Shown here piece by piece: positions 1-34,713 of a stretch of 34,713 bases of DNA; the stretch's first letter is position 1, and every line of letters begins with the position of its first letter. Made by a program: the position numbers and the translations under genes. The notes under the pieces were generated by a model that had not been told where the DNA came from, searched no databases, and saw only the letters and a program-made list of their open reading frames with translations. The DNA comes from an uncultured Mediterraneibacter sp. (GTDB lineage: Bacteria > Bacillota > Clostridia > Lachnospirales > Lachnospiraceae): the NCBI GenBank assembly GCA_944381935.1, contig CALWMN010000026.1:1-34713 (forward strand). Direction: 5' to 3'.

Positions 1-2
1 AA

Positions 3-311
3 AAGAAACTCGGTATGGTGCGCTCCGTAGATGTGGCCCGGCACATGGAGGTGTCAAAGCCCAGCGTGTGCCATGCGGTAGCTACATTGAGGGACGGCGG
101 CTTTCTTACAATGGATGAAGATCATTTCCTTTATTTAACCGATGTAGGCCGCGAGGTTGCCGAAAAAATCTACGAGCGCCATTGCTTTTTTACTGAAAAG
201 CTGATTGCTGCAGGCGTTGATCCGCAAATTGCAGAGGCTGATGCCTGCAGAATCGAACACGTTATTAGCCAGGAATCTTTTCAAAAAATAAAAGATTCTT
301 TGGAGGGTTAA
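3..311 (+). CDS. DtxR/MntR-family metal-dependent regulator, 5' truncated by window edge
   Basis: The frame is open to the first base of the window, so the true start lies upstream and the first ATG at 15 is internal. The visible part has the end of a winged helix (V-S-K-P-S-V-C-H-A-V recognition helix, then a wing ending in F-L-Y-L-T-D-V-G) and the start of the dimerisation domain with E-A-D-A-C-R-I-E-H, where the E and H match metal-binding positions of MntR/IdeR proteins. Such proteins repress Mn or Fe uptake genes when metal-loaded. It ends just before the AGGAGG that precedes the winged-helix gene, so the two are probably co-transcribed. It is shorter at the C-terminus than IdeR and has no SH3-like domain, as in MntR. 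Confidence 0.8.
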   Translation, partial: KKLGMVRSVDVARHMEVSKPSVCHAVATLRDGGFLTMDEDHFLYLTDVGREVAEKIYERHCFFTEKLIAAGVDPQIAEADACRIEHVISQESFQKIKDSLEG

Positions 312-340
312 GGAGGTGGTGATAATATGGGAAATTAGTT

Positions 341-838
341 GTGTTGGATTTGGAGGAATCCGGCAGGCAAATCGGTGAAAAACTATTTGCTCTGCTTTCT
401 CTCAACCAAAAGAAGGAGCTGGCTCGGTTTGTACGCAACTATGAGGCCGGCAATATCCCGGCTGATGTCCCTGGAACAACAATCTTACGAGGCGAGTATT
501 TTATCCCACCGCAGATAGCTCAGGCGTTAACGGAAATCCGGGTAGGTGATTTATATTTCTGCTTAGAGCAGCGTCTTGTTACTGTGAAGGGGCAGGTAAT
601 TCTGCTGACGGTCAAGGAATTTGACATTCTGGCGTTGCTTATCATGCACCCCAGACGGGTATTCACTTATGAAATGATTACGGAGCTTGTCTGGCGGGAA
701 GAACGTGCTACATATTCCCGCAAAGCAATAGTCAATCATGTCAGTAATCTACGAAAAAAGCTGAAAGTTTTCCCGGACACACTGGATTTTATTAAAAGCG
801 TCCACAGTATCGGTTATAAATTTGAGCCGACACCTTAA
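341..838 (+). CDS. Stand-alone OmpR/PhoB-type winged-helix DNA-binding protein
   Basis: A protein of 165 residues whose C-terminal part (about 65-163) is a transcriptional-regulator winged helix: L-T-V-K-E-F-D-I-L-A-L-L, the R-K-A-I-V-N-H-V-S-N-L-R-K-K-L recognition region and the terminal I-K-S-V-H-S-I-G-Y-K-F. There is no receiver domain in front; the N-terminal 60 residues are a short helical segment of unknown role. It follows the DtxR-like gene by 29 bp and a terminator-like hairpin ends it. The start is odd: AGGAGG at 311-316 is well placed for ATG 327, but that frame is M-G-N-stop; the long frame can only begin at GTG 341 or TTG 344. It probably regulates the element, but this is inference. 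Confidence 0.75.
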   Translation: MLDLEESGRQIGEKLFALLSLNQKKELARFVRNYEAGNIPADVPGTTILRGEYFIPPQIAQALTEIRVGDLYFCLEQRLVTVKGQVILLTVKEFDILALLIMHPRRVFTYEMITELVWREERATYSRKAIVNHVSNLRKKLKVFPDTLDFIKSVHSIGYKFEPTP

Positions 839-846
839 TTTTTACC

Positions 847-872
847 GCCTCTTGTTTCAAGGGGCTGCTTTT
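847..872 (+). terminator. Rho-independent terminator after the winged-helix gene
   Basis: GCCTCTTG-TTT-CAAGGGGC forms an 8-bp stem (one G-T pair) with a three-base loop followed by TGCTTTT, 9 bp after the stop codon. Confidence 0.7.
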
Positions 873-882
873 CCAGGAAAGG

Positions 883-910
883 TTGAAAACAGGTTCTAGC
901 TAGATATATT
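883..910 (+). promoter_or_regulatory. Possible promoter of the sigma-factor leader
   Basis: TTGAAA and TATATT are separated by 16 bp. It would begin a leader transcript of about 430 bases before the sigma-like gene, with several stem-loops. A second TATAAT at 979-984 has no good -35 at 16-18 bp. Confidence 0.4.
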
Positions 911-1353
911 TGCCGAAAAATGTTTTGGAATAGATAAGAAAAAGGTCGTTTCTGGACAAAATACTGGAAAATGTTTCCTATAATGTCTCCTAAACAAAAG
1001 GAAGGTGAGAAAGATGTAGTTTAGTTGTCCTTCCTTTGTGAAGGGAGGACAGAGGAAATGCTGCCGAGGTCAGGCCACCGGCCTCGACGATGCCGGTCAT
1101 GTAGATTATCAGGCCCCGTAATCCAGGACAGGATTGCGGGGCTTTTCCATTCGACAAAAGATGACATATTCTGTTATCTTCTTTCACAATTTTATAAAAA
1201 ACGGCATAAGTGCGCGTCTGTCCTTTGGCAGCCGCGCCTTTTTCTATATAGGGCGAGAAATAAAAACAGCTCTGTCTATATCAGGTGTCGTTCGCCGCCT
1301 CTGATTTCGATTTGCTCATCAACCCACTCAAAAATCGAAATTGGAGGATTACC
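911..1353 (+). promoter_or_regulatory. Structured untranslated leader with internal terminator upstream of the sigma-like gene
   Basis: No supported gene lies in this stretch. It contains an inverted repeat AAAGGAAGG (997-1005) / CCTTCCTTT (1029-1037), a GC-rich stem near 1070-1095 and a strong terminator at 1113-1146, followed by 200 bp before the next gene. The order promoter, stem-loops, terminator, gene is what a transcription-attenuation leader or a small RNA gene would look like. No known riboswitch class is recognised. Confidence 0.4.
1113..1146 (+). terminator. Strong intrinsic terminator inside the leader
   Basis: A 12-bp stem starting GCCCCG and ending CGGGGC (one G-T pair), with loop AGGACA and then TTTT. 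No gene ends nearby, so it must stop a short upstream transcript. Confidence 0.75.
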
Positions 1354-1779
1354 ATGAAAGAAATAAATCTAAGGGAGTTCTACCCGGAAATTTATCATAA
1401 TGATTATTTTATCAACTTACCGGATGAGATCGTGGATGTGCTGGAGGAATACCGGCGGAAAGAAGTTGCATATCATCGTCGTACATATCGGCACAAGGCG
1501 CAGTATTCCCTGGACTTTGGGAACAATATTGAGCGCGAAGCTGTTCTTGTCACCCCGACACTGCAGGAGATTGTTGAGCGACACATGGAGGAAGAACGTG
1601 TTTATGAAGCTATTTCTACTTTGCCGGAGAAACAGCGCCAGCGGGTGTACGCTCATTTTATCCTGGGAATTTCTATGGCGGATATTGCCAGAATGGAAGG
1701 TACTTCTGTCAGTACGGTCCATGAAAGTATCCACCGTGGACTTCGCCGGTTGAAGAAAATATTAGACGAAAAACTTTAA
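1354..1779 (+). CDS. Sigma-70 family (region 4) protein of the integrative element
   Basis: A protein of 141 residues. The C-terminal half (about 80-140) is a sigma-70 region 4 helix-turn-helix: A-I-S-T-L-P-E-K-Q-R-Q-R-V, then M-A-D-I-A-R-M-E-G-T-S-V-S-T-V-H-E-S-I-H-R-G-L-R-R-L-K. No region 2 is present, so it is unlikely to direct core polymerase alone; small proteins of this type are common in Clostridia integrative elements next to recombinases. ATG 1354 is chosen because GGAGG at 1343-1347 sits 6 bp before it; a longer in-frame extension from 1285 has no ribosome site. It lies behind the structured leader and before a long non-coding stretch. Confidence 0.82.
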   Translation: MKEINLREFYPEIYHNDYFINLPDEIVDVLEEYRRKEVAYHRRTYRHKAQYSLDFGNNIEREAVLVTPTLQEIVERHMEEERVYEAISTLPEKQRQRVYAHFILGISMADIARMEGTSVSTVHESIHRGLRRLKKILDEKL

Positions 1780-1869
1780 AAGCCCCGAATGGATACCCTC
1801 TGAAATGTCACTATTTATAGAAGGACAATTTTAGGAGTAATGCCTTTCCGGTGAGTGAAACCGTTATGC

Positions 1870-1945
1870 GGTACCACACCCGCCTGTATATGCAGACAAG
1901 CTCCTGGGCCTTCCAGTGAACCTTGAAAACTGCATATACGGTACC
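1870..1945. repeat. Nested inverted repeat
   Basis: The palindrome GGTACC occurs at both ends (1870-1875 and 1940-1945). Just inside are the perfect 10-bp arms GTATATGCAG (1886-1895) and CTGCATATAC (1930-1939) around a 34-base centre. It can form a large hairpin in RNA or a cruciform in DNA. Confidence 0.75.
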
Positions 1946-2280
1946 ATAGGTACGTTCCCTGTATTTCGAGCGGAAAACAGAGCGGCGCGAAGAAAGGTGG
2001 CTGTAAGGGGGTGATGGATTTCAGTCATCTGAGCGATACACGCAGTCTGTTAATCCTGGCTGTGGCAGGCCGGACGCGATGACCGGTACAGGGTATAATG
2101 ATACTTTCTCACGACCCTCTAAGGACTTGGAGGGAGTTCCTGCTATGTACGCCAGCTCTGGCAAAGCAGCGGCACGGCGGGGCTATGATGCGGTAAAGCC
2201 ATCCGCAGCCTGTGGTATTCCCGGTCCGGGGAAAGGACCAGCCGGGGGGCGTGGCAAATACGGCAGCGATTAGAACCATG

Positions 2281-2306
2281 CCACCATTTCTTTATTGAGA
2301 TGGTGG
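2281..2306 (+). terminator. Stem-loop, weak terminator candidate
   Basis: CCACCAT and ATGGTGG pair over 7 bp with a 12-base loop. The following TCTGGGTTTC is a poor U-tract, so termination is doubtful. Confidence 0.35.
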
Positions 2307-2426
2307 TCTGGGTTTCTATAAAATCGAAATCAGATACAATGAGGCTGGGCTTATGCTTTTGGTATGGGTCCGGCCTTATTCATGTGATTTTGATAGTCAC
2401 TTAATAATAGGGAAGGAGGACAGCAT

Positions 2427-2615
2427 TTGGAAAAAAGAGAAACGGGCAGGAGTCCCGTCATGCGGCTTCACATTAACGATTCCACAGTGACCGTTATGTT
2501 CAGCCAGAATGGAGAGGGTGAGGCAGGCGTGAAAAATAAAGTCAGGGATATTCTGACGGAGGCGTATGAAGAACGCTTCCAGAAGGAGAATCTGCTATGC
2601 GGACAGGCAACATAA
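2427..2615 (+). CDS. TnpW-like small conserved transposon-encoded protein
   Basis: A protein of 62 residues begun by TTG 2427, with AAGGAGG at 2413-2419 at good spacing; no ATG fits. The pattern (polar N-terminus, then M-R-L-H-I-N-D-S-T-V-T-V-M-F-S, then a helical K-N-K-V-R-D-I-L-T-E-A-Y segment) resembles the small proteins named TnpW in Tn4451-type and related Clostridia elements, which lie just before the large serine recombinase, as here. The function of the family is not known to me; a role in recombination or its control is suggested only by position. Confidence 0.6.
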   Translation: MEKRETGRSPVMRLHINDSTVTVMFSQNGEGEAGVKNKVRDILTEAYEERFQKENLLCGQAT

Positions 2616-2653
2616 AAAGCGGTTGGATTGCGGAGCTTTGTAGGAAACACGCG

Positions 2654-2682
2654 TTGTCTTTGATGCCTTTTCACGGTATAAT
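2654..2682 (+). promoter_or_regulatory. Promoter of the serine recombinase
   Basis: TTGTCT and TATAAT separated by exactly 17 bp, about 100 bp before the recombinase start, in a gap after the TnpW-like gene. Confidence 0.6.
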
Positions 2683-2752
2683 ATAAGTACCGGAACGAAA
2701 GCGTAATCCGGGCTGTACTTTGACAATCGAATAGTGATGAAGCAACGCAATT

Positions 2753-2777
2753 CCGTACAAAAGATTGTGTACGGAGG
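2753..2777 (+). promoter_or_regulatory. Hairpin overlapping the recombinase ribosome site
   Basis: CCGTACA (2753-2759) pairs with TGTACGG (2768-2774). The right arm runs into GGAGG at 2773-2777, the ribosome site of the recombinase, so folding would partly hide it. Confidence 0.45.
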
Positions 2778-2784
2778 TAGCGTT

Positions 2785-4392
2785 ATGAAACGGGTTTATT
2801 GTCTATATAGAGTATCTACCAAAAAGCAGGTAGACAAGAATCAGAATGATATTCCAATGCAGAGAACCGCTTGCCGGGATTTTGCAAGCAGCAAGCCAGA
2901 CTGGATGATCTTGAAAGAGTTTTCCGAGAAAGGTATTTCAGGATATAAGGTGTCGGCTAATGACCGGGATGCGATTCAGGAATTGAAAGAGGCAGCTCTG
3001 AATAATGAGTTTGATATTCTTCTGGTCTTTATGTTTGACCGGATTGGACGAATTGATGATGAGACGCCCTTTGTGGTGGAATGGTTTGTAAAGCATGGGA
3101 TAGAAGTGTGGAGCAGTCAGGAAGGACAGCAGCGGTTTGACAATCATGTGGACAAGCTGATGAATTATTTGCGTTACTGGCAGGCGTCCGGCGAAAGTGA
3201 AAAGACGTCGATCAGAATTAAGAATAAGATGCAGCAGATGATGCTTGATGGACTGTATACTGGCGGACCGGTCAAATACGGATACAGCCTGGCAGACAGC
3301 GGTCTTATAAACCGAAAAGGCCAGCCAATCAAAAAGTATGTGATTGATCCGGCAGACAGCCAGGTAGTACAGATGATTGACGAAATGACAATCCGTAAAG
3401 GATACGGCTCCTGGAGGATGGCAAACTTCCTTAATAAGAATGGGTATAAAACTAATACGGGAGGGAAGTTTACAAGTACCAAAATCATCCGCATATTGAA
3501 AGACTCCTATTACTGTGGACGATTGGACGACGGTTCGACTTCTGAAAAACTGGAGGCTTTGAGAATCCGCAGCGATGAGACATACGAGCAGATACTTTAT
3601 ATTCTGGAGCAGCGGCAGAGCAAGAATGAAGAAAAACGCCATATCGCTTTACAGACCAAAGGACAGGCAATGCTTTCAGGTAATATTTTCTGTGCGCATT
3701 GCGGAGGGCGGCTGACGATTATCCGCTATCAGGATCGTTATGAAAGGGCTGACGGTTCCATATATTCTGTGGATCAGGTGAAATATTCCTGTTACCACAA
3801 AACCCATAAGCTCTGCAAATGTGATGGACAGTCAACATATCAGGCTGACCGTGTGGATGAAGTGATCCGGCAGATTATCCGGCGTATCTTTAGCTGTATG
3901 GATGGAGCGCCAGAAGAAGAAAAATTGCAGGCGCTCTTTAAACGGCAGATGGCAGGCAACCGGGCAACGCAGAAGAAACTTGACCTGGAACTGAAAAAGA
4001 ACCGGGAGCAGCTTACAAAGCTGCAGCTTGAAATCGGCAAGACGCTGACAGGTGACAGCATATATTCCCCGGAAGATTTGACTCAGGCAATCCAGACTAT
4101 CCGGTCACGGATTACTGAGGCGGAGGGGAAACTTATGGAACTGAAAGCAGAGGAAGAACAGAAGAAACGGGGAATAGATATGATTACCCCTACATATAAT
4201 CAATTCAAATCCTGGGCCGATGAATTTGATACAGCTACATTGGAACAGAAAAAGATGATTGCCTGCCATTTGTTCAAGCGCATTGAGATTGGCAGGGATT
4301 ATAAAATTTCTGTTGAACTGAATATGAGTTACCAGCAGTTTTGCTCCGAGTGGAGCGAGGGTAGATTTTTTACAACGGCGGCCACTGTGTAA
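2785..4392 (+). CDS. Large serine recombinase (site-specific integrase/excisionase)
   Basis: A protein of 535 residues from ATG 2785 (GGAGG 7 bp upstream; an in-frame ATG at 2734 lacks a ribosome site). It starts with a resolvase-type catalytic domain: Y-R-V-S-T-K-K-Q with nucleophile Ser11, then the conserved E-F-S-E-K-G-I-S-G and L-V-F-M-F-D-R-I-G-R. Next comes the recombinase DNA-binding domain (about 165-270, K-Y-G-Y ... G-Y-G-S-W-R-M-A-N-F-L-N), a zinc ribbon (C-A-H-C at about 303-306 with later cysteines near 336) and a coiled coil (about 390-460). This is the full architecture of large serine integrases, which cut both strands at a 2-bp core and join attP with attB. It is the last gene of the element, next to the junction in tRNA-Asn, and should catalyse integration there. 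Confidence 0.93.
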   Translation: MKRVYCLYRVSTKKQVDKNQNDIPMQRTACRDFASSKPDWMILKEFSEKGISGYKVSANDRDAIQELKEAALNNEFDILLVFMFDRIGRIDDETPFVVEWFVKHGIEVWSSQEGQQRFDNHVDKLMNYLRYWQASGESEKTSIRIKNKMQQMMLDGLYTGGPVKYGYSLADSGLINRKGQPIKKYVIDPADSQVVQMIDEMTIRKGYGSWRMANFLNKNGYKTNTGGKFTSTKIIRILKDSYYCGRLDDGSTSEKLEALRIRSDETYEQILYILEQRQSKNEEKRHIALQTKGQAMLSGNIFCAHCGGRLTIIRYQDRYERADGSIYSVDQVKYSCYHKTHKLCKCDGQSTYQADRVDEVIRQIIRRIFSCMDGAPEEEKLQALFKRQMAGNRATQKKLDLELKKNREQLTKLQLEIGKTLTGDSIYSPEDLTQAIQTIRSRITEAEGKLMELKAEEEQKKRGIDMITPTYNQFKSWADEFDTATLEQKKMIACHLFKRIEIGRDYKISVELNMSYQQFCSEWSEGRFFTTAATV

Positions 4393-4674
4393 TCAGTGGC
4401 GCCAGGTTATCTCCGTATAAGATTTAAACCAATGATTAATATGGCATACGATAAACCCGGTATGTAATAAATAGCCACACCTTTTCGTGAAAAATGGAGA
4501 AACAAAAAAATTTACGAAAAATGAAAGTTTCCTCTTGTCAAAAGCAGAAAGCTGTGGTACTATATCACTCGTTGAGATTAGTGTTCAACAATCTGTTTTA
4601 ATAGCGATTTAAATCCCGAAGCTGGTTTTTTGAATCGACATTCTACCTAAGTGTTTTCCGGTATGAAACCGCAA
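4393..4674. other. Element end between recombinase and tRNA junction
   Basis: About 280 bp, AT-rich, with no credible gene. It should contain the recombinase attachment half-site at its right edge. No long repeat or terminator with a U-tract is seen. Confidence 0.5.
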
Positions 4675-4734
4675 CAATGGTAGAGCATTCGGCTGTTAAC
4701 CGAAGTGTCGTTGGTTCAAGTCCAACAGGGGGAG
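4675..4734 (+). tRNA. tRNA-Asn(GTT), 5' part missing (disrupted by the integrative element)
   Basis: From the D-loop on, the cloverleaf is complete: GGTAGAGCA, anticodon arm TTCGG-CTGTTAA-CCGAA with anticodon GTT, variable loop GTGTC, T arm GTTGG-TTCAAGT-CCAAC, 3' acceptor strand AGGGGGA and discriminator G; no CCA is encoded. Upstream, the expected acceptor strand TCCCCCT and the D-stem GCTC are absent; the sequence reads GTATGAAACCGCAA instead, which cannot pair. The gene is therefore cut in its D-arm and should not give a working tRNA. The missing 5' part and the promoter should be at the element's other end. Confidence 0.8.
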
Positions 4735-4737
4735 CTT

Positions 4738-4769
4738 AAGATCTGCAATTCTAACTTGCAGATCTTTTT
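4738..4769 (+). terminator. Terminator of the tRNA-Asn gene
   Basis: AAGATCTGCAA and TTGCAGATCTT form a perfect 11-bp stem, followed by TTT, four bases after the tRNA end. Confidence 0.85.
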
Positions 4770-4821
4770 CGTATATTTTCTGCTATAATAATGTTATTAC
4801 GGCAGGAAAGAGGGCGGTAAT

Positions 4822-5048
4822 ATGCCCTTGAGTTTATCTTTGGGAAAAATAGATATCTCTTTATTGGAGGATGAGTTTGGAAAAATTCAGACAGATGAGA
4901 TTATTATTACAGAAGAACGAATAAATCATATTAAAATGCGTCATCCTGAAGATTACAGCCTGTTTAATATATACGGAGCTAAAACTCGAAGATACAAATC
5001 TTAATGTAGTTGTCAGGATAGCTCTTGAAACAGATGATAAGGGCATTA
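4822..5048 (+). pseudogene. PBECR-like nuclease domain fragment, frameshifted
   Basis: The first frame gives 60 residues with I-I-I-T-E-E-R-I-N-H-I-K-M-R-H-P-E-D-Y, which resembles the start of phage-Barnase-EndoU-ColicinE5/D-RelE-like (PBECR) domains found in phage and toxin-like proteins. The frame stops at 5004, but from about 4988 the +1 frame reads E-D-T-N-L-N-V-V-V-R-I-A-L-E-T-D-D-K-G-I-K, which looks like the continuation. It then runs directly into glycerate kinase sequence. It is both frameshifted and truncated. Family assignment is by eye and tentative. Confidence 0.5.
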
Positions 5049-5258
5049 AAGCGTTACGGGAAACCGGTGATCGCATTTTCGGGAAGTGTCACGGAAGATG
5101 CCTTCAGATGTAACGGGAAAGGGATCGATGCATTTTTCCCGATTTTAAGAAGCGTTGTCACCCTGGAAGAGGCAATGGGTCCTGAAAATGCCCGGAGAAA
5201 TATGGCGGATACTGCAGAACAGGTATTCCGTTTGTGGAAAATAAGCCATGAAGGATAA
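5049..5258 (+). pseudogene. Glycerate kinase, C-terminal remnant
   Basis: Residues G-K-P-V-I-A-F-S-G-S-V, then G-I-D-A-F-F-P-I-L and T-L-E-E-A-M, ending N-M-A-D-T-A-E-Q-V-F-R-L-W, match the last ~65 residues of the GlxK/GarK glycerate kinase family (about 380 residues when whole). Everything before is missing and replaced by the PBECR-like fragment. An ATG at 5025 opens the frame but lies outside the homologous part. No function is expected. Confidence 0.7.
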
Positions 5259-5296
5259 TGAAAGTGTCAATATCCTTTATGAGTATAAAGAATCCA

Positions 5297-5590
5297 TTAA
5301 TGCTGTGCTTTTAGAAAAATGCAGGATAAAACATCCTCCGTCGTGTCTTTTGCATAGAGAAGACCGTAGGGAATCGGGAAATCCCATTCTGCCGGAAGAG
5401 TTATGAGGAGTGTCTTCAATCCGGATCTGCGGGTGCTTTTCAATTTCATTACGGATACGGTCAACAGACCCGGAATCTCCACGCCTGACAAGCATGGGCG
5501 TTTCTCCGTAGAAATCTTCTATGGCGAGGCACGCTTTCTCTGCCAGATGATGTTCCCTGGATACAGCAAGGCAGTGACGATAAGTGCCAC
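5297..5590 (-). pseudogene. LysR-type regulator, frameshifted C-terminal remnant
   Basis: On the minus strand, 5585-5403 reads C-L-A-V-S-R-E-H-H-L-A-E-K-A-C-L-A-I-E-D, then L-V-R-R-G-D-S-G, typical of the LysR effector-binding domain. The family's C-terminus, W-D-F-P-I-P-Y-G-L-L-Y-A-K-D, continues in another frame down to about 5297. The DNA-binding half is absent. At least one frameshift and a 5' truncation show decay. Confidence 0.7.
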
Positions 5591-5703
5591 TTATGAGAAT
5601 CAGAAGAAAATGAAATTGACGATTTTTCAGTTTTGTATAAAATAAAGCCAGAAGAATATAAAGGAGACGTTTTAAATAGCAGTAGGAAAGGCAGAAACAA
5701 ACG

Positions 5704-6591
5704 ATGGAAAAAAGCAAAAGTATATTTTACAAAAGAGATCACTCCGGAGAGCCTGGTAAAGATCTACAATGCACTTGGAACAGAACTGAAAGGAAAGACA
5801 GGCGTAAAAATCTCCACCGGTGAGCCCGGCGGACATAACTATCTTCATCCAGAACTGATCGGAGACCTGGTACACAAGCTTGACGGTACGGTCATTGAGT
5901 GCTGCACGGCTTACGGCGGACAGCGGCAGGATCCAAAGCTGCACTGGAAAGCCATTGAGGATCATGGATTTAAGGCGATAGCGCCCTGCGATATCATGGA
6001 TGAGTTTGGAGAGATGGATATTCCGGTAGAGAATGGCTTTCATCTGGATAAAGACATCGTAGGGGAACATTTCGCCGATTATGATTCTGTCCTTGTACTG
6101 TCCCATTTCAAGGGGCATGCTATGGGAGGATTTGGCGGAGCCCTGAAGAATATCAGCATTGGGATCGCTTCTACTCATGGAAAGGCCAATATCCATACGG
6201 CAGGCGTGACCACGGAAGCAGCAGAACTGTTCAATAATCTGCCGCCTCAGGATCATTTCCTTGAGTCTATGGCGGACGCAAGCAAAGCGGTGATCGATTA
6301 CAAGGGAGCAGAAAATATGCTGTATATTAATGTGGCGAACAGACTCAGCGTAGACTGCGACTGTGATTCTCATCCGGCAGAACCGGAGATGCCAGATCTT
6401 GGAATCTTCGCTTCTGTTGACCCGGTTGCCGTTGACCAGGCTTGTTACGATGCAGTAGTAAATTCCCTGATCAGGGAAAGAAGGCCCTGATTGAGCGGAT
6501 GGATTCCCGCCACGGCATCCATACAGTAGAGGCTGCAGCCCGGCATGGACTGGGAGACCGGGAATATGAGATCATTTCATTGGATGAATAA
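5704..6591 (+). pseudogene. DUF362 domain protein with two single-base frameshifts
   Basis: The long open frame (5633-6490) encodes most of a DUF362 protein: Y-F-T-K-E-I-T-P-E-S-L-V-K, K-I-S-T-G-E-P-G-G, V-L-V-L-S-H-F-K-G-H-A-M-G-G-F-G-G-A-L-K-N, and V-D-P-V-A-V-D-Q-A-C-Y-D-A-V. The expected start M-E-K-S-K is at ATG 5704 in another frame; one A too many in the following run of four A breaks it. At 6465-6467 one C too few moves the end out of frame; the other frame continues K-K-A-L-I-E-R-M-D-S-R-H-G-I-H-T-V to TAA 6589-6591. DUF362 proteins are often associated with iron-sulfur clusters; their reaction is not established. Translation from ATG 5633 could still make a protein with altered ends. 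Both changes are in homopolymers, so sequencing error must be excluded. Confidence 0.75.
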
Positions 6592-6615
6592 TGACATGTT
6601 CAAAACAGAAATTTA

Positions 6616-6644
6616 AGGGTGGGTCTTTATGGCCTGCCCTTTTT
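6616..6644 (+). terminator. Terminator after the DUF362 gene
   Basis: AGGGTGGGTC and GGCCTGCCCT pair over 10 bp with three G-T pairs, loop TTTAT, followed by TTTT. Confidence 0.65.
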
Positions 6645-6695
6645 CGCCTGCCGGATAATCTTTGAGTCCTCTTTGGAAAAATTGTCTGTCTTCAG

Positions 6696-6710
6696 ATAAG
6701 TTTTACTTAT
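6696..6710. promoter_or_regulatory. Palindromic LysR-type operator upstream of flavodoxin
   Basis: ATAAGT-TTT-ACTTAT is a perfect inverted repeat, 80 bp before the flavodoxin start. It has the same half-site ATAAGT as the boxes at 11261, 12562 and 13873 and fits the T-N11-A form of LysR sites. Either LysR protein in the window could bind it. Confidence 0.5.
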
Positions 6711-6731
6711 AGAGTTGATATGAAAACAGAA

Positions 6732-6759
6732 TTGCTGATTTTGGATGAGAAGTTAAAAT
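6732..6759 (+). promoter_or_regulatory. Possible flavodoxin promoter
   Basis: TTGCTG and TAAAAT with a 16-bp spacer lie 32 bp before the start codon and just downstream of the palindrome at 6696-6710. Confidence 0.4.
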
Positions 6760-6790
6760 AATATTCAGAAAGAGAAAGGAGGAAGCTGCA

Positions 6791-7306
6791 ATGAGCAAAA
6801 CATTGATCGTTTATTATTCCAGAAAAGGTGAGAACTACTGGAACGGAAGCGTACGGAACCTTACGAAAGGGAACACAGAGACCGTGGCGGAGATGGTCGC
6901 GGACATAACAGGCGGAGATTTGTTTGAGGTGGATACTGTGAAGACATATCCGGAGGATTATTACGCCTGTATTGATGAGGCAAAAGAAGAACTCCGCAGG
7001 AAAGACCGGCCGGAAGTGAAAGCATATAAGGATGGCCTGGAGGAATATGATACAATCTATGTAGGGTATCCGAACTGGTGGGGCACCATGCCGATGGTAA
7101 TGTTCACCTTCCTGGAGCACTATGATCTGGCAGGAAAGAAGATTATCCCGTTCTGCACAAATGAAGGAAGCGGAATGGGCGGAAGTGAGAGAGATTTGAA
7201 GAAGATCTGCAGAGGAGCGGATGTGAAGGGCGGACTTTCCATCCACGGAGCAGAGGCGGCACAGTCGCGGCCTGAAGTTGAGGCATGGGTCAGAAAGATG
7301 ATGTAA
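6791..7306 (+). CDS. Flavodoxin family protein
   Basis: A protein of 171 residues with an N-terminal flavodoxin fold: L-I-V-Y-Y-S-R-K-G and then G-N-T-E-T-V-A for FMN phosphate binding, Y-V-G-Y-P-N-W-W-G-T-M-P for the first ring-facing loop and F-C-T-N-E-G-S-G-M-G for the second. It would carry electrons as a soluble FMN protein or act as an NAD(P)H-dependent quinone or nitro reductase; this subgroup is usually annotated only as flavodoxin. AAAGGAGG precedes ATG 6791 by 8 bp. It starts a run of same-strand redox genes, with the first aldo/keto reductase 40 bp downstream, so the two are probably one operon. Confidence 0.88.
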   Translation: MSKTLIVYYSRKGENYWNGSVRNLTKGNTETVAEMVADITGGDLFEVDTVKTYPEDYYACIDEAKEELRRKDRPEVKAYKDGLEEYDTIYVGYPNWWGTMPMVMFTFLEHYDLAGKKIIPFCTNEGSGMGGSERDLKKICRGADVKGGLSIHGAEAAQSRPEVEAWVRKMM

Positions 7307-7346
7307 TGCGCGGAACCGCTTCGGGATAGGAATGGAGGAATGGACG

Positions 7347-8330
7347 ATGAAGACAAGGATTCTTGGAAAAGATCTTGAAGTATCTGCCGTCGGACTTGGA
7401 TGTATGGGAATGACGCATGCATCCGGCGCACCGGCAGACGTGAGAGAAATGACAAACCTGCTGGCTCAGGCGGTGGATATGGGTTATACTATGTTTGATA
7501 CAGCGGAATGTTATACCGGGGTGAATCTTGACGGGAGTACTGCTTACAATGAAGAATTGGTAGGGCAGGCGCTGAAACCTTATCGCCGTAAGGTTGTACT
7601 GGCCACAAAATACGGTGTACAGCATAAGGGAGACCATCTGGAGATGGACAGCCGTCCGGAAACGATCCGGAAATCTGTAGAAGGAAGCCTGAAAAAGCTG
7701 CAGACAGACCATATTGATCTGTATTATCAGCACAGGATTGATCCGAAAGTGGCCCCGGAAGAAGTGGCAGGGACCATGTCAGAACTGATCAAAGAAGGGA
7801 AGATCCTTCATTGGGGGATTTCTGAAGTGGATGAGGAATATCTCCGAAGGGTCCATACAGTATGCCCGGTGACAGCAATCCAGAACAGGCTCTCCATGAT
7901 GTACCGGGATTATGAAAAACTGTTCCCTGTACTGGAAGAACTGCAGGTGGGATTTGTGGCGTTCAGCCCCCTTGCCAATGGATTCCTTACAGCCTGTTAC
8001 CGGGACACCTCCCAGTTTGAGCAGAGTCCGGCAGACTACCGCGGCAGTATGCCGCAGTTTACAAAAGAGGGAGTGGAGCAGAATGAGGATCTGCTGGCGC
8101 TGATCCAGGCCAGGGCAAAGGAGAAAGACGCCACACCGGCGCAGATATCCCTTGCGTGGATGATGGCAAAGCGGCCCTATATTGTACCGATCCCGGGTTC
8201 AAGAAAATTGTCAAGGCTGAAGGAAAATCTGGGCGCGGCGGATGTTGAGCTGACAAAAGAGGAAGTGTCGCAGATTGACAATGCTCTTGAACATATGACC
8301 ATGTCCCGGGTTTTTGGAGGCCATAAATAA
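7347..8330 (+). CDS. Aldo/keto reductase (first copy)
   Basis: A protein of 327 residues, the normal size for single-domain aldo/keto reductases, which reduce aldehydes and ketones with NADPH in a TIM barrel. The catalytic tetrad is visible as Asp51 (F-D-T-A-E), Tyr56 (E-C-Y), Lys88 (L-A-T-K-Y) and His129 (Y-Y-Q-H-R). The C-terminal cofactor site is I-P-G-S-R-K-L-S-R-L-K-E-N. ATG 7347 is chosen for GGAGG 8 bp upstream; an upstream in-frame start at 7332 has no ribosome site. It resembles the YajO/IolS-like group that reduces small reactive carbonyls, but the substrate cannot be read from sequence. It is 30 bp before the LysR gene and is a paralog of the second copy at 9268. Confidence 0.93.
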   Translation: MKTRILGKDLEVSAVGLGCMGMTHASGAPADVREMTNLLAQAVDMGYTMFDTAECYTGVNLDGSTAYNEELVGQALKPYRRKVVLATKYGVQHKGDHLEMDSRPETIRKSVEGSLKKLQTDHIDLYYQHRIDPKVAPEEVAGTMSELIKEGKILHWGISEVDEEYLRRVHTVCPVTAIQNRLSMMYRDYEKLFPVLEELQVGFVAFSPLANGFLTACYRDTSQFEQSPADYRGSMPQFTKEGVEQNEDLLALIQARAKEKDATPAQISLAWMMAKRPYIVPIPGSRKLSRLKENLGAADVELTKEEVSQIDNALEHMTMSRVFGGHK

Positions 8331-8359
8331 AAGTAAACAAGTGAAAGGTTGGTGGTTCT

Positions 8360-10257
<1,898 letters not shown>

Positions 10258-10298
10258 AATTTTACAATAGAATGATCAAAAAGAAAGATGTATGGATT

Positions 10299-11135
10299 AT
10301 GAAAAAAGATGTAATGATCTTAACCGGAGCAGGGCAGATCGGTATGGCGATCGCCCGCCGTGTGGGTTATGGGATGAAGATCGTAATCGGCGATAAAAAA
10401 CCGGAGAATGCAAAGGCAATCGCAAAGATTATGAATGAAGCAGGATTTGATGTGGAGGCAATGGGGATGGATCTTTCTTCCAGAAAATCCATTAAAAATC
10501 TGATCGCAAAGGCGCAGGAGTACGGAGAGATTGCCATGCTGGTGAACGCGGCCGGTGTTTCTCCCAGCCAGGCGCCTGTCGAAGCAATTTTGAAAGTGGA
10601 TCTTTATGGAACAGCAGTGCTTCTGGAAGAGGCCGGGAAGGTCATCAAAGAAGGCGGGGTCGGGGTGACGATCTCCAGCCAGTCCGGACACCGTATGCCA
10701 GCTCTGACGCCGGAGGAAGATGAACAGCTTGCATGCACGCCCACGGAAGAACTGCTGCAGCTGGATATCCTTCAGCCCGAGAACATCAAAGATACCCTTC
10801 ATGCATACCAGATGGCAAAACGCTGCAATGAAAAGCGTGTTATGGCGGAGTCTGTAAAATGGGGAGAGAAAGGCGCCCGCGTAAATTCCATCTCCCCGGG
10901 AATTATTGTGACGCCTCTGGCAATCGACGAATTTAACGGACCCCGCGGAGATTTCTATAAGAATATGTTTGCAAAATGCCCGGCAGGACGCCCGGGGACT
11001 GCGGATGAGGTCGCTAATGTGGCAGAACTTCTTATGGGTGATAAAGGGGCATTTATTACGGGATCCGACTTCCTGATTGATGGCGGTGCTACAGCATCCT
11101 ATTTCTACGGACCATTAAAACCGGAGGAATCATGA
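10299..11135 (+). CDS. Short-chain dehydrogenase/reductase (SDR)
   Basis: A protein of 278 residues with a Rossmann fold: T-G-A-G-Q-I-G-M-A near the N-terminus (nucleotide binding), N-A-A-G near 83, a catalytic serine in T-I-S-S-Q-S-G (about 134-140) and Tyr170-x-x-x-Lys174 (Y-Q-M-A-K). The end N-S-I-S-P-G-I-I and G-S-D-F-L-I-D-G-G is standard for classical SDRs. It has an insertion between Ser and Tyr (about residues 142-165, acidic), longer than usual, which would shape substrate access. The start may be ATG 10299 or 10272; neither has a good ribosome site, and 10299 gives the usual length before the glycine motif. It follows the second reductase by about 40 bp and is probably in the same operon. 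Confidence 0.9.
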   Translation: MKKDVMILTGAGQIGMAIARRVGYGMKIVIGDKKPENAKAIAKIMNEAGFDVEAMGMDLSSRKSIKNLIAKAQEYGEIAMLVNAAGVSPSQAPVEAILKVDLYGTAVLLEEAGKVIKEGGVGVTISSQSGHRMPALTPEEDEQLACTPTEELLQLDILQPENIKDTLHAYQMAKRCNEKRVMAESVKWGEKGARVNSISPGIIVTPLAIDEFNGPRGDFYKNMFAKCPAGRPGTADEVANVAELLMGDKGAFITGSDFLIDGGATASYFYGPLKPEES

Positions 11136-11203
11136 CTCTTAGCAAAGGATCAAGTCAGCCGCGCAAACCCGGACAGAGACAGAAAATGGCAGTGACAGCC
11201 TGA
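11132..11203 (+). CDS. Putative 23-residue peptide coupled to the SDR gene
   Basis: ATG 11132 overlaps the SDR stop (ATGA) and has GGAGG five bases upstream, an arrangement made for coupled translation. The frame M-T-L-S-K-G-S-S-Q-P ends after 23 codons. It is either a small basic peptide or the remnant 5' end of a lost gene. I recognise no family. Confidence 0.3.
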   Translation: MTLSKGSSQPRKPGQRQKMAVTA

Positions 11204-11260
11204 GCACATTGCATACCGGCGTCAAAACATATAGGCAAAAATTATGAAGGATAATAAGAT

Positions 11261-11297
11261 ATAAGTATTTGCTATTTTCAGGCAGGGGACTTATATT
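11261..11297 (+). promoter_or_regulatory. Promoter with LysR-type box before the small-protein gene
   Basis: ATAAGTATTTGCTAT (11261-11275) overlaps the -35 TTGCTA (11269-11274); 17 bp later is TATATT (11292-11297). The same 19-bp core recurs at 12559-12577. Confidence 0.7.
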
Positions 11298-11339
11298 AGC
11301 ATTAACTTAAAATAACTGAAAAAGAGGTGAAATAAGTTA

Positions 11340-11567
11340 ATGGCTTTCTTATCAAAGAATGAAGTTGAGCAGAACTTAAAAGACGCCGGATGCGATGCTG
11401 AGATTATCAGAGAGTTTTTTTCCTGTGAGGATGAAAGAGGCGCTGCTCAACAGAGGGCATTATTGGAAAAACACAGGGAGAAACTACTGGCCCGTGTGCA
11501 CAAAGAAGAAAAGAAGATATCCTGCCTGGATTATCTTATTTTTCAACTGGGAAAGGAACATGCATGA
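11340..11567 (+). CDS. Small conserved protein of unknown function
   Basis: A protein of 75 residues, mainly helical and charged: an N-terminal helix with S-K-N-E-V-E-Q-N-L-K-D-A-G-C, then a long helix with A-L-L-E-K-H-R-E-K-L-L-A-R-V-H-K-E-E-K-K-I-S and an end C-L-D-Y-L-I-F-Q-L. I recall similar short proteins next to redox and regulator genes in Firmicutes, without known role. Two cysteines (about 19 and 29) plus one near the end could be redox sensitive. Ribosome site GAGGTG is about 11 bp before ATG 11340. It has its own promoter with a LysR-type box and ends six bases before the convergent LysR gene, so it likely belongs to that regulon. Confidence 0.65.
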   Translation: MAFLSKNEVEQNLKDAGCDAEIIREFFSCEDERGAAQQRALLEKHREKLLARVHKEEKKISCLDYLIFQLGKEHA

Positions 11568-11572
11568 GAGCG

Positions 11573-12457
11573 TTATAATAATCCCCGAAGTACTTCGAGA
11601 AATTTTTCTGCGGGTTTTGAAAAAAGCTGATACTTTTTCCAGATAATGCTCATCTTGTTTTTCAGCCTGGGGCTCAGAGGGCGGAAACAGAGCCTGCTGT
11701 CACCGCTTGTATTGATTATCTTGTCATAGCCTATGGCATAGCCGAGCCCCTCGTCTACGAGCAGGGAAGCGTTATAAAGCAGGTTATAGGTGGCAATAAT
11801 ATTCAGATCAGATATTTCGCTGCCAATCCACTGGGTCACGCTGCCTCCCCGGGATTCCTGCTGGGAAAGGATGAGAGGTTTGTCCTTCAGGTCCTCCGGG
11901 GAGATGGAGTCTTTGTCCGCAAGAGCGGAATCCCTGCGCATCAAAACGCCCCATGTTTCTAAATATGAAGTTTCCAACACATTATATTTTGTCAGGTCCA
12001 CATCACCGAATACGACACCGAAGTCGATCAGTCCCTTGTCCAGATATTCTGATACATAAGCGGCATTTCCGCTGGAGATATGGTAATGGATGCCGGGATG
12101 CCGGGTTTGCAGGGCCTGGGCCGCCTTGGCAATCACACGGATCCCGTCTGTTTCTCCTGTACCGATATAGACGTCGCCGATGACAATATCATCACTCATA
12201 GCGATTTCATGTTCCGTTCTTCTGACCAGGTCCAGGATTTCTTCTGCCCTCTTTCTGAGAATCATCCCCTCTTCCGTGAGCGTAACTTTGCGGGAGCCTT
12301 TTGTTCCGCGGATGAGAAGCTGTTTCCCCAGTTCCCTTTCCAGTCCCTTGATCTGTGTAGAAAGGGTGGGTTGGGAGAGGTGAAGCGTTTCTGCGGCATG
12401 CACGATACTCTGTTCCCTTGCAATTGCAAGAAAATAATTCAGGACACGAAGTTCCAT
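11573..12457 (-). CDS. LysR-family transcriptional regulator, divergent from the MFS gene
   Basis: A protein of 294 residues. The winged helix-turn-helix is at the N-terminus (Q-S-I-V-H-A-A-E-T-L-H-L-S-Q-P-T-L-S-T-Q-I-K-G-L-E), with an effector domain after residue 90 (G-D-V-Y-I-G-T-G-E-T-D-G). The subgroup resembles CysL/YwqM-type regulators. AAAGGA lies upstream of ATG 12457. It is transcribed away from the MFS transporter with one copy of the ATAAGTATTTGCTAT box between them, the classic LysR arrangement of autoregulation and activation of the neighbour. The same box occurs at 11261 and 13873, so it probably also controls the small protein and the split alcohol dehydrogenase. Confidence 0.92.
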   Translation of the reverse strand: MELRVLNYFLAIAREQSIVHAAETLHLSQPTLSTQIKGLERELGKQLLIRGTKGSRKVTLTEEGMILRKRAEEILDLVRRTEHEIAMSDDIVIGDVYIGTGETDGIRVIAKAAQALQTRHPGIHYHISSGNAAYVSEYLDKGLIDFGVVFGDVDLTKYNVLETSYLETWGVLMRRDSALADKDSISPEDLKDKPLILSQQESRGGSVTQWIGSEISDLNIIATYNLLYNASLLVDEGLGYAIGYDKIINTSGDSRLCFRPLSPRLKNKMSIIWKKYQLFSKPAEKFLEVLRGLL

Positions 12458-12495
12458 AATGAGTTCCTTTCTGTTTTCAAATCTGATTTTTAAAT

Positions 12496-12524
12496 ATTAT
12501 ATAGACTTCTGACTAAAATCACAA
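12496..12524 (-). promoter_or_regulatory. Promoter of the divergent LysR gene
   Basis: On the minus strand, TTGTGA (12524-12519) and TATAAT (12501-12496) are separated by 17 bp, about 40 bp before the start codon. Confidence 0.65.
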
Positions 12525-12561
12525 TACTAAACTAGAAAAAAACTATAGAAATGTATTAGAT

Positions 12562-12598
12562 ATAAGTATTTGCTATTATGATTACAGCCTGCTAAATT
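12562..12598 (+). promoter_or_regulatory. MFS promoter with LysR-type box
   Basis: ATAAGTATTTGCTAT (12562-12576) overlaps -35 TTGCTA (12570-12575); after 17 bp comes TAAATT (12593-12598). The geometry is identical to the promoter at 11261-11297. Confidence 0.7.
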
Positions 12599-12631
12599 AA
12601 AGATATAAAAAACACAGGAGGTTCTGTTGAA

Positions 12632-13846
12632 ATGAAAAAAGGCTTGATCTTGATTTTGACAATTGGTGTTTTCAGCATTATTAATACAGAGATGGGGGTG
12701 GTAGGCATCCTTCCCCTGATCGCTGAGAATTACGGGGTGACAGTGGCGGCAGCAGGCCTGCTTGTCAGCATGTTCGCACTGGCAGTGGCAGTATCGGGTC
12801 CCACGATGCCCCTTTTCTTCTCGGGAGTCAACCGGAAAAAGGTAATGATACTTGTCCTGGGTGTATTTACGGCATGTAATGTGATCTCGGCATTTGCAGC
12901 GACTTTCCCGGTGGTCCTGATCGCCCGGGTGATACCGGCGTTTTTTCAGCCGGTGTATGTATCGATGGCAATGTCGGTTGCAGGCTCGTCTGTGCCGGAG
13001 AAGGATGCCCCAAAGGCTGTATCAAAAGTCATGATGGGCGTGTCCGCAGGCATGGTTCTTGGAGTGCCGGTCGTAAGCTATATCTCAGGCATGACTTCGC
13101 TGAGGGTCGGTATGCTGTTCTTTGCGGCAGTAAATGCAGCAGCACTGATCGCCACCGTCTTTGCGGTGCCGGATCTCCCGGTAAAAGAAAAACTGTCCTA
13201 CGGGTCACAGTTAAATGTGCTGAAAGAGGGCAGGACATGGCTGTCAATTTTCGGAGTAATGTTTCTGAACGGCTCGGTATTTGGCGTATACAGTTATCTT
13301 TCTGAATATATGGAGACCGTGACACAGCTTCCTGCGGCACTGATCAGTGCCCTTCTTCTTGTATATGGATTGTCCAATATCCTGGGGAACCTGATCGCGG
13401 GCAGGATGCTGAGCAGCCGTCCTATGGGATTTGTTATCACCTTCCCGTTCCTTCTTGCGGCAGTATATGCGGTGCTGTTCTTCCTTGGATACTTTACGGT
13501 TCCGATGGCAATCCTGACATTTGTCTGGGGCGTGCTTGCCGGAGCGGCGGCAAATATTAATCAGTACTGGCTCGCGACAGCGGCGCCGGAAGCACCTGAC
13601 TTTGCAAACGGGCTGTTCCTTGCATCTACAAATCTTGGGACGACAGTGGGGACCTCTGTATGCGGATTCTTTCTTTCCGCGATGGGGACACCGTACATTA
13701 TTATGGGAGGAATGTCCTTCATTGTCTGTGCCTTTGCGCTGATTGCCCTGAGAATATACGGCGAGAAAAGAGCGGGGTCTGCTTCTTCCAGTGGTTTTCC
13801 AGGTCTCAGGACCCGCACACAGGTCACGCGGGAGAAAAAAGCATAG
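12632..13846 (+). CDS. MFS transporter (DHA1-type efflux protein)
   Basis: A membrane protein of 404 residues with 12 predicted hydrophobic segments and a motif-A-like loop between segments 2 and 3 (S-G-V-N-R-K-K-V-M). The N-terminal start (F-S-I-I-N-T-E-M-G-V-V-G-I-L-P) is typical of the AraJ/YdhP-like DHA1 group, which exports small organic compounds, sugars or drugs with protons. GGAGG lies 10 bp before ATG 12632. It is controlled by its own LysR-box promoter and followed within about 100 bp by the split alcohol dehydrogenase with a similar promoter. Export of a toxic aldehyde or a related metabolite would suit the neighbourhood, but the substrate is inference. Confidence 0.9.
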   Translation: MKKGLILILTIGVFSIINTEMGVVGILPLIAENYGVTVAAAGLLVSMFALAVAVSGPTMPLFFSGVNRKKVMILVLGVFTACNVISAFAATFPVVLIARVIPAFFQPVYVSMAMSVAGSSVPEKDAPKAVSKVMMGVSAGMVLGVPVVSYISGMTSLRVGMLFFAAVNAAALIATVFAVPDLPVKEKLSYGSQLNVLKEGRTWLSIFGVMFLNGSVFGVYSYLSEYMETVTQLPAALISALLLVYGLSNILGNLIAGRMLSSRPMGFVITFPFLLAAVYAVLFFLGYFTVPMAILTFVWGVLAGAAANINQYWLATAAPEAPDFANGLFLASTNLGTTVGTSVCGFFLSAMGTPYIIMGGMSFIVCAFALIALRIYGEKRAGSASSSGFPGLRTRTQVTREKKA

Positions 13847-13872
13847 ATAATTTGCATAGGAAGTGATTCGAT

Positions 13873-13909
13873 ATAAGTATTTGAGGTAACAAACTATCCG
13901 GTATACAAT
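13873..13909 (+). promoter_or_regulatory. Promoter of the split alcohol dehydrogenase with LysR-type half box
   Basis: ATAAGTATTTG (13873-13883) overlaps -35 TTGAGG (13881-13886); TACAAT (13904-13909) follows after 17 bp. The right half of the palindrome is less conserved than in the other two copies. Confidence 0.65.
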
Positions 13910-13950
13910 AATTTCAGAAAAAAGATTAAACAGGAGAGGAGAAAAGAAAA

Positions 13951-13994
13951 ATGCTTGGAAATTTTGAATACTGTAATCCGACAAATTTGTATTT
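13951..13994 (+). pseudogene. 5' end of an iron-containing alcohol dehydrogenase, interrupted by the IME
   Basis: ATG 13951, preceded by GGAGAGGAG, starts M-L-G-N-F-E-Y-C-N-P-T-N-L-Y, the usual beginning of YqhD/BdhA-type dehydrogenases. After TATTT (13990-13994) the sequence switches to the mobile element and the frame ends at 14011-14013 (TAA). The rest of the gene resumes, in the right frame, at 20274. As it stands, this end makes only a 20-residue peptide. Confidence 0.88.
13990..13994. repeat. Left 5-bp target repeat of the IME (TATTT)
   Basis: It is the last host sequence before the element, codon 14 (TAT) and the start of codon 15 of the dehydrogenase, and is repeated at 20274-20278. 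Confidence 0.8.
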
Positions 13995-14044
13995 GAAAAC
14001 CACAATTTTATAAGTGGTTATTAACCCTCACAGGGTTTTAATAA

Positions 14045-14062
14045 AATCCTCCAAAAGCCTTG
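14045..14062. repeat. Left-end inverted repeat of the IME
   Basis: AATCCTCCAAAAGCCTTG is the reverse complement, at 16 of 18 positions, of CAAGGGTTTCGGAGGATT at 20241-20258 near the right end. It is a probable integrase or excisionase binding site. Confidence 0.65.
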
Positions 14063-14129
14063 AAAATAAAGGATTTATCGCAAAATGCTCACCTTAACTT
14101 ATTATACGATTTCACACTGTTTTATTCTT

Positions 14130-14161
14130 CCCTTGGAAGCTGATAAGGGCAAACACAAGGG
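14130..14161. repeat. Left copy of the IME subterminal direct repeat
   Basis: It starts CCCTTG and ends with a 24-bp part (14138-14161) that matches 20169-20192 at 22 of 24 positions in direct orientation. CCCTTG and CAAGGG at its ends also pair with each other. Confidence 0.7.
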
Positions 14162-14193
14162 CAAGAAAATCTGATAACAAGATATAACAGAAT

Positions 14194-14220
14194 GTGGCAA
14201 TCGGAGAACTGTGACGTATG
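14194..14220. repeat. Left arm of a 25-27 bp inverted repeat within the IME
   Basis: The reverse complement of this block matches 18800-18824 completely except for a 2-base insertion. The left arm lies about 30 bp before the TnpV-like gene, the right arm about 25 bp before the integrase gene. Confidence 0.75.
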
Positions 14221-14251
14221 TGCGAATATATTATACTGGAGGATTTATTAT

Positions 14252-14629
14252 ATGGACAAGTACATTTTTGATGAAAACAATGGTTTGTGGTATGAATTGC
14301 AGGGAGATTATTATATCCCTTGTCTGATACTTTCCGAAGAAAAAACACAGCCTATCGGTTTGTGGGGACAACGCCACAAGCAGCATATAAAGGATCACAA
14401 GCAGTTCCTTTATACCACAATGCTGATTGAGGGTACCCTTAATCGCTATCTTGCAGATATTAACCAACAGGCGGAGCAAATGTTCCATAGATTGATTGAG
14501 GAAATGGCTCAAAAGCAAGGTGCGACAGAACAGTTAAAAGCAGAACAGCCTATGGAATGGATAGGATTGATGAACAACATTCAAGCCTGTGCAAGAGAGG
14601 TTGTCAATAGCGAATTGATTTACGTATAA
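14252..14629 (+). CDS. tnpV: TnpV-like transposon-encoded protein
   Basis: A protein of 125 residues with the TnpV pattern: Y-I-P-C-L-I-L-S-E-E-K, I-G-L-W-G-Q-R-H-K-Q-H-I-K-D-H-K, L-Y-T-T-M-L-I-E-G-T-L-N-R-Y-L-A-D-I, and the end M-E-W-I-G-L-M-N-N-I-Q-A-C-A-R-E-V. TnpV is known from Tn4451-type Clostridium transposons and is widely found in Clostridia mobile elements, with no proven reaction. ATG 14252 is chosen for GGAGG 9 bp upstream; a longer frame from 14192 has no ribosome site. It is the first gene inside the left end, followed by a terminator-like stem. Confidence 0.82.
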   Translation: MDKYIFDENNGLWYELQGDYYIPCLILSEEKTQPIGLWGQRHKQHIKDHKQFLYTTMLIEGTLNRYLADINQQAEQMFHRLIEEMAQKQGATEQLKAEQPMEWIGLMNNIQACAREVVNSELIYV

Positions 14630-14644
14630 CTCAGTATAGGTTAG

Positions 14645-14675
14645 GGGCGGTAAGCCAGTTCTTGGCTTATCGCCC
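14645..14675 (+). terminator. Stem-loop after tnpV
   Basis: GGGCGGTAAGCCA and TGGCTTATCGCCC form a 13-bp stem with one G-T pair and a five-base loop, followed by TTGTCTG. The U-tract is weak. Confidence 0.55.
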
Positions 14676-14705
14676 TTGTCTGCCTATGAGCAAAATAAAG
14701 AAATG

Positions 14706-14749
14706 CCGTCAATGGCAGTGCTTGCACTGTTCATCTTGACCATTGACGG
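14706..14749. repeat. Perfect inverted repeat with an inner hairpin
   Basis: CCGTCAATGG (14706-14715) and CCATTGACGG (14740-14749) are perfect arms; inside, CAGTGC-TT-GCACTG forms a second stem. This could be a second terminator or a protein-binding cruciform between tnpV and the cargo gene. Confidence 0.6.
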
Positions 14750-14790
14750 TATTGCGGATTTTGCTATAAGCTTTTAAGTTTTTACACCAG

Positions 14791-14819
14791 ATGACATTTA
14801 AGCTATTTTATGATATAAT
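14791..14819 (+). promoter_or_regulatory. Promoter of the IME cargo gene
   Basis: ATGACA and TATAAT with a 17-bp spacer, about 38 bp before the start codon; AAGGAG precedes the start. Confidence 0.55.
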
Positions 14820-14857
14820 TTTAGAAAAATGAAGCAATCCATTTAAGGAGTCGAATT

Positions 14858-15868
14858 ATGAACAGTTTGGAGCGATATATAGAACAACTAAACGAAATCG
14901 AAGCCAAATTCAATGGTTATAAACAGGACTTGGATAATATTATTTTTAAAGTTTCATCTATGGTTGCCCGTACTGTCATTACCAACGGAGAAATAGCAAA
15001 CCCAACGCCGTATTACCACGAGCGAATGGGAAGTAAATTAAACGGGAAAATAATACCGTCTCCCATCGTTTCTAACGACTGTATGAAATACCATTATGAT
15101 AGTGAAGATAGACTTATTATGGTGGAGGAATACAGCGTATTTCTGAAAAAATTTCAAATCAGAGAATTGTATTTTTATAATGAGCTAACAGAAAGATTGA
15201 GATTATCAAGCGGAATGCTTGCAGTTTTATCTGTGTTTGATAACCCGTTTTCAAACACGAAGTTAAGTTTAGCTTTTGCGGGGCGTAATGGTTTTATTGT
15301 TGAAGAATTTATTTATGATGGAGATGTTTTAACAGAAATAAAGATTACTCGCAGTAAGGCAAAACCCGATAGTCAAACCGAAGAGCATAAATTCGTTTAT
15401 GAGAATCACAAGCTAATTCAGATTGAGCGTATTTGTCAAAATGGTTATAGGGAATTAAAATATACCACAAAAAAACCTAACTTCAACAAGATCAAAGAAG
15501 ATACATATAAAGCACTCAAAAGCACAATTACTGATTATACTGGTAATTTTACTGCATTTGGAATCGAGGGATTTGTAGACCAACAGCAGCCGATGCTCTG
15601 TGTGTGCTTCACGGATGAAAATGAACCGAGTGATTTGATTGCTGATTGGGGTGCGGAAATGCACGATTTACAACTGTATGATTGGCAATTTAACGATTCG
15701 CAGGAGAAAAAGTGCGTAAAGATTATCGGTGAAATAATTGTGCAACTTGTTGAGGAAGGATTGCTTAAAGATAAGCAAATTTATTTCCACCAAAGTCAGG
15801 TTTGTGCTACGCAGTTATATTCGGGATTAAAAACCGTGTTTAAGAAGGCTAACATAGTAGTTAATTAG
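14858..15868 (+). CDS. IME cargo protein of unknown function
   Basis: A soluble protein of 336 residues without signal peptide or membrane segment; I do not recognise a family. Residues 1-35 look like a coiled helix. From about 75 to 215 there are alternating strands with a repeated Y-x-Y/F-x(5)-L-x-x-I look: K-Y-H-Y-D-S-E-D-R-L-I-M-V, E-E-F-I-Y-D-G-D-V-L-T-E-I, H-K-F-V-Y-E-N-H-K-L-I-Q-I and R-E-L-K-Y, as in YD/RHS-like or immunity-type beta proteins. The last 100 residues are mixed, with W-G-A-E-M-H-D. It has its own promoter and a strong bidirectional terminator, and is AT-richer than the host genes. As a self-contained cargo gene it could be an immunity or defence protein; this is speculation. 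Confidence 0.6.
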   Translation: MNSLERYIEQLNEIEAKFNGYKQDLDNIIFKVSSMVARTVITNGEIANPTPYYHERMGSKLNGKIIPSPIVSNDCMKYHYDSEDRLIMVEEYSVFLKKFQIRELYFYNELTERLRLSSGMLAVLSVFDNPFSNTKLSLAFAGRNGFIVEEFIYDGDVLTEIKITRSKAKPDSQTEEHKFVYENHKLIQIERICQNGYRELKYTTKKPNFNKIKEDTYKALKSTITDYTGNFTAFGIEGFVDQQQPMLCVCFTDENEPSDLIADWGAEMHDLQLYDWQFNDSQEKKCVKIIGEIIVQLVEEGLLKDKQIYFHQSQVCATQLYSGLKTVFKKANIVVN

Positions 15869-15877
15869 GAAATTATA

Positions 15878-15927
15878 CATAAGAAAACACCCTGCAAGAC
15901 AAAAACCTTGCAGGGTGTTTTCTTATG
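15878..15927. terminator. Bidirectional terminator between cargo gene and relaxase
   Basis: A perfect 21-bp stem (15878-15898 with 15907-15927) around an 8-base loop, with AAGAAAA on one side and TTTTCTT on the other, so it ends transcription from both strands. It lies between the convergent cargo and relaxase genes. Confidence 0.9.
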
Positions 15928-15990
15928 CTCTGATATATATGTAAGACCGCAAGGCAGGTCGCCCTGCGGTGTCGATTTCGTATGTCGCGA

Positions 15991-17421
15991 TTATCTGTCC
16001 TTGTCTTGGGATTTCTTTCTTTGCTTCGGCTGAGAGTGCTGCTTACCCTCTTCCTGAAGTTGTCTGAGCCTGTTGCGCACACTTTGTCTTTCGGGCGGTC
16101 TGTGTTGTTTCTCGGCAGGTTTTGGTTCGTTCTTGATTGCCTGCTCCCATTCTGCAAGCTCTTGGTTATACTGTGTCACAATAGCCTCTGCTTTGCGGTA
16201 AGTTTTCATAAATGCCTGTACATCAGGATAACCGTCATCTTTTAGAATATCGGGGATTTTATCCAGTTTTTCAGCAAGTTCGGCTTCGGTCTGCTGTATC
16301 TGTTTTTCCAGAGCCTTGCGTTCTTTGCCCTTGAAGATACCCGTTGTTTCAGCAAGCTGCTGTCGCAGATTCGGGAGTGTGACTTCCTGTATCTTCTTGA
16401 TTGCTTTCGCCTGCTTCTGTACCTTTAGCATAAGGGTCTGCATTGTGCGGAACTCGTCCATATCCATATCAAGGACTGGTTTGGGTGGGATATCCTTTTC
16501 ACGGATGATGGCTTGGAGAAATTCCTTTGCCTTGCCTACGATACCTCGGAACAGGTTTGGAAGCCAACCGTTTTCACGGATGGAATGACCGGCTTTGTCG
16601 TGGATTTCGGTCTGCTTGATTTCCAGTATCTTTGCTTCTTCAATGCCCGATACAAGAGCCAAATCCGCTGTCCTGTTCCATTCCTGCCTTGCGGTGTTGT
16701 CCGCTTCGATTTCGGCAGCCTTGGGGTTGTTCTTGCCTATCTTTTTTGTTGGGAGATACACGCTGTTCTTATCAAACACTTTCAGCCGTTGTTCGGGATC
16801 TGAAATGTGGGAATTGATAAGTTCCGTGTAAACTTCTTTTGCTTCTGCTATGAACGCTTCACTTTTGAAACGCTCATCTTTGGTTGTGAATAAATGGCTT
16901 TCGTAAACATCCCCCTTTTTGATAACGGTACAGCCTTTTCGGATTTGACCGTTTTCGTCTGTGATTTCTTTCTTGGTTCGTACCCTTTTTCCTGTTTCGT
17001 CATAAAATACGCTTCTGGTGGCAATCTTGATGTCAGGTTCTGGAAGCAGTTTCCTTTCGCTGAATATGAGATGAATGTGGTAATTGGTCTTGCGTTTGTT
17101 GTGGTGCAGAGCCGATACACATTCCACTCCGTACTGCTGTTGGAACTTATCCGTAAATTCTTCAAGCACCTGCTGCGGAGGAAAGGTAGTATAAATCTCA
17201 GGCAGGGCGATTATCAGTTCCCTTGCTTCGATACACTTTCCTGTTGTTCCGCTTCGCTGAAACTCCTGCTGACTTTCCCTGGCAAGATTCTTCCAAAAGG
17301 TATTGTCGGCGGTACGATAGGTGGCATAAAGGTTTTCCTGTTTGGTGTGGCTCGTGATATATGAGATTCTTCCCTTAACATTGGGCAGCTTCGACATCTG
17401 TACAAACGAATGTCTTGCCAA
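15991..17421 (-). CDS. MobA/MobL-family relaxase
   Basis: A protein of 476 residues. The relaxase domain covers about 1-240: the start has K-G-R-I-S-Y-I-T-S and E-N-L-Y-A-T-Y typical of MobA/MobL, and N-Y-H-I-H-L supplies the metal-binding histidines (about 115 and 117, with H-H at 106-107). The rest is a charged coiled coil (about 330-420) and a basic tail. It would nick at oriT and lead the strand into a recipient using another element's conjugation machinery. TTG 17421 is preferred: GGAG lies 7 bp before it and the N-terminus M-A-R-H-S-F-V-Q-M-S-K-L-P fits the family; the frame is open up to ATG 17466 and an ATG at 17397 is the other choice. The gene starts next to the repeat-rich region at 17468-17647. 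Confidence 0.88.
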   Translation of the reverse strand: MARHSFVQMSKLPNVKGRISYITSHTKQENLYATYRTADNTFWKNLARESQQEFQRSGTTGKCIEARELIIALPEIYTTFPPQQVLEEFTDKFQQQYGVECVSALHHNKRKTNYHIHLIFSERKLLPEPDIKIATRSVFYDETGKRVRTKKEITDENGQIRKGCTVIKKGDVYESHLFTTKDERFKSEAFIAEAKEVYTELINSHISDPEQRLKVFDKNSVYLPTKKIGKNNPKAAEIEADNTARQEWNRTADLALVSGIEEAKILEIKQTEIHDKAGHSIRENGWLPNLFRGIVGKAKEFLQAIIREKDIPPKPVLDMDMDEFRTMQTLMLKVQKQAKAIKKIQEVTLPNLRQQLAETTGIFKGKERKALEKQIQQTEAELAEKLDKIPDILKDDGYPDVQAFMKTYRKAEAIVTQYNQELAEWEQAIKNEPKPAEKQHRPPERQSVRNRLRQLQEEGKQHSQPKQRKKSQDKDR

Positions 17422-17467
17422 CCTTTTGCTCCTTTCTTCGTTGAGAATACCGTACTCATTACGCAAC

Positions 17468-17647
17468 CGACTTGTCGGATGCGGCTGTCACAGCCATCGG
17501 TGATTGGTGGGACAGCAATGGAAATTGCGGTGCAATTTCCGCTGTATCATAGTTGAGGTGTATGTGTCCGAAGCTGTGATACAGGCTCCCCGCAGGGGCG
17601 AAATACCCAGAGTACAAATCGTAGATTTGTGCGAGGGGTGTATTTCG
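17468..17647. other. Candidate origin of transfer (oriT) of the IME
   Basis: This 180-bp gene-free stretch just upstream of the relaxase gene has five hairpins: CGAC-TT-GTCG (17468-17477), GGCTG-TCA-CAGCC (17483-17495), GGAAATTGC-GGT-GCAATTTCC (17520-17540), CTGTATCA (17542-17549) with TGATACAG (17577-17584), and a double one with CGAAATAC (17599-17606)/GTATTTCG (17640-17647) around ACAAATC-GTA-GATTTGT (17614-17630). Dense inverted repeats next to the relaxase start are what oriT regions look like. The nick site is not known. Confidence 0.5.
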
Positions 17648-17677
17648 CTCTCAAACGCCGAGGGCTTTGGAGAACGG

Positions 17678-17893
17678 TTATTCCACTTTTCGTACATCAT
17701 TGGGATTGAGTAAGTTCCTGCCCTGATTGACCGTCATAAAACGCTCCAGCGTATCCCTGCGGATAATGGTCTTTCGTCCGACTTTCAGAACAGGCAGCTT
17801 GCCCCAGTCCACCAGTTTTCGCATTGTGTTCCTACCGATACCCGTACATTCCGCTGCTTCTTCGATAGTTAAACCCATTTTAATTGCTGTCAT
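17678..17893 (-). CDS. xis: Excisionase-like helix-turn-helix protein
   Basis: A protein of 71 residues: L-T-I-E-E-A-A-E-C-T-G-I-G-R-N-T-M-R-K-L-V forms a MerR-like helix-turn-helix, followed by L-P-V-L-K-V-G-R-K-T-I-I-R-R-D-T-L-E-R-F wing residues, as in Tn916-type excisionases. Such proteins bend DNA at the ends and push the integrase towards excision. GGAG lies 8 bp before ATG 17893. A consensus promoter on the minus strand drives it, overlapping the repressor boxes, and the relaxase gene follows in the same direction, so excision and mobilization are probably co-expressed. Confidence 0.85.
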   Translation of the reverse strand: MTAIKMGLTIEEAAECTGIGRNTMRKLVDWGKLPVLKVGRKTIIRRDTLERFMTVNQGRNLLNPNDVRKVE

Positions 17894-17915
17894 TGAACAT
17901 CTCTCCTTTCAAAAT

Positions 17916-18034
17916 ACTCATTTTGCAACTTTGCAATTATCATTATACTTATTTTGCTATTTCTTGTCAACTCATTTTACAACCTATTAAAGATATTTTT
18001 TAATTTTTATTAGAAAAAGAGTTGCAAAATAGGT
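17916..18034. promoter_or_regulatory. Operator array between xis and the XRE repressor
   Basis: Three direct boxes, ACTCATTTTGCAAC (17916-17929), ACTTATTTTGCTAT (17947-17960) and ACTCATTTTACAAC (17970-17983), and one inverted box GTTGCAAAATAGGT (18021-18034). They overlap both divergent promoters, as expected for binding sites of the XRE repressor next door. Confidence 0.65.
17942..17970 (-). promoter_or_regulatory. Promoter of xis (and relaxase)
   Basis: On the minus strand TTGACA (17970-17965) and TATAAT (17947-17942) are both perfect consensus with a 17-bp spacer. One operator box lies in the spacer and another touches the -35. Confidence 0.85.
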
Positions 18035-18050
18035 TTCAATATGGTATACT
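18022..18050 (+). promoter_or_regulatory. Promoter of the XRE repressor
   Basis: TTGCAA (18022-18027) and TATACT (18045-18050) with a 17-bp spacer. The inverted operator box covers the -35, indicating autoregulation. Confidence 0.75.
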
Positions 18051-18074
18051 TGGTTTCGATAGGAGGTGTAAACC

Positions 18075-18725
18075 TTGAAAAAAGAAATTACATTCACCGC
18101 AAAACAGGTCGGTGAACGAGTGAAAGAACGTCGAACAGAATTGAATCTTACAATGCCAGAGCTTGGCAAGCGTATCGGAGTGAACAAGTCAACGATACAA
18201 AGATACGAAGCAGACGGCGTAGACCCAAAGAGAACAATGATTATCAATGGACTTGCAGAAGCATTGCTTACCACTCCTGAATGGCTCACAGGTCTTTCGG
18301 AGGATAAGGAATATGACAGCAGAACGCTTTGTGAAAAAGATTTGGAAGAACATATCAAAAAGTACATTGATACTGTGTCTACGGTTGTGAATGGCGAACC
18401 GCACCAACAGCTCCTTACCACATTCCTCGGAAAGATGATTGATTTGTATTCCGTTCTCTGCTACCACTTCTCCGATGCTATGGCAGAGGTTGACCGTGTG
18501 GCAGAAGATGAAGGACTGAAACAGTCTCTCCGCAGATATGCGATTGAATCAGGAGCGATTACAGAGCGAGTTTACCATAAAGAGATGGAAGCACCGATTG
18601 AGGATATGAAACGATTCTTAGACGGAATTTTACATATCTACGATGAAGGACGCACCGCTGTAAAGATGGGTGACCTTTTCGGGATAGTAGCGGAAGCCGA
18701 AGCAAGGCTTGCCGAAAAAGAATAA
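18075..18725 (+). CDS. XRE-family (cI-like) repressor of the IME
   Basis: A protein of 216 residues with an N-terminal helix-turn-helix (about 10-65): V-G-E-R-V-K-E-R-R-T-E-L-N-L-T-M-P-E-L-G, then G-V-N-K-S-T-I-Q-R-Y-E. The rest is helical, without a peptidase domain, so it is not cleaved like LexA/cI. TTG 18075 follows AGGAGG by about 8 bp. It is divergent from xis, with shared operator boxes between them, a typical lysogeny-like switch: it would keep excision and mobilization off. The integrase follows on the same strand, 123 bp away. Confidence 0.85.
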   Translation: MKKEITFTAKQVGERVKERRTELNLTMPELGKRIGVNKSTIQRYEADGVDPKRTMIINGLAEALLTTPEWLTGLSEDKEYDSRTLCEKDLEEHIKKYIDTVSTVVNGEPHQQLLTTFLGKMIDLYSVLCYHFSDAMAEVDRVAEDEGLKQSLRRYAIESGAITERVYHKEMEAPIEDMKRFLDGILHIYDEGRTAVKMGDLFGIVAEAEARLAEKE

Positions 18726-18737
18726 TTCCGTGGCTCT

Positions 18738-18770
18738 TTGACAATGAAAAAAGCCGATTAAACAATCGGC
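18738..18770 (+). promoter_or_regulatory. Possible integrase promoter and small hairpin
   Basis: TTGACA (18738-18743) is followed after 17 bp by AACAAT, a poor -10. The hairpin GCCGATT-AAAC-AATCGGC (18753-18770) lies across it and has no U-tract. The integrase may otherwise be read from the repressor promoter. Confidence 0.3.
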
Positions 18771-18799
18771 GGATGTGACACTATTTACTTTACGCACAC

Positions 18800-18824
18800 C
18801 ATACGTCACAGTTCCGATTGCCAC
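18800..18824. repeat. Right arm of the 25-27 bp inverted repeat within the IME
   Basis: It matches the reverse complement of 14194-14220 apart from a 2-base gap, and ends 24 bp before the integrase start codon. Confidence 0.75.
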
Positions 18825-18848
18825 GGATAGAAAGGAGACTATTTATCA

Positions 18849-20147
18849 ATGGCAAAAGGATCTGTAAGAAAAAAGGGCAAGAAATGGTACTACCGCTTCT
18901 ATGTAGAAGATGAAAGCGGAAAGATGGTACAGCGTGAGTTTGCAGGCACAGAAAGCAAATCCGAGACGGAAGCATTGCTCCGCAAGGCAATGGAGGACTA
19001 CGAAGCAAAGAAGTTCGTGGCAAAGCCTGAGAACACCACTGTGGGTATGCTGCTTGATATGTGGGTGGAGGAAGAACTGAAACCCGGCAATCTGAGCAAC
19101 GGCACAGTGATGGCATATATGGGGACAGTGAACAGGATAAAGAAATATCCTATCGGCGACAGAAAGCTGAAAACGGTCACTGCGGAACATTTACAGGCAT
19201 TTATGGACTTCCTTACTTTCGGAGGACAAAACCCTGACGGAACTACAGCAAAGGCACTCAGCAAAGGGTATCTGAGACTGTTCTCGGCAGTATTGCAGGG
19301 AGCGTTCCGATTTGCGGTATTCCCGAAGAAACTGATTTCCTTTAACCCTATGCAGTATGTGGTATGGAGGGGAAAGAAAGAGGAATACGAACTGTTTGCA
19401 GACGAGGACGGCGAAGTTGACAACGCACCTACCATTGACCATCAGCAGTTTCTGATGTTGGAGGACTTTCTGAAAAAGAAAGACAATCCTGCATTACTTC
19501 CGATGCAGATAGCCTATTACACAGGACTTCGTATCGGAGAAGCGTGTGCATTGACTTGGCAGGACATCAACCTTGACGGACAGTACCTCACAGTACGACG
19601 CAGTATGCGATACAACGGGCAAAGGCACAAGACAGAGATAGGTGCTACCAAACGCAAGAAAGTCCGTACCGTGGACTTCTGCGACACTCTGGCAGACATC
19701 CTCAGAAAGGCAAAGACGGAACAGCACAAGAACCGCTTCAAGTATGGCGAACTCTACCGCCTCAACTACTACAAAGAGGTCAAAGAGAAAGACCGTACTT
19801 ACTACGAAGTCTACAGCCTGCCGAGAACCGAGGAAGTGCCAGACGGGTACAAGGAAATATCCTTTGTCTGCCTGAGACCTGACGGAGCATACGAGTCACC
19901 GAGTACGGTTGGTGTTATGACAAGGTCGGCAAAAAAGAAGTTGGAAGGATTTGAAGATTTCCATTTTCATATGCTGAGACACACATTCACAAGCAATCTG
20001 CTCTCCAACGGTGCAGCACCAAAGGATGTGCAGGAACTGCTCGGACACTCTGATGTAAGTACCACAATGAACATCTACGCTCACTCTAAGAGAGAAGCGA
20101 AACGAACTTCCGCAAGACTGCTTGATAAGGTGGTCGGGGAAGCCTGA
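18849..20147 (+). CDS. int: Tyrosine recombinase / integrase of the IME
   Basis: A protein of 432 residues. An N-terminal AP2-like arm-binding domain ([16 protein letters not shown]) is followed by a SAM-like core-binding domain (about 65-175) and the catalytic domain. The catalytic residues are visible: Arg228 (T-G-L-R-I-G-E), His374 and Arg377 (H-M-L-R-H-T-F), His400 (L-L-G-H) and Tyr410 (N-I-Y-A-H-S). It resembles the Tn916 integrase family, which uses short coupling sequences and tolerates many AT-rich targets, agreeing with the TATTT junction inside a coding gene. GGAG lies about 11 bp before ATG 18849. It is the last gene before the right end. Confidence 0.95.
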
Positions 20148-20158
20148 ACAAAAAGTTT

Positions 20159-20192
20159 CCCTTGTTTCAGCTCATAAGGGCAAAAACAAGGG
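20159..20192. repeat. Right copy of the IME subterminal direct repeat
   Basis: It begins CCCTTG and its 24-bp part (20169-20192) matches 14138-14161 at 22 of 24 positions. It begins 11 bp after the integrase stop. Confidence 0.7.
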
Positions 20193-20240
20193 AAAATACA
20201 TAAGGAACGAGTATTAAAATGCCGATTTTCCTTGAAAATA

Positions 20241-20258
20241 CAAGGGTTTCGGAGGATT
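20241..20258. repeat. Right-end inverted repeat of the IME
   Basis: CAAGGGTTTCGGAGGATT lies 15 bp from the right junction and is the inverted partner of 14045-14062. Confidence 0.65.
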
Positions 20259-20273
20259 GATTAGACAAAACTT

Positions 20274-20278
20274 TATTT
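20274..20278. repeat. Right 5-bp target repeat of the IME (TATTT)
   Basis: It is the first host sequence after the element, the same as 13990-13994, and in frame with the dehydrogenase. Confidence 0.8.
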
Positions 20279-21404
20279 TGGAGAGGAATCGCTGGATTAT
20301 CTGAACACGGAACTGCCGAAATACGGCGATAATGTCGTCCTGATCTATGGCGGCGGTTCCATTAAAAAGAACGGGATCTACGATGACGTATGCCGGATCC
20401 TGAAGGATAACGGAAAAAATGTGGCAGAGATTTCCGGCGTCATGCCGAATCCGACTGTCGAAAAGCTGTATGAAGGAGTGGAGGTCGCAAGGAACCACCA
20501 TGCGGACCTGCTCCTTGCCGTAGGCGGCGGTTCCGTCTGCGATTATGCGAAGGCAGTCTCAGTCTCTGTGAACTGTGAGGAAGATCCGTGGGAGAAATAC
20601 TACATCCGTTTCGAGGAACCGGACTGTGAGACGCTTCCGGTGGGATGCGTCCTGACGATGGTGGGAACCGGTTCGGAGATGAACGCAGGTGCGGTTATCA
20701 CAAACCATGAGACGAAACTGAAGATCGGCCATGTCTTTGCGGATGAGAAGATCATGCCCCGGTTTTCTATCCTGAATCCGAAGTATACGCTGACACTGCC
20801 TCATTATCAGATGGTGGCAGGAATTTACGATATCTTTAATCATATCTGTGAGCAGTATTTCTCCGGAGAGGACGACAATACCAGCGATTATATCAGCGAA
20901 GGGCTGATGCGCTCCCTCCTTCATTCCAGCAGGATCGCCAATAAGGATCCACACAATTACGAGGCGCGCAGCAATATCATGTGGACTGCCACATGGGCGC
21001 TGAATACCCTTGTGGCAAAAGGAAAGTCTACAGACTGGATGGTTCACATGATCGGGCAGTCTGTGGGGGCTTATACGGATGCGACCCACGGCATGACGCT
21101 GGCGGCTGTCTCCCTTCCGTATTACCGTTATATCATGCCATATGGCCTGGAGAAGTTCAAACGCTTTGCGGTCAATGTGTGGGATGTGGAGCCGGAAGGA
21201 AAGAGTGGCGAACAGATCGCAGAGGAAGGCCTGAAAGCGATGGAAGGCTGGATGAGGGAACTGGGACTTGTCATGAAGATTTCTGACCTGGGGGCGACGG
21301 AAGAGATGCTTGACGGCATTGCAGACGGTACGCTGATCATGGAAGGAGGATATAAGGTCCTTGACCGTGATGAAGTGAAAGAGATCCTGAAAAAAAGTAT
21401 GTAG
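20274..21404 (+). pseudogene. Iron-containing alcohol dehydrogenase, 3' part cut off by the IME
   Basis: From TAT 20274 the frame reads Y-F-G-E-E-S-L-D-Y-L and continues to the TAG at 21402-21404 (376 residues); with the 13 codons before the insertion it makes 389, the size of the family. The NAD(P) motif G-G-G-S and metal ligands are intact: D-I-F-N-H (Asp and His four apart) and two His 14 apart around I-G-Q-S-V-G-A. The second His of the usual H-x-x-x-H is Gln here. Immediately upstream in frame is TAG (20262-20264), and the first start-like codon is GTG 20421, so no complete enzyme is made while the element is inserted. It is a paralog of the gene at 22778 and would reduce aldehydes to alcohols. 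Confidence 0.9.
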
Positions 21405-21414
21405 AAAGAGTAAG

Positions 21415-21450
21415 CCGGGGTGGAGTGACCTTCTGCTCCGGTATTTTTTT
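21415..21450 (+). terminator. Terminator after the split alcohol dehydrogenase
   Basis: CCGGGGTGG and CTGCTCCGG pair over 9 bp with several G-T pairs, followed by TATTTTTTT. Confidence 0.7.
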
Positions 21451-21493
21451 GCCGGTTTACAGATAATCAGCAGTAGAAAGGCGGTGTTGTTTT

Positions 21494-22051
21494 ATGAAAA
21501 AAATTATTCCTGTGATACTTATTTTTGCGTGTGCCCTCATGGCAGCATTATCGGGGTGTGCAGGCGGCAGGCAGGTGGAAAATCCCGAACCACAACCTTC
21601 GGGTTCTGAATCTGCTGCAGATGCTGACAAGACGCAGGAATCACAGATCACGGAAAATGAGAGTACCGGGCAAGATGACAAGGAGGAAGAAATGATGGGA
21701 AGAAAAATGAGTGTGGAGGTTGACGGCAGCCTCTTTTTGGCCACATTAGAGGACAATGAGGCAGCAGATGCTTTGGTGGAGATGATGCAGGAGGCACCGG
21801 TCACGATTCAGATGAGCGACTATTCCGGCTTTGAGAAAGTGGGAAATCTGGGAACCAGCCTTCCGGCGGGCAACAGGCAGACGACAACCCAGGCGGGAGA
21901 TATCGTGCTGTATCAGGGGAATCAGATCGTTATCTTCTACGGCTCTAATTCCTGGAGCTATACGAGGCTGGGTAGAATCGATGATCTGACAGGCTGGGAG
22001 GATGCTCTTGGAGACGGAGATGTAACGGTGATCTTTTCGCTGGAAGAATAA
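21494..22051 (+). CDS. Cyclophilin-like lipoprotein
   Basis: A protein of 185 residues with a lipoprotein signal: a hydrophobic stretch and lipobox A-L-S-G-C with Cys22, then a Ser/Glu-rich linker to about 65. The mature domain (about 70-185) has M-S-V-E-V-D-G-S-L-F, D-Y-S-G-F-E-K-V-G-N-L-G, Q-A-G-D-I-V-L-Y-Q-G-N-Q-I-V-I-F-Y-G and N-S-W-S-Y-T-R-L-G, the pattern of the cyclophilin-like beta-barrel family (PF18050 type). Its activity is unknown; it is not a proven prolyl isomerase. Such proteins are often near flavodoxins and oxidoreductases, as here. AAAGGCGG precedes ATG 21494, and it lies between two terminators/promoters as a single gene without a clear promoter of its own. Confidence 0.85.
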   Translation: MKKIIPVILIFACALMAALSGCAGGRQVENPEPQPSGSESAADADKTQESQITENESTGQDDKEEEMMGRKMSVEVDGSLFLATLEDNEAADALVEMMQEAPVTIQMSDYSGFEKVGNLGTSLPAGNRQTTTQAGDIVLYQGNQIVIFYGSNSWSYTRLGRIDDLTGWEDALGDGDVTVIFSLEE

Positions 22052-22100
22052 AGGATAGAGCTTATTGCCATTGTAAATGAATAATTTTTTTAAATATATA

Positions 22101-22151
22101 TTGACACCGTGTCAAAACAATGCTATATTACGGATGTTGACACAATGTCAA
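22101..22151 (+). promoter_or_regulatory. TetR-controlled promoter of the flavin reductase operon
   Basis: TTGACA (22101-22106) and TATATT (22124-22129) with a 17-bp spacer. The palindrome TTGACAC-C-GTGTCAA (22101-22115) covers the -35 and a second one, TTGACA-CAA-TGTCAA (22137-22151), lies at the transcription start. A third copy is at the TetR promoter (23979). Confidence 0.85.
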
Positions 22152-22173
22152 AACAGAAAGGAAGGTAATTATC

Positions 22174-22722
22174 ATGAAGAAAAACATTGGATCAGCATTA
22201 GCTTTATATCCAACCCCCGTTGTAGTGGCAGGAGCGATGGCAGGCGATAAACCTACCTGGACACTTGTGGCTCATGTAGGGATTATCGGACATGACAGAA
22301 TCCTGGTCAGTTTAGCTTCGGCTCATTATATCAACCGGTTTATCAAGAAGAATAACAAATTGACCGTGAATATCGTAGATGAAAATATGCTTTCGGAAGC
22401 AGACTATGTGGGATCCGTCAGCGGCGGAAAAACGGATAAGTCGGAAGTGTTTGAGTATGAAACGGGTGAATCAGGGGCTCCGGTGATCTGCAAAGCGCCT
22501 CTGGTGATGGAGTGCTCTGTGGCGGATGTTTACAATACCCCGGGGTTTGAGAGTTTCATCTGTACGATTGATAACACGTATGTGGAAGAGGAACATCTGA
22601 ATGAATCCGGCAAGATCAACTATCAGACCCTGAAACCCGTGCTGTTTGATTTCCCTGCCTATGAATATCTTAAGACCGGTGAAGTCATTGGGAAATGCCT
22701 GTCTTTTAAGAAGAACCCGTAA
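22174..22722 (+). CDS. Flavin reductase-like FMN-binding protein
   Basis: A protein of 182 residues of the flavin-reductase-like split-barrel family: A-L-Y-P-T-P-V-V-V-A-G-A near the start, W-T-L-V-A-H-V-G-I-I (FMN contact) and S-L-A-S-A-H-Y-I-N-R-F-I, L-T-V-N-I-V. It binds FMN and uses NAD(P)H to reduce flavin or small substrates. GGAAGG precedes ATG 22174. It is the first gene of the TetR-controlled operon, with the dehydrogenase 55 bp downstream. A role in electrophile or quinone stress would suit TetR-controlled flavoproteins, but the inducer is unknown. Confidence 0.87.
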   Translation: MKKNIGSALALYPTPVVVAGAMAGDKPTWTLVAHVGIIGHDRILVSLASAHYINRFIKKNNKLTVNIVDENMLSEADYVGSVSGGKTDKSEVFEYETGESGAPVICKAPLVMECSVADVYNTPGFESFICTIDNTYVEEEHLNESGKINYQTLKPVLFDFPAYEYLKTGEVIGKCLSFKKNP

Positions 22723-22777
22723 GCCGGGGCGGCAGCCGTAATGGAAGGATATTTTAAGAGAAGGAGAAAACGATAAA

Positions 22778-23935
22778 ATGAAAAACTTTGAATTTTATGT
22801 TCCCGCAGATATTTTATTTGGCAGGGATCAGGAAAAAAATCTTCCCGAAAAGCTGAAGGGTTATGGGAAAAAGATTTTATTGACATATGGCGGCGGCAGT
22901 ATCAAGCGCAGTGGCTTATACGATAAGCTGCTGACCCTGCTGAAAGATTTTGAAATCTTCGAGTTGAGCGGCATTGAACCCAATCCGAGGGTCAGCACTG
23001 TCAACAAAGGCGTGGAGATCTGCCGGAGGGAAGGGATTGACATGATCCTGGCAGTTGGCGGCGGCAGCACAGTTGACTGCTCGAAAGCAATCGCAGCAGG
23101 AGCTTATTATGATGGGGATGCCTGGGATCTGGTGACGGGAAAAGCTCCCATTGAAAACGCGCTCCCGCTTGCAGTTGTCCTGACGCTTGCAGCTACCGGA
23201 AGTGAGATGGACTGCGCAGCAGTCATTTCTAATGAGGAGACAGAAGAGAAACTCTTAATGGGGCATCCGCTTCTCCTTCCGAGGGTATCTGTGCTGAATC
23301 CTGAAAATACATTTTCAGTACCGGCATATCAGACAGCTTCCGGAGCCGCCGATATGATGTCGCATATTCTCGAGAGCTACTTTGACCAGGAGGAGGCGTT
23401 CGTACCGGATGCGATCAGTGAAGGACTGCTCCGTGCGGTGATCAAATATGCTCCGATCGCCCTGGAAGAACCGGAAAATTATGAAGCAAGGGCGCAGCTT
23501 ATGTGGACCAGTTCCCTTGCATTGAATGGTCTGGTCACGACCGGCAAAAACTTCATGTGGAGCTGTCATTATATCGAGCATGAGCTGAGTGCGCATTATG
23601 ACATTACGCATGGCGCGGGGCTTGCCATGCTGACGCCGAAGTGGATGCGATATGTTCTCTCTGACGCAACGTTAGATAAATTCTATACTTACGCGGTGAA
23701 TGTCTGGGGAGTGGCCCCGTCAGAGGATAAATATGCTGTAGCAAATGCGGGAATTGACGCAACGGAGAGGTTTTTCCAATCGATCGGCCTGCCAATGACG
23801 CTCACGGAGTTTCATATTGACGATTCCAGATTTGAAGAAATGGCAGCAAAGGCTGTCGAGGTGGGATATCTGAAAGGAGCGTATGTTCCGCTGGATGAAA
23901 AAGATGTTGTAGAGATCCTGAAAATGTGCATGTAA
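22778..23935 (+). CDS. Iron-containing alcohol dehydrogenase (YqhD/BdhA type)
   Basis: A protein of 385 residues, full length for the family. The nucleotide motif is G-G-G-S (95-98). The metal ligands are Asp192, His196, His264 and His278 in D-M-M-S-H and C-H-Y-I-E-H-E-L-S-A-H-Y-D-I-T-H-G. Enzymes of this group reduce butanal, glyoxal-type and other short aldehydes with NAD(P)H. GGAGAAAA lies before ATG 22778. It is co-transcribed with the flavin reductase under TetR control and may take over for the paralog that is split by the IME. Confidence 0.93.
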   Translation: MKNFEFYVPADILFGRDQEKNLPEKLKGYGKKILLTYGGGSIKRSGLYDKLLTLLKDFEIFELSGIEPNPRVSTVNKGVEICRREGIDMILAVGGGSTVDCSKAIAAGAYYDGDAWDLVTGKAPIENALPLAVVLTLAATGSEMDCAAVISNEETEEKLLMGHPLLLPRVSVLNPENTFSVPAYQTASGAADMMSHILESYFDQEEAFVPDAISEGLLRAVIKYAPIALEEPENYEARAQLMWTSSLALNGLVTTGKNFMWSCHYIEHELSAHYDITHGAGLAMLTPKWMRYVLSDATLDKFYTYAVNVWGVAPSEDKYAVANAGIDATERFFQSIGLPMTLTEFHIDDSRFEEMAAKAVEVGYLKGAYVPLDEKDVVEILKMCM

Positions 23936-23947
23936 TATGTTCTGGTG

Positions 23948-23970
23948 AGAAGCAGCCCCCGGCTGCTTCT
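23948..23970 (+). terminator. Terminator of the flavin reductase/dehydrogenase operon
   Basis: AGAAGCAGCC-CCC-GGCTGCTTCT is a perfect 10-bp stem followed by TGCTTTGTTT. The tail touches the TetR promoter. Confidence 0.75.
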
Positions 23971-23978
23971 TGCTTTGT

Positions 23979-24007
23979 TTGACGCAATGTCAGGATGTCG
24001 GTATAAT
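23979..24007 (+). promoter_or_regulatory. Autoregulated promoter of the TetR gene
   Basis: TTGACG (23979-23984) and TATAAT (24002-24007) with a 17-bp spacer. TTGACG-CAA-TGTCAG (23979-23993) is a near-copy of the operators at 22101 and 22137. Confidence 0.85.
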
Positions 24008-24046
24008 AAAATCCTGATAAAACCACGAAAAAGGAGCGTGTCAATT

Positions 24047-24682
24047 ATGCCGAAAGGATCACCGGAACTGGCCAGGGCAAGAAAAGAAGAAATTATCAAT
24101 GCCTGCGCGGAGCTTTATGAAACAATGAATTTTAAGGACGTTACCCTGAAAGAGATTGGGAAGAAAACATCCTTTTCCCGTACTTTGATCTATTACTATT
24201 TTCACACAAAGGAAGAGATCTTCCTTGCACTGCTTCAAAAGGAGTATGAAGCATGGATCCGGGACTTGGATGTGATACGGCAGAGCCACCGGGACCTGTC
24301 GGTCGAACAGTTTTCCGATGAACTTGCCCATTCCCTGGAAAGGCGTGACCGTCTGCTGAAACTGATGTCCATGAACCATTATGATATGGAGAGCAACAGC
24401 AGGATGGAGAACCTTGTCGCATTTAAGGGGGTGTATGGAAACTCTATGAGGGCGGTTGCCGGCTGCCTGGAAAAGTTTTTCCCCTATATGACGGAGGATG
24501 ACAGGCAGGGATTTATTTATGCCTTCTTCCCGTTCTTATTTGGCGTGTATCCGTATACGGTTGTGACAGACAAGCAGAAAGAAGCAATGGAGCAGGCGCA
24601 GGCAAATTATGTATTCCTTTCAATCTATGAAATTATAAAATCAATTGCGGTAAGATTGCTGCATGGCTTTAAAGACAGATAG
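24047..24682 (+). CDS. TetR-family transcriptional regulator
   Basis: A protein of 211 residues. The N-terminal domain (about 8-60) is a TetR helix-turn-helix: I-I-N-A-C-A-E-L-Y-E-T-M-N-F, V-T-L-K-E-I-G-K-K-T, S-F-S-R-T-L-I-Y-Y-Y-F-H-T-K-E-E-I. The remaining ligand-binding domain is variable and gives no ligand. ATG 24047 is preceded by GGAG and follows the promoter by 40 bp; an in-frame start at 23945 would lie before the promoter and is rejected. It probably represses itself and the flavin reductase/dehydrogenase operon through the shared TTGACAC-type palindrome. Confidence 0.9.
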   Translation: MPKGSPELARARKEEIINACAELYETMNFKDVTLKEIGKKTSFSRTLIYYYFHTKEEIFLALLQKEYEAWIRDLDVIRQSHRDLSVEQFSDELAHSLERRDRLLKLMSMNHYDMESNSRMENLVAFKGVYGNSMRAVAGCLEKFFPYMTEDDRQGFIYAFFPFLFGVYPYTVVTDKQKEAMEQAQANYVFLSIYEIIKSIAVRLLHGFKDR

Positions 24683-24931
24683 GCAAACTTCTTTTGGTGA
24701 AAATGAAGATATTTCGTAAGCCTTATAAAAAAGGAAATGGTACAATCAGTGTTGGCAAGTAGGCATAACACGTGAAGGAAGAAATCAAAACCGTAGTGTA
24801 CGATGAGGAGCTTCGGATAGAAGCCTATCGTTTTGAGGGAATTATACAGCCATGCCTGTGTCCAGACGGATGACGGGACTTGGAGCTGCCATGGGATTGT
24901 CGTGCGAATCAGGTTTTATGCATGATGCCGG
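24683..24931. other. Intergenic stretch with a regulator remnant
   Basis: Apart from the AraC-like fragment at 24772-24873, I see no supported gene in these 250 bp. No full promoter was found. Confidence 0.5.
24772..24873 (+). pseudogene. AraC-type regulator, N-terminal remnant
   Basis: GTG 24772 begins V-K-E-E-I-K-T-V-V-Y-D-E-E-L-R-I-E-A-Y-R-F-E-G-I, which looks like the first residues of AraC-type regulators with an N-terminal cupin. It then turns into unrelated residues and stops after 33 codons. The DNA-binding domain is not found nearby. Assignment by eye, tentative. Confidence 0.4.
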
Positions 24932-24965
24932 AAAAGCCAGACCAAAGGGAAAGGTCTGGCTTTTT
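24932..24965. terminator. Bidirectional terminator downstream of the RidA gene
   Basis: AAAAGCCAGACC (24932-24943) and GGTCTGGCTTTTT (24953-24965) form a perfect 12-bp stem with a 9-base loop and U-tracts on both strands. It lies 8 bp after the RidA stop. Confidence 0.88.
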
Positions 24966-24973
24966 CTCCTGTC

Positions 24974-25438
24974 CTATTTCAATTCTACCAGCATTTCAAT
25001 TTCGCAGGCGATATTGCCGGGCAGGGAATTGGTGCCGATCGCCGTTCTGGCAGGGCAGCCGGCCTCCTCTCCAAACAGTTCTACCAGCAGGCTGGAGCCT
25101 CCGTTTACAACCTGCGGCTGCTGGGTAAAGGTGTCTGCGGAATTGACAAAAGCGAGAACCTTCACAAAGCGTTTGATCCTGTTTAAGTCTCCTGTCTGGG
25201 CGTCCAGATTGGCAAGCAGATTCAGCATACAGTTATATGCCGCTTTCTGGCCCTCCTCGACAGTGAGGGTATCTCCCAGCTTTCCGGTCATGGTATTCCC
25301 GTCTCCGAGATCAGGACCGCAGCCGGAGCAGTATAACAGATTTGCGCCAAATTCCTGGACTGGGGTATACACCCCGCCTTTGGGAGGCGGAGCGGGCAAT
25401 GTGATTCCTTTTTCTTTCAAAACGTCATAAATATTCAT
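24974..25438 (-). CDS. RidA-family (YjgF/YER057c) protein
   Basis: A protein of 154 residues of the larger RidA subgroup with an N-terminal extension (V-L-K-E-K-G-I-T-L-P-A-P-P-P-K-G-G). The conserved core has L-L-Y-C-S-G, A-A-Y-N-C-M-L-N-L-L, P-A-R-T-A-I-G with the substrate-binding Arg, L-P-G-N-I-A and the end E-I-E-M-L-V-E. RidA hydrolyses reactive enamine/imine intermediates released by PLP dehydratases, preventing damage to other PLP enzymes. It lies 20 bp downstream of the DSD1-type PLP enzyme on the same strand, so the pairing of dehydratase and RidA is direct genetic support for a deaminating reaction there. Confidence 0.9.
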   Translation of the reverse strand: MNIYDVLKEKGITLPAPPPKGGVYTPVQEFGANLLYCSGCGPDLGDGNTMTGKLGDTLTVEEGQKAAYNCMLNLLANLDAQTGDLNRIKRFVKVLAFVNSADTFTQQPQVVNGGSSLLVELFGEEAGCPARTAIGTNSLPGNIACEIEMLVELK

Positions 25439-25458
25439 CTCTTATTTCTCCTTTTTGT

Positions 25459-26571
25459 TTAAATTGTAATCTTTCGGTTCCTGGCAGTGACCTGCCATTG
25501 ATCTGTCACTTTTTTGCCGCTCACGACGGCAACGGACGGATACAGGGCGCTGGTGGGGCATATATGGGTCGGAATTACAAAAAATGCATCGCCCACTTTC
25601 GGGCACTCATCCTCAAACCCCGGCGCCATGCGAAATGTCCAGTGCTCCTCGCTCTGAAACATTTCTTCATAATGGTCAAGTCCCACAATCTTCCCGCGGG
25701 GGTCCTGCGGGTCCGCTGCAATTCCCTTATATCCCAGGTCGAGAGTAAAGATTCCATTCCCGGGACGGCTGACGACGCGGGTGAGGATTGCCGCGGCAGG
25801 AGTATAGGGCAGATCGGGAAACTTCCGTGCATAACCGTCGTCATAGATAAAAAGGGTGCCCGGCGAGAAAAAAGCATCCGGAAAACCGGTATGGCATGGG
25901 AATGACGGGGTACCGCCCAAAATGATGATGGAGCACGACGGGTAAGTATCACGGAGACTGTGGAAAGCTTCAAGAAGCGTCTGATCCGTTATGGCAGCCT
26001 GTTCCTTACGGTTTTTGAAGTCATGTTCCGTGCGGTGCCCGTCATAGCAATGCAGTCCGCTCAATGTCAGCCCGGGGATCTGGGCACAGGAACGGCAAAA
26101 GGGGATCAGCCCGCTAAGTGGGACACCGGTCCGGTCCATCCCCGGATTGACATCCACAAGCACGTCGATATTGCCGGGCAGAGAGGATGCGGCGTCTCCG
26201 AGAAGAGACAGCATCTCCAGGTCATCGCCTGTTGCATAGAAATGGGTCTTGGGAAATGCCGCCGATAATTCCGTGAATCTTCTGATGTTGGGTCCTACGA
26301 GAGGATATGCCACAACAACATGTGTGCTGTCGCAGGCAGCGGCAGCTTCCGCTTCGGCAATTGTTGCACATTTGAAGCGTGTGATGCCGCAGTCCATAGC
26401 GAGCCGGATCACATCAGCCATCTTGTGGCTCTTCACATGAGGCCAGAGTCGGCTTGCGCCGCCGGCCATTTCTATCGCCTTTTTTGTATTTTCAAGTATT
26501 ATGTCGCGATAGTATATGAGGGCAGGAGAGATGATATCTCCAATTCCCTCAAAAGAATATGAATGTACCAT
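25459..26571 (-). CDS. DSD1/D-threonine aldolase-type PLP enzyme
   Basis: A protein of 370 residues of the fold-type III (alanine-racemase-like) family with D-serine dehydratase, D-threonine aldolase and 3-hydroxy-D-aspartate aldolase/dehydratase members. Visible are W-P-H-V-K-S-H-K (about 43-50) with the PLP lysine, V-D-V-N-P-G-M-D-R-T-G, G-L-H-C-Y-D-G-H, L-G-G-T-P-S-F and the C-terminal metal site T-H-I-C-P-T-S-A-L (His and Cys two apart). ATG 26571 has GGAGG 6 bp upstream; a longer frame to 26682 would run through the operator region. With RidA downstream, deamination of a D-hydroxy amino acid to a keto acid is the most likely reaction; the exact substrate is not decidable from sequence. 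Confidence 0.9.
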   Translation of the reverse strand: MVHSYSFEGIGDIISPALIYYRDIILENTKKAIEMAGGASRLWPHVKSHKMADVIRLAMDCGITRFKCATIAEAEAAAACDSTHVVVAYPLVGPNIRRFTELSAAFPKTHFYATGDDLEMLSLLGDAASSLPGNIDVLVDVNPGMDRTGVPLSGLIPFCRSCAQIPGLTLSGLHCYDGHRTEHDFKNRKEQAAITDQTLLEAFHSLRDTYPSCSIIILGGTPSFPCHTGFPDAFFSPGTLFIYDDGYARKFPDLPYTPAAAILTRVVSRPGNGIFTLDLGYKGIAADPQDPRGKIVGLDHYEEMFQSEEHWTFRMAPGFEDECPKVGDAFFVIPTHICPTSALYPSVAVVSGKKVTDQWQVTARNRKITI

Positions 26572-26632
26572 AGTGCCTCCTTCTGTTGCAATTTGTTGGA
26601 TAGAAAAATGTCGAAAGGGTTCTCTGATGCTA

Positions 26633-26660
26633 TTTTTACACAAAATGTTTAAAAGTTCAA
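26633..26660 (-). promoter_or_regulatory. Promoter and operator of the PLP enzyme/RidA operon
   Basis: On the minus strand TTGAAC (26660-26655) and TAAAAA (26638-26633) with a 16-bp spacer. The box ACAAAATGTT (26640-26649, plus strand) fills the spacer. The -10 is weak. Confidence 0.5.
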
Positions 26661-26731
26661 CTATAAATACAAAAAATGTCAAATAGATTTAATGATTTAA
26701 AGACAATAATAACAAAATCGGATAAATAATA

Positions 26732-26778
26732 TTGACAAAATGTTGGTAGGAAATTAGAATTGAGATAAACAAAATGTT
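26732..26778 (+). promoter_or_regulatory. Promoter of the YheO/DauR-type regulator with two operator boxes
   Basis: TTGACA (26732-26737) and TAGAAT (26755-26760) with a 17-bp spacer. ACAAAATGTT occurs at 26735-26744, across the -35, and again at 26769-26778, 34 bp further. Confidence 0.85.
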
Positions 26779-26818
26779 GAAAACAATATCTTGTATTAAA
26801 AGCGAAGGGGAATATGTT

Positions 26819-27484
26819 ATGGGTTATGTATCAGAGAATTTTAAAATGCTGTGTGAGATATGCGAGTGTATTGCGGGGCAGTTTGGCAGCGACTGCGAGG
26901 TCGTCCTCCACGATCTGACAAGGTCATATGACAACACGATCGTGGCGATCTGGAACGGACACGTAACAGGCAGGGCGCTGGGCGGGGGCGGAACAGACGC
27001 GGGGCTGGAAATCCTGCGTGGAACCTCGCTTCCAAAAGATGAGGTCGGGTATATAAACAAGACAAAGAACGGGCGGATCCTGCGCTCGACAAGCAAGTAT
27101 TTTCTGAATGAAAAGGGTAAGGTGGAGGGAAGCATCTGCATAAATTATGATATTACCGACCTTGTGTCCGGGCAGGAAGCGGTGAGGCGGCTGACCGGAC
27201 GGGGGGAGGAGCCGAAGGGCGAAATGTTTGCCAGCAATATAGACGAATTACTGGAATCCCTTATGATTGCTGCGGTCCAGAGCACCGGCCACAGCATGGA
27301 AACGCTGGATAAGGCGGATAAAGTGGCAATTGTGAAGTATCTGGACAGCAAAGGAGCGTTCCTGATTAAGAAATCTGCGGAGAGAGTGGCGGATTTTCTG
27401 GGGATTTCAAGATTTACCGTATACAACTATCTGAATGAAGCGCAGGGAGAATCAGAGGAAAAGGAGGGCGAGGACAATGAATGA
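26819..27484 (+). CDS. YheO/DauR-type PAS and helix-turn-helix regulator
   Basis: A protein of 221 residues. The N-terminal part (about 8-120) is a YheO-like PAS domain: F-G-S-D-C-E-V-V-L-H-D-L, I-V-A-I-W-N-G-H-V-T-G-R, G-Y-I-N-K-T-K-N-G-R-I-L-R-S-T-S and E-G-S-I-C-I-N-Y-D-I-T. The C-terminal part (about 165-210) is the HTH_22 DNA-binding domain: F-L-I-K-K-S-A-E-R-V-A-D-F-L-G-I-S-R-F-T-V-Y-N-Y-L-N. The family includes E. coli YheO and Pseudomonas DauR, the D-arginine-utilization repressor. ATG 26819 with AAGGGG upstream is preferred over 26774, which lies in the second operator. The promoter carries two ACAAAATGTT boxes, so autoregulation is likely; the aldolase gene overlaps its end by 8 bp. 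Confidence 0.88.
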   Translation: MGYVSENFKMLCEICECIAGQFGSDCEVVLHDLTRSYDNTIVAIWNGHVTGRALGGGGTDAGLEILRGTSLPKDEVGYINKTKNGRILRSTSKYFLNEKGKVEGSICINYDITDLVSGQEAVRRLTGRGEEPKGEMFASNIDELLESLMIAAVQSTGHSMETLDKADKVAIVKYLDSKGAFLIKKSAERVADFLGISRFTVYNYLNEAQGESEEKEGEDNE

Positions 27485-28265
27485 TCTTTTGATCCGGGAA
27501 TTTAGAGAGCGCCTGAGGGACGGAAAAGCCGTGTTCGGGCCGTTTATGAAAACCTGTGATCCGGGGTTTGTGGAAGCGGCGGGTTATGCGGGGATGGATT
27601 TCGCGATTCTGGATATGGAGCATGGCCCTGCCGGCATCCAGAGTATGCAGAATAATATCAGGGCTGCTCAAAATTCGGGGATACTGCCGGTTATACGGGT
27701 TCAGTCCATCACGGAAGATGCGATTGGGAAAGCGCTGGATATAGGGGCGGCAGGCGTTGAGATCCCGAAGGTCTCAACGGCGCAAGACGCTGAAAAAGCG
27801 GTGAAGTATGCGAGGTTCTCGCCCCTGGGGGAAAGAGGGGTATGCCGCTTTGTGAGGGCGGCGCACTATTCTGCGCTGGATAAGGACGTTTACTTTCAGT
27901 CGGCAAACCATATCATAGTGGTCGCCCAGGTGGAAGGACGTGAGGCGATTGAGAATATCGATGAAATCTTGTCGGTGGAGGGGATTGACATTGTCTTCAT
28001 AGGTCCGTATGACCTGTCCCAGAGCCTAGGGGTTCCGGGGCAGGTAACGCATCCTCTTGTGGAAAAGGAAATGGGCAGGATTGTAGAGAGGGTGAAGAAG
28101 AAAGGGATTGTTGCAGGGACTTTCACAGACAGCAGGGAAATGATGGAGAAGTGGATGAAAGCGGGTGTGCAGTATATTTCCTATTCGGTTGATATGGGGA
28201 TCTTTTATGATTCCTGCAGACAACTGACGGAGCAGTTCCGCCAGATGGAATCGGTCTGTGGTTAA
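27477..28265 (+). CDS. HpcH/HpaI-family aldolase
   Basis: A protein of 262 residues, a class II (metal-dependent) pyruvate aldolase of the HpcH/HpaI family. Catalytic residues line up with E. coli HpaI at a constant offset of four: His49 (D-M-E-H-G-P), Arg74 (P-V-I-R-V), Glu153 (Q-V-E-G) and Asp179 (G-P-Y-D-L). These enzymes split 4-hydroxy-2-oxo acids into pyruvate (or oxaloacetate-type units) and an aldehyde. ATG 27477 overlaps the regulator's end (ATGAATGA) with AAGGAGG upstream, so the genes are translationally coupled. Following a PLP deaminase that would make a 2-oxo acid, cleavage of a hydroxy-2-oxo acid is a sensible second step; the substrate is inferred. Confidence 0.9.
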   Translation: MNDLLIREFRERLRDGKAVFGPFMKTCDPGFVEAAGYAGMDFAILDMEHGPAGIQSMQNNIRAAQNSGILPVIRVQSITEDAIGKALDIGAAGVEIPKVSTAQDAEKAVKYARFSPLGERGVCRFVRAAHYSALDKDVYFQSANHIIVVAQVEGREAIENIDEILSVEGIDIVFIGPYDLSQSLGVPGQVTHPLVEKEMGRIVERVKKKGIVAGTFTDSREMMEKWMKAGVQYISYSVDMGIFYDSCRQLTEQFRQMESVCG

Positions 28266-28290
28266 AGCCGGATCAGATCCGTAATAAAGG

Positions 28291-28320
28291 GAGTGAAGAG
28301 TCTGCCTCTTTGCTCTTTTT
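28291..28320 (+). terminator. Terminator after the aldolase gene
   Basis: GAGTGAAGAG and CTCTTTGCTC form a 10-bp stem with two G-T pairs, loop TCTGC, followed by TTTTT. Confidence 0.75.
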
Positions 28321-28628
28321 ATTATTGCCTTTTTTTTGCTGCGGTTCGCGAGGCGAAGATATAAAGAATAGGATTTGCAAAAAAAGTTTATTAATTAAAA
28401 CAATGAATACAAAATGTTGAACAAAATAAAGAGGGGAAGCAGGTAAAATAAGGGAAAAAAGACAAATCAATTATAAAAATTAAATATTCTATTGTATAAA
28501 ATGATAAACTGTATTGACAAAATGTTGAATTGATTATAGAATTGGATTAAACAAAATGTTGAATAAGGGAGCTCTCGGTATTGGGATCATAAGATTTCAG
28601 TACAAATTTTACAAGGAGGATTTTAAGG
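28321..28628 (+). promoter_or_regulatory. AT-rich regulatory region of the ABC transporter operon
   Basis: No gene is supported here. It contains ACAAAATGTT at 28409-28418, 28517-28526 and 28551-28560, and the transporter promoter. A 65-codon minus-strand frame has no ribosome site and unusual composition. Confidence 0.65.
28514..28560 (+). promoter_or_regulatory. Promoter of the ABC transporter operon with two operator boxes
   Basis: TTGACA (28514-28519) and TAGAAT (28537-28542) with a 17-bp spacer. The boxes at 28517 and 28551 are 34 bp apart, the same layout base for base as at 26732-26778. Confidence 0.85.
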
Positions 28629-29516
28629 ATGAAAAAGAGGATAAGAAAAGTAACTGCCGTATTATGTCTGCTGGCGCTTGTATTTACATTGACCGCGTGC
28701 AACAGTTCGCCAGATTCTGCTGCTTCCGGCGGCTCGAGCAAGCTCCAGGAAGTCCTGGAAAGAGGGCATCTGATCGTCGGGACGGGAAGTACCAATGCTC
28801 CGTGGCATTTTTATGACGACGACGGGAATCTCGTCGGGTTTGACATAGATATGGCGAAGATACTGGCGAACTCCCTGTTTGGAGATCCGGAAGCTGTGGA
28901 ATTTGTAGAGCAGTCATCTGACGAGCGTGTGCCTAATCTGATCAACGGAAATGTGGACATTTGTTTCCAGTTCATGACGATCAGTGCAGAACGTGCACAG
29001 CAGATTGAATTTACAGTGCCGTACTACACGGAAGGGGCAGAAGCTCTTCTTCATAAAGACGGGACATATACAAGCGCAGATGACCTGCTTTCGGCTATGG
29101 ACAGCGGCACGCCGGTTACAATCGCGATCCTGCAGAACAGCTACGCAGAACAGATCGTGGCATCCCTGTTCCCGGGATATGAAGGAGTCTATACGGTAGA
29201 CCAGTATGAGGACCAGGCGCTTCTCTATCAGGCGCTTGAATCTGGAAGATGCGACGCCGCTGTATGCGATATGTCAAATGCAAACTATCAGGCGTCCCTG
29301 GACGATGCGTATATTGCTTCGGGAATCAGCGGATATCCGCAGAACTACGGCGCAGGCGTCCAGAAGGGCGACGCGGAGTGGCTCAACTATGTAAATACAG
29401 TGCTGGTTGACGCGATGTCGGGAGCCACCTATCAGTCTTATATCGATGCGTATGAAGAATGGTTTGGGGTGACGTTGGATCCGCCGTCTACAGGCAAACC
29501 TGCGATGTACAGATAA
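28629..29516 (+). CDS. Polar amino acid ABC transporter, substrate-binding lipoprotein
   Basis: A protein of 295 residues with a lipoprotein signal (basic start, hydrophobic stretch, lipobox L-T-A-C, Cys24). The rest is an SBP_bac_3 family binding protein: L-I-V-G-T-G-S-T-N-A-P-W-H-F, G-F-D-I-D-M-A-K-I-L-A, N-G-N-V-D-I-C-F-Q-F and the end Y-E-E-W-F-G-V. The usual Arg contact after S-x-D/E-R is seen as S-A-E-R-A. It captures an amino acid or close relative at the outer face of the membrane. GGAGG precedes ATG 28629. It heads an operon of four transporter genes and shares its promoter type with the regulator at 26819, so the ligand is likely the substrate of the catabolic enzymes nearby. Confidence 0.92.
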   Translation: MKKRIRKVTAVLCLLALVFTLTACNSSPDSAASGGSSKLQEVLERGHLIVGTGSTNAPWHFYDDDGNLVGFDIDMAKILANSLFGDPEAVEFVEQSSDERVPNLINGNVDICFQFMTISAERAQQIEFTVPYYTEGAEALLHKDGTYTSADDLLSAMDSGTPVTIAILQNSYAEQIVASLFPGYEGVYTVDQYEDQALLYQALESGRCDAAVCDMSNANYQASLDDAYIASGISGYPQNYGAGVQKGDAEWLNYVNTVLVDAMSGATYQSYIDAYEEWFGVTLDPPSTGKPAMYR

Positions 29517-29585
29517 ACTCGGAAAACAGATTTGTGCAGGTCCTCAGAACGGGACCTGCACAATGAGAACAGATGGAGATGTCAT

Positions 29586-30239
29586 ATGAATTATGTATTT
29601 AACTGGACGGTAATCGAAAAGAACATCGGGGCGATGATAGAAGCGCTTGGATTCGGACTATTAATGGCAGTCGTCGCAATTGCTGCCGGTTCTGTGATCG
29701 GACTGCTTCTGGCATTTCTTGCGGTATCGAAATCAAAGGCGGCAAAAAGGGCAGTGCAGCTGTTCGTTACGATCTTTCGGAACACGCCGATCCTGATCCT
29801 TGTTTTTATCGCATATTTCGGACTGCCGACGATCGGGATTACGCTCTCAAAGGTGCCGTCATTTGTTGTGACTCTGGCGTTGTATTCATCGGCATATATG
29901 GAAGAAGTCTTTCGGGCAGGACTGGAGGCGATACCGAAAGGAATCATTGAGGCGGGACAGGCAATCGGACTGACAAGATGGACAATACGGGTCACGATAG
30001 AGCTGCCGATCATGTTCAAAAAGGTCCTCCCGTCTATGGGAAATTATCTGATCTCTTTGTTTAAGGATACCTCCATTGCATCCTCCATTACCGTAGGGGA
30101 ACTGACCTATCTCTCAAAGTGCCTGACGACGCAGACCTTCCGGGTTTTTGAAATCTGGCTTACAACCGGCGCCCTTTATGTGGTGGCGTGCTACCTGATC
30201 GCATTTATACTGAGGCGCATTGAAAAAAGGTTCGTTTAA
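29586..30239 (+). CDS. Amino acid ABC transporter permease (first)
   Basis: A HisM/GlnP-type permease of 217 residues with about five hydrophobic segments and the coupling loop E-A-G-Q-A-I-G-L-T (EAA motif) that docks on the ATPase. ATG 29586 is chosen because GGAG precedes it and the membrane domain starts at once; an upstream start at 29532 adds an unlikely polar extension. It lies 69 bp after the binding protein and 12 bp before the second permease; the two would form a heterodimeric channel. Confidence 0.92.
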   Translation: MNYVFNWTVIEKNIGAMIEALGFGLLMAVVAIAAGSVIGLLLAFLAVSKSKAAKRAVQLFVTIFRNTPILILVFIAYFGLPTIGITLSKVPSFVVTLALYSSAYMEEVFRAGLEAIPKGIIEAGQAIGLTRWTIRVTIELPIMFKKVLPSMGNYLISLFKDTSIASSITVGELTYLSKCLTTQTFRVFEIWLTTGALYVVACYLIAFILRRIEKRFV

Positions 30240-30251
30240 GGAGGAGGCAGG

Positions 30252-30932
30252 ATGATATATTTTCAAAACATTTATAATTTGCGAGACAATGTGATAACCG
30301 GCTTTCTGAATACTTTTTCTATTGCCCTGATCGCGATCATACTTGGAACCCTAATCGGGATTATCTTTGGAATGGTTTTGACTTATGCCAAAAAGCCGGT
30401 GCAGTGGCCCATCCGAATATATGTAGATATTATGCGGGGGCTACCGGTGCTTGTTACAGTGTTTGTCGTTTACTATTTTCTGAACAGTGTCCTGAACATG
30501 CTGTTTGGGTTCCAGATGGATGCGAATACTTCGGGAGCCGTGGCCCTGACACTGTTCAGCGCTGCGCAGATGACAGAGCTGACGCGGGGGGCACTACAGT
30601 CTATTCCGGCAGGACAGATTGAGGCAGGCAGGGCGATCGGACTGACCTTTCCTCAGATTTTCGTGAAGATACTGCTTCCGCAGGCGGTCGTGCAGATGAT
30701 CCCGCCCTGGATCAATTCGGCGACAGAAATGATCAAAGCGTCGACCCTTCTTGGGATGATCGGAATCGTAGATCTGCTGCTTGTGACGAGGCAGATAGTG
30801 GCAAAATACAACGATGCGCTCGTTTACTATGTGATCATCGGATGTTTCTACTTTATTTTAAACACGCTGATTGAATTTTTCGGAAAGAGGCTGAGCAAGA
30901 GAGTCAATTATTTGGAGAAAGCTGCGAGGTAA
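30252..30932 (+). CDS. Amino acid ABC transporter permease (second)
   Basis: A permease of 226 residues in the same family: F-L-N-T-F-S-I-A-L-I-A-I-I-L-G-T, R-G-L-P-V-L-V-T-V-F-V-V-Y and the EAA loop E-A-G-R-A-I-G-L-T. AAGGAGGAGG precedes ATG 30252. Its stop overlaps the ATPase start (TAATG), indicating coupled translation. With the first permease it completes the membrane part. Confidence 0.92.
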   Translation: MIYFQNIYNLRDNVITGFLNTFSIALIAIILGTLIGIIFGMVLTYAKKPVQWPIRIYVDIMRGLPVLVTVFVVYYFLNSVLNMLFGFQMDANTSGAVALTLFSAAQMTELTRGALQSIPAGQIEAGRAIGLTFPQIFVKILLPQAVVQMIPPWINSATEMIKASTLLGMIGIVDLLLVTRQIVAKYNDALVYYVIIGCFYFILNTLIEFFGKRLSKRVNYLEKAAR

Positions 30933-31717
30933 TGCAAATGAGTGAAGCTTTATTAAAATTTGAAAATGTATCCAAGAGTTATGGTGATTTCAATGTGTTC
31001 ACCGACATCTCTCTGGAGGTACATGAGAAGGAAGTGGTATCGATCATTGGGTCGAGCGGTTCGGGAAAGACGACGCTTCTGCGCTGTATTAACCTGCTGG
31101 AACCGTTTCAGGCGGGAAAGATTATTCTCGACGGACAGGAGATCGGATATCATGAAGTGAATGGAAAACGCAAAAGGGTATCAGAAAAGGAGATCGCGAA
31201 ACAGCGCGCGATGACAGGGATGGTATTCCAGCAGTTTAATCTGTTCCCTCATATGACGGCAAAGAAGAACGTGATGCTGGGATTGACCCATACGAAGAAA
31301 ATGCCCGTTGCAGAGGCGGAAAAGCTGGCAGAGAAATGGCTGTCGGCAGTCGGGCTCCAGGATAAGATGGACAATCTTCCCGGGCAGCTCTCAGGAGGTC
31401 AGCAGCAGCGTGTCGCGATTGCGAGGGCGGTTGCGATGAGTCCCAAGATCCTGCTGTTCGATGAGGCGACGTCAGCTCTTGACCCTGAGCTTGTGGGAGA
31501 GGTGCTCAATGTCATAAGGAACCTTGCAAAAGAGGGGGCGACCATGATACTGGTCACGCATGAGATGAGGTTTGCATATGAAGTGTCTGACAAGGTTATC
31601 TTTATGGACAGTGGGAAGATTGCCGCTATGGGCACGCCCAAGGAGATCTTCGAGGAGCGTCCCACGGAGCGCCTGAGAGAATTTCTGGCGACATTTAATA
31701 CAGGGAAAGCAGAATAA
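30932..31717 (+). CDS. Amino acid ABC transporter ATP-binding protein
   Basis: A protein of 261 residues with all ABC motifs: Walker A G-S-S-G-S-G-K-T-T (40-48), Q-loop in V-F-Q-Q-F-N, signature L-S-G-G-Q-Q-Q, Walker B L-L-F-D-E-A-T-S-A-L-D and H-loop V-T-H-E. It belongs to the GlnQ/HisP group and drives import. An insertion with E-V-N-G-K-R-K-R-V-S-E-K between Walker A and the Q-loop is slightly longer than in GlnQ. ATG 30932 overlaps the permease stop; ATG 30938 is a possible alternative. It is the last gene of the operon and is followed by a terminator. Confidence 0.94.
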   Translation: MQMSEALLKFENVSKSYGDFNVFTDISLEVHEKEVVSIIGSSGSGKTTLLRCINLLEPFQAGKIILDGQEIGYHEVNGKRKRVSEKEIAKQRAMTGMVFQQFNLFPHMTAKKNVMLGLTHTKKMPVAEAEKLAEKWLSAVGLQDKMDNLPGQLSGGQQQRVAIARAVAMSPKILLFDEATSALDPELVGEVLNVIRNLAKEGATMILVTHEMRFAYEVSDKVIFMDSGKIAAMGTPKEIFEERPTERLREFLATFNTGKAE

Positions 31718-31737
31718 CGGAGAATCATAATAACGGC

Positions 31738-31783
31738 AAGAATCGCTGTAACCCAGTAAAACATGAGGGATATAGCGATTCTT
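31738..31783 (+). terminator. Terminator of the ABC transporter operon
   Basis: AAGAATCGCT (31738-31747) and AGCGATTCTT (31774-31783) form a 10-bp stem with a 26-base loop, then TCTTCTG. Confidence 0.65.
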
Positions 31784-31815
31784 TCTTCTGTCAACTTTCA
31801 AAGACGGGAATTTAT

Positions 31816-32319
31816 CTATTTCCATTCTACTAAAAATTTAATGTTGTCTGCCGCATTATGCTCAACTGCCAGCCTTATTGAATCCGAAGAAAATTCTTCC
31901 AAGCTAATTTCCATTTTGCTTTTATTGTCAATCAGGTATTCTCTTTCCTTATTCCCCTGACGCACTACCAGAGACAGCGTACCTTCCTCTGTTTCATTAT
32001 CGATGTATAATGTCTGTGGTTTCTCTTGCTGCTTATTTATCACTTTCTTTAATGTTCCACCGGTTAACGCTGTACACTCCACTTTCCATGTATTATTATC
32101 TTCGCTTTCATATCTTTCAGTGTATATTCCAAGTGAACCTGTCAATTCATAAAAGAAATCGCTTTTATCGCTTAATGCAAAAACAGAGCCAATAAGAATA
32201 GCTAAAATGATAATGGGTACAGAAATACATGTGATGATTGTCTTTGTATTTTTTGGGGGATTCTGATACCATCTTTTCCTTTTAAATATAGAAAATTTTT
32301 CTGAGCTAATATTATTCAT
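31816..32319 (-). CDS. Membrane-anchored protein of unknown function
   Basis: A protein of 167 residues from ATG 32319 (GGAGG 7 bp upstream; a longer frame to 32457 would cross the kinase terminator). Residues 1-25 are basic, a single hydrophobic segment follows (about 27-48, I-I-T-C-I-S-V-P-I-I-I-L-A-I-L-I-G), and the rest is an extracytoplasmic beta-rich domain with Y-T-E-R-Y-E-S-E-D-N-N-T-W-K-V-E and L-Y-I-D-N-E-T-E-E-G-T-L-S-L-V-V. I recognise no family. It lies downstream of the two-component pair on the same strand but behind its terminator. It could be an accessory or target protein of that system. Confidence 0.65.
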   Translation of the reverse strand: MNNISSEKFSIFKRKRWYQNPPKNTKTIITCISVPIIILAILIGSVFALSDKSDFFYELTGSLGIYTERYESEDNNTWKVECTALTGGTLKKVINKQQEKPQTLYIDNETEEGTLSLVVRQGNKEREYLIDNKSKMEISLEEFSSDSIRLAVEHNAADNIKFLVEWK

Positions 32320-32439
32320 CTTTTTTCCTCCTCTTCTGTTTCGTTGAAGCCAAAATATCACATCCCCCAATTTATACAATAATTTTTGCAGAATGTATGG
32401 ATTTCCATGTAAAATTGCAAGTAAGTACAAAATGGGGAC

Positions 32440-32480
32440 AAAAAAGGTCTGTCGCATATCATTTGATAGTACGACAGACC
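32440..32480 (-). terminator. Terminator of the two-component operon
   Basis: GGTCTGTCG (32446-32454) and CGACAGACC (32472-32480) form a perfect 9-bp stem; on the minus strand it is followed by TTTTTTGTC. It lies 8 bp after the kinase stop. Confidence 0.8.
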
Positions 32481-32487
32481 CACAAAT

Positions 32488-33774
32488 TTATTTACGGGTA
32501 AGAAAAGATATTTGAACTGTAAATGAATCCTGTTTAGTATATACTTCTATTGTTCCATCATATTTTTTTACTATATCCTTTACATTAGAAAGACCAATTC
32601 CCAAATGTCCTGCTTTTGTTGATTTAAATATCCCTTTTCTCTTATGCACTTCCGTCCTGCATGAATTGCTAACATTAACCAACAGAAAATCATTGATTTG
32701 ACAGATGCAAAGCTCCACTACTCGCTCGCCTTTCGTGATTTCCATGCACGCTTCAAAAGCATTGTCTAATAGATTTGATAACATTGTGACTAAATCAATA
32801 TCTTGAATAAAACTAAATTCCACATCCTCACAATTGTATATAAATTTTATTCCATTGTATTTTGCTGCTGCAATTTTATCGTTCACAAGAATATTGATAA
32901 TCTGATTATTCGTATGAAATTTAATATCAGCTTTATCAACTTGTCCTAATAACTCTGTTACATATTCTTTAGCTTTACTATTCTCCGAATTTTCTTCATA
33001 TAAGCACTCTATAAGATGCACATGCCTTTTAATGTCATGAAATAATTTTCTTGTACTCTCATATTTTCTTTCAAGATCTAAAAAATATTTATTTTGCATT
33101 TGAGCCTGCTGCTCTTTCATGAGTAATTTTTCTTCTTTGCTGCATAATATTGAAATTCTATCAAACAAATAGTATACAAACATATTTAAAACAAAAAGCA
33201 AAATACAACCCCAAATTGCCATAAACAAAATAACCCTGTTTTCAATTTGAGAAATCATAAAAGTTATAGTTGCCAATATATATAAGCTGATAATTGGTAC
33301 AACTACAATCGTAATAGGCTGACGTCTTTTTTCATAGGGTTTTACATATTTTTCAACAAAAAACATTGTACATCTATAAATAAGAAAGATCATAAGATCT
33401 TCAAAAATATGTCCAGGTCCTATTGAAAATATTTCTGAGAAAACTACCATCTGTACGAGCTGGCTAATAATCTCACTTAAAGGGAAGAAAATAATAAGCA
33501 ATAAAATTAGAAAAAAGTCATTTTTATTTCCGGCATTAAATAAATAGATCCCTACAAATATCGGAATAGCAAACAGAAGTCCAATATTTAGAAACGGAAC
33601 AGATAAAATATTTGAGGCAAAAAAAAGCAGCCATGTACCAACAAAGGTAAGCACATACTTTGCTTTTGTCTTTTGTACTTTGTCAAACATTCTCATCATA
33701 AAATCAAAAACTATGTATATAGAAACAAAACTAGAGATAAAAAGAAATATTAACTGTGTTAATATGCTAAGCAT
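32488..33774 (-). CDS. GHKL-type sensor histidine kinase (AgrC-like)
   Basis: A protein of 428 residues: about six or seven hydrophobic segments in the first 215 residues, then a coiled linker, the H-box K-L-F-H-D-I-K-R-H-V-H (phosphorylated His near 245), the N-box N-L-L-D-N-A-F-E-A-C and the G-box G-I-G-L-S-N-V-K-D-I-V. This is the AgrC/ComD/NatK layout, in which the membrane part senses a peptide or membrane signal. The response regulator gene overlaps by 8 bp. No agrB/agrD-like peptide gene is in the window, so the signal is unknown. Confidence 0.9.
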   Translation of the reverse strand: MLSILTQLIFLFISSFVSIYIVFDFMMRMFDKVQKTKAKYVLTFVGTWLLFFASNILSVPFLNIGLLFAIPIFVGIYLFNAGNKNDFFLILLLIIFFPLSEIISQLVQMVVFSEIFSIGPGHIFEDLMIFLIYRCTMFFVEKYVKPYEKRRQPITIVVVPIISLYILATITFMISQIENRVILFMAIWGCILLFVLNMFVYYLFDRISILCSKEEKLLMKEQQAQMQNKYFLDLERKYESTRKLFHDIKRHVHLIECLYEENSENSKAKEYVTELLGQVDKADIKFHTNNQIINILVNDKIAAAKYNGIKFIYNCEDVEFSFIQDIDLVTMLSNLLDNAFEACMEITKGERVVELCICQINDFLLVNVSNSCRTEVHKRKGIFKSTKAGHLGIGLSNVKDIVKKYDGTIEVYTKQDSFTVQISFLTRK

Positions 33775-34510
33775 GTGGAACTCCCTTACATAAATCTATT
33801 GTTTTCATGAAATACGTATTCATTGCTTTTTTAAAATCTAAAACCTTTCTTTGTGACAGTGGAATTTCAATATCATGAATCATATACACCGTATAGTTTT
33901 TTATACCAACTACATAATCCAGATTAACCAAAAAACTAGAATGTGGACTCTTAAAGTCATATTCTTCCATTATTTTAGAAAGGCTTGATATTTTTTGATT
34001 CATTTTGTATTTCTTTGAAAAGGTTACAATATTAATCTTCCGGTTATTACTTTCAAAATATAAAATGTCTTTAATTTTAATATTAATTAAACCATCAACT
34101 GTCTCAAATTTTATACTTATATCATTTTGTTCTTCCTGCATATAGTTATGGATGTCCAGCAGTTGTCTGAAAATCTGTTCTTCTGTGGACGGTTTCTCTA
34201 CATACCCAAAGGCTCTGACTGTAAATGCAGCACCTTTATAATTTTTGTAGTTAGTTATGAATACAATTTTCACAATCTTATCAACACGGCGTACTAACTT
34301 AGCGATCTGTATACCGTTACTGTCTTGTAAGTCTATATCCAAAAAAATAATGTCTGCACGCTCTTGGTTAACTCTTTTAATGAGTTGGCGTCCACTATTA
34401 AATACTTCAATTTTGTATTCGCAAGGATATCCATGGAAGAAATTTTCAATTTGTTTACTAATCAAATTTGTCATTTCTTTCTCATCGTCACAAACATATA
34501 TCTTTAACAT
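33767..34510 (-). CDS. LytTR-type response regulator (AgrA-like)
   Basis: A protein of 247 residues. A receiver domain (1-120) has V-C-D-D-E-K-E-M, the phosphorylated Asp in I-I-F-L-D-I-D-L and the K in V-E-K-P. The C-terminal LytTR domain (about 140-240) has D-I-L-Y-F-E-S-N-N-R-K, F-L-V-N-L-D-Y-V and P-L-S-Q-R-K. It would be phosphorylated by the overlapping kinase and bind direct repeats in its target promoters. ATG 34510 has a weak ribosome site (AGGATGGA). A TATAAT upstream on the minus strand (near 34530) has a poor -35, which would fit activation. Confidence 0.92.
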   Translation of the reverse strand: MLKIYVCDDEKEMTNLISKQIENFFHGYPCEYKIEVFNSGRQLIKRVNQERADIIFLDIDLQDSNGIQIAKLVRRVDKIVKIVFITNYKNYKGAAFTVRAFGYVEKPSTEEQIFRQLLDIHNYMQEEQNDISIKFETVDGLINIKIKDILYFESNNRKINIVTFSKKYKMNQKISSLSKIMEEYDFKSPHSSFLVNLDYVVGIKNYTVYMIHDIEIPLSQRKVLDFKKAMNTYFMKTIDLCKGVPHA

Positions 34511-34624
34511 TGCTGTATTCCATCCTAAATTTCATTATATTAAAACACTATCAAAAAACGCATGATCCGGGAAGTTCCCCAGCACGTCATACCGGGGAGG
34601 GCGTGGATCAATGGGAGGTATTGT

Positions 34625-34653
34625 TTGACACAGATTGAAATATTGACTATAAT
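34625..34653 (+). promoter_or_regulatory. Strong consensus promoter running out of the window
   Basis: TTGACA and TATAAT, both perfect, with a 17-bp spacer. A GC-rich stretch, AAGGCTCCCCGCCTGG, follows in the would-be leader, and the gene it serves is outside the window. Between it and the response regulator there are about 110 bp with a CCCC/GGGG hairpin and no gene. Confidence 0.75.
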
Positions 34654-34713
34654 ATACTTAACAAGACAGCCAGTAAGGGAGGTCAAGGCTCCCCGCCTGG
34701 CAAATAATGTTTA

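Follow-up and report, generated by a model that had tools for sequence, protein, structure and literature searches.

Introduction

Decades ago, Gawron-Burke and Clewell reportedly found that the excision of Tn916 regenerates the genes which it had interrupted. The coupling sequence of Tn916 is described as a donor-derived segment of 6 bp at the left end of the element (PMC12084037), while for Tn1549 a heteroduplex of 5–7 nt, the resealing of the donor site and a target of the form TTTT-N6-AAAA are described (PMC5871717). Other elements comparable in part to the one presented below are Tn4555 and Tn5520, integrative and mobilizable elements (IMEs) of low target specificity from Bacteroides fragilis, each mobilizable and with a single tyrosine integrase (PMC5704250); they are likened to the present element by description. 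A different kind of precedent is the phage regulatory switch, as exemplified by phiSa3int in hlb, where the host gene is broken by the inserted element and becomes intact once this is excised (PMC6597384).

The stretch of DNA analysed here (the window, 34,713 nucleotides, from an uncultured Mediterraneibacter sp.) carries an iron-type alcohol dehydrogenase gene (Fe-ADH, hereafter ADH) split by a 6.28-kb element. The locus is very probably to be read as an IME of a gut-Clostridia family, Tn916/Tn1549-like, whose entry into a functional ADH gene close to codon 12 was probably recent, with possibly reversible inactivation as the outcome and not as a dedicated switch. The likeness to Tn916 and Tn1549 consists in a tyrosine integrase, many targets and a donor-type spacer at one end, to which a Tn916 Xis-like protein is added here; the heteroduplex upon excision and the resealing of the donor site, described for Tn916 and Tn1549, would apply to the window element by analogy (PMC12084037, PMC5871717).

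The Interrupted Gene

13881..13909, + strand: promoter-like site TTGAGG-17-TACAAT upstream of ADH; at chance level in the scan, with hexamer positions as in the relatives G002 and G076
13951..13985, + strand: left piece of ADH, host sequence running from the ATG through GACAAA; its 35 nt identical to the relative G078, with the frame stop at 14011–14013
20270..21404, + strand: right piece of ADH, 376 codons from TAT 20274; PF00465 and PF25137, with 92–95% of amino acids shared with the uninterrupted genes of G081, G004, G078, G002, G076 and G010

The geometry given in an earlier note on this DNA, namely a left part of 13 codons and a right part of 376 codons which make a continuous frame of 389 codons once 6284 bp are removed, was confirmed on the sequence, and so were its statements on the inserted state: the frame of ATG 13951 is 20 codons long and ends at TAA 14011–14013, while the right piece, open from just past TAG 20262–20264 (i.e., from 20265) to 21404, has GTG 20421 as its earliest ATG, GTG or TTG. 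With the element in place, the enzyme would not be made. In the region scanned, two promoter-like sites were found versus 1.7 expected from shuffles; G002 and G076 have TTGAAA...TACAAT aligned with the one at 13881–13909, which G004, G081 and G078 do not conserve. The LysR-type box placed earlier at 13873 is no more than putative; a T-N11-A motif is too low in information.

The right piece resembles the butanol dehydrogenase/YqhD group, its top solved-structure matches being 7w9x, butanol dehydrogenase 1vlj and YqhD 1oj7; the Asp-x3-His and two later His residues that bind the metal in YqhD are all contained in it. The genome to which the window belongs, a 3.04-Mb draft in 54 contigs, holds six Fe-ADH matches, the split gene among them, so that the loss of this ADH may be buffered by the others.

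The search of related genomes for the uninterrupted gene, which the earlier note had proposed as a check, yielded whole ADH genes with the same site. Twenty-nine related ADH loci (from 28 genomes of the same genus and one of the same order) were compared: 27 are empty at the site, one (L148) is without the site, its N-terminus being absent and no element end being found in the 400 nt ahead of the match, and one (L149) is truncated where its contig stops; in none of the 29 is an element found at the ADH site. The site peptide NPTKLYFG is present in 26 of the 29 loci and reads NPKKLYFG in L029, and Lys12 is identical in all 27 readable relatives. G078 spans the predicted empty site: its first 35 nt, counted from the ATG, are those of the left flank in the window, and the next 18 nt, of which ACTTT are the first five, are those of the right flank. 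That the element was joined to the wrong contig during assembly, as a draft of 54 contigs might allow, is hardly credible in view of the presence of both junctions in one contig, of a core architecture found again in dozens of other loci, and of the match of both flanks to a single gene of one relative (G078).

Composition and Relatives of the Element

14252..14629, + strand: TnpV protein (PF14198, E 4.5e-44)
14858..15868, + strand: cargo protein of 336 aa, encoded in a region of the element that varies among relatives; without Pfam, NCBIfam, PADLOC or PHROGs match
15991..17466, − strand: MobA/MobL relaxase (PF03389, E 6.2e-11), with a weak MobQ match below the cut-off
17681..17896, − strand: excisionase, Tn916 Xis-like, HTH_17 (PF12728 and PF09035; TIGR01764 above the cut-off)
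18075..18725, + strand: helix-turn-helix regulator (PF01381)
18849..20147, + strand: tyrosine integrase of 432 aa (PF00589)

The presence of an IME inside the ADH gene, as claimed earlier, is borne out by the integrase, excisionase, MobA/MobL relaxase and TnpV genes lying between the two ADH pieces. By its content the element would be classed as an IME because it has a relaxase and no mating-pore or conjugation genes in its six main frames, to which the scan was confined; in this it differs from Tn916 and Tn1549, which have a conjugation module. The integrase, excisionase and relaxase frames are all open. In the window's own genome this integrase is the only one of its close kind; the next best match there has an E value of 1.1e-10 over 59 residues. 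The integrase is not a close relative of Tn1549 Int (6emy), to which it aligns only over residues 372–421 (50 residues, E 9.4e-10); XerA (5hxy) scores better.

The element family is widespread and common in gut Clostridia. In the genome collection 360 relatives were confirmed; the best 80 of these have hosts among Lachnospiraceae, Oscillospiraceae and others, and eight of them are 97–99% identical. Its backbone is kept at 94–96% DNA identity over 4.4 kb in three loci (L054, L056, and L059), all inserted at other sites; in these and in L055 the DNA match is lost at 14.4–14.8 kb and is back at 15.9 kb. A 278-bp piece of the left end, 99.3% identical, was found at a different locus of Lachnospira eligens. 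No publication on this element family stood among the open-licence papers listed by literature searches whose queries did not include the target motif.

Ends, Core, and Spacers

13980..13995, + strand: attL core GACAAA-TTTGT-ATTTG, composed of host GACAAA, the donor-type 5-nt coupling sequence TTTGT and the element left end ATTTGAAAACC; from alignment with relatives, TTTGT being absent from the relatives' empty sites
20264..20279, + strand: attR core GACAAA-ACTTT-ATTTT, composed of GACAAA as the element right end, ACTTT as a spacer of host type and ATTTT from the host; G078 has the same ACTTT-ATTTT at its empty site

The pentamer TATTT, reported earlier at both junctions, is indeed present at both (13990–13994 and 20274–20278, with an offset of 6284 bp between copies), but it is part of a larger core, GACAAA-N5-ATTT, whose spacers differ. 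A second repeat at the identical 6284-bp offset, GACAAA (13980–13985 and 20264–20269), had been overlooked. The possibility that TATTT represents the entire duplication was rejected on the ends of the relatives, which display a core GAYAAA-N5-ATTTR when aligned with those of the window; conservation across relatives extends at the right up to GATAAA (GACAAA in the window, 20264–20269) and at the left from ATTTGAAAACC (13991). Since the empty site of G078 carries ACTTT, this is the host spacer, and TTTGT arrived with the element.

The junction finder was motif-gated, requiring on the right certain hexamers and TT at two places, and on the left either [AG]TTTGAA or ATTAGAA, and counts at the gated positions are thus fixed by construction; the ends were therefore recounted without a motif filter in the best 80 of the 360 relatives, 29 left and 45 right ends being reached in these 80 loci. 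The right ends read GATAAA in 40 cases, GACAAA in four and GATCAA in one, followed by five variable bases, mostly YYGGA, and then by host ATT at positions 6–8 in 41 of 45 (ATTT in 38 of 45); at the left ends, host AAA occupies positions −8 to −6 in 25 of 29. Of 90 loci (L043–L132), 35 were kept because both ends were present, the right hexamer was an accepted one and the spacers were 5 nt long; in these 35 the left and right spacers are different in 30 and equal in five. As with the coupling sequences of Tn916 and Tn1549, the spacer at one end is not that at the other (in the window, TTTGT versus ACTTT); the target is different, being AYAAA-N5-ATTTR here as against TTTT-N6-AAAA in the Tn916/Tn1549 family.

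The scheme held here to be very probable is that the tyrosine integrase recombines the element circle at this loose target, where the spacers of circle and target need not match, the TTTGT of the donor being retained at the left and the ACTTT of the host at the right. A mechanism shared with Tn1549 is suggested by the junctions, on which the argument rests because the likeness of the integrase to Tn1549 Int is no more than distant.

Choice of Target

The analysis of the insertion sites indicates that the family is promiscuous, its integrases inserting at many unrelated sites. When the flanks were joined, an open frame of at least 200 codons was obtained in 12 of the 35 loci, seven of the 12 extending 40 codons or more into each flank, as counted without a shuffled control; gene interruption is not peculiar to the ADH copy of the element. 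A preference for Fe-ADH genes was considered and rejected: a scan of 96 other loci (L043–L138; 35 of them show both ends, and not all reach a junction) gave a single ADH, in L121, which lies away from the junction at a distance of some 1.4 kb from the right end. Repeated occupation of the same gene was found neither in these 96 loci nor in the 29 related ADH loci.

The ADH site itself is a weak match to the targets of the family, among the weakest. On a model built from 34 other cores (L106 was excluded, its right flank being nearly the same as that of L103, which was retained) the ADH core scores 4.1 bits, whereas those cores score 4.2 to 20.8 bits in leave-one-out, with a median of 16.2; only 60 of 56,766 positions in the window outside the element score as high or higher (top 0.1%), yet none of the cores in the model scores as low as the ADH core. 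Were the latter read with the left spacer, its score would be 10.8 bits. Exact matches to GAYAAA-N5-ATTTR are not enriched in the window's own genome (eight, one of which is attL, versus 20 for the reversed control).

These data bear on the proposal, made in the earlier note, that excision acts as an on-switch for the enzyme. A maintained on/off switch, toggled by excision and varying in the population, could draw on the preservation of the frame by either spacer, on open integrase and excisionase frames, on the normal constraint of the right ADH piece (see below) and on prophages described as acting in this way (PMC6597384). We nevertheless consider it most improbable: the target motif is loose and the ADH site weak, even if among the top 60 positions of the window; the other loci examined had no ADH at a junction; and the related ADH loci stand unoccupied in 27 of 29 cases. 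Furthermore, several ADH orthologues of the same genus have lost internal parts and the gene may therefore often be dispensable, and other Fe-ADH genes are at hand in the same genome. For phiSa3int, by contrast, there are measurements of excision, and the same gene is used by a prophage family of wide distribution (PMC6597384); neither was seen for the window element, and the on-switch is left unsupported.

Excision and the Age of the Insertion

The reading preferred here, an ordinary insertion that may revert, leads to definite expectations. Integrase and Xis may be able to excise the element; both spacers are 5 nt long, and with either of them the frame stays intact once the 6284 bp are gone. 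Because the junction spacers differ, two alleles are expected after excision: the resealed site would be a heteroduplex resolving into daughters with AAA-CTT (Lys12-Leu13, ancestral) or AAT-TTG (Asn12-Leu13). The exact restoration of the gene claimed earlier thus holds for the frame, and for the protein only in one of the two predicted alleles, the other carrying Asn12 in place of the ancestral Lys12. For the host, the effect would be an insertional inactivation that may revert.

More tentatively, it can be proposed that the family as a whole uses coupling-sequence transposition at AYAAA-N5-ATTTR, with a polarity opposite to that of Tn916, and that each visit can leave a lasting change of codon without a frameshift, in this case from Lys12 to Asn12; we hold this generalization to be somewhat doubtful. 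If true, it would mean that a mobile element edits coding sequence on leaving, as the spacer is swapped without change of length.

Joined element ends, as in an excised circle, were found in none of the viral contigs, 150 loci and 299 genomes searched, a weak negative because assemblies rarely show circles. Both termini of the L079 contig fall inside the core and overlap by 8 nt, as noted by eye; the contig may represent a circle or a break at a repeat, and it was not counted as evidence.

The ADH copy occupies an atypical site, from which it may excise poorly, since its spacers end in T, where relatives have A (44 of 45 right ends and 28 of 29 left ends), and its right end is GACAAA instead of the commoner GATAAA. 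A variant of the preferred reading, compatible with it and rather unlikely in our judgement, is that these off-consensus junctions trap the element and that the ADH gene will decay; the departure of the core from consensus at the last spacer base points this way, as does the dependence of Tn1549 excision on a particular flank base pair (PMC5871717), while the mobility genes are open and low-scoring cores occur at other loci, so that the integrase accepts such cores.

As to age, the insertion is probably recent. The frame of the right piece is free of stops, and its dN/dS versus nine relatives is 0.032–0.051, compared with 0.025–0.084 among the relatives themselves; the dS to the nearest compared relative is 0.64, so that a short unconstrained spell would stay invisible and the dating is weak. 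A normal dN/dS agrees as well with a recent insertion as with a gene that frequent excision keeps functional.

Conclusions

Documented by both halves of the gene, by empty sites in relatives that match them, by conserved element ends and by differing spacers, the ADH insertion is real, well delimited and mostly ordinary, a regulatory switch being unsupported so far. It provides a clean natural case of a promiscuous gut IME inactivating a metabolic gene, in which the ends, the target motif and the empty site all come from sequence. The prediction of two alleles is testable by sequencing, and the target motif may aid in delimiting this common element family in gut genomes.

Pieces and relatives of the element

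Both ends of a contig of 7221 bp (locus L079) fall inside the element core, GAYAAA-N5-ATTTR, which lies at the junctions of the IME with its host, and they overlap by 8 nt; this overlap may be what a circular form, or a contig broken at a repeat, would give. Phage records include pieces of such elements, parts of the IME being matched by four scaffolds of human faecal origin that are entered, unverified, as 'Bacteriophage sp.' (MT838331, MT836879 and MT836468, here loci L050, L051 and L052, together with MT836902). At an unrelated locus of Lachnospira eligens (NC_012780; L043, 8987-9278), a left-end remnant of 278 bp, 99.3% identical to the IME, runs into a gene annotated as cas2. Immediately to the right of the elements of loci L103, L106 and L115, whose hosts differ, the sequence is almost identical (ATTTAACTACCYCTTAATTARTCGTTTAATTTTG); these insertions perhaps share a hotspot within another mobile element.

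Other features of the window

The features considered here are the following:

2734-4392, large serine recombinase of 552 aa, with Resolvase, Recombinase and Zn-ribbon domains
4671-4726, marginal tRNA-like match behind the recombinase (29.3 bits vs a cut-off of 29)
14858-15868, cargo protein of 336 aa, within the part of the IME that differs among relatives

The recombinase and the tRNA-like match possibly represent another small element or the remnant of one; ARAGORN reports no tRNA at the position of the match. The cargo protein has no matches in four family libraries (Pfam, NCBIfam, PADLOC and PHROGs).

The alcohol dehydrogenase gene in relatives

In G078, one of the relatives whose ADH site is empty, a second, partial copy of the gene is found about 1 kb past the first, on the same contig (L140, 2576-3022). 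Several orthologues of the same genus (among them L020-L024, L029 and G026:C63) lack internal stretches, such as residues about 126-245, absent in G016 and in G026:C63; some of these gaps are apparently in frame, and the ADH gene looks prone to internal deletion.
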